The notes below the pieces were generated by a model. That model made no database searches, had not been told where the DNA came from, and was given only the letters and a program-made list of their open reading frames with translations. This document shows positions 1 to 49,691 of a stretch of DNA of 49,691 nt, one piece after another. The stretch comes from an uncultured Prochlorococcus sp. Its GTDB lineage: Bacteria; Cyanobacteriota; Cyanobacteriia; PCC-6307; Cyanobiaceae. The first letter of the stretch is position 1, and each line of letters begins with the position of its first letter. The stretch spans positions 1 through 49,691 of the forward strand of contig CACOIV010000010.1 of the NCBI GenBank assembly GCA_902627335.1, read 5' to 3'. Both the position numbers and the translations under genes were made by a program.

Positions 1-744
1 ATCGATGACCTCCCATCATGGCTATGGTGGAATGGGAGCTTAGATGATTCACCAGAAATTTTTGATTATTTTTCAAAGAAAGGAAAAAGATTGATCATTG
101 ATACGGCAAATGGTTCTTCTGAAAGATGTATAGATATTCTTACTAAGGTATTAAAATCTAAAAGAGCAATAAACGATTTAAATTGGGTTAGGCTAAAAAG
201 TTGGAGAGAATCTTTAGCAATGATATTCGACCCTCCCTCTAGAAGAAATTTACTTGAGCACATAACCCAAATAGATGTAGATATCGAAGGAGATAATATG
301 GTTCAAGCTTTATTTTTAATCTCATGGATTAGCGATAAATTAAATTGGCAACTTGTAAAAGCTAAAAAGGAAAACGAAATTACACTAATTAAATTTAAAA
401 GGGACAATGGAGATTACATATTAACTTCCATAAATCCAATGCCTATTGGGAACCCTAGTATTCATTCAGGGCAAGTTATAGGCTTGAGATTGATTTCAAA
501 AGTAAGTAAAGATCCCAAAAAAAATACATGCATAATCCTTGGATCAGAATCAGCGGAATGTATGAGATTAGAAGCTGGTGGCATGGCGGATATGCACCTC
601 ATCGAAGAAGTTGTCCCTAGTTTTCTTTTGTCTTCTGAAGCCGATGTGAGTAAATTATTGGCAAGTAGTAGAGGAGACACCAGTCCTTTGTTTGAAAATA
701 GCATAAATATAACCTCAGAAATCTTTAAAATTTTAAAATTTTAA
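1..744 (+). CDS. opcA: OpcA, glucose-6-phosphate dehydrogenase assembly protein (5' end cut off)
   Basis: The reading frame is open from base 1, so the gene starts upstream of the window; 247 codons including the stop are visible. The TTG at 91 is internal, because in-frame codons before it read LPSWLWWNGSLDDSPEIFDY, a conserved OpcA stretch. In cyanobacteria OpcA is the redox-responsive activator/assembly factor of Zwf, the entry enzyme of the oxidative pentose phosphate pathway, which supplies NADPH in the dark. zwf would be expected just upstream, outside the window. The stop lies 6 bp before cobB, so the two may be cotranscribed. Identification rests on recognising the family sequence, since OpcA has no simple catalytic motif. 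Confidence 0.88.
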   Translation: MDDLPSWLWWNGSLDDSPEIFDYFSKKGKRLIIDTANGSSERCIDILTKVLKSKRAINDLNWVRLKSWRESLAMIFDPPSRRNLLEHITQIDVDIEGDNMVQALFLISWISDKLNWQLVKAKKENEITLIKFKRDNGDYILTSINPMPIGNPSIHSGQVIGLRLISKVSKDPKKNTCIILGSESAECMRLEAGGMADMHLIEEVVPSFLLSSEADVSKLLASSRGDTSPLFENSINITSEIFKILKF

Positions 745-750
745 AGATCC

Positions 751-2127
751 ATGTCCTGCATTATTTCAGCACCTGCAACTGGTAATGGAAAGACAACAGT
801 CTCCCTATTGATATCAAGTTGGGCATATTCAAAAGGATTAAAACTTCAAACATTTAAAGTAGGTCCAGATTATCTAGATCAACAACAACTAAGTTCCATT
901 GGTCATCCAATATGTAGAAACCTAGATATTTTCCTCAGCGGAGAGAAATGGATAAAAAGAACATTTATTAAATATGCAAGTGAGATGGACCTAGCACTCA
1001 TTGAGGGGGCAATGGGGCTCTTTGATGGACTTGGATCAACTGATTTTTCTAGCACAGCCAATGTTGCAAAGGTTTTAAAATTACCCTTAATATTTGTCGT
1101 TGATGCAAGGGGTAAAGTAGCTTCACTTTTACCTGTATTTAGAGGGTTTAAAGATTTTGATAATGAGGTCTCAATAAAAGGAATCATTTTTAATAATGTA
1201 AACTCAGTGAGACACCAAAAATTGATTAATGAAGTTTTTAAAAATGAATCAATTCAAGTCCTTGGTTTTCTACCATTTAATAAGAGAATTGCTCTAAGTA
1301 GTGGGAGATTAGGTTTAACTTCCCCAAAAGAGTCAGAAAAAATAATTGATGTAGATTACTTTGCAAACTTTGCAGAAAAACATTTAAACATTTCACAAAT
1401 AGTTAAATTATTAAAGCCTCCTGATAAAAAGAATTCCAGGTTTGAATATTCAAATTTAATTACGTTAAAAGATAATAGACCAATTGCAATAGCCGAAGAT
1501 AAAATATTTCATTTTCAATACCCGGAGACGAAGGAATATCTAAAAGAGATTGGTATACCTTTAATTCCTTGGAATATATATGAAGATGAAGAGATTCCAA
1601 TTGAAGCAAAGGCATTAATAATTCCAGGGGGTTTTCCTGAAAAATATGCAAATCATATTAGTTCTTCAAAAAGAAGCTTGGATTCTTTGAGGAATTTCTA
1701 TAAGAGGGGTTTTATTTATGCAGAGTGTGGAGGCATGATGCTTTTAGGTAAATCAATTCAAGATCAAAATGGATACCAGTTTAAGATGGCAGGAATATTA
1801 CCCTTTAAATTTAAAAAGGGAAATTTATCTGTTGGCTATAGATATATAAAAGGAAAAGAAAAATCACTACTTTTAAGTGAGAAACAATTTCTTAGAGGAC
1901 ATGAATTTCATTACTGGCAAATCCAAAAAGACAATTTTATTTCAGAGAAAGAGACCAAAGGTACATCAGAATTTAGACCCTCTTGGGATATCAAATCATG
2001 GGGTACTAACTATATAGAGGAGGGTCTAGAAAATAAATACATACATGCGAGCTGGATACATTTGCATTTTCCTAGCAATACACATGCATTGAAAAACTTA
2101 TTAAAAATTACTCAAAGTATTTTTTAG
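751..2127 (+). CDS. cobB: Cobyrinic acid a,c-diamide synthase (CbiA/CobB)
   Basis: This 458-residue protein is the ATP- and glutamine-dependent amidase that amidates the a and c side chains of cobyrinic acid in cobalamin (here probably pseudocobalamin) synthesis. The N-terminal dethiobiotin-synthetase-like domain has the nucleotide loop TGNGKT at residues 10-15 and KVGPDYLD at 36-43, a CbiA/CobQ signature. The C-terminal class I glutamine amidotransferase-like domain has the nucleophile in AECGGMM (Cys326), and HLHF near the end supplies the catalytic His. Length is normal for the family. It starts at an ATG 6 bp after opcA and ends 3 bp from the convergent gene at 2131-2610, leaving almost no room for a terminator. 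Confidence 0.93.
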   Translation: MSCIISAPATGNGKTTVSLLISSWAYSKGLKLQTFKVGPDYLDQQQLSSIGHPICRNLDIFLSGEKWIKRTFIKYASEMDLALIEGAMGLFDGLGSTDFSSTANVAKVLKLPLIFVVDARGKVASLLPVFRGFKDFDNEVSIKGIIFNNVNSVRHQKLINEVFKNESIQVLGFLPFNKRIALSSGRLGLTSPKESEKIIDVDYFANFAEKHLNISQIVKLLKPPDKKNSRFEYSNLITLKDNRPIAIAEDKIFHFQYPETKEYLKEIGIPLIPWNIYEDEEIPIEAKALIIPGGFPEKYANHISSSKRSLDSLRNFYKRGFIYAECGGMMLLGKSIQDQNGYQFKMAGILPFKFKKGNLSVGYRYIKGKEKSLLLSEKQFLRGHEFHYWQIQKDNFISEKETKGTSEFRPSWDIKSWGTNYIEEGLENKYIHASWIHLHFPSNTHALKNLLKITQSIF

Positions 2128-2130
2128 AAA

Positions 2131-2610
2131 TTAATTGAAAATCATAGAAAAAATTTCATAAGGAGAACCAAGATAAACAATTCCAGGAAGAGTAATTAAT
2201 GGTCCCAGAAAACTTCCAACAACAACCTCTAATTTTGTATGTCCTAATGATTCCTTGAGAAAAATCTCTTTGTTTTTATCTAATTCCCTTGAAATCTTAT
2301 TTATCTCAATTGCCTGCATCCCAGCTGATCTACGAATGCCGCTCGCATCATACATAACTATCAGCGATATTCCTACTGATAAAGCAAATGCAGGATTATC
2401 GAATCCTAATTCCCATCCTATTCCTGCTGACAATGCGGAAATTAATGCGGAATGACTTGAAGGCATCCCACCTGTTTGAAAAACGATCCCAAATCTTAAT
2501 TCACCCTCAGAAAACAAATTAAATATTATTTTTAGAAGTTGAGCTGTTAAACATGATATTAAGCTCCAAAAAAGTAGTTGATTTTTTAATAGTTCTGATA
2601 ACTCTGCCAT
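2131..2610 (-). CDS. DUF212/YuiD-like membrane protein, acid-phosphatase/haloperoxidase related
   Basis: This 159-residue protein matches the DUF212 (YuiD) family, annotated as related to acid phosphatase and vanadium haloperoxidase. It has several hydrophobic segments, a PSSHSA motif at residues 50-55 and the conserved MYDASGIRRSAG stretch near 86-97. The PSSH motif resembles one phosphatase motif of PAP2 enzymes, but the full PAP2 signature is not visible. No substrate is known. It lies 14 bp downstream of crtE on the same strand, so it is probably cotranscribed; a role in prenyl-phosphate handling is only a guess from that neighbour. Confidence 0.8.
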   Translation of the reverse strand: MAELSELLKNQLLFWSLISCLTAQLLKIIFNLFSEGELRFGIVFQTGGMPSSHSALISALSAGIGWELGFDNPAFALSVGISLIVMYDASGIRRSAGMQAIEINKISRELDKNKEIFLKESLGHTKLEVVVGSFLGPLITLPGIVYLGSPYEIFSMIFN

Positions 2611-2624
2611 ATTTGAATAAATTT

Positions 2625-3527
2625 TTATCTATCTCTATTAGTAATAAAATCAGCAAGCGCAACTAAACAAATTGCATCTTCCCCCCATGGCATTATTGCT
2701 TCCTTCGCATTTTTAACTAAACTTAATGCTCTTCTTTTGGATTCCTCCAATCCAAGTAATTTTGGATAAGTGGTCTTATCAGCCAAAAGATCTTTACCCG
2801 CTGTTTTTCCTAAAATCTCACTATTAGATGTCACATCTAAAATATCATCGATGATTTGGAATGCCAAACCAATCCCTCTTGCATATTTAGTAAGAGCATC
2901 AAGCATTTTTGTGTCTGCTCCAGCTATCATAGCCCCAGTCCTTACACAAGCTTTTAAAAGAGCACCTGTTTTATGTAAATGTATATACTCTAGAGTTTCA
3001 AGATCAACTTCTTTACCCTCGCACTCTAAATCAACTACTTGACCACCTACTAATCCTGGAGCGCCAGCTACCAATGATAGTTCACCTACAACATTTATAA
3101 GCCTTTCAGGGCTTACTCCAGGGCTTCTTAATGAGACCATTTCAAACGCTCTTGTAAGCAATGCATCGCCAGCAAGTATTGCGATAGCATCTCCGTATAC
3201 TTTATGGTTTGTAGGTCTTCCTCTCCTTAAGTCATCATTATCCATTGATGGTAAATCATCATGAATGAGTGACATCGTATGGATCATTTCAATAGCAACT
3301 GCTGTGGGCACTGCAAAAGTTGGATCACCTCCCGCCAAAGAGCAAGATGCTAAACATAAAATAGGTCTTATCCTTTTTCCACCCGCTAACAAAGAATATC
3401 TCATTGATTCCCTAAGTATTTCAGGTTTTTCTGGTGAGAGTGAAAAGTCAAGAGCATCTTCAACGACCTTTTTCGTCTCTATCAGATATTTTTCAAAATC
3501 AAACTCGGAAGAATTAACTTTATTCAT
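2625..3527 (-). CDS. crtE: Geranylgeranyl diphosphate synthase
   Basis: This 300-residue trans-prenyltransferase makes GGPP from IPP and allylic diphosphates for carotenoids, the chlorophyll phytyl tail and quinones. The first aspartate-rich motif DDLPSMDND is at residues 90-98 and the second, DDILD, at 227-231. GGKRIRP at 49-55 is the conserved IPP-binding region. The four-residue insert between the first two aspartate pairs is typical of bacterial and plant-type enzymes. folD lies 38 bp upstream on the same strand and the YuiD-like gene 14 bp downstream, suggesting a folD-crtE-yuiD unit. The window also holds dxr (47148-48377) and crtL (13722-14933), from the same isoprenoid route. Confidence 0.95.
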
Positions 3528-3565
3528 TATCTAAATTCTTAAATTTTTTAAAATGTTTTTTTGTT

Positions 3566-4462
3566 TCATGGTAAGAGATCTTTCAATGTTGAATTAAGTC
3601 CGCACCTTTTTTGCCAACTATAAATTGTGTTTACTAACAACATAGTAACTGTCATTGGCCCGACGCCTCCAGGAACTGGAGTATATGCCAATACTTTAGA
3701 TACAACATCTTCTAATTTTACATCCCCGCATAATTGAGTTGTACCATTATTTGAACTTTTTAATCTATGAATCCCAACATCGATGACGACAGCACCCTCT
3801 TTGATGAAACTTGAATCTATGAAATTTGGCTTACCTGCAGCTACGACTAATATATCTGCCTTATTAGAAATTTCCTTTAAATTAGTTGTTTTAGAATGGG
3901 CAATTGTTACAGTCCCATTTAGATTTAGCATCATTAAAGCAATTGGTTTACCCACAAGAAGGCTTCTTCCTATAACTACAATTTGTTTACCTGAAATTTT
4001 TATTTTTTTGGAATTTAAAAGGTTAATAATTCCTGCAGGTGTACAAGATCTTAATCCAGATTCATTTTTTAATAACTTCCCAACATTATTTTCATGTAAT
4101 CCATCTACGTCTTTAACGGGAGATATTTTACTAATCAATTTTTGTGCATCCAATTGTGAGGGTAAAGGTAATTGCAACAATATTCCATCTACCTCAGCAT
4201 TTAAATTTAATTTATTTAATAATTCCTCTAAGTCTCTATTGCTTACATCATTATCTAAATGAAAAAGCAAACTTTTAATTCCTACCCTTTCGCAGGCCTT
4301 TTCTTTATTTTTTACATATACTCCACTAGCGGGATCATCCCCTACCCTAATTACAGCTAAGCTGGGCGGTCTTTCCCCTTCTTTAGTACCTTTATGAATA
4401 TCATTTTTTAATCTTTCTTGAATCTCTAGAGATAATTGTCTTCCATCTAATTTTATTGGCAT
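3566..4462 (-). CDS. folD: Bifunctional methylene-THF dehydrogenase/cyclohydrolase
   Basis: FolD oxidises 5,10-methylene-THF to methenyl-THF and hydrolyses this to 10-formyl-THF in one-carbon metabolism. The 298-residue length is typical. YVKNKEKAC at residues 49-57 contains the catalytic Tyr49 and Lys53 by analogy with the E. coli enzyme. [10 protein letters not shown] and the NADP-binding GRSLLVGKP follow in order, and [10 protein letters not shown] closes the active site. It is the first gene of a leftward unit with crtE. The divergent HD-domain gene starts 73 bp away, so promoters for both must fit in 4463-4535. Confidence 0.96.
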
Positions 4463-4535
4463 TTTAAAAAAGTTCTCCTTTTTTATATAAGATGCCTATA
4501 ATTTGGAGAAAAAGAAATAGATTAAAATATTTTCT

Positions 4536-6011
4536 GTGCAAAACCTTACATGGCTATTAAAGAAAATAAATATTTTATGGGTACGAGGACAGCTACCATC
4601 TAGGTTACCAACTCCATTCCAAAAGATTGATAATTTAATTATTTTTCTGATTTGTATCCTTATTTCTATAATTTCATCATTTAAGCTTCTGGACTTCAAA
4701 CCCTTAAATCAAGAAATAGTTTTTTCTTGGTCTGTAACGTTTCTGGAGATTTTGTTTTGTTGTATATCTTTGATTTATATTTCAAAGAAAGAAAATCCCA
4801 CTATTAATGCGAGGCAAATAATTCTTATTCTTGGTTTATTATTAATTGCTCAAGGAATTAAATTAAACTTTTCAAACTTTAGTCCTTTATCAATAATTGT
4901 TCCTCCTGCTCTAATTATTTCCCAGGGCATGGGCACCTTAACTGCTCTTACATGGGTATCAGTAGCTTGTATAAATTGGCCAGGTACAGTTAATTTAGTA
5001 AATAACAATTTATTATTAATAACCTTTATTTCCGCATGCATTGTATCTATTCTTGGTGGAAAAATTAGAGGTCGGGCACAACAACTTCAAATATCAATAC
5101 TCGTCCCTTTTGGAGCACTTCTTAGTCAATGGATTATTTTGTTTGCAAATGGTAAAAATTATAGATATTACAATATTCCAAATTTGTTAATAAGTCCTGG
5201 GGATATTTTTTCGGATTTTATTTTTTTAGCAATTCTTATGTTGGTTACAATTTTAATCATGCCAATTTTGGAATCAATTTTCGGATTATTAACAAAAGCT
5301 AGACTTCTTGAACTTGCTGATCAAGAAAAACCTTTATTGAGAAAACTATCCGTTGAAGCACCTGGAACTTTTGAACATACACTTTTAATATGCGGCTTAG
5401 CTGAGGAGGCCACAAGGATAATAGGAGGAGATGTTGATCTTATAAGAACAGGAGCTTTGTATCACGATATTGGAAAACTTCATGCGCCAAATTGGTTTAT
5501 AGAGAATCAAACTGGATCTACTAATCCTCATGACAAGCTTGATAATCCCACCTTAAGTGCAAAAATCTTACAAGATCATGTTGATAAAGGTTTGAATTTA
5601 GCAAGAAAATATAGACTTCCAAAACTATTAGCAAGTTTTATCCCAGAGCATCAAGGTACTTTAAAAATGGGATATTTCTTTCATAAAGCAAAAGAAAAAA
5701 ATAGTGCGGTTTCAGAAAATATTTTTAGATACAAAGGCCCTATACCTCAATCCAAAGAGACCGCTATTTTAATGCTTGCAGATGGTTGTGAAGCTGCATT
5801 AAGAGCAATGAAAATAGATGCTACTGACCATGAAGCAATTACAATAATTTCTAATATTATTAAATCAAGGGAAAATGATGGTCAATTATTAGAAAGTAAT
5901 TTATCAAAAGCAGAAATTTTTCTTATCAAAAAGTCATTTTTAAATGTTTGGAAAAGAATTAGGCATAGAAGAATTCAATATCCCTCATCAAAAAACAATA
6001 CTTTTTCCTAA
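4536..6011 (+). CDS. Membrane HD-domain phosphodiesterase, PgpH-like (putative c-di-AMP hydrolase)
   Basis: The 491-residue protein starts at a GTG and has a hydrophobic N-terminal half with about seven or eight membrane segments, then a cytoplasmic HDIG domain. The domain matches PgpH-type c-di-AMP phosphodiesterases in order: FEHTLLICGLAEEA, ALYHDIGKLHAPNWFIENQ with His310/Asp311, NPHDKLDNP, and PEHQGTLKMGYFF with metal-binding His. PgpH proteins normally carry a large extracellular 7TMR-HDED domain before the membrane region; here only about 30 residues precede the first hydrophobic segment, so this is a short form. c-di-AMP degradation is inferred from the HD domain and is not shown. The gene ends 3 bp from the convergent gene at 6015. 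Confidence 0.8.
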   Translation: MQNLTWLLKKINILWVRGQLPSRLPTPFQKIDNLIIFLICILISIISSFKLLDFKPLNQEIVFSWSVTFLEILFCCISLIYISKKENPTINARQIILILGLLLIAQGIKLNFSNFSPLSIIVPPALIISQGMGTLTALTWVSVACINWPGTVNLVNNNLLLITFISACIVSILGGKIRGRAQQLQISILVPFGALLSQWIILFANGKNYRYYNIPNLLISPGDIFSDFIFLAILMLVTILIMPILESIFGLLTKARLLELADQEKPLLRKLSVEAPGTFEHTLLICGLAEEATRIIGGDVDLIRTGALYHDIGKLHAPNWFIENQTGSTNPHDKLDNPTLSAKILQDHVDKGLNLARKYRLPKLLASFIPEHQGTLKMGYFFHKAKEKNSAVSENIFRYKGPIPQSKETAILMLADGCEAALRAMKIDATDHEAITIISNIIKSRENDGQLLESNLSKAEIFLIKKSFLNVWKRIRHRRIQYPSSKNNTFS

Positions 6012-6014
6012 AAG

Positions 6015-6464
6015 TTACAGTCTAATTTTCCTTCGATGCTTTGGAAGGCACCAATAAAGTAATGCTATAACACTTAATAGAGATGTTGCCAGAGTTATTC
6101 CACCAAGACCTATAAAATCTCTAAGATTAATCAGTCTTACTATTGAATAAGGTAATGCCCCTGAAATTACCATTGAAAGTGAAATCAAAGTAAGAGTAAC
6201 GCCCCATTTTTTTTCTGCTAATAAAGCAGATGAAGATACAATTCCAACAATTGCTGCTGGCCATCCCAAGCTGATAGCTAAAGTGATATTTGCAACTTTT
6301 AGAGGGGGACCATAGCTTATTACTAATGCTATTACGGGTAAAGCTATGACATTACTAATTAAACCTATCCAGGATAGGGACCAATAGCCAATTATCCTAT
6401 CTCTCATTGAATATTTAAATACTATTAAATTAAGATTAACACTTATTAAAATAAAAGACAGCAA
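6015..6464 (-). CDS. Conserved hypothetical membrane protein
   Basis: I do not recognise a named family. The predicted protein has about four hydrophobic segments and a basic C-terminus (KHRRKIRL), giving a small inner- or thylakoid-membrane protein. The frame allows 149 residues from 6464, but an in-frame ATG at 6407 (MRDRIIGYWSLSW) gives 130 residues and looks the more natural start; no clear Shine-Dalgarno site decides between them. It lies 36 bp downstream of leuA on the same strand and could be cotranscribed. Codon use is like its neighbours. Confidence 0.62.
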   Translation of the reverse strand: MLSFILISVNLNLIVFKYSMRDRIIGYWSLSWIGLISNVIALPVIALVISYGPPLKVANITLAISLGWPAAIVGIVSSSALLAEKKWGVTLTLISLSMVISGALPYSIVRLINLRDFIGLGGITLATSLLSVIALLYWCLPKHRRKIRL

Positions 6465-6500
6465 ACTATTAATTGAAAAAATTAATAACTTTAAATCAAG

Positions 6501-8120
6501 TTACACTTTTCCTTTTTTTTCAACAGTATCTTTCTGCGGGTGTATAGAGTCTTTTTTCTCAGTAAAGATTAATCTATTTAGAGCATTTACATAAGCATTA
6601 GCTGATGCAACTACAACATCAGTATCGGCTGAATGTCCAGAATAAATTTTGCCGTTATTCCTTATCCTAATAGTCACTTCACCAAGAGCATCAATTCCTT
6701 CAGTAACTGACTTAACAGAAAACTCTATAAGCTCATTAGGAACTTTAGCAAGAGTATTTAATGCTTCACAAACCGCATCAACAGGCCCTGTTCCTAAAGC
6801 GACAACAGTACTTTCAGTAAGTTCCTCAGTATCATACAAAGTTATTGTGGCTGTAGGCTTAGATGAATTTCCGCAGCTTACTTGTACAAGTTTTAATTGA
6901 AATTTGGATTCAGGAAGTTGAACTTGTTCACTTACAATCGCTTCTAAATCTCTATCAGTTATTTCTCTTTTCCTATCAGCTAACTCCTTAAAACGTGCAA
7001 AAGCATCGTTTAAGTCTTCTCTACTTAAGTCATACCCCATTTCTTCTAATCTTGCTCTTACAGCACTTCTCCCACTTAATTTTCCTAAAGAAATTTTATT
7101 ATCACTAAGCCCAACAGTTTTAGCATCTATTATTTCATAAGTTAATCTATTTTTAAGAACTCCATCCTGATGAATTCCTGATTCATGTGCAAAAGCATTT
7201 GCTCCAACAATTGCTTTATTGGGCTGTACATTCATGCCAGTCAAATTAGAAACCAAGCGTGATGTCTTTGTGATTTCTTCAGTTCTTATAGCTGTTAAGG
7301 GGGTTGGAGAATCTTCACTTCTATTAAAGAATTTATTGTAAAAACTCTTTCTAACATGTAACGCCATAACTAGCTCTTCAAGAGATGCATTCCCGGCCCT
7401 TTCTCCTATCCCATTTATTGTGCACTCTAGTTGCCTTGCTCCGTTCTTCATTGCCTCTAAGAAATTAGCGACTGCTAAACCTAAATCATTATGTCCATGA
7501 ACAGAAAGTACCGCCTCATCAATATTCGGTACATTTTTATTTATATCAGCTATTAATTTTCCGAATTCGGTTGGAGTCGTAAAGCCAACTGTATCAGGAA
7601 TATTTATAGTAGTTGCTCCAGCAGAAATCGCTAATCCAATAACCTCATAAAGAAATTCTGGATCACTTCTTGATGCGTCTTCACAAGAAAATTCGACATC
7701 ATCTAAAAATGATTTAGCATAACAAACCATTTCTGGAACTATTGATAAAACGTCCCTTCTTGATTTCTTAAGTTTATGTTCTAAATGTATGTCACTAGTG
7801 GCAATAAAAGTATGAATCCTTTTTTTTGGAGCAGGAGTTAGTGCTTCATAACATGCCTTTATATCATTTTTAGATGCACGCGCAAGTCCACAAATAATTG
7901 GTCCATTTTTACCACCTACAACTTCAGCAATTTTATTTACAGCTTTAAAATCTCCTGGGCTTGCGAATGGAAAGCCTGCCTCTATGACATCTACACCTAA
8001 CCTTGCTAATTGATGAGCGATGGCTAACTTCTCTTCTAGATTTAAGCTTGCACCTGGAGACTGCTCCCCATCCCTTAATGTGGTATCAAATATTAGTATT
8101 CTGCCAGGATCTTTGGACAT
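6501..8120 (-). CDS. leuA: 2-isopropylmalate synthase
   Basis: LeuA condenses acetyl-CoA with 2-oxoisovalerate in the first committed step of leucine synthesis. The 539-residue protein has [13 protein letters not shown] at residues 11-23 (catalytic Arg16 and metal ligand Asp17 of the HMGL-like TIM barrel) and the metal-binding [10 protein letters not shown] linker follows, then the C-terminal LeuA dimer domain that confers leucine feedback inhibition. Length fits the long bacterial form. The 218-bp gap to the divergent GH57 gene (8121-8338) is extremely AT-rich and presumably holds both promoters; no leader peptide or T-box-like structure was recognised. Confidence 0.96.
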
Positions 8121-8338
8121 TTGATTACTAATTATTAACTATATAGTAATTGAATTAAAAAATAATTACTAGAATCTAACTAAAAAATAAATCATATTTC
8201 ATTATTTATCAAAAAATTAGTTAAATTATTTTATCAAAAACGATTTTTATACATAACTAAAGTATTCTTTAAAAAGTTATTCGAAGATTTTGATCCAAAA
8301 TTAAAAACTTTAAATTTAAAATTTAAAATTTCATATAA

Positions 8339-9928
8339 ATGCTGGAAAATAAAAAAGAAGAGAACTATTTAGGGAAATTAGCATTTGTCCTCCATGCACA
8401 CCTACCCTATGTTAGAAAAAATGAAAAGAATTCCTTAGAGGAAGATTGGTTATTTCAAGCAATTTTAGAATCCTATTTACCTTTACTTCAAGTAATGGAA
8501 TCATCTGAAAAGCTTAATGATAATGCAAAATTGACAATAAGTTTATCTCCTACTTTATTATCCCTTTTGAAAGATCCAGAACTCCAAGCAAAGTTTCCTG
8601 AATGGATAATGACAAGAATAGATTTACTTAATGAAGTATCAAAAGAAGATAAGGCATACTCTGAATTTCTTCTAAAAAGATTACAAAAGCAATTAAATGA
8701 CTGGGAGAAATGCAAGGGAAACTTAATCCTAAGATTTAAAAATTTATCTAAAACTGGCTTCTTAGACATCATGACTTGCGCTGCTACTCATGGATACTTG
8801 CCAATATTAAGAGAAAATGAGGAAACGGTAATTGGGCAAATAAAAACGGCTATTAATTTTCATGAAAATATTTTTGAATTAAAGCCACTAGGAATATGGC
8901 TACCTGAGTGTGCATATTATGAAAATCTTGATAATATCCTTCTTAATTGTGGAATAAGATATACAGTGCTAGATGGACATGGTATTTTAAATTCAAAACC
9001 AAGACCAAGATATGGCGTATATGCGCCAATCTGTTCAAGAAAAGGGGTTGCTTTCTTCGGAAGAGATAGTGAATCAACTCTTCCTGTTTGGTCATCAAGA
9101 GAAGGTTTCCCAGGACATGGCTCTTACAGAGAGTTTCATAAAGATTTAGGCTGGGAACTGCCTTTATCTAAATTAAAAGAGAAAGGAATATCTTCTAGTA
9201 GACCACTTGGATTAAAATTTCATAGAATAACCAATAATCGAACCACTCTCGGTGAAAAAGAATATTATGAAGAGAGAGAAGCACATAATAAAGCTAAGGA
9301 AGATGCAGAGAATTATCTTCTTCAAAGATCAGTACAACTAAAAAATTTAAAAATATCAAGTTCATTTAATCCCATTTTAGTGGCTCCATTTGATGCTGAA
9401 TTATTTGGGCATTGGTGGTATGAGGGTCCAATATTTTTAAATCATATTTTTAAAAATTCATTAAAACATAAAATAAAATTATCTCATTTAAGAGAAATAT
9501 TAACCAACAAACCTCAAATTCAAATCTGTGATCCCTCTCCATCTAGCTGGGGACAAGGTGGATATCATAATTATTGGTTAAATGATAAAAATTCATGGAT
9601 TGTTCCTGAGATAAGTAAAGCAGGAGAAACTTTCACACGAATTGTTTCAAGAAATTCTTTTGACGATACTAATAAAAGGATCTTAAAGCAAGCTGCTCGA
9701 GAATTACTTTTAGCACAGTCTTCAGATTGGAGTTTCATTCTAAGAGCAGGAACTACTACCGAACTTGCAAGAGATCGAATTAATAGACATCTTTCAAGAT
9801 TTTGGCAACTTATTGAATATCTTGATAAAGACTTGGAAGATTATAATTTCTTAAAGACAATTGAAGAAGAGGATCGGATATTTCCAAAGGTAAATATAAG
9901 TGATTGGGAAAAAAGAATTCAGGACTAA
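8339..9928 (+). CDS. GH57 family 1,4-alpha-glucan branching enzyme
   Basis: The 529-residue protein matches cyanobacterial GH57/DUF1957 proteins annotated as 1,4-alpha-glucan branching enzymes, which form alpha-1,6 branches in glycogen. VLHAHLPYV near residues 17-25 is the first GH57 motif. GIWLPECAYY contains the probable nucleophile Glu190, and APFDAELFGHWWYEGP contains the acid/base Asp352. The C-terminal helical AmyC-like region with SSDWSFILRAGTTTELARDR is intact. The start ATG follows a run of A/T with no obvious Shine-Dalgarno site. Transglycosylase activity rather than amylase activity is inferred from the family. It is a single gene, separated from leuA by 218 bp. Confidence 0.88.
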   Translation: MLENKKEENYLGKLAFVLHAHLPYVRKNEKNSLEEDWLFQAILESYLPLLQVMESSEKLNDNAKLTISLSPTLLSLLKDPELQAKFPEWIMTRIDLLNEVSKEDKAYSEFLLKRLQKQLNDWEKCKGNLILRFKNLSKTGFLDIMTCAATHGYLPILRENEETVIGQIKTAINFHENIFELKPLGIWLPECAYYENLDNILLNCGIRYTVLDGHGILNSKPRPRYGVYAPICSRKGVAFFGRDSESTLPVWSSREGFPGHGSYREFHKDLGWELPLSKLKEKGISSSRPLGLKFHRITNNRTTLGEKEYYEEREAHNKAKEDAENYLLQRSVQLKNLKISSSFNPILVAPFDAELFGHWWYEGPIFLNHIFKNSLKHKIKLSHLREILTNKPQIQICDPSPSSWGQGGYHNYWLNDKNSWIVPEISKAGETFTRIVSRNSFDDTNKRILKQAARELLLAQSSDWSFILRAGTTTELARDRINRHLSRFWQLIEYLDKDLEDYNFLKTIEEEDRIFPKVNISDWEKRIQD

Positions 9929-10009
9929 TTAAACACATTTATCCCCAACAATTGATTTCATAAAACCTAATTTTTGCAAAATGTTTTAGAAAATAAACAA
10001 TATAAAAGT

Positions 10010-10243
10010 ATGGACATTTTTAGTTTTAATTACTTCATAACTGTCCACAAATTACATTTCATGCCTCATGGCACTTACAGCTAAGCAGTCAGAAAACTTG
10101 GTTATGAAAATCGCTCTACTATTGCATAAAGTGAAAAAAGATTGATAGCTGAAGCATTATGAAATTTATATCAAGGAAAAAAATCTTATCTACATCCAAA
10201 AGGCTTTAAGCCTTTAGATCAATATCTAAAAGGGATTTTGTAA
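10010..10243 (+). pseudogene. Small ORF interrupted by three in-frame stops
   Basis: One reading frame from the ATG at 10010 to the TAA at 10241-10243 looks like protein throughout but contains TAA at 10082-10084, TAA at 10127-10129 and TGA at 10151-10153. The segments read MDIFSFNYFITVHKLHFMP..., AVRKLGYENRSTIA, SEKRLIAEAL and NLYQGKKSYLHPKGFKPLDQ, with no frameshift between them. The stops sit where CAA/CAG/GAA or TGG would fit by one base change, for example AL(W)NLYQG. I infer a recently decayed gene of about 77 codons, family unknown. The rest of the 509-bp gap (9929-10009 and 10244-10437) shows no other ORF or RNA that I recognise. Confidence 0.55.
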
Positions 10244-10437
10244 AAAAACCAAGTAATCCTTTTAGAAAGATGAATCATTTTAATCCTATCTCCCCTACTC
10301 TAATAATCCAAGTCATAGACAGATTTACCAGCCTTTCTTTTTATTTGATAATTGTCTCAAATTAAGAGAGGGGCTCTAGTTTCAGTAAATAAGTAGGTAT
10401 AATCTTAAAATATAAGATTTTTAAAATAGCAATTGGT

Positions 10438-11112
10438 TTAGAAATTAAATTTTAGACCAGCTGTTACTGCAAAATAGTGAGTTGCATCATAATTTACTGT
10501 TTCAAAACCTGGTTCAGATACTTTATATGAAGCAAAGTTCTGATAAGTAGCTTCTGAATAAATTGATGTATTATCTGCCAATAGATATGCCATTCCACCT
10601 TTTATTGCATAAGAAAAAACAGTCTCTGATGCACCGTCTAAACTATATTCTGTACCTGCAATTGTTGCTATCTGATCGTCAGAGGATAGGGAGGAGAAAC
10701 CCAGGCCGATTCCTGCATAAGGGGTAAATTCTGTATCATTTGAAAAGTCTTTAAAACCGTAAAACATATAACTATGTACATTAGACTCAAGATTGGGAGT
10801 AATTGAGGCTGTTACTCCAGTCCCACCAGTAGAAACACTAATTGAATCAGTCTCAACTTTAGCTTTAGAGTAATTAAATTCAAATCTTAATTTATCAAAT
10901 TCTTTTCCGAAACCTATTGAAAATAAACCAGTATTATCTGTATCAAAAGTAGCATCATAATTTGTTCCATCAAGATTTGAATCACCTTCAATATCGCTCG
11001 GGTATGCAATTCCTCCACCAACGGTAAAGTAAAAATCATTTTTTTCTTCTGCAAATGCTGGGGCTATAAAAGAACTTAATAAAAATGTAGTTCCAATAAG
11101 AAGTTTTTTCAT
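10438..11112 (-). CDS. Outer-membrane beta-barrel protein
   Basis: The 224-residue protein starts with a clear signal peptide, MKKLLIGTTFLLSSFIAPAFA, probably cleaved before EEKND (residue 22). The mature part has alternating aromatic/polar strands separated by Gly/Asp/Ser-rich loops, for example SYMFYGFKDF and TPYAGIGLGFSS, and ends in Phe (GLKFNF). This is the usual C-terminal signature for BAM-assembled barrels. It resembles the surface-antigen/OmpA-barrel class of 8-strand proteins found in alpha-proteobacteria and cyanobacteria, not the large SLH-type cyanobacterial porins. Function is unknown; pore formation or adhesion is possible. It stands alone between a decayed gene and a structured intergenic region. 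Confidence 0.8.
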   Translation of the reverse strand: MKKLLIGTTFLLSSFIAPAFAEEKNDFYFTVGGGIAYPSDIEGDSNLDGTNYDATFDTDNTGLFSIGFGKEFDKLRFEFNYSKAKVETDSISVSTGGTGVTASITPNLESNVHSYMFYGFKDFSNDTEFTPYAGIGLGFSSLSSDDQIATIAGTEYSLDGASETVFSYAIKGGMAYLLADNTSIYSEATYQNFASYKVSEPGFETVNYDATHYFAVTAGLKFNF

Positions 11113-11259
11113 GTCAAATTAATTTTTAAGAAATTAGCATATTATTGTTTATTAATCTTAAAATATCTCGAACATAAAATATTCATCTAATTATTACTAT
11201 TACAAAGTTGAGAGTTTAAATATTAATGATTTTATGCAGGGTAATTATTTTCTATAAAT

Positions 11260-11307
11260 ATTAATTATGAAATTAATTATGAAATTAATTATGAAGCTCA
11301 ATATGAA
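11260..11307 (+). repeat. 12-bp tandem repeat (three exact copies plus one degenerate)
   Basis: ATTAATTATGAA occurs at 11260-11271, 11272-11283 and 11284-11295. A diverged fourth copy GCTCAATATGAA follows at 11296-11307. The period is a multiple of three, so any reading frame is preserved: the codons give repeated INYE in one frame and MKLI in another. Copy number could vary by slippage without frameshifting. Confidence 0.85.
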
Positions 11308-11382
11308 ACTTACAATCAATTTGAAGAGCTATTAAATATGGAATCAAAGCTGATGATGTTACTAGGATTAGAAATCAAAAAA

Positions 11383-11426
11383 GATATCGAGGCTAAAGCC
11401 CTAGATATCTAATAGATTAGATATCT
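11383..11426. other. Overlapping inverted repeats: hairpin and 24-bp perfect palindrome
   Basis: 11403-11426 is a perfect palindrome with 11-base arms (AGATATCTAAT / ATTAGATATCT) around AG. Its left arm overlaps the 3' arm of a second hairpin at 11383-11409, GATATC...GGC TAAA GCC...GATATC. The two cannot form together. A terminator-like hairpin follows at 11440-11466. The arrangement resembles alternative RNA structures, but it could also be a binding site for a dimeric regulator; the sequence alone does not decide. Confidence 0.6.
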
Positions 11427-11439
11427 CTATAATTAATGT

Positions 11440-11466
11440 AAAAGGCTGCCTTCAAAGTTGCCTTTT
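11440..11466 (+). terminator. Rho-independent terminator-like hairpin
   Basis: A 7-bp stem AAAAGGC / GCCTTTT (11440-11446 with 11460-11466) encloses a 13-base loop and runs into a run of six T (11463-11468). It reads rightward, so it would end a transcript from the 11260-11426 region. No annotated gene upstream on that strand needs it, which supports a short independent transcript. Confidence 0.65.
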
Positions 11467-11562
11467 TTGTTACTAATATTTTTTTCATTATCTAATTATT
11501 CACATAATTTAAAAGAAGAAGTAAGTTTAGGAGATATATCTAAAAATAATTATTAATTCATT

Positions 11563-11943
11563 ATGAGAAATCTCACTATAAAAAATAAGTCTACAAAAAC
11601 CATTTTAGATTTCATTGCCAGAGTAGCAATTTCATCAATATTTATATCTGCTATTCCAGGTAAACTGTTAGGCTTTTCAAAAACAGTTGAGTATATTTCA
11701 TCAAAAGGGATACCTGATCCGATTGCCTCTATTCTTTTAGTAGGAGCAATCATCTGCCTTATATTAGGTTCTGGCTTTTTTATTTTTGGCAAAGATCAAA
11801 AAATTGGAGCAATTTTCTTATTACTATTTCTTATCCCAACAACGATAATTTTTCATGTATTTCCATTCCATCAAAGAGCCGTATTTATAAATCTTGGTTT
11901 AATAGGTGGATTGTTAATTACTGCATTAAGAGAGCAACAATGA
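11563..11943 (+). CDS. DoxX family membrane protein
   Basis: The 126-residue protein has four hydrophobic segments and the layout of DoxX/DUF417-like proteins. The N-terminal ARVAISSIFISAIPGKLLGF segment carries the family's R...G.GK pattern, IPDPIASILLVGAIICLILGSG forms the second helix, and FHVFPFHQRAVFINLGLIGGLL lies near the C-terminus. Such proteins are integral membrane components linked to redox or sulphur metabolism, but the role in cyanobacteria is unknown. The ATG at 11563 follows an AT-rich leader. The convergent gene at 11950-12204 ends 6 bp away. Confidence 0.72.
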   Translation: MRNLTIKNKSTKTILDFIARVAISSIFISAIPGKLLGFSKTVEYISSKGIPDPIASILLVGAIICLILGSGFFIFGKDQKIGAIFLLLFLIPTTIIFHVFPFHQRAVFINLGLIGGLLITALREQQ

Positions 11944-11949
11944 CTCGAA

Positions 11950-12204
11950 TTACTTTGTTTTAAGTTCAGGCTCATACACAGCACCATTGCAAACTGCTAC
12001 TGCAATACTTTCTTTAGATGCTTTATCCCAATTTTTTAGTTCTTTCTCGTTTTTATCAATCCATTGGAATGTTTTTTTAAAGCATTTATTCCAATAAAAA
12101 GCTTTTTTTGAAACAGGTATCAAGGAGATAAAAATGAGGACTAATGCAGTTGTAGATGTAATTACACAGCATTTAATCACTTTTGGGCCTTTATTAGTTG
12201 ACAT
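11950..12204 (-). CDS. Conserved hypothetical protein with one N-terminal membrane segment
   Basis: The 84-residue protein has an N-terminal hydrophobic helix (about residues 12-30) followed by a polar region with FYWNKCFKKTFQWIDKNE and a C-terminal ASKESIAVAVCNGAVYEPE. Cysteines at the start of the helix, in NKCF and in VCNG might form a disulfide or bind a ligand if the domain is extracytoplasmic. I recognise this type from marine picocyanobacterial genomes but know no function. A plausible -10 element (TATAAA) lies about 20 bp upstream of the ATG on the minus strand. Confidence 0.62.
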   Translation of the reverse strand: MSTNKGPKVIKCCVITSTTALVLIFISLIPVSKKAFYWNKCFKKTFQWIDKNEKELKNWDKASKESIAVAVCNGAVYEPELKTK

Positions 12205-12378
12205 ATAAAAAGAGGTGTTTATACCTTCTAGTGTAGATCAGCAGTCAAATTAAATTAATTATGGAGGTGCATATAATAAAAACTTTTTTTCTAGAAAATT
12301 ATTAAGGATATTTGTTCACGATAAAAAGCCAGTTTGTATCCCTTCTAGCTGACTGTTGACGATCTTAATTGAAAAAAT

Positions 12379-12489
12379 TTAGAAAAATGTATTGTTTGAT
12401 GAAGTAATACTTAAAACAACTGCAAGAAAAAAAATGTAAGACACTGCTTTTAAAGGGACATTTCCTTGATTTTTAGAGATGAAATCCAT
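12379..12489 (-). CDS. 36-residue micro-protein directly after the HLIP gene
   Basis: The ATG at 12489 follows the HLIP stop codon with no gap (TAA then ATG), and the frame runs 36 codons to a TAA at 12379-12381. The product begins MDFISKNQGNVPLKAVSYIF and continues as a hydrophobic helix ending in a polar tail, so it should be a single-pass membrane peptide. Direct abutment suggests translational coupling to the HLIP and perhaps a role in the same thylakoid complex. No family name is known to me. Confidence 0.6.
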   Translation of the reverse strand: MDFISKNQGNVPLKAVSYIFFLAVVLSITSSNNTFF

Positions 12490-12723
12490 TTATACAAAAC
12501 CTGGAATAATTTGACCTGTAGTTAGATAAGCTCCAACAAGAGCAATAAAACCCATCATGGCAAATCTTCCGTTAAGCCTTTCAGCTATAACCTTTTCCTT
12601 CTCAATTTTTTTTGATTCTTTCATTTGACCGTTTGCTTGTTTAACTAAGAAACTTTTTGAAGTATTGTTAAAATATTTTAACGACAAGACTGAATTAGCG
12701 TAAGTATAATTACTTACCCACAT
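12490..12723 (-). CDS. hli: High-light-inducible protein (HLIP, single-helix CAB family)
   Basis: The C-terminal half carries the chlorophyll a/b-binding signature AERLNGRFAMMGF and the HLIP tail GAYLTTGQIIPGFV. HLIPs are thylakoid proteins that bind chlorophyll and carotenoid and protect photosystems or chlorophyll-biosynthesis complexes during light or nutrient stress. Two starts are possible: ATG at 12723 (77 residues, with AAAGGG close upstream) or ATG at 12624 (44 residues, typical for the minimal domain). The 33-residue extension is not recognisable as a known HLIP N-terminus. Prochlorococcus HLIP genes are often multicopy and island-linked, which fits this gene-poor region. A micro-protein gene abuts its stop. 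Confidence 0.9.
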   Translation of the reverse strand: MWVSNYTYANSVLSLKYFNNTSKSFLVKQANGQMKESKKIEKEKVIAERLNGRFAMMGFIALVGAYLTTGQIIPGFV

Positions 12724-12730
12724 GCCCTTT

Positions 12731-12745
12731 ATAAGCTGAGCTTAT
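12731..12745. promoter_or_regulatory. Inverted repeat upstream of the HLIP gene
   Basis: ATAAGCT G AGCTTAT is a perfect 7+7 palindrome 8 bp upstream of the ATG at 12723. It could be an operator, or it could sequester the AAAGGG ribosome-binding site nearby. On the plus strand it is followed by CTTTTT and could act as a weak terminator, but nothing is transcribed toward it from the left. The regulatory role is speculative. Confidence 0.35.
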
Positions 12746-12869
12746 CTTTTTAAGATTTAATATTAGTTAGAAGTATATTGAAAATTTAAGTAGCATCTAA
12801 TAAATGTGCTTAAACCTTTATTATTAAAAGTCTCTATCGTATAGAAACGAGCACCCAATTTAATTTTCT

Positions 12870-13099
12870 TTACCAATTCCCCTTAGATAAATAAGTTCTT
12901 TCCCAGGCTTCATTCAGCATCTCTTCGTATTCTTTTATTAGTTCTTTCCCAGGCTTCATTCAGCATCTCTGCGTATTCTTTTATAAGTTCTTTCCCAGGC
13001 TTCATTCAGTATCTCTTCGTATTCTTTTATAACTTCTTCAATAGTTTCAATCCTAGGCCCTTTCCAAAATAGCCTTGTTGAAACTCTTAAAATAATCAA
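12870..13099 (-). pseudogene. Small gene broken by a 46-bp triplication
   Basis: On the minus strand, codons from about 13099 read STRLFWKGPRIETIEEVIKE, then YEEILNEAWERTY, and then run out of frame into a stop (RIRRDAE then TGA). The last copy of the repeat, in another frame, reads IKEYEEMLNEAWERTYLSKG and ends NW plus TAA at 12870-12872. With a single copy of the 46-bp unit the frame would be continuous and give a short protein ending LSKGNW. Two extra copies add 92 bp, which is not a multiple of three, so the frame is lost. The start is unclear (TTG at 13097, with an in-frame TAA 6 bp upstream). The rest of 12724-13296 has no other gene that I can support. Confidence 0.55.
12894..13031. 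repeat. Three tandem copies of a 46-bp unit
   Basis: Copies lie at 12894-12939, 12940-12985 and 12986-13031, each starting AGTTCTTTCCCAGGCTTCAT. Copy 2 differs from copy 1 by T-to-G in the CTCTTCG block and at the last base; copy 3 has one C-to-T change (CAGTATC). Near-identity points to recent duplication. The unit is protein coding on the minus strand (KEYEEMLNEAWERT). Confidence 0.95.
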
Positions 13100-13296
13100 A
13101 ATTTATTTCCAAATAGTCGTTTTACATGTGTCTATTATTTTGATATTTCGAAATCTTTTAATCGATCTCTTTGTTTATTTATTAGGAATAATTCTTTATA
13201 TTAATTTCATTTATTTATGAATATATAGGCGGAATATAACCAAATTAATAATATGCCAATAACATTGTGCTTACATAAAAAAATTCCAAATTTTAC

Positions 13297-13437
13297 TTAT
13301 TTATGGTTTTTAATTATTTTTTTCTTCTTCTTTACTAACCATGGAAAAAGATTGATAATAACAGTCTTTATTTTTTTAAGACAATAAAATAACACGATAA
13401 AGCCTAGAATTATTAATAAAAAAATTACTAATTTCAT
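13297..13437 (-). CDS. 46-residue single-pass membrane micro-protein
   Basis: The ATG at 13437 lies 6 bp after the preceding gene's stop. The product starts MKLVIFLLIILGFIVLFYCL and ends with a strongly basic tail (VKKKKKIIKNHK). It looks like an N-terminal membrane anchor with a cytoplasmic Lys-rich tail following the positive-inside rule. It is the third gene of a leftward unit after crtL and the 60-residue membrane protein. No family is recognised; support is the operon-like spacing and sensible protein composition. Confidence 0.5.
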   Translation of the reverse strand: MKLVIFLLIILGFIVLFYCLKKIKTVIINLFPWLVKKKKKIIKNHK

Positions 13438-13443
13438 TTATTT

Positions 13444-13626
13444 TTATCTTCTGGCTAGAAAAATTATTACTGTCATAGTACTCATGGCAACAACACCGAA
13501 GTTCCAAAGAGTTGAACTATATTTATTAAATTGTCGAACCCAACAAGGAATTCCATCTGACATAAAAAGGAGAGTTAACCCAAATAATAAGACTGTTGGT
13601 AAGCCTATAGCTATAAATAATTCCAT
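13444..13626 (-). CDS. 60-residue two-helix membrane protein downstream of crtL
   Basis: The product begins MELFIAIGLPTVLLFGLTLL, has a central polar loop SDGIPCWVRQFNKY and a second helix ending IIFLARR. The open frame extends to a GTG at 13680 (78 residues), but the ATG at 13626 places the first helix at the N-terminus and is preferred. It lies downstream of crtL on the same strand and just upstream of the 46-residue ORF. An overlapping plus-strand ORF at 13484-13720 is an antisense shadow with no membrane or domain logic. Function is unknown; the position suggests a thylakoid or carotenoid-related role only weakly. Confidence 0.6.
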   Translation of the reverse strand: MELFIAIGLPTVLLFGLTLLFMSDGIPCWVRQFNKYSSTLWNFGVVAMSTMTVIIFLARR

Positions 13627-13721
13627 TAAAAATAGGGGTTTTATACCATGTAATTTATACGGGCTGTCAACCAATAACACTGTAGGACTTTATAGTTATC
13701 TGCCAAAAAGGGTATATTAAG

Positions 13722-14933
13722 TCAATTTATTTTAAGCATTCCTAATTTTATTTTTAAAGGAGACTTTATAAACATTTTGGACATTACATAGATTAATTTT
13801 GGTAATGGTAAGGTATTGGTCAAAAAACCTGACCACTCTTTTGTTGATAATTGAAAAAAATTAAGAAAAAAACTTCTAAGCATTTTTTCATCAAAACTCA
13901 TCAACCTTTTAAGACCATACTGATAAAGTTTATGCCTTTGTTTTAATTCGAAAGGCCATAAAACATCCCAACCTTTTTTTGCTAATTCAATAGAACTTAA
14001 ATTTGGATCTTTTAAAAAAATCTTTAATTTTTGAGCAAGCATAGGAGATCTTCTTAAAAGAGATCCGACCATATATCCAGAAGCAGGATGTACCATACTT
14101 GCGGCTCCGCCAAATGCAAGAATTGCTTGATTTCTCAATGGCAAAGGAAGATTCATAGGGAAAAGACAATCTTCTTCATGAAAAATTTCTTTAATTTGAA
14201 TATCTTTATTACTAAGTCTTCTAAAAAGTCTTTTCTTTAAAAAATCTTTGGATAAAGGTGGATAACTTGCAAGTGATGTTTCTTCAACGAAGAAAACATC
14301 ATTCCCCAAATCCATAGCATAAAGAAAAGATGGAGACTCTTGAAGTTCCTTCTTGCTTAAATGATCAGATCTATAATCCATTAAAACAAATTGATCTTTT
14401 TGAACAGGTGGCGAAGAAAATTTACCAACTATTCCATATGCTGCCTGTTGAGCGACCTCCTTTGAGAATGGCCTTTTGATAAAATCACTTCTATGACCAC
14501 TTGCATCAATAACTAATCTAGATTTGAATTTAAATCCAGATTGACATTGAACCTCTGTAACTTTATTAGAAGAAAAAATTTCTAACGCTTTATCTTCTAT
14601 CCATTCAATATCCTCACATCTTCTAAGTAATTCATTTTGAAATGCACTTCTGTCAATTAATCCATAATCATAATGATGCTCAGTGGGTATATTACCATTT
14701 TCACTTGCTCCATTACCAAAAAAACTTACTGTTTTAGACCATCTATGAGACAAAAGAGAATCAAGATCTAATTCCTCAAGTTCTGAAGCCCAAATTCCAT
14801 ATGTATTAGACCATTTAACTTTTGGAGATTTAGTAGAGATACATTTTATTAGTAAATTTTGACCAGCCAATTGAGAAGCTAAACATAAGGCTGCTGGACC
14901 TGAACCTAAAATCAAAATATCAAGTATTTCCAT
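13722..14933 (-). CDS. crtL: Lycopene cyclase (probably beta-type)
   Basis: This FAD/NAD-binding flavoprotein cyclises lycopene ends in carotenoid synthesis. The 403-residue protein starts with the dinucleotide motif ILILGSGPAALCLASQLA. It has FLYAMDLGNDVFFVEETSLA, which matches the cyclase FLYAMP...EETSL motif, and GGAASMVHPASGYMVG, the second conserved motif. Prochlorococcus carries two paralogues, crtL-b (beta rings) and crtL-e (mixed beta/epsilon). The FLYAMD/EETSLA sequence and location next to gyrA favour crtL-b, but assignment between the two needs alignment. It lies 36 bp downstream of gyrA on the same strand. Confidence 0.88.
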   Translation of the reverse strand: MEILDILILGSGPAALCLASQLAGQNLLIKCISTKSPKVKWSNTYGIWASELEELDLDSLLSHRWSKTVSFFGNGASENGNIPTEHHYDYGLIDRSAFQNELLRRCEDIEWIEDKALEIFSSNKVTEVQCQSGFKFKSRLVIDASGHRSDFIKRPFSKEVAQQAAYGIVGKFSSPPVQKDQFVLMDYRSDHLSKKELQESPSFLYAMDLGNDVFFVEETSLASYPPLSKDFLKKRLFRRLSNKDIQIKEIFHEEDCLFPMNLPLPLRNQAILAFGGAASMVHPASGYMVGSLLRRSPMLAQKLKIFLKDPNLSSIELAKKGWDVLWPFELKQRHKLYQYGLKRLMSFDEKMLRSFFLNFFQLSTKEWSGFLTNTLPLPKLIYVMSKMFIKSPLKIKLGMLKIN

Positions 14934-14969
14934 ATGAATTAAAACATCAGTAAATCTTATGCATATTCT

Positions 14970-17564
14970 TTACGGAGAGTCTTCCTCTTCATTTTTTTCT
15001 TCATCAATTTGTTCATGTGGGACAAGGACAACCTCGGCTAAATGATCTCCTTCATCAAGCCTTTGTAACTTTACACCAGTAGCAGCTCTTGACTGTTGGG
15101 ATACTTTATCTGCATTTGTTCTAACGATAACCCCTCTTTCTGTCACCAAAAGAATTTCTTCCCCTGCTCCAAGAACTTTAAGCCCTACGAGAACATCATC
15201 TTTAATCCTAAATTTTATTGCTCTTAGTCCCATTCCTGCTCTCTTTTGTAATCTAAATTGTGTAACAGGTACTCTTTTGCCTAAACCAAAAGAACTTGCA
15301 ACTAAAACCCATGGGCCCACTGAAAGATTGATATCTTGTTCTTCATTGTTTTCATCATCTAAAGGATCCAATACAGAAAGTTTTTCCACCAACTCAGATG
15401 TCAAAACATCCATTGAAACAAGCTTATCTCCATCTCTTAAATTCATAGATTTCACTCCTCTAGCAGTCCTTCCAAGTGGTCTTAATTCGTTTTGATCTAG
15501 TCTAAAGTGAATTGTCATTCCTTTACTTGAGCCGATAAGGACACTATCGCCTTCACTAGAGGCCCTTACCCAAGTCAAGGCATCACCATCTTCTAAACTA
15601 ATTGCAATTAATCCATTTGAACGAATTTTTGAAAATGCTGATAATGGGGTTCTTTTGATAAAACCTCCTTTAGTAAGCATTAATAAATAATTTTCATTAT
15701 CAAAAGATTCAACCGACAGCAGAGAAGTAATTTTTTCTTCTCTTGGTATGGGAAGTAACTGAACAGATGGAGTCCCTTTAGCTGTCCTGCTGGCTAAGGG
15801 GACTCTATATGCCGGTAATGCATAAGCAACTCCTCTATCACTAAAAAGCAGCAAAGTATCATGATCATTGCAACTTATAAACAACTTAACTTCATCATCT
15901 CCTTGAGTTTTTGTACCTGCTTTCCCTCTTGACCCTCTGCTCGTAGACTCAAATTCACTTACTGGCATTCGCTTTAAATAGCCAGCCTCACTTAGCAAGA
16001 CTACTGATCTTTCATTCGCTATTAAATCAATATCATCTAATCCACCTCCTAAATTAAGAATTTCAGTTTTTCGAGGAGAGGCAAATCTTTCACTAATTTT
16101 ATTTAGTTCATCAATTATGATACTTAAGATTTTTTCTTTATTTTCCAAAATATTTTTATATTCTTTAATCTTTTTAGTTAATTCTTCATGCTCATCCTTT
16201 ATTTTATCTGCTTCCAAAGCGGTTAATCTTCGCAGTTGCATTTGCAAAATCGCATCTGCTTGTGTTGTTGATAAATTATGGTTTATTTGAAGCTGTTCAC
16301 GAGCAGAGGCCGTATCCTTTGCTCCTCTAATAAGATTAATTATCTCATCCATACTATTTAGTGCCAACAATAAACCTTGAATAATATGATCTCTTTCTTC
16401 AGCCTTTCTTAGTAAAAATGAAGTTCTCCTTCTAATAGTTTCAACTCTAAAATCCAAAAATACATCAAGCATTTTTCGTAAAGATAAAGTTGTAGGCTCT
16501 CCATTAACAAGAGCTAGGATATTTGCACTAAAATTATTTTGCAAAGGAGTTAATTTAAAAAGATTATTTAGCACTACTTGAGGATAAGCATCTCTTTTTA
16601 ATTCAATAACAATTCTCATTCCATCTCTATCACTTTCATCCCTGATATCTGAAATTCCATCTAATTTCTTATCATTCACTAAATCTGCAATTCGTTCTAT
16701 CAGTCCAGCTTTATTAGTTTGAAATGGTAATTCTGTAATTATTACAGCATCTTTCTCAGGTCTTCCTGGAGCTTTAATTTGATGAATTTCAGCAACTCCC
16801 CTCATTGTAATTGAACCTTTTCCTGTTAAGTAAGTCTCTTGAATACCCTCTCTACCAAGAATTTGTCCTCCTGTTGGGAAATCAGGTCCTTTAATAAGTT
16901 CAAATAATTCTTTTTCCTCCATCTCAGGGTTCTTTATTAAACCTTTTAATCCATCAATTAACTCTCCTAAGTTGTGTGGAGGAATATTTGTTGCCATACC
17001 AACAGCTATTCCTGAAGATCCATTTAACAATAGCTGAGGAATCCTTGCTGGTAAAACAGTAGGTTCTTGTTGAGAACCATCAAAATTATCAGAAAAATCA
17101 ACAGTTTCAGATTCTATATCCTCTAATAAACTTTCATCTGTTAAAGATTGCAATCTAGATTCTGTATATCTCATCGCTGCAGGGGGATCATTATCAACTG
17201 ATCCAAAATTTCCATGCCCATCTATAAGTGGCATTCGCATAGAAAAATCCTGAGCCATTCGAACTAGTGCATCATAAACTGCGGTATCCCCATGAGGATG
17301 GTACTTACCAAGCACCTCTCCAACGACTCTGGCGCATTTCCTATATGGCCTACTACTTGTTAAACCAAGTTCATACATAGCGTAAAGGATTCTTCTATGA
17401 ACTGGCTTCAATCCATCTCTAGCGTCAGGCAATGCTCTCCCAACAATAACGCTCATCGCATATTCGAGATAAGAACGCGACATTTCGTTCCTCAAATCCG
17501 TTTGAATGATGCGATTGTTATCTTCACCTAAATCATTGTCATCAATGCCTTGGTTATCAGCCAT
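14970..17564 (-). CDS. gyrA: DNA gyrase subunit A
   Basis: GyrA is the breakage-reunion subunit of gyrase, which introduces negative supercoils with GyrB. The 864-residue protein has the active-site Tyr133 in [10 protein letters not shown]. The quinolone-determining region [12 protein letters not shown] is at 89-100, with Thr94 and Asp98 at the positions of E. coli Ser83 and Asp87. The C-terminal beta-pinwheel contains SRGSRGKAG, a degenerate GyrA box, which favours gyrase over topoisomerase IV ParC. The acidic tail ([11 protein letters not shown]) is typical. The 182-bp divergent gap to guaB3 should carry both promoters. Confidence 0.93.
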
Positions 17565-17746
17565 ATAGAAATCTTTTTTCTAATGATAATCGCTTTATGC
17601 CATATTGAATAAAAAGATTTTTTAAAAAAATTTTCAAATACTCACATTAGATGCATAAATAATGAAATTTTTCTTTTTTTCTTAAATAATGTTGGCTTTA
17701 TACTCCTTTAGTTGTTAGCTTATTCAGAATATATTGTATTAATTTC

Positions 17747-18910
17747 GTGAATATTAACATTGGCCTAAACAAAAAAGTTAGGAGAGCTTATGGGATTGAT
17801 GAAATTGCTCTAGTCCCCGGAGAAAGAACTCTTGACTATGAATTAACAAATCCTGCTTGGAAAATCGGCAATATAGATAGAGATATTCCCATAATCGCAA
17901 GTGCCATGGATAGTGTTGTTGATGTCAAAACAGCAATTGAGCTTTCAAAATTGGGTTCATTGGGGGTATTAAATATGGAGGGCATTCAAATGAGGTATGA
18001 AGAGCCGGAAAAAGTACTTGAACAAATATCATCTGTCGGCAAAGATGAATTTGTTCCGCTGATGCAAAAGATTTACCGTGAACCAATTAAAGAGGATCTT
18101 ATTTTCAAAAGAATCAAAGAGATTAAAGACTCTGGAGGGATAGCCGCAATTAGTGGAACTCCTCAAGCTGCAATTAAATTTAAAGAAGCCATATTAGAAG
18201 CCGATCCAAATCTATTTTTTTTACAAGGAACTGTTGTCTCTACTAAACATTTGGGAGTTAATGGACAAGAGACATTAAATATTCATGAGTTATGCAATAC
18301 CTTAACTTCCCCAGTAATAGCAGGGAATTGCGTGACATATGAGGTTGCAAAACTTTTAATGGAGGCTGGAGTTGAAGGTTTAATGGTCGGTATTGGTCCA
18401 GGAGCAGCCTGTACATCAAGAGGTGTATTAGGGATAGGAATTCCTCAAGCCACTGCTATTTCTGATTGCAGTGCAGCCAGAGATGATTTCTATAAGCAAA
18501 GTGGAAAATATATTCCAATAATCGCCGATGGTGGAATTGTAACAGGTGGAGATATTTGTAAATGCATAGCCTGCGGTTCTGATGCCGTGATGATAGGTTC
18601 TCCAATTGCAAGAGCATCAAGTGCACCAGGACGAGGTTTTCACTGGGGAATGGCGACTCCAAGTCAAGTATTACCAAGAGGAACTAGGATTGAAGTTGGC
18701 TCAACTGGTTCATTAGAGAGAATATTAAAAGGTCCTGCTTTGTTAGATGATGGGACCCATAATCTTCTTGGAGCAATAAGAACATCAATGAGCACCTTAG
18801 GAGCTAAAACTATCAAAGAGATGCAAAAAGTAGAAATTGTCATTGCTCCAGCACTACTAACTGAGGGTAAAGTTTATCAAAAAGCTCAACAACTTGGAAT
18901 GGGCAAGTAG
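17747..18910 (+). CDS. guaB3: GuaB3, IMP-dehydrogenase-family protein lacking CBS domains
   Basis: The 387-residue protein begins at a GTG. It has the IMPDH/GMPR barrel with the catalytic loop GPGAACTSRG (Cys222) and IIADGGIVTGGD for phosphate binding. The two CBS domains of ordinary GuaB are absent, and the N-terminus IGLNKKVRRAYGIDEIALVP is that of the GuaB3 subfamily. Although often annotated IMP dehydrogenase, cyanobacterial GuaB3 has been reported to act as a GMP reductase (GMP to IMP), so purine salvage is the more likely role. The downstream order guaB3-yfr1-trxA is the conserved Yfr1 locus of marine picocyanobacteria. Confidence 0.88.
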   Translation: MNINIGLNKKVRRAYGIDEIALVPGERTLDYELTNPAWKIGNIDRDIPIIASAMDSVVDVKTAIELSKLGSLGVLNMEGIQMRYEEPEKVLEQISSVGKDEFVPLMQKIYREPIKEDLIFKRIKEIKDSGGIAAISGTPQAAIKFKEAILEADPNLFFLQGTVVSTKHLGVNGQETLNIHELCNTLTSPVIAGNCVTYEVAKLLMEAGVEGLMVGIGPGAACTSRGVLGIGIPQATAISDCSAARDDFYKQSGKYIPIIADGGIVTGGDICKCIACGSDAVMIGSPIARASSAPGRGFHWGMATPSQVLPRGTRIEVGSTGSLERILKGPALLDDGTHNLLGAIRTSMSTLGAKTIKEMQKVEIVIAPALLTEGKVYQKAQQLGMGK

Positions 18911-18951
18911 AAATCTTGTTAGAGAAAGAGAACAAAATTTACAATTAGAGC

Positions 18952-18957
18952 TATTAT
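18952..18957 (+). promoter_or_regulatory. Probable -10 box of yfr1
   Basis: TATTAT at 18952-18957 is correctly placed for transcription starting around 18965-18966, where the Yfr1 5' hairpin begins. No strong -35 is visible about 17 bp upstream, as usual for AT-rich cyanobacterial promoters. The start site itself is inferred. Confidence 0.5.
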
Positions 18958-18965
18958 TAGCAAAT

Positions 18966-19020
18966 GGGGGAAACCCCATACTCCTCACACACAAATCGCC
19001 CGATTTATCGGGCTTTTTTT
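18966..19020 (+). ncRNA. yfr1: Yfr1 small regulatory RNA
   Basis: The sequence shows a 5' hairpin GGGG GAAA CCCC, then the single-stranded ultraconserved core ACTCCTCACAC (18980-18990), then a terminator hairpin. This is the diagnostic architecture of Yfr1, a roughly 54-65-nt RNA conserved across cyanobacteria. It lies in its known position between guaB and trxA. In Prochlorococcus the unpaired core base-pairs with the translation start region of outer-membrane porin mRNAs and represses them. The 5' end is estimated from the hairpin and -10 box; the 3' end lies in the T run. Confidence 0.95.
18998..19020 (+). terminator. Rho-independent terminator of Yfr1
   Basis: GCCCGA TTTA TCGGGC (18998-19013) is a perfect 6-bp GC-rich stem followed by seven T residues. 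It ends Yfr1 and may also end read-through from guaB3. It is the clearest factor-independent terminator in the window. Confidence 0.93.
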
Positions 19021-19112
19021 AATACAATATGTTACTTATACATTTTATATCTGTAATGAAATCATCGGTAAGAAAAATTAGCTGCTAAATTTTCTAAAGG
19101 AATATATAAATT

Positions 19113-19436
19113 ATGTCATCAGCTCCTGCCGTCACTGACTCTTCATTTGATAAAGAAGTTTTGCAAAGCGATTTGCCTGTTTTAGTAGATTTTTGGGCTC
19201 CTTGGTGTGGACCATGTAGGATGGTTGCTCCAATAGTTGAAGAAATCTCTAAAGATTTTGAAGGTAAAATTAAAGTATTTAAGCTTAATACTGATGAGAA
19301 CCCCAATGTTGCTAGTCAGTATGGCATTAGAAGTATTCCAACATTAATGATATTCAAAGGTGGTCAAAAAGTTGACACTGTTGTAGGTGCAGTACCCAAA
19401 GGAACTCTTTCAAGCACTTTATCTAAACATCTTTAA
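19113..19436 (+). CDS. trxA: Thioredoxin
   Basis: A 107-residue thioredoxin with the redox-active WCGPC motif at 31-35 in [16 protein letters not shown], the cis-Pro loop RSIPTLMIF and the full fold length. In cyanobacteria the main m-type thioredoxin is reduced by ferredoxin-thioredoxin reductase and regulates Calvin-cycle and oxidative pentose phosphate enzymes. OpcA, encoded at the left end of this window, is a plausible target. A Shine-Dalgarno-like AAAGGA precedes the ATG at about 10 bases. hisH follows 9 bp downstream. Confidence 0.97.
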
Positions 19437-19445
19437 GACCAAATC

Positions 19446-20063
19446 GTGAGTAAAATTGGACTAATTGATTACGGAATGGGTAACATCCATTCTGTCAGAA
19501 AAGCTATAGAAACTCTTCAAGAAGAAGTCTTACTTATAAAAAATAAGAATCAAATCAATCAATGTAAAGCTCTTGTAATTCCTGGGCAAGGCGCTTTTGA
19601 TCCAGCTATTGAAAATTTAAATAAGACAGATTTAATTTTTAATATAAAAGATTGGATTCAGCGAGGTAATCATTTTTTAGGTATTTGTTTGGGCTTACAA
19701 ATACTTTTTGAAAATAGTGAAGAGGGTTTTAGCAAAGGCCTTGGATTAATTAAAGGCAAAATTAAAAAGATACCCCATATCGAAAAGCAGAAAATTCCTC
19801 ATATTGGATGGTGTAATCTTATTCAACAAAAAGAAAGTAAATTAATAAAAAGTAATTTAGATAATAATTGGGTTTATTTTGATCATTCTTACTACGCATC
19901 TCCAACTAATGAAAAAATAATTTCTGCAAATGTTGAATACGGATCCATTCATTTAACCGCTATCATTGAAAAAGACAATTTAGTAGCTTGTCAATTTCAT
20001 CCAGAAAAATCAGGGAAAACTGGCGAATCAATATTATTAAAGTGGCTTAAAACTATTAATTAG
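19446..20063 (+). CDS. hisH: Imidazole glycerol phosphate synthase, glutaminase subunit
   Basis: HisH hydrolyses glutamine and channels ammonia to HisF for synthesis of the imidazole ring of histidine. The 205-residue protein starts at a GTG with IGLIDYGMGNIHSV. The nucleophile Cys81 is in GICLGLQILFE, and the His/Glu of the triad are in CQFHPEKSG near the C-terminus. Length is normal. It sits between trxA (9 bp gap) and rsmD (10 bp gap), suggesting one rightward unit. Confidence 0.96.
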   Translation: MSKIGLIDYGMGNIHSVRKAIETLQEEVLLIKNKNQINQCKALVIPGQGAFDPAIENLNKTDLIFNIKDWIQRGNHFLGICLGLQILFENSEEGFSKGLGLIKGKIKKIPHIEKQKIPHIGWCNLIQQKESKLIKSNLDNNWVYFDHSYYASPTNEKIISANVEYGSIHLTAIIEKDNLVACQFHPEKSGKTGESILLKWLKTIN

Positions 20064-20073
20064 TCTTTTTGTC

Positions 20074-20664
20074 ATGAAGACTCACTTAAAACTTATTGGA
20101 GGGCAAAAGATTTATAGCCCTAAAACAAACCTTACTAGGCCTACAACCTTAATGGTAAGAGAAGCAATTTTTAATATTTTAGGTAGAAAAGTTACAAACT
20201 CTTTTTGGTTAGATTTATATAGTGGTTCTGGTTCAATATCATGTGAAGCCATAAATCATGGTGCAAAGAAATTAATTGCTATTGAAAAAAATAGAGAAAT
20301 CGCGATGATTTGCAAAAAAAATTTATTATCAATGATTAAACCTGAAGACAAAGATATAAAAATTGAAATTATTTACCAGGATGTTTTTACTTGGATGAGG
20401 CAAATCCAAAAAAAATCTACCCCTTCAAAGATTATAAATTTCGAGAAAGAGAAATTCGATTTTATTTATTTAGACCCTCCCTACAAAGAATTTTTAGATA
20501 AATCATTATTAAATTTAATATTTACATCAAATTTCATAAAGAAAAGCTCAATAGTAATTTACGAGCATTCAAAAAATAATTTTATCGAAGGTAGCGATAT
20601 ATGGAAAATAATTGATAAAAGAAAATATGGTCAAACTAAGGTTTCTTTTCTAATCAAAATCTAA
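20074..20664 (+). CDS. rsmD: 16S rRNA (guanine966-N2)-methyltransferase RsmD
   Basis: RsmD methylates G966 of 16S rRNA using S-adenosylmethionine. The 196-residue protein has [15 protein letters not shown] (substrate-side motif), the SAM loop [14 protein letters not shown] around 46-59 and the catalytic LDPPYKE with DPPY at 134-137. The last five codons overlap the 3' end of petG on the opposite strand by 15 bp, so the two coding sequences share 20650-20664. Confidence 0.92.
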
Positions 20665-20769
20665 CATTCCAGAACCACGTCTATATTGATTCCAGGCACT
20701 TACAAATAGGCCTAAAAGGGTTATAGGAACTAATCCTAAAACAATGCCACAAAGAAGAGGTTCAATCAT
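20650..20769 (-). CDS. petG: Cytochrome b6f complex subunit PetG
   Basis: This 39-codon gene is read leftward from the ATG at 20769. The product, beginning [20 protein letters not shown] and followed by [14 protein letters not shown], is the conserved PetG sequence: a single thylakoid helix with the basic stromal end NQYRRG. PetG stabilises the cytochrome b6f dimer that links photosystem II and I electron transport. The stop falls inside rsmD, a 15-bp tail-to-tail overlap. No separate terminator is visible, so transcripts of the two genes probably overlap. Confidence 0.95.
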
Positions 20770-21133
20770 TACAAATTTTAGTTCTATATAATTTTGACAT
20801 ATTTACGATTTTTTGTGAAAAAATCTTCATCTTATGCAGCAGAATAATTGCAATAGGAAATTTATTCTTTACTAATAAACAAAAAGTTAATATATATTTA
20901 AGGGCTTACTTAAATCTGCAAAAATTTGACCTCTTGTGATTAATTTTGATTCATTGGATAATCGATCAAAAAGCAAATGATAAAATCCATAGAAAAAGCT
21001 ATGAAGATTTGTTATGAGTAATTTTTTAAATTTTATTATTATGCTTTCAAAGCAATTTTTGAGAGAAAAAAAATATTTTACTTAATTTAATAGATAAGCT
21101 TTAGTTAATTCGTAGTTATTAAATTTTTACAAA
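20770..21133. other. 364-bp intergenic region between petG and the TrmJ-like gene
   Basis: It must hold the leftward petG promoter (a TATATA stretch lies about 20-25 bp upstream of the petG ATG) and the rightward promoter of the methyltransferase gene. The rest is AT-rich without repeats or hairpins. A 23-codon ORF at 21014-21085 (MSNFLNFIIMLSKQFLREKK...) is too short to support. Confidence 0.5.
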
Positions 21134-21880
21134 TTGGAAAATACTCAACAACAATATAATTTAAAAATCATATTGGTCGAACCAAATGGTCCAATAAATG
21201 TGGGGAGCATAGCAAGATTATGTTCAAATTTTAATGTTAGCGAACTTAGAATCGTCTCTCCTAATTGCGATATATATTCATTAGATTCAAAGAGGATGGC
21301 GATGAAGGGAATTTCATATTTAAATAATTGTATGGTCTATGAAAGCCTGAGTAATGCATTATTAGATTGTGATTTAGTTTTAGCGACTTATGGGAGAATA
21401 AGTCTTTCAAAAGATGAACGACAGACCTCACTTCAAGAAGTTTCACAATGGATTAATAAATTCAAAAATATAAAAAACCTTGCCATAATTTTTGGAAGAG
21501 AAGATAGGGGTTTGTCAAACGATGAGCTTCTTTTAGCACAAAAAGTTTTCACTATAGAAACCAGCAATAATCCTTCTTTAAACTTATCTCATGCAGTATC
21601 AATTGTTCTTTACGAATTTTGCAAAGAAATAAATCATAAAAATATTAAATATAATAAGGATATTAATTTAGCAAGCCCAATTCATATAGAAAATACATTT
21701 AAAGATTTAGATAAACTACTTTTAAAAATTGGATATCTTTTACCACACACTTCAAAAAGTAAAATAAATAAATTTAAAAAATATATCCTCAAAGCAGAGA
21801 CATCTAAATTGGAATTAGATACTCTAAGGGGTGTTATCCATCAGATGAATTGGGCTTTGAAAAATAATGAAAAGAAGTAA
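21134..21880 (+). CDS. SPOUT-class RNA 2'-O-methyltransferase, TrmJ-like
   Basis: The 248-residue protein, from a TTG start, has the three motifs of TrmH/TrmJ trefoil-knot methyltransferases: EPNGPINVGSIARLCSNF near residues 16-33, IIFGREDRGLSNDEL around 118-132, and PSLNLSHAVSIVLYEF around 150-166. It most resembles TrmJ, which methylates the ribose of residue 32 in tRNA. An extended C-terminal helical tail is present, as in TrmJ. The exact RNA target is inferred. Its 3' end overlaps the next ORF by 14 bp. Confidence 0.85.
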   Translation: MENTQQQYNLKIILVEPNGPINVGSIARLCSNFNVSELRIVSPNCDIYSLDSKRMAMKGISYLNNCMVYESLSNALLDCDLVLATYGRISLSKDERQTSLQEVSQWINKFKNIKNLAIIFGREDRGLSNDELLLAQKVFTIETSNNPSLNLSHAVSIVLYEFCKEINHKNIKYNKDINLASPIHIENTFKDLDKLLLKIGYLLPHTSKSKINKFKKYILKAETSKLELDTLRGVIHQMNWALKNNEKK

Positions 21881-22049
21881 TTATTTATCTTTTAAATTAA
21901 AGAAATTATTATCCATAACTCTAAAAACTTTAATTTTATTTATTGGATTAAATATTTTCTTAACTACTATTTTTGTTCTAATAAAAGAACAAATCCAAGA
22001 AAACTTTCTTAGAGAGACAAGTTTTTTAAACCTTAAAGATATAAAATAA
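21867..22049 (+). CDS. 60-residue membrane protein overlapping the methyltransferase gene
   Basis: The ATG at 21867 lies inside the end of the preceding gene (14-bp overlap), a typical coupled arrangement. The product has a basic N-terminus (MKRSNYLSFKLKKLLS), one helix (ITLKTLILFIGLNIFLTTIF) and a polar C-terminus, so it is probably a bitopic membrane protein. No family is recognised. It precedes chlI by 90 bp. Confidence 0.55.
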   Translation: MKRSNYLSFKLKKLLSITLKTLILFIGLNIFLTTIFVLIKEQIQENFLRETSFLNLKDIK

Positions 22050-22139
22050 AATTTAAAAAATTTATCTTAAAGGATATTTACTAATAACATTATCTGAAGT
22101 AGCATCAAATGTCATAAATACTTAAGAATAAAAAGAAAA

Positions 22140-23231
22140 GTGAATTCATCAAAGAAAAGAAGGGTATTTCCTTTTACAGCTGTAATTGGTCAAGAAGAAA
22201 TGAAATTAGCACTACTACTAAATGTTATTGATCCAAGAATAGGAGGAGTAATGATAATGGGTGATAGGGGAACTGGTAAATCAACTACCATCAGAGCTCT
22301 GGCTGATCTATTACCAGCAATAGAAGTAGTAAAAGGAGATCCATACAATAGTTCACCAAATGATCCTGATCTACAAAGTCAAGAAGTCCTAGAGCGATTA
22401 GAAGAAGGCAATCAACTCGAATTGGAAGGCAAGCAAGTTCCGATGGTTGATCTTCCATTGGGAGCGACTGAAGACAGGCTTTGTGGAACTATTGATATTG
22501 AGAAAGCATTAAGTGAAGGCATAAAAGCTTTTGAACCCGGTCTACTAGCAAAAGCTAATAGAGGTTTACTATATGTAGATGAAGTAAATTTGCTGGATGA
22601 TCATCTTGTAGATGTTCTTCTTGATTCTGCTGCATCTGGCTGGAACACTGTTGAAAGAGAAGGAGTATCAGTCAGGCATCCTGCGAGATTTGTTTTAATA
22701 GGATCTGGGAATCCAGAAGAAGGAGAACTTCGTCCTCAATTACTTGATCGATTTGGGATGAGTGTTGAAGTGAAAACGGTTAGAGATGCTGATTTAAGAG
22801 TTAAAGTAGTCGATCAAAGGACTTCTTTTGATAATGATCCGGAAACATTTTTCAATAATTTAGAAAACAAACAAAATGAATTACAAAAAAAGGTTATTGC
22901 CGCACAGGAAAAACTTAATTCTGTAAAAATTGATGAAGATCTAAGATTAAATATCTCTGCAATTTGCGGAGAACTTGATGTAGATGGATTGAGAGGGGAT
23001 ATAGTTACAAATAGATCTGCTAAAGCAATAGCTGCCTTTGAAGGAAGGGATGAGGTATCAGAGGGAGATATAGCAAGGGTTATAACATGCTCATTAAGGC
23101 ATCGATTAAGAAAAGACCCATTAGAACAAGTTGATTCAGGAGAAAAAGTTATTCAAGCATTTTGCAAAATCTTTGAAATAAATGAAACAGATAATCTTTC
23201 AAAATTTCAATTAGCCTCAAATGAGGAATAA
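22140..23231 (+). CDS. chlI: Magnesium chelatase ATPase subunit I
   Basis: ChlI is the AAA+ motor subunit that, with ChlD and ChlH, inserts Mg2+ into protoporphyrin IX, the first committed step of chlorophyll synthesis. The 363-residue protein from a GTG start has [19 protein letters not shown], Walker [10 protein letters not shown] at 41-49, Walker [11 protein letters not shown] and sensor-1 [20 protein letters not shown]. The C-terminal helical lid is complete. Two bases separate its stop from the TTG of ruvC, suggesting translational coupling. Confidence 0.96.
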
Positions 23232-23233
23232 AA

Positions 23234-23704
23234 TTGATAATAATTGGAATTGACCCTGGGTTAGCAAGAGTAGGTTATGGAATTATTGAAGCTACAAATG
23301 GTAATAATAAACTTCTTGATTGTGGCATAATAGAAACCCCAAAAGGTAAATTGGAAGAAAAAAGGTTATTAGAGATTTTTCAAGATTTACAAAAACTTAT
23401 CAATAAGTGGAAACCAGATTTTGCTGCAGTTGAAAAATTCTTTTTTTATAAATCAAGCACTACTATAAGTGTCGTTCAAGCTAGAGGAGTTATTATGATG
23501 ACCCTGGGGTTACTAGATATCCCAATAAGTGAATACGCTCCAGCTAAAATCAAGCTTGCTGTTAGCGGTTCAGGTAAAGCTAATAAGAAAGAAATACTGA
23601 ATGCAGTTATGTTAGATCTTAATCTAAATTATGCGCCAAAACCAGATGATTCAGCAGATGCTATAGCAATAGCTTTAACTAAAATATATGAAGAACAATA
23701 TTGA
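23234..23704 (+). CDS. ruvC: Holliday junction resolvase RuvC
   Basis: RuvC cleaves Holliday junctions after RuvAB branch migration. The 156-residue protein starts at a TTG two bases after chlI. Catalytic acids are visible: Asp7 in [13 protein letters not shown], Glu67 in AAVEKFFF, and the pair Asp139/Asp142 in [14 protein letters not shown]. Length and motif spacing are normal. Confidence 0.96.
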
Positions 23705-23714
23705 CCCATAAGAA

Positions 23715-24272
23715 ATGAATATTGAACAGCTAAAATTTATTGAAAGAAAGAGATATAGATTTCTTAGAAAAAATAATAATGAAAATGTAAAAAATGATGT
23801 TAAAAAAAATGTAAACAAATTTCTAAATATATACTTTAAAAATAGAGAGATTAAAGATTACTTAGCAATATATTGGCCTCTTAAGGATGAAATTGATTTA
23901 AGAAATTTATCAAAAAACTTTTCAATCGCGTTCCCAAAATGTTTACCTAATAAAACTCTTCAATTTTATGCTTGGGAAAATTCACCTTTTGAGAAAGATT
24001 TTGAAGGTATTCCATCTCCACAAAATAATTTAATATTAAACTATAACCAAATATCTATAATTTTTGTTCCATGCCTTTCAATTGATAGAAAATTGACAAG
24101 ATTAGGATATGGAGGAGGTTATTTTGATTATCTTAGATCAGACTACCTTTGGAGTTCAGTACCTTGTATAGGAATATTAACTTCAAATTGTATAAGTAAA
24201 TCTTTATTACCTAAAGCAAAATGGGATCTTCCATTAACAGGCTATATTACAGAGAATGAAATCTTAGTATAA
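23715..24272 (+). CDS. 5-formyltetrahydrofolate cyclo-ligase
   Basis: This 185-residue protein of the MTHFS/YgfA family converts 5-formyl-THF to methenyl-THF with ATP, recycling an inhibitory folate. The N-terminal KFIERKRYRFLRKNN resembles the family's basic substrate region, and the glycine-rich ATP loop RLGYGGGYFDYL is diagnostic. It shares one-carbon metabolism with folD at 3566-4462. It lies 10 bp after ruvC and 30 bp before sufE in the same direction. Confidence 0.9.
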   Translation: MNIEQLKFIERKRYRFLRKNNNENVKNDVKKNVNKFLNIYFKNREIKDYLAIYWPLKDEIDLRNLSKNFSIAFPKCLPNKTLQFYAWENSPFEKDFEGIPSPQNNLILNYNQISIIFVPCLSIDRKLTRLGYGGGYFDYLRSDYLWSSVPCIGILTSNCISKSLLPKAKWDLPLTGYITENEILV

Positions 24273-24302
24273 TGATCTTTTAACAATTGAAATTATTTTA
24301 GG

Positions 24303-24725
24303 ATGGAAAATAAAAGTATCTATAATGAATTATTTAAGCTCGTAGAAAAGCTTAAATCAACTGAAGATCCAAAAAGAAAGTATGAATATATTTTATGGTT
24401 GGGTAAAAAATTAAATTTCCCTAAAGAAGATATTTTAATTCCACATAACAAAGTTAAAGGTTGCGTCTCAGAAGTATATGTTAAAGGAGAAATAATTGAT
24501 GGAAAGATATTTTGGGAAGGTTATTCTGATGCACTCATAACAAAAGGTTTATTATCATTCCTAATAAAGGGTTTAAATAATTTATCCCCTTCAGAAGTTA
24601 TAAATTTAGATGATAATTTCATTTATGAAACTGGACTAAATAAGAGCCTTACCCCATCTCGATCAAATGGATTTTTTAATATTTTAAAAAAAATGAAAAA
24701 TCAAGCATATGATCTTTTAAGTTAG
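24303..24725 (+). CDS. sufE: SufE, sulfur acceptor for cysteine desulfurase SufS
   Basis: The 140-residue protein has the SufE fold signatures KYEYILWLGKKL, NKVKGCVSEVYV with the persulfide-accepting Cys54, and NGFFNILKKMK near the end. SufE stimulates SufS and hands sulfur to SufBCD for Fe-S cluster assembly, the main system in oxygenic phototrophs. The other suf genes are not in this window. Confidence 0.93.
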   Translation: MENKSIYNELFKLVEKLKSTEDPKRKYEYILWLGKKLNFPKEDILIPHNKVKGCVSEVYVKGEIIDGKIFWEGYSDALITKGLLSFLIKGLNNLSPSEVINLDDNFIYETGLNKSLTPSRSNGFFNILKKMKNQAYDLLS

Positions 24726-24763
24726 TCAATAATATAAAATTATTTATATTTACTAAATAAAAA

Positions 24764-26089
24764 ATGAATAAATGTAGGCTAGGTATTATTGGATTAGGAA
24801 CAGTTGGAGAAGGAGTCTATAAAATCCTTAACTCAGAATTAGATACCCATCCCATTTTAAAAGAAATAGAGATAGTAAAAATCGCAGTTAAAAACCTTTC
24901 AAAAAAAAGAGACGTTATAGATAATAAAGATTTGCTTACAGACAATATAAATTCTCTTATAGATGATCCAAATATAGATGTAATAGTAGAGGTTATGGGA
25001 GGTATTAATGAAACTAAAGATATCATTTTAAAGTCATTAAATGCAGGCAAATCAGTCGTTACAGCAAATAAGGCTGTAATGGCAAGATATGGAGAAGAGA
25101 TTCAAAATACAGCTGCTAAGAATAGAGTATATATTCTTTTTGAAGCGGCTGTTTGTGGGGGAATTCCCATAATAGAACCTTTAAAAAGATCACTAAAGGG
25201 TAATCAAATAAAAAAAATGATGGGAATAATAAATGGAACAACAAACTTTATACTTTCAAAAATGTCTTCAGAAAAAGCTTCTTATGAAGAGACTTTAAAA
25301 TTATCTCAGAAACTTGGATATGCAGAAATTGATCCCTCTGCTGACGTAGAAGGTCGTGATGCGGCAGACAAAATATCAATACTGACAGAATTAGCTTTTG
25401 GAGGCAAAGTAGAACGAAATAAAATAGATACTGAAGGTATAAATTTTATTGATCTAAAAGATATTGAATATGCAAATAAATTAGGTTTCGAAATAAAGCT
25501 TCTAGCAGTATCTGAACGCACAAATCATAAAAAAGATGAAGATTCACTTCCATTAAATGTATGGGTCGGTCCTACCCTTATACCCAAGGCGCATCCTTTA
25601 GCTTCTATTGAAGGAGTTAATAATGCAATTCTTGTAGAAGGCGATCCAGTTGGTGAAATAATGTTATATGGGCCTGGAGCAGGAAGTGGGCCTACTGCCT
25701 CTTCAGTTGTTTCAGATATTTTAAATTTGAAAGAAATATCTATAAAAAAAAGATTAAATAGTTCAAGGGATAGTTTTCAAATTGACCCATTACTCTCATT
25801 CAAATTCTGGAGAAAATGTCATATTATCAAAAACTCACAAATTAGAAAAAAAAATTATCTTAGGATACTCTGTAAAGATACTCCTGGGGTAATTGGGAAA
25901 ATAGGAAATATTTTTGGAGAGAATGGAGTTTCGATTGAATCTATAGTGCAGTTAGATGCAAGGGGAAATGAAGCAGAAATTATTGTTATTACACATGAGG
26001 TGGAGCAAGGAAATATTGAAATCTCTAAAAATAAATTAAATTCACTTTCTGAAGTCAACAATATTGCGAGTCAATTAAATTGCATTTAA
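24764..26089 (+). CDS. hom: Homoserine dehydrogenase
   Basis: The enzyme reduces aspartate semialdehyde to homoserine for threonine and methionine synthesis. The 441-residue protein has the NAD(P) loop GIIGLGTVGEGVY at residues 7-19, VVTANKAVMARYG, and the substrate signature GIINGTTNFILSKM with YAEIDPSADVEGRDAADK. A C-terminal ACT domain (LCKDTPGVIGKIGNIFGENG onward) should mediate threonine feedback. It is a single-function enzyme without an aspartokinase domain. Confidence 0.96.
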   Translation: MNKCRLGIIGLGTVGEGVYKILNSELDTHPILKEIEIVKIAVKNLSKKRDVIDNKDLLTDNINSLIDDPNIDVIVEVMGGINETKDIILKSLNAGKSVVTANKAVMARYGEEIQNTAAKNRVYILFEAAVCGGIPIIEPLKRSLKGNQIKKMMGIINGTTNFILSKMSSEKASYEETLKLSQKLGYAEIDPSADVEGRDAADKISILTELAFGGKVERNKIDTEGINFIDLKDIEYANKLGFEIKLLAVSERTNHKKDEDSLPLNVWVGPTLIPKAHPLASIEGVNNAILVEGDPVGEIMLYGPGAGSGPTASSVVSDILNLKEISIKKRLNSSRDSFQIDPLLSFKFWRKCHIIKNSQIRKKNYLRILCKDTPGVIGKIGNIFGENGVSIESIVQLDARGNEAEIIVITHEVEQGNIEISKNKLNSLSEVNNIASQLNCI

Positions 26090-26146
26090 ATTTGCAAAAG
26101 TTAAAAATGCTTGTTAAATCAAGTATGAGAAGTTATAAATCATTTA

Positions 26147-26410
26147 ATGATTGTACTAAAAGACAAAAGCAAAGATAGTTTTAGCGATACTAATTCTAGG
26201 GGAGCAAATAATATAAAAATTGGTAAGTGTATCAAAATAAAAAACAGCAAAAAGACTTTTCAAATTGTAGGTTTAAACGATAAAAGAAAAATATGCTGGG
26301 TCAGAGAGTGGCCAATAAAAAATAGTGCTCATGTTACTTTTCAAGTATCAGTAAATAATATTTTGATTCCAACAATTTATAGACTTAAAAACAAAGATAA
26401 TTGCAAATGA
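26147..26410 (+). CDS. Conserved hypothetical protein
   Basis: The 87-residue basic protein has no membrane segment or signal peptide. A central stretch FQIVGLNDKRKICWVREWPI followed by HVTFQVSVNNI suggests a small beta-rich domain. Four bases separate it from the following ABC binding-protein gene. I do not recognise the family; the position suggests it may be cotranscribed with the transporter, but nothing in the sequence links it to transport. Confidence 0.6.
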   Translation: MIVLKDKSKDSFSDTNSRGANNIKIGKCIKIKNSKKTFQIVGLNDKRKICWVREWPIKNSAHVTFQVSVNNILIPTIYRLKNKDNCK

Positions 26411-26414
26411 GGTA

Positions 26415-28001
26415 ATGTTTAAATCCAAAAGAATAAATACTTTTACAGTATCAACAATATGCATATTTTTAACATTATTTCAATATTCTTGTAAGACAAA
26501 TAATCCATTAAAAAGAATTACTGTGGCAAGTTCTGGGAAAATCAATTCTATAGATCCAGCGAGAGCAAATACTTTAAAAGCTTTGCAATTAATAAGTTCT
26601 TTAGGAGATACTCTTTATGAATTAGACAATAATGGGGAATTGATCCCTAAGCTTGCCTCAAAAATGCCCGTTATCTCTAAAGATAAATTAAAAATATCTA
26701 TAAGTCTTAAGACAAATATACTTTTTCATGATGGTACATCTTTTGACTCAAAGGCAATGAAATTCACTATAGAAAGATTTCAAAGGATTGGAACAAATAA
26801 TTATATTTTAGATAAAAAAATTAAGTCAATTGAAACACCAAATAAGAGTACTTTAATAATTAATTTAAATAAACCAACAAGTTCGCTAGAAGGATTATTA
26901 ACTTCAGTCAATTTAACTGCCATCTCACCAAGTTTTTATAAAAACCATTACGATACGTTCCTTAATAATGATTTCGCAGGAACGGGTGAATATGTTTTGA
27001 AAAGTTTTTCAAATGAAGTTCAAATATTAGATCCTAATTTAAATTATTGGGATCTCAAGCCTAAAAATCAAGGCATAAATTTTATAGGTTACTCTAATTC
27101 CTCTTCTTTATATGGAGCCTTAAAAAGCAAGCAGATAGATGTTCTTTTATCAAATTCGATTGATGATACTCAAAGAAAGGATTTAAATTTTTTAAGCAGA
27201 AAAAAACAAATCAAAGAAGGTATAAGTAATCCAACTGAAGTAAGTTTTATAACTTTAAGAACTAATATTGAACCATTAAATAAAAAAGAAATAAGATTAG
27301 CAATTTCAAAAACCATTAATCGAGAAGAAATAAGTAAGAATGTAAGTTATGGTTTAAGAGATCCTTCAAAATCAATAGTTCCTCAAATCTTTAAAGGTGA
27401 TAATTTAGTTTCTTGGCCAAAATATAGTCCTAAGGAAGCAATAAAAATTCTCAAAGAAGAAGGTTTCTGTGACGGAAAAACTTTAAATTTACCATTAACT
27501 TACAGATCTAATGTCCCCACTGATAAATTAATCGCACTTTATTGGAAGAAAGATGTGCAAGCTTATATGGAAGATTGCCTCTCAATTAGTATTAATGGCG
27601 TAGAGTCAACCACAATTTATAAAAATCTAAGTGAAGGATTATATACTGCTGTTATTCTTGACTGGACTGGCTCTTATTCTGATCCAGAAGCCTACCTATT
27701 CCCATTGCTTAGTTGTAATAAATTAGATAAACATATTTGTAATCAAGGAGAGTCCGTTTATAGTGGAAGCTTTTGGGGATCTGAAAAGATAGAAAAATTA
27801 TTTTTAGAAGGTCAAAATTCATATGGTAATGAAAGATTAAAAATATTACTTAATATTGAAAGATTAGCTTCAGAAGAAATACCTTATATTCCAATTTGGG
27901 TTTCATCTCAGAAAGCATGGTCACAAAAAAATATTTCAAAACCTGTTTTTAATGGAGCTGGCAGGCTTTTAATGGGGGATTTAGAAATTATTAATGAGTA
28001 A
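26415..28001 (+). CDS. ABC transporter substrate-binding lipoprotein, peptide/nickel family (SBP_bac_5)
   Basis: The 528-residue protein has a signal sequence ending LFQYSC, with Cys26 as the probable lipidated residue. It then has family 5 binding-protein features: ASSGKINSIDPARANTLKAL, ILFHDGTSFDSKAMKFTIER, and a C-terminal YIPIWVSSQKAW. This family binds oligopeptides, dipeptides or metal chelates outside the membrane. The gene overlaps the DppB-type permease gene by 8 bp. No DppC, ATPase or peptidase gene is nearby, so the rest of the transporter must be elsewhere or absent. The substrate is unknown. Confidence 0.88.
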   Translation: MFKSKRINTFTVSTICIFLTLFQYSCKTNNPLKRITVASSGKINSIDPARANTLKALQLISSLGDTLYELDNNGELIPKLASKMPVISKDKLKISISLKTNILFHDGTSFDSKAMKFTIERFQRIGTNNYILDKKIKSIETPNKSTLIINLNKPTSSLEGLLTSVNLTAISPSFYKNHYDTFLNNDFAGTGEYVLKSFSNEVQILDPNLNYWDLKPKNQGINFIGYSNSSSLYGALKSKQIDVLLSNSIDDTQRKDLNFLSRKKQIKEGISNPTEVSFITLRTNIEPLNKKEIRLAISKTINREEISKNVSYGLRDPSKSIVPQIFKGDNLVSWPKYSPKEAIKILKEEGFCDGKTLNLPLTYRSNVPTDKLIALYWKKDVQAYMEDCLSISINGVESTTIYKNLSEGLYTAVILDWTGSYSDPEAYLFPLLSCNKLDKHICNQGESVYSGSFWGSEKIEKLFLEGQNSYGNERLKILLNIERLASEEIPYIPIWVSSQKAWSQKNISKPVFNGAGRLLMGDLEIINE

Positions 28002-29016
28002 AAACTATAATAAGCTTATTAAATATACTTTTTTTAAGTTATCATTGATACCTTTGAGTTTACTTATAATTTCATCATTAGTTTTTATTTTATTAAGAGT
28101 GGCACCTGGTGATCCTGTCGATGCCATATTAGGTTCAGGTGCAAATGATATCGCAAGAGAAGCTTTAAGAACTAAATTAGGATTAAATGAGTCAATTCTT
28201 AGCCAATATTTTAATTACCTTGAAAAATTGATCCATTTTGATTTAGGAAAATCTCTTAGTAACCAAGAACCTGTAATTAATATTATTCGAAATTCTCTTC
28301 CTGCTAGTTTAGAGCTTGGATTTATATCTATTATAATCGCAATTTTAATAGGACTACCTATTGGTTATTTGGGATTAAAAAATAAAAATAAAAAAGCAGA
28401 TTACATATCAAGAATTTTTGGAATAAGTACTTATGCTATCCCACCGTTTTGGGGTGCAATGATGGCACAATTAATTTTTTCTGTGATTCTTAAAATATTT
28501 CCAATTGGAGGAAGATTTCCAATTTACCAACAATCAACAAATATAACAGGCTTTATAATTTTTGATAGTATTTTTAAAAATAACTTTCTTGCATTACAGG
28601 GTGCGCTTTATCATATTGCATTACCTTCATTAACTCTTGGTTTTTTACTAAGTGGAATTTTTAGCAGGTCTTTTAGATTGAATCTAGAAAAATCTTATAG
28701 TAGTCAATACGTTGATGCAGCAATTTGCAGAGGAATTGATAATAGAAATATTTTACTAAATTATGCTATTCCTAATGCACTTTTACCAATTTTAACAATC
28801 TCTGGCGTTACATTAGCTTCATTAGCTGGAGGTGCTTTACTTATTGAAGTTACATTCTCTTGGCCTGGGATAGCCCTTAGACTTCAAGAGGCAATAACTC
28901 AAAGGGACTATAATCTTGTTCAGGGTATTGTTTTAGTGACATCTTTTCTGATAGTAAGCCTAAATCTTTTAGTAGATATACTAATAGCATTTTTTGATCC
29001 CAGAATAGAATACTAA
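27994..29016 (+). CDS. ABC transporter permease, DppB/OppB type
   Basis: The 340-residue integral membrane protein has about six helices. It shows the DppB family pattern: FILLRVAPGDPVDAILG near the N-terminus and the EAA loop YVDAAICRGIDNRNILLNYA, which contacts the ATPase. FSWPGIALRLQEAITQRDYN follows near the C-terminus. It is translated from an ATG overlapping the binding-protein gene. Its stop overlaps the convergent hydrolase gene by 4 bp. Only one of the two permeases normally needed is present here. Confidence 0.9.
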   Translation: MSKNYNKLIKYTFFKLSLIPLSLLIISSLVFILLRVAPGDPVDAILGSGANDIAREALRTKLGLNESILSQYFNYLEKLIHFDLGKSLSNQEPVINIIRNSLPASLELGFISIIIAILIGLPIGYLGLKNKNKKADYISRIFGISTYAIPPFWGAMMAQLIFSVILKIFPIGGRFPIYQQSTNITGFIIFDSIFKNNFLALQGALYHIALPSLTLGFLLSGIFSRSFRLNLEKSYSSQYVDAAICRGIDNRNILLNYAIPNALLPILTISGVTLASLAGGALLIEVTFSWPGIALRLQEAITQRDYNLVQGIVLVTSFLIVSLNLLVDILIAFFDPRIEY

Positions 29017-30569
29017 TTTTTAATTATCTCTCTAACATGATCAGTACCTAATAAATGAAATTTAAGATCAAATGCATTTTGTTTTTTAATAATATCCATA
29101 CCTTTATTTCTTTCTAGAGTATTCAAAAATTTTACAATAATTTCCAAAGATAGATTTTGAAAATCGATAGGATAAGATCCTATAAAATTTTCATTAATAT
29201 TGTAAACATCATCACCAGAATCAATTATAGAATTTTCAGTAGTTACTCTTATTGGTGAGAAATGACTTGCTCCCTCAACTATAAGAAATCTATTATTAGA
29301 TTTACTTTCAGCTGAAAGAAAAAGTTTAAATTGTTCACTTAATAGGGGCGTTATTAAATCATATGTTCCACCAATTAATAAAACAGGTACATTAATCCCT
29401 ATTTTTTTAGGGTAAGGCCATATTAAACTTCCAAAACTATTAAAACCAATTATTGCTCTTAAATCAGAAGATTGATTAAATTCTGGAAGTGGTATTTGCG
29501 AAAGTTGACATTGTAATAATTTAGATAAATTGGTAACCGCAAAATCTACTAAAGCTGTATCACATCTTTCTTCAAAGCCATTAATAGGAGGATAACCCTC
29601 ATATAAAAATGCAATTAATGAACCCAAAGAGTGTCCCATTAAAATATAGGATTGATTTTTTAAATTAAAAAATCCTTTTTTATTAGCATTTATGATTTCA
29701 TTTAAATCTTTAATCCTATAAAGATAATTATCTGCCCCGCCAGGTAAAGCTTCTTTACCTTTTATTACTGCTTTAAAAGTATCAGAATTACTGCCTTCAT
29801 GATCTATAAAAATTACTGGCCAACCTCTTTTACTGAGTGCAGAACCTATCCATCTGAAGTTTCCAATATCTCCTCCCAATCCAGGCATAAATATAATTAC
29901 CTCCTTTTCAATATTATTATTTACTGGTTTCCATATTTCTACATTTAATTGATTTTTTCTATGTGAGACTTTTATACTTTTTCTTAAAGATGTAATATTT
30001 TCCTGCTCTTTAGAATTTAAAATTAAAATTTCCTTATTTTTATCAAAATCATTTAATTTACTAATTAATTTTTGTTGATCTTCTAACGCCTTCTTCCAAG
30101 ATGAGATTATCAAAATTAGATTATCTACATCTAATTTAATTTTATTAATTGGAATAGCTCTTAGAATATCAATAGTCGATAATTTTTCTTTTTTTTCAAG
30201 AAGATCTTCAATTGTATTAAAAAGCATTACTCCATTTTGATCTTTTGGAATAATAATAATATTACTTAATTCTGAAATTAATTTTCTACCCATCCAACTT
30301 CTTAAAAGCTGTTTAGAAAAATTGTCTTCATTAAAAATATTAAATTCCAAGAATTTTGATAATTCAAATATTTTTTTTAAGCCATTATTCTTAAACCACT
30401 CCAAGAGTTCTGTAGAATCTTCTTTATAAGTTCTTAATTTAGATAATTGATCTATTGAAATTGGAATTGACATTTCCTCAAATTTAATATTAATTGTTTC
30501 AGCACCTTTTAAAGGTTTAGCTGAATAGGAACTTAAAAAAAAGAATAAGAGTATACAAATGATTTTCAA
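29013..30569 (-). CDS. Secreted or lumenal alpha/beta hydrolase with DUF1400-like N-terminal region
   Basis: The 518-residue protein begins at a TTG with a signal peptide (MKIICILLFFFLSSYSAKPL). An N-terminal helical region resembling DUF1400 of cyanobacterial hydrolases occupies roughly residues 25-160. An alpha/beta hydrolase domain follows, with IIFMPGLGGDIGNFRW as oxyanion strand and SYILMGHSLGSLIAFLYEG as nucleophile elbow (GHSLG). A late Asp (GGTYDLITP) and His (VEGASHFSP) complete the triad. Substrate is unknown; lipase or esterase is plausible. Its start is 2 bp from the divergent MFS gene. Confidence 0.82.
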   Translation of the reverse strand: MKIICILLFFFLSSYSAKPLKGAETINIKFEEMSIPISIDQLSKLRTYKEDSTELLEWFKNNGLKKIFELSKFLEFNIFNEDNFSKQLLRSWMGRKLISELSNIIIIPKDQNGVMLFNTIEDLLEKKEKLSTIDILRAIPINKIKLDVDNLILIISSWKKALEDQQKLISKLNDFDKNKEILILNSKEQENITSLRKSIKVSHRKNQLNVEIWKPVNNNIEKEVIIFMPGLGGDIGNFRWIGSALSKRGWPVIFIDHEGSNSDTFKAVIKGKEALPGGADNYLYRIKDLNEIINANKKGFFNLKNQSYILMGHSLGSLIAFLYEGYPPINGFEERCDTALVDFAVTNLSKLLQCQLSQIPLPEFNQSSDLRAIIGFNSFGSLIWPYPKKIGINVPVLLIGGTYDLITPLLSEQFKLFLSAESKSNNRFLIVEGASHFSPIRVTTENSIIDSGDDVYNINENFIGSYPIDFQNLSLEIIVKFLNTLERNKGMDIIKKQNAFDLKFHLLGTDHVREIIKN

Positions 30570-30571
30570 TT

Positions 30572-31804
30572 GTGATTAATCCCAGTAATTTAAAAGCTAT
30601 TAATCTTTGGTGGATTCAATTTCCAAACCAATTAAAGTTAATAACTAAGATAAGATTTTTTGCTTCATTTGGAGCAGGAGGAGTTCTTTACTTAACATCT
30701 CTTATATTTAATAACATCGGACTATCTGCAACTGAAATTGGACTTGGTTTTACATTTTCAGCGATTTTAGGAACCATAACAAGAATTATTTCAGGGAAAT
30801 ACCTTAATAAGAATAAAAATATATCACTGCCTCTATTGATTTCATCATTTTTGAGTATTATTGCAAGTTTTCTATTATTTATAGCAAAAGATACTTTTTT
30901 ATATCTATTTGGTCAATCATTAATTGGGGCTGCAGCAGGTATATATTGGCCAGCAGCTGAGATCGCGGTCCCTTACTTATGTCAACCATTCTCTACCCCT
31001 AAAGCATATGCATTAGTAAGGACCTCTGAAGCTGTTGGTGTCTTTCTAGGTGTTTTTTTAGGAAGTCTGCTGAATTTATTTGTATATTTTAAATTTATTT
31101 ATTTAAATGATATTTTATGTATGATTACAATTATTTTTTTAATAATCAAAAATAAAAATATTATCGAGATCTCTTTAAGAGAATATACTTCGAATAATTT
31201 AATTAATTCTCAATCAAAGCAAAATAGATGGCACATAAATACAAAATTAATACTTTCATCAATAATATTATTAACAACATGCCTAGCACTTATTCAAGTT
31301 TCTCTACCTTTAGATTTTGTAAAAGGAGGAATATATAGAGAAGCCATAAGCAAAAATCTTACAAGTTATATAATATCTTTTCAACTTATTTTACTATTAT
31401 TCATTCAATGGCCAATTGGTAATTGGATATCAAATAAAGATCGATTTTTTGGACTTCAATTCAGCTTGATCAATTTTTCTATAGGATCATTATTATTATT
31501 TACTTCTAGTTACTCTAAAGAATTTGGATTGGTTTTAATGTTCATAGCAATTATTTTTTGCAGCTTAGGCATTTCTTCATTCCTCCCGACATCCTCTGAT
31601 ATTGTTTTTAAAATTGCTCCAAATAATCAAAAAGGTTTAGCATTAGCACTTCTTTCACAATGTTTTGCTTTGGGTTATTTTTCAGGTCCTTTTATATCTG
31701 GAAGAGTATTAGATATTTATGGTAATGCTTCTTTAATATGGTTATATATTTCGATACTTTGCTTTTTGTTAGTAACTTTAATATTTAAAAAGAAATTTAA
31801 TTAA
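30572..31804 (+). CDS. Major facilitator superfamily transporter
   Basis: The 410-residue protein from a GTG start has about twelve hydrophobic segments. It shows an MFS loop-like stretch between helices 2 and 3 (GTITRIISGKYLNKNKN) and YWPAAEIAVPYLCQP in helix 4-5. The fold is clear but the substrate is not; drug or metabolite efflux is possible. It is divergent from the hydrolase gene with only two bases between their start codons, so each promoter must lie inside the other coding region. Confidence 0.82.
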   Translation: MINPSNLKAINLWWIQFPNQLKLITKIRFFASFGAGGVLYLTSLIFNNIGLSATEIGLGFTFSAILGTITRIISGKYLNKNKNISLPLLISSFLSIIASFLLFIAKDTFLYLFGQSLIGAAAGIYWPAAEIAVPYLCQPFSTPKAYALVRTSEAVGVFLGVFLGSLLNLFVYFKFIYLNDILCMITIIFLIIKNKNIIEISLREYTSNNLINSQSKQNRWHINTKLILSSIILLTTCLALIQVSLPLDFVKGGIYREAISKNLTSYIISFQLILLLFIQWPIGNWISNKDRFFGLQFSLINFSIGSLLLFTSSYSKEFGLVLMFIAIIFCSLGISSFLPTSSDIVFKIAPNNQKGLALALLSQCFALGYFSGPFISGRVLDIYGNASLIWLYISILCFLLVTLIFKKKFN

Positions 31805-31810
31805 TAATTG

Positions 31811-32182
31811 TCAATTTTTATCAGAAATCTCTATTAGTCTTCTTTCTCTTAGAAATAAAAAAAAGGGTGCTGAGAATGCAAAAGCTATTAAAAATGTTCC
31901 AATATAAACAATCCACATATTTTTAATATTTAATTTTTTAGATTCATTAATAATCCATATAAATATTGCACTTGCTCCAATTAATAAATCTCTTGATATT
32001 GATTCAGATGCTGGATTATTACTTGCTAATTGGATAAAATTAAGAATATCAAAATCAGGTCCATACTCAACAGCGAAATTATAATTTGATATCATTGGGA
32101 ATACTGCCCCAAATATAGCTAAAACCAAATAAAGATAACTTAATTTGTACTTATTGGTTTTTAAAGAATAAAATGTGTTCAC
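31811..32182 (-). CDS. DUF2834 family membrane protein
   Basis: The 123-residue protein from a GTG start has about three hydrophobic segments and the DUF2834 layout: YLYLVLAIFGAVFPMI, then a loop with FVQ-like NFIQLASNNPASESISRDLL, then IGASAIFIWIINE and a final helix ending FFLFLRERRLIE. Its function is unknown in all organisms I know. It is convergent with the MFS gene (6-bp gap) and divergent from the PfkB kinase (33-bp gap). Confidence 0.78.
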   Translation of the reverse strand: MNTFYSLKTNKYKLSYLYLVLAIFGAVFPMISNYNFAVEYGPDFDILNFIQLASNNPASESISRDLLIGASAIFIWIINESKKLNIKNMWIVYIGTFLIAFAFSAPFFLFLRERRLIEISDKN

Positions 32183-32215
32183 GATAAAAAATCTTAATAA
32201 TATCTATATTAACCA

Positions 32216-33091
32216 ATGAAAAAGACACAAAAGAATTTTGATAAATCAGGAAAATACCAAAAAGGCAATTTAAGATTTGCGGTTATAGGTCATGTCGAAT
32301 GGATTAATTTTCTTGAAGTTGATTCTTTACCAAAGGCAGGATTAATATGCCATTCAAAAAGATCTTTAGAAATGCCTGCAGGTGGGGGCGGGGTTATTAC
32401 AAAAACACTACGTGAAATAACAACTGGCGACGTACATTTTTTTACATCTTTAGGCAATGATTTTTTTGGAATTCAAACCAAAGAAATATTTGAAAAAATG
32501 GGTATTCATTTACATATTGCATGGAGAAATTCTCCTACAAGAAAAGGATTTAGTTTAGTTGATAAATCAGGAGAACGATCAATAACTATAGTGGGTGAAA
32601 GGTTAGCACCTTCATCAAAAGATAATTTAAATTGGGAACTTTTAAAAGAAATGGATGGAGTATTCATAACTGCTGGTGATGAAGAGATATTTAAGAAATC
32701 AAGATCATGCCCAATTCTATGTACTACACCAAGGGCAGGTATTAAAACAATTAGTGACTCTAAAGTATTTATTGATGCTCTAATAGGAAGTAATTTAGAC
32801 CCAGACGAAATTTTTTCTTTATCAGATTTAACCAATATTCCAAAATTCATAATAAAAACAGAAGGTAAAGATGGGGGTATTGTATTCCCAGGTGGAAGAT
32901 TCAAAGCGGTTAATAATTTTATTCCAATTATTGATTCTTATGGTTGTGGAGACTCCTTTGCAGCAGGAATACTTTTTGGATTAGCTTCTAAATGGAATAT
33001 TGAAAAAACAATTAAATTAGGTACAGTATTAGGTGGTAATTGTATTGGAAATTTTGGTCCTTATGCAAATATTAAGAAAATTTTTAAATAA
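32216..33091 (+). CDS. PfkB family carbohydrate kinase
   Basis: The 291-residue protein is a ribokinase-fold sugar or nucleoside kinase. The N-terminal substrate signature is MPAGGGGVITKTLREIT, the centre has SLGNDFFGIQTKEIFEKMG, and the C-terminal ATP/anion-hole motif DSYGCGDSFAAGILFGLA contains the catalytic Asp in GCGDS. The usual GAGD reads GCGD here. The substrate cannot be told from sequence. Two small membrane ORFs follow within 10 bp each. Confidence 0.88.
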   Translation: MKKTQKNFDKSGKYQKGNLRFAVIGHVEWINFLEVDSLPKAGLICHSKRSLEMPAGGGGVITKTLREITTGDVHFFTSLGNDFFGIQTKEIFEKMGIHLHIAWRNSPTRKGFSLVDKSGERSITIVGERLAPSSKDNLNWELLKEMDGVFITAGDEEIFKKSRSCPILCTTPRAGIKTISDSKVFIDALIGSNLDPDEIFSLSDLTNIPKFIIKTEGKDGGIVFPGGRFKAVNNFIPIIDSYGCGDSFAAGILFGLASKWNIEKTIKLGTVLGGNCIGNFGPYANIKKIFK

Positions 33092-33098
33092 GATTTAA

Positions 33099-33287
33099 AT
33101 GAAAAATACTTCACATATAAAATTTAATAATGTCATTGATGCATATATCCTATTTACTATATTTTTTTTTACATTATCAATAAATGCAATATCTGCTTTA
33201 TTTGAATTATTTACATATGGAATTTTTAAAAAAGAAATTTTAACCGAAAGTAGTAAATTAGGTTTTGACATAACAATAAAAATGTAA
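33099..33287 (+). CDS. 62-residue membrane protein
   Basis: The ATG lies 7 bp after the PfkB stop. One strong hydrophobic segment (AYILFTIFFFTLSINAISAL) is followed by a polar tail, so a single-pass protein is likely. The next ORF starts 5 bp downstream. No homologue is recognised; the tight spacing is the main support. Confidence 0.5.
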   Translation: MKNTSHIKFNNVIDAYILFTIFFFTLSINAISALFELFTYGIFKKEILTESSKLGFDITIKM

Positions 33288-33292
33288 TTAAA

Positions 33293-33655
33293 ATGAAATA
33301 CATATTATTAGTTACTGTACTTGTACTAATTTTTTTATATTTAAAATCAAAAAAATCAACTATTAAACTTTTTAAAAAAAATAAGAAAATCTCAAATTTT
33401 AAAAAGTCATTATTAAGTAAGGAATTTAATATTAAAAAAATTTATCTTAGAAATGATGAACGAATCAATCTAAATCCAGATATTAATATTAAGGTTAATA
33501 TTTATGATAAAGATTATGAAATAATAAATAAAACTAATTTACACAGAGCAAGGCTAGCGAAATTTAAAAAATCAAAATTCAACGGGGAATTTATATATAT
33601 GGATAATGACGAAAATGTATATAAAATTATAAAGGGCTTAAAAAAGTATTTATAG
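33293..33655 (+). CDS. Membrane-anchored basic protein, unknown
   Basis: The 120-residue protein has an N-terminal anchor (MKYILLVTVLVLIFLYL) followed by a very lysine-rich stretch (KSKKSTIKLFKKNKKISNFK). A globular-looking C-terminal part contains NPDINIKVNIYDKDYEIINK. The topology suggests a cytoplasmic domain by the positive-inside rule. It is the last gene of the PfkB unit, convergent with the pentapeptide gene 4 bp away. Unknown family. Confidence 0.55.
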   Translation: MKYILLVTVLVLIFLYLKSKKSTIKLFKKNKKISNFKKSLLSKEFNIKKIYLRNDERINLNPDINIKVNIYDKDYEIINKTNLHRARLAKFKKSKFNGEFIYMDNDENVYKIIKGLKKYL

Positions 33656-33659
33656 TATT

Positions 33660-34178
33660 TTAACTACATTCAAGACTATCTCTTGTTGATACTCCTGTTG
33701 TTGGATTAATTCCATTCGCAATTTTACAAAGATTTCTCTGATCTTCACTATCAAGAATAGCAAAAGTAAAATCTGCGCCATCTATTTGTGCTCCAGCAAA
33801 ACTACTTCCGGAGGCAATCATATTTATTAAAACAGCATTTCTTAAATCAGTTTTTTGAAAATTAACCCTATCAGAAAGAGTATCTGTTAGGTTGATGCCA
33901 TTTAAATTTGAACCTTTCAGATCAGACAAAGTTAAGGTTGTCCCATGTAAATCAACATCACTAAAGTCAGCATCCCTTGCTATTGCTCCGGCAATTGATG
34001 ATAAGTGAAGGTCTTCTCCATGAAAATCATATCCCGTTATGTCAGAGCGAACATAACTAGGAACTTCATCACCTTCACCCTTTACTGCAACATTGGCTCC
34101 CGCATAAACAGGAGCAGTGAAAAGTATAAAAGTTAACATTATGGATAGAAAGTTTTTAAGAAAGAAAATTAACCTCAT
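33660..34178 (-). CDS. Exported pentapeptide-repeat protein
   Basis: The 172-residue protein has a signal peptide (FLSIMLTFILFTAPVYA, cleavage after AYA-like site) and then A(D/N)LXX-type pentapeptide repeats from about residue 50 to 145, for example ADFSDVDLHGTTLTLSDLKG and ADFTFAILD. These fold into a right-handed quadrilateral beta helix. Similar thylakoid-lumen proteins (TL15/TL17-like) occur in cyanobacteria and chloroplasts; function is unclear. A C-terminal Cys pair (NLCKIA...LECS) could form a disulfide in the lumen. The palindrome at 34232-34256 lies upstream. Confidence 0.85.
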   Translation of the reverse strand: MRLIFFLKNFLSIMLTFILFTAPVYAGANVAVKGEGDEVPSYVRSDITGYDFHGEDLHLSSIAGAIARDADFSDVDLHGTTLTLSDLKGSNLNGINLTDTLSDRVNFQKTDLRNAVLINMIASGSSFAGAQIDGADFTFAILDSEDQRNLCKIANGINPTTGVSTRDSLECS

Positions 34179-34231
34179 TTGAAGACTAATAATTATTTCT
34201 TTATTTTAGAACAAACGTTATATTATTTGAG

Positions 34232-34256
34232 AATGTGAATCAAAATTGATTACATT
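34232..34256. promoter_or_regulatory. Imperfect palindrome upstream of the pentapeptide gene
   Basis: AATGTGAATCAA and TTGATTACATT are near-complementary arms differing by one base insertion. A related half site AAATTGATTTTCATT follows at 34259-34273. The cluster sits 54-95 bp upstream of the pentapeptide ATG and resembles an operator for a dimeric regulator, possibly Fur-like. The identity of the regulator is not supported. Confidence 0.35.
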
Positions 34257-34452
34257 TTAAATTGATTTTCATTAAAGTTGAGGCGATTCACCATAAAAAA
34301 ATAAAAATATCTTAACTATAAAGAATATTTCATTAACAATATTAATTTCAAAATAATGAATTAGTATTAATTTAAAAATTACTTCTATTAAAAAAAATCG
34401 AACAAAATTAAACTTAGTATCCTATTATGTTAAAAATGAATTAATTTTAAGT

Positions 34453-34677
34453 GTGAAATTTAATATTCGGTTGGTAATCTTACTAATCTTTGGGATTATT
34501 CTATTATTTCAGGAAAAATTAAAATCTCATAATAAAGTTAATGGAGGTTGCGAATCTCATTGCTTAAAAGATAAATTTATGTTTGATAATTCAAATTCAA
34601 AAAAATACAAAAATATTAAATTTGAAAATATTAAAAATATAAATTCTTGTATTAATAGTAATTTCTGTAGGGGTTAA
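34453..34677 (+). CDS. Small exported or anchored cysteine-rich protein
   Basis: The 74-residue product from a GTG start has an N-terminal hydrophobic segment (IRLVILLIFGIILLFQ) and four cysteines arranged as CESHC and CINSNFC in a polar, Asn/Lys-rich tail. The Cys and His spacing could bind a metal or form disulfides outside the cytoplasm. No family is recognised. Its stop overlaps the convergent zinc-ribbon gene by 4 bp. Confidence 0.5.
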   Translation: MKFNIRLVILLIFGIILLFQEKLKSHNKVNGGCESHCLKDKFMFDNSNSKKYKNIKFENIKNINSCINSNFCRG

Positions 34678-34958
34678 ATTTTTATTCTGCTTAAATTTAA
34701 ACTTCTTAAAGATTTAGTATTAGAGGTTTGATAGATATCTTTTTTTAAATCCTTTTTATTAATTATTGATAATATAAAAGTATAAATAAGTGGCAATACA
34801 AAAGTTATTACTACAGTCAAAGAAATAATTTGCTTAATATTAATAAATGATTTCTTAATCATTTCTTCTCCGCATAAACCGCATAATAATTTACCTGTAT
34901 TACTTATAGATTTAAATTGATATTTAGAATTACAATATGGGCAGTAATATTTAATCAT
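34674..34958 (-). CDS. Membrane protein with N-terminal zinc ribbon
   Basis: The 94-residue protein begins MIKYYCPYCNSKYQFKSI and then LLCGLCGEEMIKK, two CxxC knuckles that form a zinc ribbon. A membrane helix follows (IISLTVVITFVLPLIYTFIL) and then a basic tail. Similar small zinc-ribbon membrane proteins occur in marine picocyanobacteria; function is unknown. Confidence 0.68.
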   Translation of the reverse strand: MIKYYCPYCNSKYQFKSISNTGKLLCGLCGEEMIKKSFINIKQIISLTVVITFVLPLIYTFILSIINKKDLKKDIYQTSNTKSLRSLNLSRIKI

Positions 34959-35104
34959 GAAAGAAGTATGTATTAAGGATTTATAAATTATAATTTAGTT
35001 TCAAATTAAATTATAATAGATTGCTATATTTTAAGTAAGATAATTAACTTTATTTCTTAGAGCAAAGAATATTCAATTTTAGAAATTTCAATATAATCAC
35101 AGAT

Positions 35105-35950
35105 ATGAAAATTTCCTCAAAAATAAAACTAAATATTTTAAATAAATCATTTTTTATAATTATTGCATTAATACTTTGTAGTTGTTCAAATTTATTAACA
35201 ACAAAAGAGCCCACGATAACTAATTTAATCAAGCAGCAAAAGGAGGAAATCAATTCATATAGTCAGGCATTATTAAAAGATCCAAAAAATGAAAAATTAA
35301 TTTTTGATAGAGGAATAGCTCGATATGAATATGGGGATTATAAAGGGGCTATAAATGATTTTGATAAAGCTTTTCAAATATCAAGTGACTTAACAATATT
35401 ATATTCAAGAGCAATTTCAAAATTTGAGTATGGAGATTATAAAGGGGCTATAGATGACTATAAAAAATTACTTAGGATTAAAGATTTAAGAAAGGAAATA
35501 TATCTAGATATTGGATTAATAAATTTTTATTCTTTTAATTATCAAAATGCATTACTAAATTTCAGCAAAGTTATTGAAGAAGTAAAATCTGATTATAAAA
35601 ATTTTTTATATAGAGGAGATACAAACTTTAGATTAAAGAACTATAAGGACTCGCAAAAAGACTATAATAGGTCCATTGAATTATTCAATAAAAATTATTT
35701 AAGTCATAATAATAGGGGCGTCAATAACTACAAAGAAGGCAATTTCAAAAATTCCCTAAGAGATTTTAATAGGTCTTTAAAACTTAACCCAGGCAATTAT
35801 AATGTTATTTACAACAGAGCTAAGACATACGATAAGTTAAATCTAAATAAAAAAGCTTGTATTGATTTAAAAAAATCAATCAAGCTTGGTAAGGATGTTT
35901 TTAAAGAAGAATACTATTTTATTTGCAATAAAAACTTATATAAAGAGTAG
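35105..35950 (+). CDS. TPR-repeat lipoprotein
   Basis: The 281-residue protein has a signal sequence ending ALILCSCSN, with a probable lipidated Cys in the LCSC lipobox. About six tetratricopeptide repeats follow, for example YEYGDYKGAINDFDKAF, FEYGDYKGAIDDYKKLL and YKEGNFKNSLRDFNRSLKL. Two neighbouring units share the sequence EYGDYKGAI almost exactly, also at DNA level (35329-35355 and 35428-35454), indicating recent internal duplication. TPR lipoproteins act as scaffolds; the partner is unknown. The poly-glycine gene is convergent 9 bp away. Confidence 0.78.
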   Translation: MKISSKIKLNILNKSFFIIIALILCSCSNLLTTKEPTITNLIKQQKEEINSYSQALLKDPKNEKLIFDRGIARYEYGDYKGAINDFDKAFQISSDLTILYSRAISKFEYGDYKGAIDDYKKLLRIKDLRKEIYLDIGLINFYSFNYQNALLNFSKVIEEVKSDYKNFLYRGDTNFRLKNYKDSQKDYNRSIELFNKNYLSHNNRGVNNYKEGNFKNSLRDFNRSLKLNPGNYNVIYNRAKTYDKLNLNKKACIDLKKSIKLGKDVFKEEYYFICNKNLYKE

Positions 35951-35959
35951 AGATGAGAT

Positions 35960-36247
35960 CTATTCAGCTAATATAGCTTTTTCTTCATCAGTTAAAGGTA
36001 AACCTTTTCTTTGCTTAAACATAGCCTTTGCTTTGGCTTGTTTAGCTTTCTTCGCTTTCTTTGCTTTAACGCCGCCGCCTCCGCCGCCGCCGCCGCCGCC
36101 GCCGCCGCAGGATAATAAGTATTCCTCAGCTTGATTTTGTTCAAATCTTGAGGATATTCCGCTAGCCAAGATTGAGTCACTAGATACTATTCCAAATGGG
36201 ATAGCAAAAACAGCTGTAAAAGCAATTTTTAAGAATTTAGAATTCAT
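35960..36247 (-). CDS. Signal-peptide protein with twelve consecutive glycines
   Basis: The 95-residue product from the ATG at 36247 starts MNSKFLKIAFTAVFAIPFGI with a signal peptide probably cleaved after SILA. The sequence then reads RFEQNQAEEYLLSC, twelve Gly, an Ala/Lys tract (VKAKKAKKAKQAKAKAMF) and the C-terminus PLTDEEKAILAE. A TTG at 36271 would add 8 residues but spoils the signal peptide start. The other frames of the GCC tract give poly-Ala or poly-Pro and lack a signal peptide. The size and layout recall radical-SAM-associated Gly-rich precursors (GrrA type), but no maturase is nearby, so this is only an analogy. A Fur-box-like palindrome lies about 80 bp upstream. Confidence 0.7.
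   Translation of the reverse strand: MNSKFLKIAFTAVFAIPFGIVSSDSILASGISSRFEQNQAEEYLLSCGGGGGGGGGGGGVKAKKAKKAKQAKAKAMFKQRKGLPLTDEEKAILAE
36071..36106. repeat. GCC/GGC trinucleotide microsatellite
   Basis: Twelve codons encode the glycine run: three GCC, one TCC, then eight uninterrupted GCC on the plus strand (GGC/GGA on the coding strand). This is a pure-GC island in an AT-rich chromosome that otherwise prefers GGA/GGT. In-frame slippage would change the glycine count. Confidence 0.97.
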
Positions 36248-36329
36248 TATTAAAAGTTTTGATAAATTCAATCATTGAATAATAATTCACCAAACTAAAA
36301 AAAGTAAATTTTTGTATCGACTGTTACAG

Positions 36330-36348
36330 AATGAAAATGATTTTCATT
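36330..36348. promoter_or_regulatory. Fur-box-like 19-bp palindrome
   Basis: AATGAAAAT G ATTTTCATT is a perfect palindrome with 9-base arms and resembles Fur boxes of cyanobacterial iron-stress genes (consensus built on NATNAT/ATNATN units). It lies 83 bp upstream of the poly-glycine protein's ATG and downstream of the SGNH gene's stop, so the poly-glycine gene is the only gene it can serve as upstream operator. A -10-like TATTAT lies between it and the start. Confidence 0.6.
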
Positions 36349-36360
36349 AATCGCAATTTA

Positions 36361-36388
36361 TTTTTTATTTTTTATTTTTTATTTTTTA
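36361..36388. repeat. Four tandem copies of a 7-bp unit across a stop codon
   Basis: TTTTTTA is repeated four times. On the minus strand this encodes the final KNKK of the SGNH protein and its TAA stop (36372-36374). Because 7 is not a multiple of three, copy-number change would alter the C-terminus. Confidence 0.9.
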
Positions 36389-37631
36389 TTTGTAAAAGTT
36401 GATTTGATAATTTAAAGCTTATTTTGCTTGCTGCAAATTCTGTAAAATGACTATAGTCAAAAAACCAATTACTTTTTGCCTCTCCAGAATAATCAAGAAG
36501 CAATATTGTTGGTATTTTCTTTATCTCTCGAATTAAGGCAATACGATAATCTCTTTCAATAATTCGCATCTCACTCTCAAATATTTTTAAAGAAAATTTT
36601 GGGAAGCCTACAAGATGTCTTATCCCGATAACATACTTATTATTAAAGCTATCTTCAGATAAAGAACTAAAATAAGTTGGTGCATATACATAAATATACT
36701 TAATTTCGGGATTTAAAAGGTTACTACTGGCCTTAAGATTTCTAATCGTCGAATTTACAGAATAATCTCTTATTAATTCATATTTATCAAAATCGATACC
36801 AAAACTTTTCTCCACAATGTCTTTTAAGTTACGACTGACTGAATTTTCATTATCATTTATAACCAATTCATTTTTTTTATTATATGTAGTATTCCTGAAA
36901 TTTTTTTTATAAATTTTTTCAAAAAGATAAATTACTTTACTTTTTGCTTTTATAGAACTAATAAAAGAAAATAAGCCACTTTTAATATTTCCAGAAGTAC
37001 TACTTGATAAAAAGTTTATATATTCGATAGTAGTTTTTTCTATCATCATATTATTTGCAAATCCATATTCCAATTTGGATGAATTTTCAAAATTATTAAT
37101 TAATCTTATAAATCTCCAAAAATCTTGAATCCCACCAAAACTTACAACCATATCTAAAGCAGGCAAATCATCAAAAAAAGGTTCTGCACTTAAATATCGA
37201 ATCATTTCACTATATTCTTGCCAAGTATTAAAACCTGAATATGCCGCATTAACTAAATCAATAGAGGGATCTTTAGATCTTAAATTTAGTTCAAGCTGAC
37301 TTGCAAATGTTTTGTCATTCCCATATCCATAAAGACCTTCTCCCATCGCTACGCTATTACCTAAAAGTAAAATCCCAAATATATTTTTTCCTTTACTTTG
37401 ATAAGGAGTTTTTATAAGACCATGTCTATTACATATCAAAAATTCTTTATTCTGATCATTTGAATAATTATCATTGCATTCTTTTCTCCAGCCAGTAATT
37501 GCATCATATTTAGTTTGTCGCCTGTTAAGATGATTTTCATTTGTAAAGAAAAAACTACTTACTTCAATAGTAAAAATTATTAAAGGAAAGAATATTAATG
37601 TATAAGATAAAATTTTAATTTTTTTAGACAT
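36372..37631 (-). CDS. SGNH/GDSL-like membrane-anchored protein
   Basis: The 419-residue protein has an N-terminal membrane anchor (YTLIFFPLIIFTIEVSSFFF) and then an SGNH-hydrolase-like domain. ILLLGNSVAMGEG contains the putative nucleophile Ser93 (GNS instead of GDS), VNAAYSGFNTWQEY resembles block II, VVSFGGIQDFW takes the place of the usual GxND block, and FDYSHFTEFAA holds the Asp392/His395 pair of block V. Such proteins are often esterases or O-acyl-transfer enzymes for glycans. It is divergent from the ferritin-like/carbamoyltransferase pair, 84 bp away. Similar SGNH proteins often travel with carbamoyltransferase-DUF5989 cassettes, which supports a common role. Confidence 0.72.
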   Translation of the reverse strand: MSKKIKILSYTLIFFPLIIFTIEVSSFFFTNENHLNRRQTKYDAITGWRKECNDNYSNDQNKEFLICNRHGLIKTPYQSKGKNIFGILLLGNSVAMGEGLYGYGNDKTFASQLELNLRSKDPSIDLVNAAYSGFNTWQEYSEMIRYLSAEPFFDDLPALDMVVSFGGIQDFWRFIRLINNFENSSKLEYGFANNMMIEKTTIEYINFLSSSTSGNIKSGLFSFISSIKAKSKVIYLFEKIYKKNFRNTTYNKKNELVINDNENSVSRNLKDIVEKSFGIDFDKYELIRDYSVNSTIRNLKASSNLLNPEIKYIYVYAPTYFSSLSEDSFNNKYVIGIRHLVGFPKFSLKIFESEMRIIERDYRIALIREIKKIPTILLLDYSGEAKSNWFFDYSHFTEFAASKISFKLSNQLLQIKNKK

Positions 37632-37715
37632 TTTTTTATTAATTTTAAATTACTTGAAAGTAATCAAATAATCCATTTAATCCCAATTTAGGTAAAATAA
37701 GAAAAAAAACCACTC

Positions 37716-38411
37716 GTGAAAAAAAAAGAATCAGCCGCTAATGTACTTTATGAAACAGCATTTGCAGAGTATGGATCTGCTTTAGAGATGTTAGCAGCTT
37801 GCAAACAAGCCATTAAAGTAAGAGAAGTTTTAGGTTTTTTTGAACATGCAAGAGATGAATATATTCATACAAAAAAGTTTCTTTCAATATTAAAAAAACA
37901 AGGAAAAAATCTCTCAAATATAATTGCAAGAAAATATAAATTTGTTCATATTGGAGCTTTAAAAAAGGGTTATGTTTCAGAGAAAGGGTATCTAATAGAG
38001 ACTAAAAAAATGAAAGATTTTGTGGCATATATATATACAAATGAATTAATAGCGGAAGATGAATTTTCAAAGATATTAAAATATTTTGAGGATGATAAAG
38101 AATCTACAGATACAATTCATTCAATTATGAAAGACGAACTTAGACATCATGGAATGGCAAGAAAATATTTTTTAAAGTATTACCCTTTTATTCAGCCCTA
38201 TCAATTAATGATTTACAAATATAGAGAATATCTTCACAATAAAGGTAGAAAGTTTTATTTTAAAAATTTTCAAATTTTAGAAAAACTATTTACTCCAATT
38301 TATTTTTCTATATCTTTTTTAGTATCTTTACCGTTACGTTTGCTAAATCAAAGAGAATTCAGCCGAATAAATAAAAATCTAATGGATATATCTTCAAAAA
38401 GTCTTCTTTAA
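37716..38411 (+). CDS. Ferritin-like diiron protein
   Basis: The 231-residue protein from a GTG start is helical with two ExxH motifs, Glu48-His51 in ARDEYIH and Glu141-His144 in KDELRHH. Further helix glutamates are present at 13/18 and in NELIAEDEF (Glu110-116). This is the ligand set of ferritin-like diiron carboxylate proteins (rubrerythrin, MiaE-like hydroxylases). A C-terminal hydrophobic segment (LFTPIYFSISFLVSLPLRLL) could attach it to a membrane. Its stop is immediately followed by the carbamoyltransferase ATG with no gap, so the two are almost surely cotranslated. Oxidation or hydroxylation of a substrate that is then carbamoylated is my inference. Confidence 0.72.
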   Translation: MKKKESAANVLYETAFAEYGSALEMLAACKQAIKVREVLGFFEHARDEYIHTKKFLSILKKQGKNLSNIIARKYKFVHIGALKKGYVSEKGYLIETKKMKDFVAYIYTNELIAEDEFSKILKYFEDDKESTDTIHSIMKDELRHHGMARKYFLKYYPFIQPYQLMIYKYREYLHNKGRKFYFKNFQILEKLFTPIYFSISFLVSLPLRLLNQREFSRINKNLMDISSKSLL

Positions 38412-40145
38412 ATGTATTTAGGTATTTCGGCATATAATCATCAGTCTGCTGCTGCATTGATTAATGAAGAAGGAGAATTAATAAACTATTACAGAGAGGA
38501 ACAGTTATCGCGAATTAAAGGTGATAATTCATTTCCTAAAAACTCTATTAAAAAATTATTTGCGACAAATTCTTTAAAAATTGATGATATAAAAAATGTT
38601 ATTTTTTATGAAAAGCCTCTTTCCGCATATCTAAATCCTTTAAAAGTAGCTGCTAAAAATCTTCCTGAAAGCTTAAATTTAATTTCACATCAATTAAAAA
38701 ATTTCAAAAAAACATCACTTTTTTGTTTTGTAGATCTTGCAAAATTATATCCTGGTCTAGAGCAAAAATTATTATACATAGACCATCATCTTTCCCATAC
38801 TCTTTCAGCTTTAGCATATGCAGAATCATTTCAAAATATTTGTTCTGTAGTAGCTGATGGATTTGGTGATCGAAGTACAACCTCAATTAGTTTTGTAAAT
38901 AATCCCAATGATATAAGAGAGCTTTGGTCAAATGATTATCCATTTTCATTAGGACTATTTTATTCTGCAATTACTGATTTTTTAGGATTTGCGATTAATG
39001 AAGGTGAATATAAGGTTATGGGTTTAGCTGCATTTGGAAAAAACGATAGCAATTTATATAATAAAATGAACAAACTTATATTTTGGGATAAAAATGAAAA
39101 AACAATAAAAATGGATTTAAGCTATTTTGAATATCATAAAAACATTTATAATTCTTTCAGCATTAAATTAGAAGAATTATTTGGATCATCAAGAAACCCA
39201 CTAGAAAAACTAGATATAAATAATAATGACTTTCAAAGATATGCAAATATTGCCTTTGCTGCTCAAGAAGTCCTAACAAATATTTTAAAGGAGCTTTTCA
39301 TATATGCCCATCAATTAACAGGTTGCTCCAAGTTCTTGTTCTCAGGTGGTGTTGCGCTAAATTCAGCTTCTTTAAGATCTATTACATCCTTATCTTTTGT
39401 AGAGAAAATTTATATTCCACCAAGTCCAGGGGATTCTGGAGCTGCAATTGGTGCCGCTTATTTTGGTTTTATAAAAAACAATAAAAATAATTCATTCAAA
39501 AGAATTACTAATCTATATCCAATAATATTTAATTCAAAAAGTCAGTACAAAAAAACAATAAAAATTGTTAGCGAGAAATTTCAATATTTATCAAAGAATA
39601 TGGAGGAGTCATTTTTATTGGCTTCTGAATTAATAAAAGAGGGAGAAACTATAGGTACTTTAATTTCTAATGCCGAGACAGGGCCTAGAGCCTTGGGGAA
39701 TAGATCTCTTATTTGTAATGGACAAAATTTAGAGGCTGTAATCAAACTGAATACAGTTATCAAAGACAGAAGTCCTTTCCGCCCAACTGCTCCTGCAATG
39801 AATGAAAGTACTGCTAAAAAATATTTCATACTTGATGATGCACTATATAATTCATATTTCTCAATGACTTCAACAGTTGTATTAAAGGGGAATAGTCCCA
39901 TAAAAGATTATCCAATAATTCATGTTGATGGCACTGCAAGATTACAAATTGTTGAACCGAATACAACTTTAGATAAATTATTACTCAACTTAAGAAAATA
40001 TGATATTGAAATAATTGCTAATTCATCTTTAAATATTAGTGGAGATCCAACCTGTTATGACTTAATTGATGGATTGATGGTTTGTGAATTATCCCCATTA
40101 AAATATTTATTAACTGATAACGGACTTCTAAAAAAATTAAATTAA
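38412..40145 (+). CDS. O-carbamoyltransferase, NodU/CmcH/TobZ family
   Basis: The 577-residue protein matches the NodU/TobZ family, which makes carbamoyl-adenylate from carbamoyl phosphate and ATP and transfers carbamoyl to a hydroxyl group of a sugar or natural product. MYLGISAYNHQSAAALI starts the ASKHA-like domain, DHHLSHTLSALAYA carries metal/active-site His125, His126 and His129, FSGGVALNSA is the nucleotide-binding loop, and GPRALGNRSL (424-433) belongs to the C-terminal carbamoyl domain. Length is typical. It follows the diiron gene without a gap and precedes the DUF5989-like gene by 4 bp. The acceptor is unknown. Confidence 0.88.
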   Translation: MYLGISAYNHQSAAALINEEGELINYYREEQLSRIKGDNSFPKNSIKKLFATNSLKIDDIKNVIFYEKPLSAYLNPLKVAAKNLPESLNLISHQLKNFKKTSLFCFVDLAKLYPGLEQKLLYIDHHLSHTLSALAYAESFQNICSVVADGFGDRSTTSISFVNNPNDIRELWSNDYPFSLGLFYSAITDFLGFAINEGEYKVMGLAAFGKNDSNLYNKMNKLIFWDKNEKTIKMDLSYFEYHKNIYNSFSIKLEELFGSSRNPLEKLDINNNDFQRYANIAFAAQEVLTNILKELFIYAHQLTGCSKFLFSGGVALNSASLRSITSLSFVEKIYIPPSPGDSGAAIGAAYFGFIKNNKNNSFKRITNLYPIIFNSKSQYKKTIKIVSEKFQYLSKNMEESFLLASELIKEGETIGTLISNAETGPRALGNRSLICNGQNLEAVIKLNTVIKDRSPFRPTAPAMNESTAKKYFILDDALYNSYFSMTSTVVLKGNSPIKDYPIIHVDGTARLQIVEPNTTLDKLLLNLRKYDIEIIANSSLNISGDPTCYDLIDGLMVCELSPLKYLLTDNGLLKKLN

Positions 40146-40149
40146 ATTT

Positions 40150-40311
40150 ATGATTTTTATAAGATTTTTAAAAAAACTTTTTATTTCTATTTGGAAAGAT
40201 TGTACCCCTTGGCAGGCTGCTTTAATAATCTCCATTATGCTTTTAATACTTATAACTTTAATAATTAGTTTTGTTCAAGTAATAGTCCCCTTTACTTACA
40301 TAGCAGTCTAA
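40150..40311 (+). CDS. DUF5989-like 53-residue membrane protein
   Basis: The ATG is 4 bp after the carbamoyltransferase stop. The product starts MIFIRFLKKLFISIWKDCTP, has one helix (AALIISIMLLILITLIISFV) and ends VPFTYIAV. DUF5989 proteins are about 50 residues, start with RFL...LW, and end with a PFIYTLF-like sequence. They occur next to NodU-type carbamoyltransferases. Length, position and terminal motif all agree, though the match is from memory of the family and was not searched. Confidence 0.62.
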   Translation: MIFIRFLKKLFISIWKDCTPWQAALIISIMLLILITLIISFVQVIVPFTYIAV

Positions 40312-40363
40312 AAATATTCCTTTAGAAGATTAATCGATTAATATCATTTAAGAATTTTAATTC

Positions 40364-41455
40364 CTAAACATTAAATAGAAACTCCATAACATCTCCTTCA
40401 TTTACTACATATTCCTTACCTTCACTTCTAAGTAATCCTTTGCTCTTTGCATTAGCTATTGAACCCGAATCTAATAATTTTTGATATGAAATTGTTTGAG
40501 CTCTAATAAATCCTTTTTCAAAATCAGTATGAATTACTCCTGCTGCTTGTGGAGCAGTCATACCATTTTTTATTGTCCATGCCTTAGTCTCTTTTTCACC
40601 AGTAGTAAAGTAAGTTTTTAATCCTAGTAATTTATATGTTGATTTAATTAAAGAACTTAATCCTCCTTCTTCTACTCCTAATCCTGCAAGATAATCTTTC
40701 TTATCTTCAGGATCTAACTCTATTAATTCAGATTCGACTTGAGCTGATATTTTTATACATTCTGTTTTTTCATTATTTGCAAATTGCTTTACTTTTGATG
40801 AGAATTCATTCCCTTTAGACAGATCATTTTCATTTAAATTGGTTGCGTAAATAATCGGTTTTGCAGTAAGAAAACCTAATTGTTTAATTATTAAATTTTC
40901 TTCATCGCTCAGAGAAATTGATCTAACTGAAAATCCTTTTTGTAATTCTTCCTCAATTTTTTCTAATAAAATATCTTCTTTTAGTGCTTCTTTACTTGTC
41001 TTAATCTGTTTTTTAATTCTTTCTCTTCTTTTTTGAAGTTGAGATAAATCAGCCAAATTTAATTCCAAATTAATAATTTCAATATCATCTAGGGGATCTA
41101 CCTTTCCCGAAACATGTATTACTTCACTATCTTCAAAACATCTAACAACATGTACGATTGCATCAACCTCCCTAATATTGGATAGAAATTTATTTCCTAA
41201 ACCTTCACCTTTACTAGCCCCTTTTACAAGACCAGCGATATCAACAAATTCAATTTTTGTAGGAATAACATTTATACTTGAGCTAAACTTAGCGAGTTGA
41301 TTTAATCTTTCATCAGGAACAGATACTATGCCCTTATTAGGTTCAATTGTACAAAATGGAAAGTTTGCTGCTTGAGCCTTAGAATTCTCAACAAGTGCAT
41401 TAAATAGAGTTGATTTACCTACATTAGGCAAACCTATAATTCCAGCCTTTAACAT
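40364..41455 (-). CDS. ychF: Ribosome-binding ATPase YchF
   Basis: YchF is an Obg-family P-loop protein that prefers ATP and binds the ribosome; it is linked to oxidative-stress control. The 363-residue protein has GIIGLPNVGKSTLFNAL (P-loop at 8-15), NFPFCTIEPNKGIVSVPD, the G3-like DIAGLVKGASKGEGLGNKFL, a coiled insertion and a C-terminal TGS domain including GVIHTDFEKGFIRAQTISY. Length is exactly typical. It is convergent with the DUF5989-like gene. Confidence 0.96.
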   Translation of the reverse strand: MLKAGIIGLPNVGKSTLFNALVENSKAQAANFPFCTIEPNKGIVSVPDERLNQLAKFSSSINVIPTKIEFVDIAGLVKGASKGEGLGNKFLSNIREVDAIVHVVRCFEDSEVIHVSGKVDPLDDIEIINLELNLADLSQLQKRRERIKKQIKTSKEALKEDILLEKIEEELQKGFSVRSISLSDEENLIIKQLGFLTAKPIIYATNLNENDLSKGNEFSSKVKQFANNEKTECIKISAQVESELIELDPEDKKDYLAGLGVEEGGLSSLIKSTYKLLGLKTYFTTGEKETKAWTIKNGMTAPQAAGVIHTDFEKGFIRAQTISYQKLLDSGSIANAKSKGLLRSEGKEYVVNEGDVMEFLFNV

Positions 41456-41595
41456 TTGAAAAAATTTTTATTTGAAAATTATCAAAGAAACATTATTTAG
41501 TTATATAATACAAATTATCTAATCGAAGATAAATAGGAAATAATCTTGTTGATTAGTTACTAATTATTAATTTCTTTTTTGCAGTCACCAGAAAC

Positions 41596-42657
41596 ATGAT
41601 TGATTTAATAAAAAAAAATATTAATTATAAGAATGGAATAATTTTTTTTATTTTTGCGAGTCTCTCAATTTTTCTCATTAACAATTTTAAAAAAAATAAA
41701 CCTAAAGATATTTCAGAATTTGTTGTTCCTGTAGAAAGAGGCGCATTATCAGAAAGTATTAATAGCAGTGGAGAAATCAAAGCAAGCAGATCTGTAAAAA
41801 TAAGTCCAAGAAAACAAGGATTTATTAAATCAATAAAAGTTAATGAGGGAGATTATGTTAAAAAAAACCAAATTATTGCAACTCTGGACAACTTAGATTT
41901 CAAATATAAGATTGAGGAATTTGAACTTCAAGCAGAAAAGCAAAAATCCGATTTTATGAGAAGAGAATATTTATATAATGAGGGTGCAATTAGTAAGCAA
42001 GATCTTGAAGATTACCGAATTAAATTTAAAACAAGTCAAGCAAAATTAAATGATGCTTCAGCAGAAAATAGTTTTTATTTCATAAAAGCTCCATTTGCTG
42101 GGAAAATTACAGCAAAATATGTTGAGACAGGATCATATGTAACTCCAAGTGCAGATTTAGGTTCAAATCCAAATTCTAAAAATTTTATTTTTGAATTATC
42201 AGATGGAATCGAAATAATCGCCAAAGTTCCAGAGAGTGATATTGGTCGTATAAAAATAGGTCAAGAAGCTTTTGTTAGAATTGAGGCCTATCCATCAAGA
42301 AAATTCAAAGCTGAGATCATAGAAATTGCATCAAGAGCTTTAAAAGACAATAACGTTACTTCATTTGAAGTGACTTTGAAATTTAAAGACGCAATAGAAG
42401 ATATAAAAATAGGAATGACGGCTGATTTAGAATTTAAAATTGATGATAATGATGAAAAGATTTTAATCCCTACAGTTTCTATCGTTACAGAAAAGGGCAA
42501 GAAAGGGATTTTAGTAGTCGGTAAAAATAATTCTCCAAAATTCAAAGAGATTGAATTAGGAATTAGTAGTGGTAGTAAAACCTCGGTAATAGAGGGTTTA
42601 AAAGAGGGTGAACTTATATTTGTAGATATTCCCCCTTGGTCAAATAAAAATAAATAA
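41596..42657 (+). CDS. RND-type efflux periplasmic adaptor (HlyD family)
   Basis: The 353-residue protein has an N-terminal membrane anchor (GIIFFIFASLSIFLINNF), then a lipoyl half-motif KISPRKQGFIKSIKVNEGDY, a short alpha-hairpin (EFELQAEKQKSDFMRREYLY), the second lipoyl half FYFIKAPFAGKITAKYVETG and beta-barrel domains. Such adaptors link an inner-membrane pump (RND or MacB-type ABC) to an outer-membrane channel; neither partner is adjacent. One base separates its stop from the polA ATG. Confidence 0.85.
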   Translation: MIDLIKKNINYKNGIIFFIFASLSIFLINNFKKNKPKDISEFVVPVERGALSESINSSGEIKASRSVKISPRKQGFIKSIKVNEGDYVKKNQIIATLDNLDFKYKIEEFELQAEKQKSDFMRREYLYNEGAISKQDLEDYRIKFKTSQAKLNDASAENSFYFIKAPFAGKITAKYVETGSYVTPSADLGSNPNSKNFIFELSDGIEIIAKVPESDIGRIKIGQEAFVRIEAYPSRKFKAEIIEIASRALKDNNVTSFEVTLKFKDAIEDIKIGMTADLEFKIDDNDEKILIPTVSIVTEKGKKGILVVGKNNSPKFKEIELGISSGSKTSVIEGLKEGELIFVDIPPWSNKNK

Positions 42658-42658
42658 A

Positions 42659-45562
42659 ATGAGTGAAAATATTTCAACAAAACCAATACTACTTTTGGTA
42701 GATGGTCACTCACTTGCTTTCAGAAGTTTTTATGCTTTTAGTAAAGGCGCTGATGGAGGATTAACTACCAAAGATGGATTTCCTACAAGTGTTACTTATG
42801 GATTTTTGAAAAGCCTACTTGATAATTGCAAAAATATAGGTCCCGAAGGAGTATGCATCGCTTTTGATACAGAAGTCCCAACTTTTAGGCATGATCTTGA
42901 TCCAAATTATAAAGCTAATAGAGATGTTGCTCCAGATAGATTTTTTCAAGATATAGATCAATTAGAAATAATTTTGAAAGAAAACCTCAATTTACCAATT
43001 TTTAAATCACCTGGTTTTGAAGCAGATGATATTCTTGGCACTATTGCTAATGATGCTGCATCAAAAGGATGGCAAGTTAATATTCTCTCTGGCGATAGAG
43101 ATTTATTTCAATTAGTAGATGATGAAAAAGATATTTACGTTCTTTATATGGGAGGTGGGCCTTATGCAAAAAGTGGAAATCCTATTCTCATGGATGAGAA
43201 AGGAGTAATAAATAAATTAGGAGTTTCACCTGAAAAAGTAGTTGATTTAAAAGCTTTAACCGGAGACAGTTCAGATAATATTCCTGGTGTAAAAGGTGTT
43301 GGGCCAAAAACAGCTATAAATTTATTAAAAGAAAATCATGATTTAGATGGTGTTTATAGTCAGCTAGAAGATGTCATTAAATTAAAGGATAAGTCTTATA
43401 AAGGTTTTATAAAAGGAGCAGTTATAGAAAAACTAAAAAATGATAAATTCAATGCTTACTTATCAAGAGATCTAGCAAAAATTAATATCACAGTTCCTTT
43501 AATTAATGTTGATAAGTATGAACTGAGTTTTATAGAAGAAAAAAGTCTCTCAGAATCTTTAAAAAAACTTGAATTATCTACTTTACTAAGACAAGTGCCT
43601 ACTTTTAAAGCCACTTTCAGTAAGGGGGGCTTTAATAAAAATCATATAGAAAATGATAAAAATTCCAAAGAAAATAACGATTCAGATGAGAATAAAATCC
43701 CTGAAATTGATGTGAAGATTATTGAAACTGCTGCTGAATTAAATAATTTTGTCAAAAAATTAGATAATACAAAAAATCTTATAGCTATTGATACTGAGAC
43801 TTCAAGCCTTAATCCAATTGAAGCTCAATTAGTAGGGATAGGTTTTTGTTTAGGAAATAAATTTGATGATTTATATTATGTTCCAACAGGTCATCAAAAT
43901 TCTAATAATTCTATTAAACAATTAAATCTTGAGGATGTTCTTAATGTATTAAAGAGTTGGTTAGAAAATCCACAAAAAATGAAGACACTTCAAAACTGTA
44001 AGTTTGATAGACAAATTTTTTATAATCACGGAATAGATCTTAAAGGAGTTGTTTTTGATACTTTATTAGCTGATTATGTTTTAAATAACCAAGAGAAACA
44101 TGGTTTGAGTGAAATTTCTTTAAGAGAGTTCGGATATAAGCCAAAATCTTTTAAAGAAACAATCGGAAAACTTAAAAATTTCTCTTTCGTAGATATCAAA
44201 GAAGCAAGCATTTATTGTGGCTATGATGTTTTTCTTACAAGAAAAATATCTGAACTACTTTTAAATCAATTGAAAATTAATAATAAATTATCAGAAGTTT
44301 TATTTGATATTGAATTACCACTTGAGCCTGTTTTATCCCAAATGGAAAATAGTGGAATAAGAGTAGATATTCCTTATTTAAATCAACTTTCAGATGAATT
44401 AAAAGATTCTTTACTTGAAATTGAAAAAAAAGTTTTTGATTTAGCAGGTAAGAATTTCAACTTGGCATCTCCTAAACAATTAGGAGAAATTTTATTTGAG
44501 GAGCTTGATCTCGATAAGAAAAAATCTAGAAAAACTAAAACAGGTTGGAGTACGGATGCAGCAGTCTTAGATAAATTATCTGATGAACATAAAATAATAC
44601 CCTTACTAATAGAGCATAGAACTTTCAGCAAATTATTAAGCACTTATATAGATGCTCTACCTCTGCTTGTGAATACAAAAACAGGCAGAGTACATACAAA
44701 TTTTAATCAAGCTGCAACTACCACAGGAAGATTAAGTAGTAGTAATCCTAACCTTCAAAACATTCCTGTGAGGACAGAATTTAGTAAAAGGATAAGAAAA
44801 GCATTTGTTCCAGAAAAAGGTTTCAAACTTTTATCTGCGGATTATTCACAAATAGAATTAAGAATTCTTGCTCACTTAGCTGAAGAAGATATTTTAATAA
44901 ATGCCTTTAACAATAATGATGATATTCATTCTTTAACAGCTCAATTAATTTTTGATAAAAAGGAAATATCTCCTAATGAAAGGAGAGTAGGCAAAACTAT
45001 AAATTTTGGCGTTATTTATGGAATGGGGGTTAAAAAATTCGCACGCTCGACAGGAGTAAATATAAATGAAGCAAAAGAATTTCTGATTAAATATAAAGAA
45101 AGATATTCAAAAGTTTTTAAATTTTTGGAACTCCAAGAGAGATTAGCACTTTCAAGAGGATATGTAGAAACAATTTTTGGAAGAAAAAGAGAGTTTAAAT
45201 TTGATAAGAATGGTTTAGGAAGATTAATAGGAACAGATCCATACGATATTGATTTAAAGACTGCAAGAAAAGCTGGTATGGAAGCTCAATCTTTAAGAGC
45301 AGCCGCAAATGCTCCTATTCAAGGTTCAAGTGCTGACATAATCAAAATTGCCATGATTAAATTACAAGATAAAATTAATACTTCAGATATTCCTTTAAAG
45401 CTTTTACTCCAAGTTCATGATGAACTGGTGTTGGAGGTTCCTCAAAATATTGTCGATAAATCAGCTGAGCTCGTTAAATCAACAATGGAAGAGTGTGTAA
45501 AATTAAGCGTTCCTCTTCTAGTCGATGTGGGGATAGGAGATAATTGGATGGATACAAAATAA
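42659..45562 (+). CDS. polA: DNA polymerase I
   Basis: The 967-residue protein has all three domains. The 5'-3' nuclease domain starts LLLVDGHSLAFRSFYAF and includes SPGFEADDILGTIA and SGDRDLFQLV. The 3'-5' exonuclease domain keeps the DEDD residues in AIDTETSS (Asp378/Glu380), LQNCKFDRQI and IYCGYD, so proofreading should be active. The polymerase domain has motif A LSADYSQIELRILAHLAEE, motif B RRVGKTINFGVIYGMG and motif C QVHDELVLE. It functions in Okazaki fragment processing and repair. It is probably cotranscribed with the upstream adaptor and with cysS, 24 bp downstream. Confidence 0.97.
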   Translation: MSENISTKPILLLVDGHSLAFRSFYAFSKGADGGLTTKDGFPTSVTYGFLKSLLDNCKNIGPEGVCIAFDTEVPTFRHDLDPNYKANRDVAPDRFFQDIDQLEIILKENLNLPIFKSPGFEADDILGTIANDAASKGWQVNILSGDRDLFQLVDDEKDIYVLYMGGGPYAKSGNPILMDEKGVINKLGVSPEKVVDLKALTGDSSDNIPGVKGVGPKTAINLLKENHDLDGVYSQLEDVIKLKDKSYKGFIKGAVIEKLKNDKFNAYLSRDLAKINITVPLINVDKYELSFIEEKSLSESLKKLELSTLLRQVPTFKATFSKGGFNKNHIENDKNSKENNDSDENKIPEIDVKIIETAAELNNFVKKLDNTKNLIAIDTETSSLNPIEAQLVGIGFCLGNKFDDLYYVPTGHQNSNNSIKQLNLEDVLNVLKSWLENPQKMKTLQNCKFDRQIFYNHGIDLKGVVFDTLLADYVLNNQEKHGLSEISLREFGYKPKSFKETIGKLKNFSFVDIKEASIYCGYDVFLTRKISELLLNQLKINNKLSEVLFDIELPLEPVLSQMENSGIRVDIPYLNQLSDELKDSLLEIEKKVFDLAGKNFNLASPKQLGEILFEELDLDKKKSRKTKTGWSTDAAVLDKLSDEHKIIPLLIEHRTFSKLLSTYIDALPLLVNTKTGRVHTNFNQAATTTGRLSSSNPNLQNIPVRTEFSKRIRKAFVPEKGFKLLSADYSQIELRILAHLAEEDILINAFNNNDDIHSLTAQLIFDKKEISPNERRVGKTINFGVIYGMGVKKFARSTGVNINEAKEFLIKYKERYSKVFKFLELQERLALSRGYVETIFGRKREFKFDKNGLGRLIGTDPYDIDLKTARKAGMEAQSLRAAANAPIQGSSADIIKIAMIKLQDKINTSDIPLKLLLQVHDELVLEVPQNIVDKSAELVKSTMEECVKLSVPLLVDVGIGDNWMDTK

Positions 45563-45586
45563 ATTTATGAAAGGATATATATTAAA

Positions 45587-47065
45587 ATGATCAAATTTTA
45601 TAATACTTTAACTAGAAGCATAGAAGTTTTTAAACCTATTAATGACGAAGTTAAAATATATTGCTGTGGAGTAACTGTCTATGATTTATGCCATCTTGGT
45701 CATGCAAGAAGCTATATCGCTTGGGATGTTTTAAGAAGATTTCTAATATACAGCAACTATAAAGTGAGATATGTTCAGAACTTTACAGATATTGATGACA
45801 AAATTTTAAAAAGAGCAAAGGAAGAAAATAGTTCCATGAAAGAAGTCTCTGAAAAAAACATTATTGAATTCCACAAAGACATGGATTCTTTAGGGATTAT
45901 GAGGCCTGATAGCATGCCAAAAGCTACAAATCATATATGCAATATCTGCTCTTTCATAACTATTCTTGAGGAAAAAGGTTATGCCTACTCTGAAGATGGT
46001 GACGTTTATTATTCTGTTTTTAAAAATAAAAACTATGGAAAACTAAGTAATCAAAATATACAAGGACAAAATATTAATCAGCAAGGCAGAATGACTAAAG
46101 ATGAAAATAGGAAAAAAGTTAATCCACAAGATTTTGCACTATGGAAAAAGGCGAAAGATGATGAACCATCTTTTGATTCACCATGGGGTAAAGGTAGGCC
46201 AGGATGGCATATTGAGTGCTCAGCGATGGTTAAGGATGAACTAGGAGAAACTATTGATATCCATTTGGGTGGATCTGATTTAATTTTTCCTCATCATGAA
46301 AATGAAATTGCTCAATCAGAGGCAGCTAACGGGAAAAAACTTGCAAATTACTGGCTTCACAACGGAATGGTAAACGTAAATGGACAGAAAATGAGTAAAT
46401 CCCTTAAAAATTTTAAAACTATAAGAGAGCTAATAAAATCAGGAATAAGCCCTATGACATTAAGGTACTTTGTTCTAACAGTTAATTATAGAAAACCTCT
46501 TGATTTTACAGAAGAGTCATTGAAAAGTGCAGCAGAGGCTTGGAAAAATATTAATATTGCACTTTCATTAGTAGATATATCTAAAAGCTCCGAAATAACC
46601 TTTAATCTAAATGAACAAAATAAATTAATCGAAGAAAAATATAAAAAGACGATTTGCGATGAAATATCTAAAAAAAAGCAAAAGTTTGCTGACTCTTTAA
46701 GCAATGATCTTAATACGGCAGGAGCAATTGCAATAATTTATGAATTAGCAAAACCACTAAAAAATTTTATAAACCAATTTCAAAGATTAAACCGTGTTGA
46801 AATAAACATTAAAGAAAAATTCTTTCTTATTGAGAACTTTAAAACTCTTAGAGAGTTAACAGAGGTACTTGGATTAAAAAAAGAGGATGTATTAATAGAA
46901 AGTAAAATAGAAGAAGCAGAAATTTTGTCACTTATTAATGAAAGATTGGAAGCAAAAAAAATAAAAAATTATAAAAAGGCAGATGATATAAGGAATTTAT
47001 TGAAGGAGAAAGGTATTGAACTTATTGATCAATCTTCTGAAAAGACCACATGGATAAAAGTCTAA
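45587..47065 (+). CDS. cysS: Cysteinyl-tRNA synthetase
   Basis: A class I synthetase of 492 residues. CCGVTVYDLCHLGHARS contains a zinc ligand Cys and the HIGH-type motif HLGH. GWHIECSAM and FPHHENEIAQSEA supply the other zinc ligands, and GQKMSKSLKNF is the KMSKS loop. The C-terminal helical and anticodon-binding domains are complete. It is preceded by a Shine-Dalgarno-like GAAAGGA about 15 bp upstream of the ATG. Confidence 0.97.
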   Translation: MIKFYNTLTRSIEVFKPINDEVKIYCCGVTVYDLCHLGHARSYIAWDVLRRFLIYSNYKVRYVQNFTDIDDKILKRAKEENSSMKEVSEKNIIEFHKDMDSLGIMRPDSMPKATNHICNICSFITILEEKGYAYSEDGDVYYSVFKNKNYGKLSNQNIQGQNINQQGRMTKDENRKKVNPQDFALWKKAKDDEPSFDSPWGKGRPGWHIECSAMVKDELGETIDIHLGGSDLIFPHHENEIAQSEAANGKKLANYWLHNGMVNVNGQKMSKSLKNFKTIRELIKSGISPMTLRYFVLTVNYRKPLDFTEESLKSAAEAWKNINIALSLVDISKSSEITFNLNEQNKLIEEKYKKTICDEISKKKQKFADSLSNDLNTAGAIAIIYELAKPLKNFINQFQRLNRVEINIKEKFFLIENFKTLRELTEVLGLKKEDVLIESKIEEAEILSLINERLEAKKIKNYKKADDIRNLLKEKGIELIDQSSEKTTWIKV

Positions 47066-47147
47066 ATTTTAAGAAAAAAACCAATTTAAAATTTTTAGTC
47101 TTTAAATTCACCTTTAAATGGGAAAATACTATAAATCATAGAGAAAT

Positions 47148-48377
47148 TTGAAATACATCACAGTTCTTGGTTCTACAGGTTCAATAGGGACACAAACTCT
47201 GGAAATAGCTTGTGAACTTCCCGATAAATTTAAAGTCGTAGCTCTTTCAGCAGGCAAAAATATAGATTTATTAACTGAACAAACTATAAAACATCAACCA
47301 GAAGTAATTGCAATTGAAGATGAAAATCTTTTAGAAGAATTAAAAAATAACATTAATAACTTAGAAATAGAAACCCCTCCGTTAGTTATTTCTGGGAAAG
47401 AAGGAATAAATGCAGTTGCAGCATGGGATACTGCAGATACTGTAATAACTGGAATAGTCGGATGTGCTGGTTTAATTCCTACGATGTCAGCAATTAATGC
47501 AGGAAAAAATATTGCACTCGCTAATAAAGAAACTCTAATTGCCGCAGGTTCGGTTGTTATTCCTGCATTAAATGAAAAAAAAAGTAGACTTTTACCCGCT
47601 GACTCTGAACATTCAGCAATCTTTCAATGCTTACAAGGATTACCCCATTATGAAAATGCTGATTTCTCTACAGGAGAAATACCACAAGGGTTAAAAGCTA
47701 TACACTTAACAGCTTCTGGAGGTGCTTTCAGAAATTGGGCTGTTGACGATTTAAAGCATGTCACTGTTGCTGATGCTACTTCTCATCCAAATTGGGATAT
47801 GGGTAAAAAGATAACTGTAGATTCTGCAACACTTATGAATAAAGGATTAGAGGTTATTGAAGCTCATTATCTGTTTGGGACACCTTACGAAAACATTGAA
47901 ATTGTCATACACCCTCAAAGTATTATTCACTCAATGATTGAGATGGATGATTCTTCAGTGTTAGCTCAACTAGGATGGCCAGATATGAAATTGCCGATTT
48001 TATATGCCATGAGTTGGCCTGAGAGATATAAAACAAATTGGAAGAGATTGAATTTATCGAAAATAAGCGAATTAACATTTAAAAAACCAGACAAAGAAAA
48101 ATATCCTTGCATGGAGCTTGCTTATGCAGCAGGAAAACACTCTGGCACTATGCCTGCTGTGTTGAATGCTGCAAATGAAATTGCCGTTGAAATGTTTTTA
48201 CAAGAACAAATTTCCTTTTTAGATATACCAAAATTTATTGAGAAAGCATGTGAAAAGCATTTGAAAGATATTTCAAAATCACCGAACTTAGATGAGATAA
48301 TAAAGTTTGATGAGTGGGCAAGAATATTTGTTAAAGAAGAAATTAAAAAAAGCATTAAATATATTGAATCAAAATAA
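47148..48377 (+). CDS. dxr: 1-deoxy-D-xylulose-5-phosphate reductoisomerase
   Basis: DXR converts DXP to MEP, the committed step of the non-mevalonate isoprenoid pathway that feeds crtE and crtL in this window. The 409-residue protein begins at a TTG with [20 protein letters not shown] (NADPH loop). It has [15 protein letters not shown], metal and substrate motifs [16 protein letters not shown] and [12 protein letters not shown], and [20 protein letters not shown]. The domain structure is complete. Confidence 0.97.
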
Positions 48378-48426
48378 GATTAAAATTAATCTCTAAAACT
48401 TATCAAAAATTGAAAAAATCTTTAAG

Positions 48427-49527
48427 TTAATCAAAATTATTTATTTTATAGTTTATCCATTGGCTTACAACATGATCAGACCAACAGCCTTTAGATGAAT
48501 GAAAACCATTATGCCCTCCTTTGTCCGTTATCAATATTAAAATCTTTTTTTGATTCTTAGAAAGCACCTTTTTAAGTTCCATAGTGGATTTATAGGGAAC
48601 CCATGGATCATCCTTTGAATGTATTAAAAAACAAGAAGGTAAATGCTCATAACAAGTTTTAATTTTTCTTAAAGGGGATGCATCCTGATAATAATCATTG
48701 ACCGATTTATATCCCCAACTGGGTGCAGTTAATTTATCATCAAATTCCCTAATTGTTTTTATTTTTTTTAGTTTTCTTTTAATAGTATTTCTAGCGAACA
48801 AATCTTTATTATTATCTTGACTTCTTAAAACTTGACTCTTAAGGCGATTAATTAACCATTTTTGATAAATAAAATTTCTAGGTTTATCTATGCATTTGCT
48901 ACAGGATAATAAATCCAGAGGACTACTTACACAAGCAAGGCCATCAAATAATTTCTTTTTATTATTACTTTTATAGTCAATGCAAGCATTAAGGAATATA
49001 GTCCCACCTAGGGATAGTCCAATCGCAAATATAGGAAAATACTCAGCATTTAATTTATAGTTCTCTTTTTCTTCTTCAAACTTATTTCTTAAATAAGCTA
49101 CTACTGAGATAATATCTTTTGAACACTTAGCACAGTAATTACTATTTGATAAATATCTTCCTGATCCAGCTCCTCTTAAATTAAGCTTAAAAACAATATA
49201 TCCCTCATCTAAAAGTTTCTTTGAAATTCTCCTTAATCCAAATCTTTTTGTTGAACCGCCTAATCCATGAGTTATTATGACTAATCCCTTGGGGATGCAA
49301 TTATTAGGAAATTCTAAAAAACCTAAGAGATAATCTTTAATGTAGTCATCTGAACAATTATTGTTAACTGGAATAAAAACTTTTTCTGAATTCGCGGTTA
49401 ATTTAAAATTAAAACATAAGCTATCCCTTATAGTTTGAAGATCTCCTCCTATCCAGGGAAAGACTTCAACAAATTTTTCAATTTTTAAAAAACTAAATTC
49501 GCCTAATTTATTTATATTACTTCGCAC
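48427..49527 (-). CDS. YheT-like alpha/beta hydrolase
   Basis: The 366-residue protein from a GTG start belongs to the YheT/UPF0017 group. It has VFPWIGGDLQTIRDSLC near the N-terminus (compare the family GHLQTI motif), VIITHGLGGSTKRFGLRR, the nucleophile elbow FAIGLSLGGTIFLN, LIHSKDDPWVPY for the acid and DKGGHNGFHSS for the His. Substrate is unknown; esterase activity is likely. Its start overlaps the stop of pntB by 11 bp, so it is probably translated from the pnt transcript. Confidence 0.86.
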   Translation of the reverse strand: MRSNINKLGEFSFLKIEKFVEVFPWIGGDLQTIRDSLCFNFKLTANSEKVFIPVNNNCSDDYIKDYLLGFLEFPNNCIPKGLVIITHGLGGSTKRFGLRRISKKLLDEGYIVFKLNLRGAGSGRYLSNSNYCAKCSKDIISVVAYLRNKFEEEKENYKLNAEYFPIFAIGLSLGGTIFLNACIDYKSNNKKKLFDGLACVSSPLDLLSCSKCIDKPRNFIYQKWLINRLKSQVLRSQDNNKDLFARNTIKRKLKKIKTIREFDDKLTAPSWGYKSVNDYYQDASPLRKIKTCYEHLPSCFLIHSKDDPWVPYKSTMELKKVLSKNQKKILILITDKGGHNGFHSSKGCWSDHVVSQWINYKINNFD

Positions 49528-49691
49528 CTACTCCTAATTCCTTTAATTCAGTCATAAGTTCACTAAGGACCTTTTTAGCATCTCCAAAAACCATCGAAGT
49601 ATTTGGCAAATCGAATAAATCATTCTTTATTCCTGAGTATCCTGCGCTCATACCTCTTTTGATTACAAAAACTGTTCTTGCTTCCTGAACA
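49517..49691 (-). CDS. pntB: NAD(P) transhydrogenase subunit beta, C-terminal end (partial)
   Basis: The minus-strand frame entering at the right edge reads EARTVFVIKRGMSAGYSGIK, then LFDLPNTSMVFGDAKK and a short tail to the TAA at 49517-49519. VIKR(S/G)M(A/S)(S/A)GY and MLFGDAKK are hallmark sequences of the NADP-binding domain III of PntB. The enzyme couples the proton gradient to hydride transfer from NADH to NADP+. About 58 codons are visible; the rest of the pnt operon lies beyond the window. Confidence 0.92.
   Translation of the reverse strand, partial: VQEARTVFVIKRGMSAGYSGIKNDLFDLPNTSMVFGDAKKVLSELMTELKELGVGAK

Follow-up and report, generated by a model that had tools for sequence, protein, structure and literature searches.

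A cysteine-polyglycine protein with a putative export signal recurs in one kind of carbamoylation cassette of Prochlorococcus

In an uncultured Prochlorococcus sp. whose genome assembly comprises 1.31 Mb in 68 contigs (86% complete), a stretch of 49,691 nucleotides, the whole of which was analysed and is referred to here as the window, holds an open reading frame for a 95-residue protein in which a single cysteine is followed by twelve glycines (35960 to 36247, reverse strand). This locus raises the questions of whether the frame is a real gene and, if so, with which partners its product works.

The frame begins with an ATG at 36247 and stops at 35960-35962, and homologues indicate that the gene is real at the protein level, with the signal region, the glycine run and the basic tail all kept and the glycine codons mixed. 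The N-terminal signal region spans residues 1 to about 28 (36164 to 36247, reverse strand) and consists of two lysines, the h-region FTAVFAIPFGIV and the ending ..SILA, with a putative cleavage site. Hydropathy bears out the export signal that an earlier sequence-only reading had proposed, and the protein is accordingly predicted to be exported. The single cysteine is residue 47 (36107 to 36109), the twelve glycines are residues 48-59 (36071 to 36106), and the remainder is a basic Lys/Ala tail (35963 to 36070; all reverse strand) with modelled helices at residues 60-81 and 87-94, in which the Ala/Lys tract is followed by a C-terminal ..GLPLTDEEKAILAE. The structural model is poor overall (mean pLDDT 63, pTM 0.29), with a low-confidence linker and a block at residues 71-95 of pLDDT 75-82. 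Although the residues preceding the cysteine are lipobox-like, the cysteine of the cassette members lies at residues 44-49, some 20 residues past the h-region, too far for a bacterial lipoprotein. Scanning 35900-36500 for terminators and promoters yielded nothing of use.

A profile built from seven homologues matched 48 of the 266 genomes of the genus at E<=0.1; the family was taken as the 26 genomes at E<=1.1e-15 and the other 22 were dropped, two of which (G249 and G265) contain longer relatives. When the single protein was used as query, 53 of 149 genomes gave matches at E<=1, and only 7 of these looked genuine (the genome itself plus 6 of the genus). At the order level, a wider profile matched 24 of 399 genomes in 4 of 44 genera at E<=0.001, some of the matches being long or doubtful, and a profile of the adjoining SGNH hydrolase (described below) matched 14 of 329 genomes in 3 of 38 genera. 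Pattern scans for the peptide found no relative in viral or genome contigs; these are weak nulls, the scans being insensitive to a low-complexity protein, because the SGNH profile recovered 22 named loci from the genome contigs, all of them Prochlorococcus and MIT 9302 included, 18 of which carry the peptide family. All named relatives found thus far are Prochlorococcus. Common to the members are the signal region, a linker whose last residues are [LI][AS]C or some variant, the glycines and a tail, which is basic in most and in most of the form FKKR..KAAAAGEDTS..L..EI..LEA. The sequence-only reading had singled out a DEEKAILAE-like tail as a search key: this tail recurs in relatives outside the cassette (for example GIPLTDEEKKIL in L081), and the tail of the other 18 HL cassette members is different. 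No family annotation was found for the protein (24 members scanned against NCBIfam; PHROGs and other family searches), and fusolisin and similar NCBIfam matches were set aside as low-complexity noise. Judged by these comparisons the family is real and apparently undescribed so far, and among the literature matches listed no description of the family or of its cassette was found.

The glycine codons of the window gene run in the order GGC x8, GGA, GGC x3, and a period-3 array of 13 copies was detected by TRF at 36070-36108, where the GC content in 200-bp windows peaks at 0.475, compared with 0.16-0.32 in windows off the run. Since GGC makes up 27 of the 259 glycine codons (10.4%) in neighbouring window genes longer than 200 aa, 11 GGC in 12 codons corresponds to a binomial p of 1.7e-10, so the glycine run is indeed as conspicuous in codon use as had been noted. 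Among the 30 family genes first compared, runs of at least 4 glycines used GGC 106 times, GGT 59, GGA 22 and GGG 6 (n=193), and GGC accounted for 536 of 4981 glycine codons in the neighbours of those genes. Because the codons are mixed across the family, glycine itself appears to be what is kept. Unbroken stretches of 8-11 GGC were found in the window gene, L067, L079, L133, L134, L135 and L144, and a comparison across genomes revealed that the run differs in length between species, with 5 to 15 glycines among the cassette members, plus an interrupted GGSGGG in L075. The GGC excess, the unbroken GGC stretches and the spread of lengths would fit repeat slippage. Elsewhere in the window, at 12891-13038, a 46-bp unit is repeated 3.2 times (94% match), with no ORF of at least 80 aa there.

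The Cys-polyGly gene is flanked by a convergent gene for a 281-aa TPR-repeat protein whose N-terminus is lipoprotein-like by eye (35105 to 35950, forward strand), and by the gene of a 419-aa SGNH/GDSL-like hydrolase with an N-terminal membrane helix (36372 to 37631, reverse strand). Beyond the latter lie, all on the forward strand, genes for a 231-aa ferritin-like diiron protein (37716 to 38411), a 577-aa O-carbamoyltransferase of the NodU/TobZ/GdmN type (38412 to 40145) and, directly past it, a 53-aa hydrophobic one-helix protein (40150 to 40311). The reverse-strand gene at 40364 to 41455, whose product we take from its sequence to be a YchF-like GTPase, is a conserved chromosomal flank of the cassette in the genus. 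The same six components (ferritin-like protein, carbamoyltransferase, 53-54-aa membrane protein, SGNH, Cys-polyGly and TPR) form one cassette in 19 of the 26 family genomes, with a patchy distribution in the genus. Of the 266 genomes, 19 have the main-type SGNH gene (E<=1e-130), and every one of these also has the peptide, the Cys-polyGly gene lying 86-124 bp behind the SGNH gene with the TPR gene converging on it (in L067 the TPR gene is cut off by the contig end). The 53-54-aa membrane protein was found in the window and in 12/12 of the HL cassettes looked at, from the 18 besides the window. One type of carbamoylation cassette thus regularly includes the Cys-polyGly protein.

More diverged cassettes extend this picture, some of them in other genera and at other chromosomal sites. 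In L133, L134, L135 and L144 the SGNH protein is 42-47% identical to that of the window and falls outside the main group, and the same slot, facing a TPR gene, holds an 82-84-aa protein with ..[AS]C(G)9-11... L133 and L134 belong to genomes G566 and G559 (genus g41) and L144 to G328 (genus g45); the chromosomal flanks of L133-L135 are unlike those of the main group, and L144 was seen over 3.2 kb only. No Cys-polyGly peptide was found at L136 and L137 (L160 is the L137 region again, also with none), so that the slot is filled at 4 of 6 judgeable diverged loci, L138 being left out as it ends inside the SGNH gene. The carbamoyltransferase block stands on the strand opposite to SGNH in the window, in L133-L136 and in L138, and on the same strand in the other HL cassettes; a local inversion in the window was considered and dropped, given that the diverged loci are arranged alike. 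The ferritin-like gene occurs in 25 of 266 genomes, namely the 19 plus 6 with alternative carbamoyltransferase/ferritin-like cassettes (L111-L116; 6/25 genomes), in whose surrounding 13-20 kb no poly-Gly ORF was found. SGNH relatives at 34-38% identity are present in 4 of these 6 genomes. By eye, the alternative cassettes of L114 and L116 adjoin surface-polysaccharide-like genes (sulfotransferase-like, flippase-like, GDP-sugar enzymes).

Regarding the enzymes, the carbamoyltransferase matches Pfam at E 1.7e-38 with both Carbam_trans domains, has GdmN, the novobiocin enzyme and TobZ as PDB relatives, and falls with two Nol-like carbamoyltransferase families in PHROGs. In the ferritin-like protein, E18 and E24, E48xxH51, E110 and E141xxH144 are invariant in 20 sequences, which is the E, ExxH, E, ExxH ligand set of ferritin-like diiron proteins; the Pfam families COQ7 and Rubrerythrin match below cut-off. 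The SGNH protein has the block I serine and the DxxH near the C-terminus (S93, D392 and H395, invariant in 21 sequences), matches Lipase_GDSL_2 below its Pfam cut-off, and in PHROGs weakly matches a family of unknown kind. Its AlphaFold model (mean pLDDT 74, pTM 0.71) matches SGNH esterases, and when VIA-align was applied to the Foldseek candidates, CgnD (8a2n) came first (Z 21.4, rmsd 3.3, 250 aligned; next Z 16.5). CgnD was absent among the best 50 Foldseek matches, which are led by the EstL5 esterase, and the likeness to CgnD is of fold alone, because the SGNH profile found no match among PDB sequences. The N-side of the SGNH membrane helix is the more positive in 9/19 sequences and equal in 10/19, and two cysteines are invariant in 19 sequences, not in the wider 21; helix charge and cysteines together suggest, weakly, that the catalytic domain is periplasmic. 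The ferritin-like protein, the carbamoyltransferase and the SGNH protein of CgnD-like fold are therefore candidate tailoring enzymes, and the earlier remark that no cognate maturase is visible calls for revision.

The single cysteine distinguishes the cassette members. All 23 cassette-linked members (the 19 HL cassette members plus L133, L134, L135 and L144) have exactly one cysteine past residue 28, located at residues 44-49 and immediately ahead of the glycines, versus 2 of 8 short relatives not adjoining an SGNH gene (L086 and L146; Fisher p 4e-5, phylogeny ignored). At that position the other relatives carry Tyr (L063, L081, L082 and L083), Met (L078) or Ser (L084); L063, whose genome has no SGNH match and whose gene is close to a contig end, was counted as non-cassette. 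Co-divergence was assessed over the 16 cassettes in which all six genes were found (3 of 19 dropped), as the partial correlation with peptide distance given the flanking GTPase. The values obtained were 0.73 for TPR, 0.69 for SGNH, 0.65 for the carbamoyltransferase and 0.61 for the ferritin-like protein, and, when the window row was left out, 0.67, 0.57, 0.38 and 0.29, respectively. This co-divergence of peptide, TPR and SGNH supports an interaction and is not proof of it, because neighbouring genes can share a recombination history.

Taken together, these findings give an even chance, in our estimate, that the Cys-polyGly protein partners the SGNH/TPR arm of a carbamoylation pathway in the periplasm or at the surface, serving as acceptor or scaffold, where we infer the export, the topology, the substrate and this role. 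The cytosolic steps would be the oxidation of a small molecule, lipid or glycan precursor by the ferritin-like diiron protein and its O-carbamoylation by the NodU/TobZ-type enzyme; outside the membrane, the group would be handed on, trimmed or transferred by the small membrane protein and by the SGNH enzyme, which is membrane-anchored and whose catalytic domain would face the periplasm. There the small exported protein, composed of a signal region, a short linker ending in [LI]-[AS]-Cys, a flexible polyglycine spacer and a basic helical tail, would cooperate with SGNH enzyme and TPR protein, its likeliest role being that of an acceptor or scaffold, with the single cysteine as attachment or anchoring point, the glycine run as length-tolerant spacer and the basic helix as binding part. 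Several points speak against this partner role: the tailoring arm can exist without the peptide, because no poly-Gly ORF was found in the 13-20 kb around L111-L116, nor at L136 and L137; the tracking of SGNH and TPR may stem from shared recombination of immediate neighbours; short Tyr/Met/Ser relatives, as well as long proteins that are alike at the N-terminus, occur away from the cassette; and the peptide model is poor and the charge of the SGNH helix a weak pointer to its topology.

Several known systems resemble the cassette in part. In crocagin biosynthesis, CgnD is an SGNH leader protease that frees the core from the leader and CgnI is a carbamoyltransferase (PMC10070186, PMC10885120); the system of CgnA, CgnC, CgnD and CgnI (PMC10070186) pairs a small ribosomal peptide with an iron-dependent oxygenase, a carbamoyltransferase and an SGNH hydrolase, as the cassette does with its candidate oxygenase. 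However, the oxygenase candidate here is ferritin-like and that of crocagin a 2-oxoglutarate dioxygenase, and in Prochlorococcus a signal region and a Cys-polyGly run set the peptide apart, as a membrane helix does the SGNH protein. In saxitoxin clusters (PMC2679770), the carbamoyltransferase gene sxtI is followed by sxtJ, sxtK (165 bp) and sxtL (1281 bp, ~426 aa), the latter a GDSL-lipase homologue with proposed decarbamoylation. In 12/12 HL cassettes besides the window, the order of a carbamoyltransferase, a 54-aa gene and a GDSL-like gene is similar to that part of the cluster by size and order alone; unlike it, no sxtJ-sized gene (405 bp) is present, the carbamoyltransferase-SGNH gap of 254-387 bp in those 12 holding the 54-aa ORF. 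The diiron protein, the Cys-polyGly protein and the TPR gene are additional here, and the window SGNH gene lies at the other side of the block and on the other strand. The likeness to NodU/TobZ/GdmN O-carbamoyltransferases resides in both Carbam_trans domains and in the PDB matches given above.

The Grr proteins of cyanobacteria are short, Gly-rich and carry an export signal, as does the protein studied here, in which the glycines are homopolymeric. The sequence-only reading had considered a substrate of a distant radical-SAM enzyme and called for a genome-wide search for GrrM-like genes. That search gave GrrM (TIGR04261) in 0/23 carrier genomes at E<=0.001 (9/23 of them at least 90% complete), and no Grr model is among the 6 NCBIfam families matched at E<=0.05 by 24 members; a GrrM-type maturase is thus unsupported.

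Among the other explanations, we judge it unlikely that the protein is purely structural, at the surface or in the matrix, with a flexible Gly linker and a basic helix, and is co-inherited with the cassette by chance. The absence of a family annotation, the tail that is basic in most members, the low-confidence linker of the model, the relatives away from the cassette and the genomes with the enzymes and without the peptide would all suit such a protein, but the slot is kept in cassettes with different flanks (L133-L135), cassette members have the single cysteine where those outside mostly have Tyr, Met or Ser, and the peptide tracks TPR and SGNH. A RiPP-like precursor is rather doubtful as well; here the leader would be the N-terminal region, and the core, either the Cys-Gly run or the tail, would be oxidised by the diiron protein, carbamoylated, and set free by the SGNH enzyme as a leader protease in the manner of CgnD. 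It is worth testing because the enzyme set resembles that of crocagin: the cassette combines an iron-dependent oxygenase candidate, a carbamoyltransferase and an SGNH protein with CgnD as best VIA-align match, in line with the CgnD leader protease and CgnI carbamoyltransferase of crocagin biosynthesis (PMC10070186, PMC10885120), and the position of the cysteine ahead of the glycines is nearly fixed. Conversely, crocagin is processed inside the cell (PMC10885120), whereas here an export-type signal region is present in the peptide and a membrane helix in the SGNH protein; CgnD is missing from the best 50 Foldseek matches and the SGNH profile has no PDB sequence match; the same enzymes are found without the peptide; and a poly-Gly core offers little chemistry.

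A metal-responsive, metal-binding exported peptide under Fur or Zur control is far less credible, and the evidence for it starts from a perfect 9-1-9 palindrome of the Fur-family type, AATGAAAATGATTTTCATT, at 36330 to 36348 (core TGAAAATGATTTTCA at 36332-36346), the centre of which is ~92 bp upstream of the window ATG. Two further perfect 9-1-9 palindromes are present in the window. For the pattern TGANAATNATTNTCA, the window has one match (0.05 expected) and the 1.31-Mb genome has 4, compared with 1 for the pattern backwards; of the other three sites, one precedes a Crp-type regulator gene by 13 bp, with a ferritin gene nearby, another precedes znuA by 22 bp and has a Fur-family gene in its vicinity, and the third is at a contig end. 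The stricter 19-base Fur consensus has 0 matches in the window at <=3 mismatches; the best fit of the site to a 19-bp Fur consensus is 15/19, and 13 of the 16 specified bases agree with the Zur consensus quoted in PMC9337993 (hand count, shifted register). The palindrome is probably a real Fur-family operator (Fur or Zur) in this genome, by sequence. The Fur-box-like site of the sequence-only reading stands for the window, but not for the family, as only 1 of 30 family genes examined has it; metal control is not a family property because the other 29 are without a Fur-like site, the one exception being a site with 1 mismatch at a distance of 4.3 kb from L084. A relative in L078 carries GGGHGGGHSGC, which would suit metal binding, but the window protein has one cysteine and no histidine past residue 28, which leaves metal binding by several ligands, one form of the metal-binding peptide that had been proposed, without support. 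A sequencing or assembly artefact, or a spurious ORF, is the least credible explanation, virtually negligible. It might be suspected from a nearly pure GC triplet run within an AT-rich genome, but homologues in MIT 9302 and in many single-cell assemblies, with mixed glycine codons and conserved ends, refute it for the family; the exact number of glycines in the window genome may still be inaccurate. Immediately upstream of the palindrome, at 36357-36391, five perfect TTTATTT copies overlap the SGNH gene at its 3' end.

Natural-product clusters are known to contain carbamoyltransferase-SGNH modules, and one Prochlorococcus type adds a dedicated Cys-polyglycine protein with an export signal. In small Prochlorococcus genomes, the cassette would connect a tailoring pathway of the cytosol with a protein of the periplasm or surface in a way that is open to testing, and its one protein slot offers polyglycine runs of 5 to 15 residues, plus GGSGGG, as a natural series. 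A bolder proposal, which we regard as unlikely, is that the protein represents a new class of ribosomal peptide that is exported and conjugated enzymatically: a Cys-(Gly)n protein, delivered by Sec and patchy in Prochlorococcus, whose single cysteine would be modified or loaded by the diiron oxygenase, the carbamoyltransferase and the CgnD-like membrane SGNH enzyme, and whose polyglycine spacer would be tuned by slippage.

Relatives outside the cassette were characterized by their N-terminal module. Searched alone, the module of the non-cassette relatives was found at 11 loci at E<=2.5e-6 in 265 genomes, and at E<=0.05 in 128 genomes, the rest of which resemble generic signal peptides; a widespread sorting signal was rejected on the basis of those 11 loci. 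Long proteins of 259-331 aa (L085, L087 twice, and L089) have the same N-terminus with other C-terminal parts. The relatives of L081, L082, L087 (two genes) and L089, three of which are long proteins, adjoin a conserved block with a 777-798-aa gene, and those of L083-L086 do not. The short relative at 10099-10440 of L078, in which GGGHGGGHSGC replaces the Cys-polyGly run, could bind metal.
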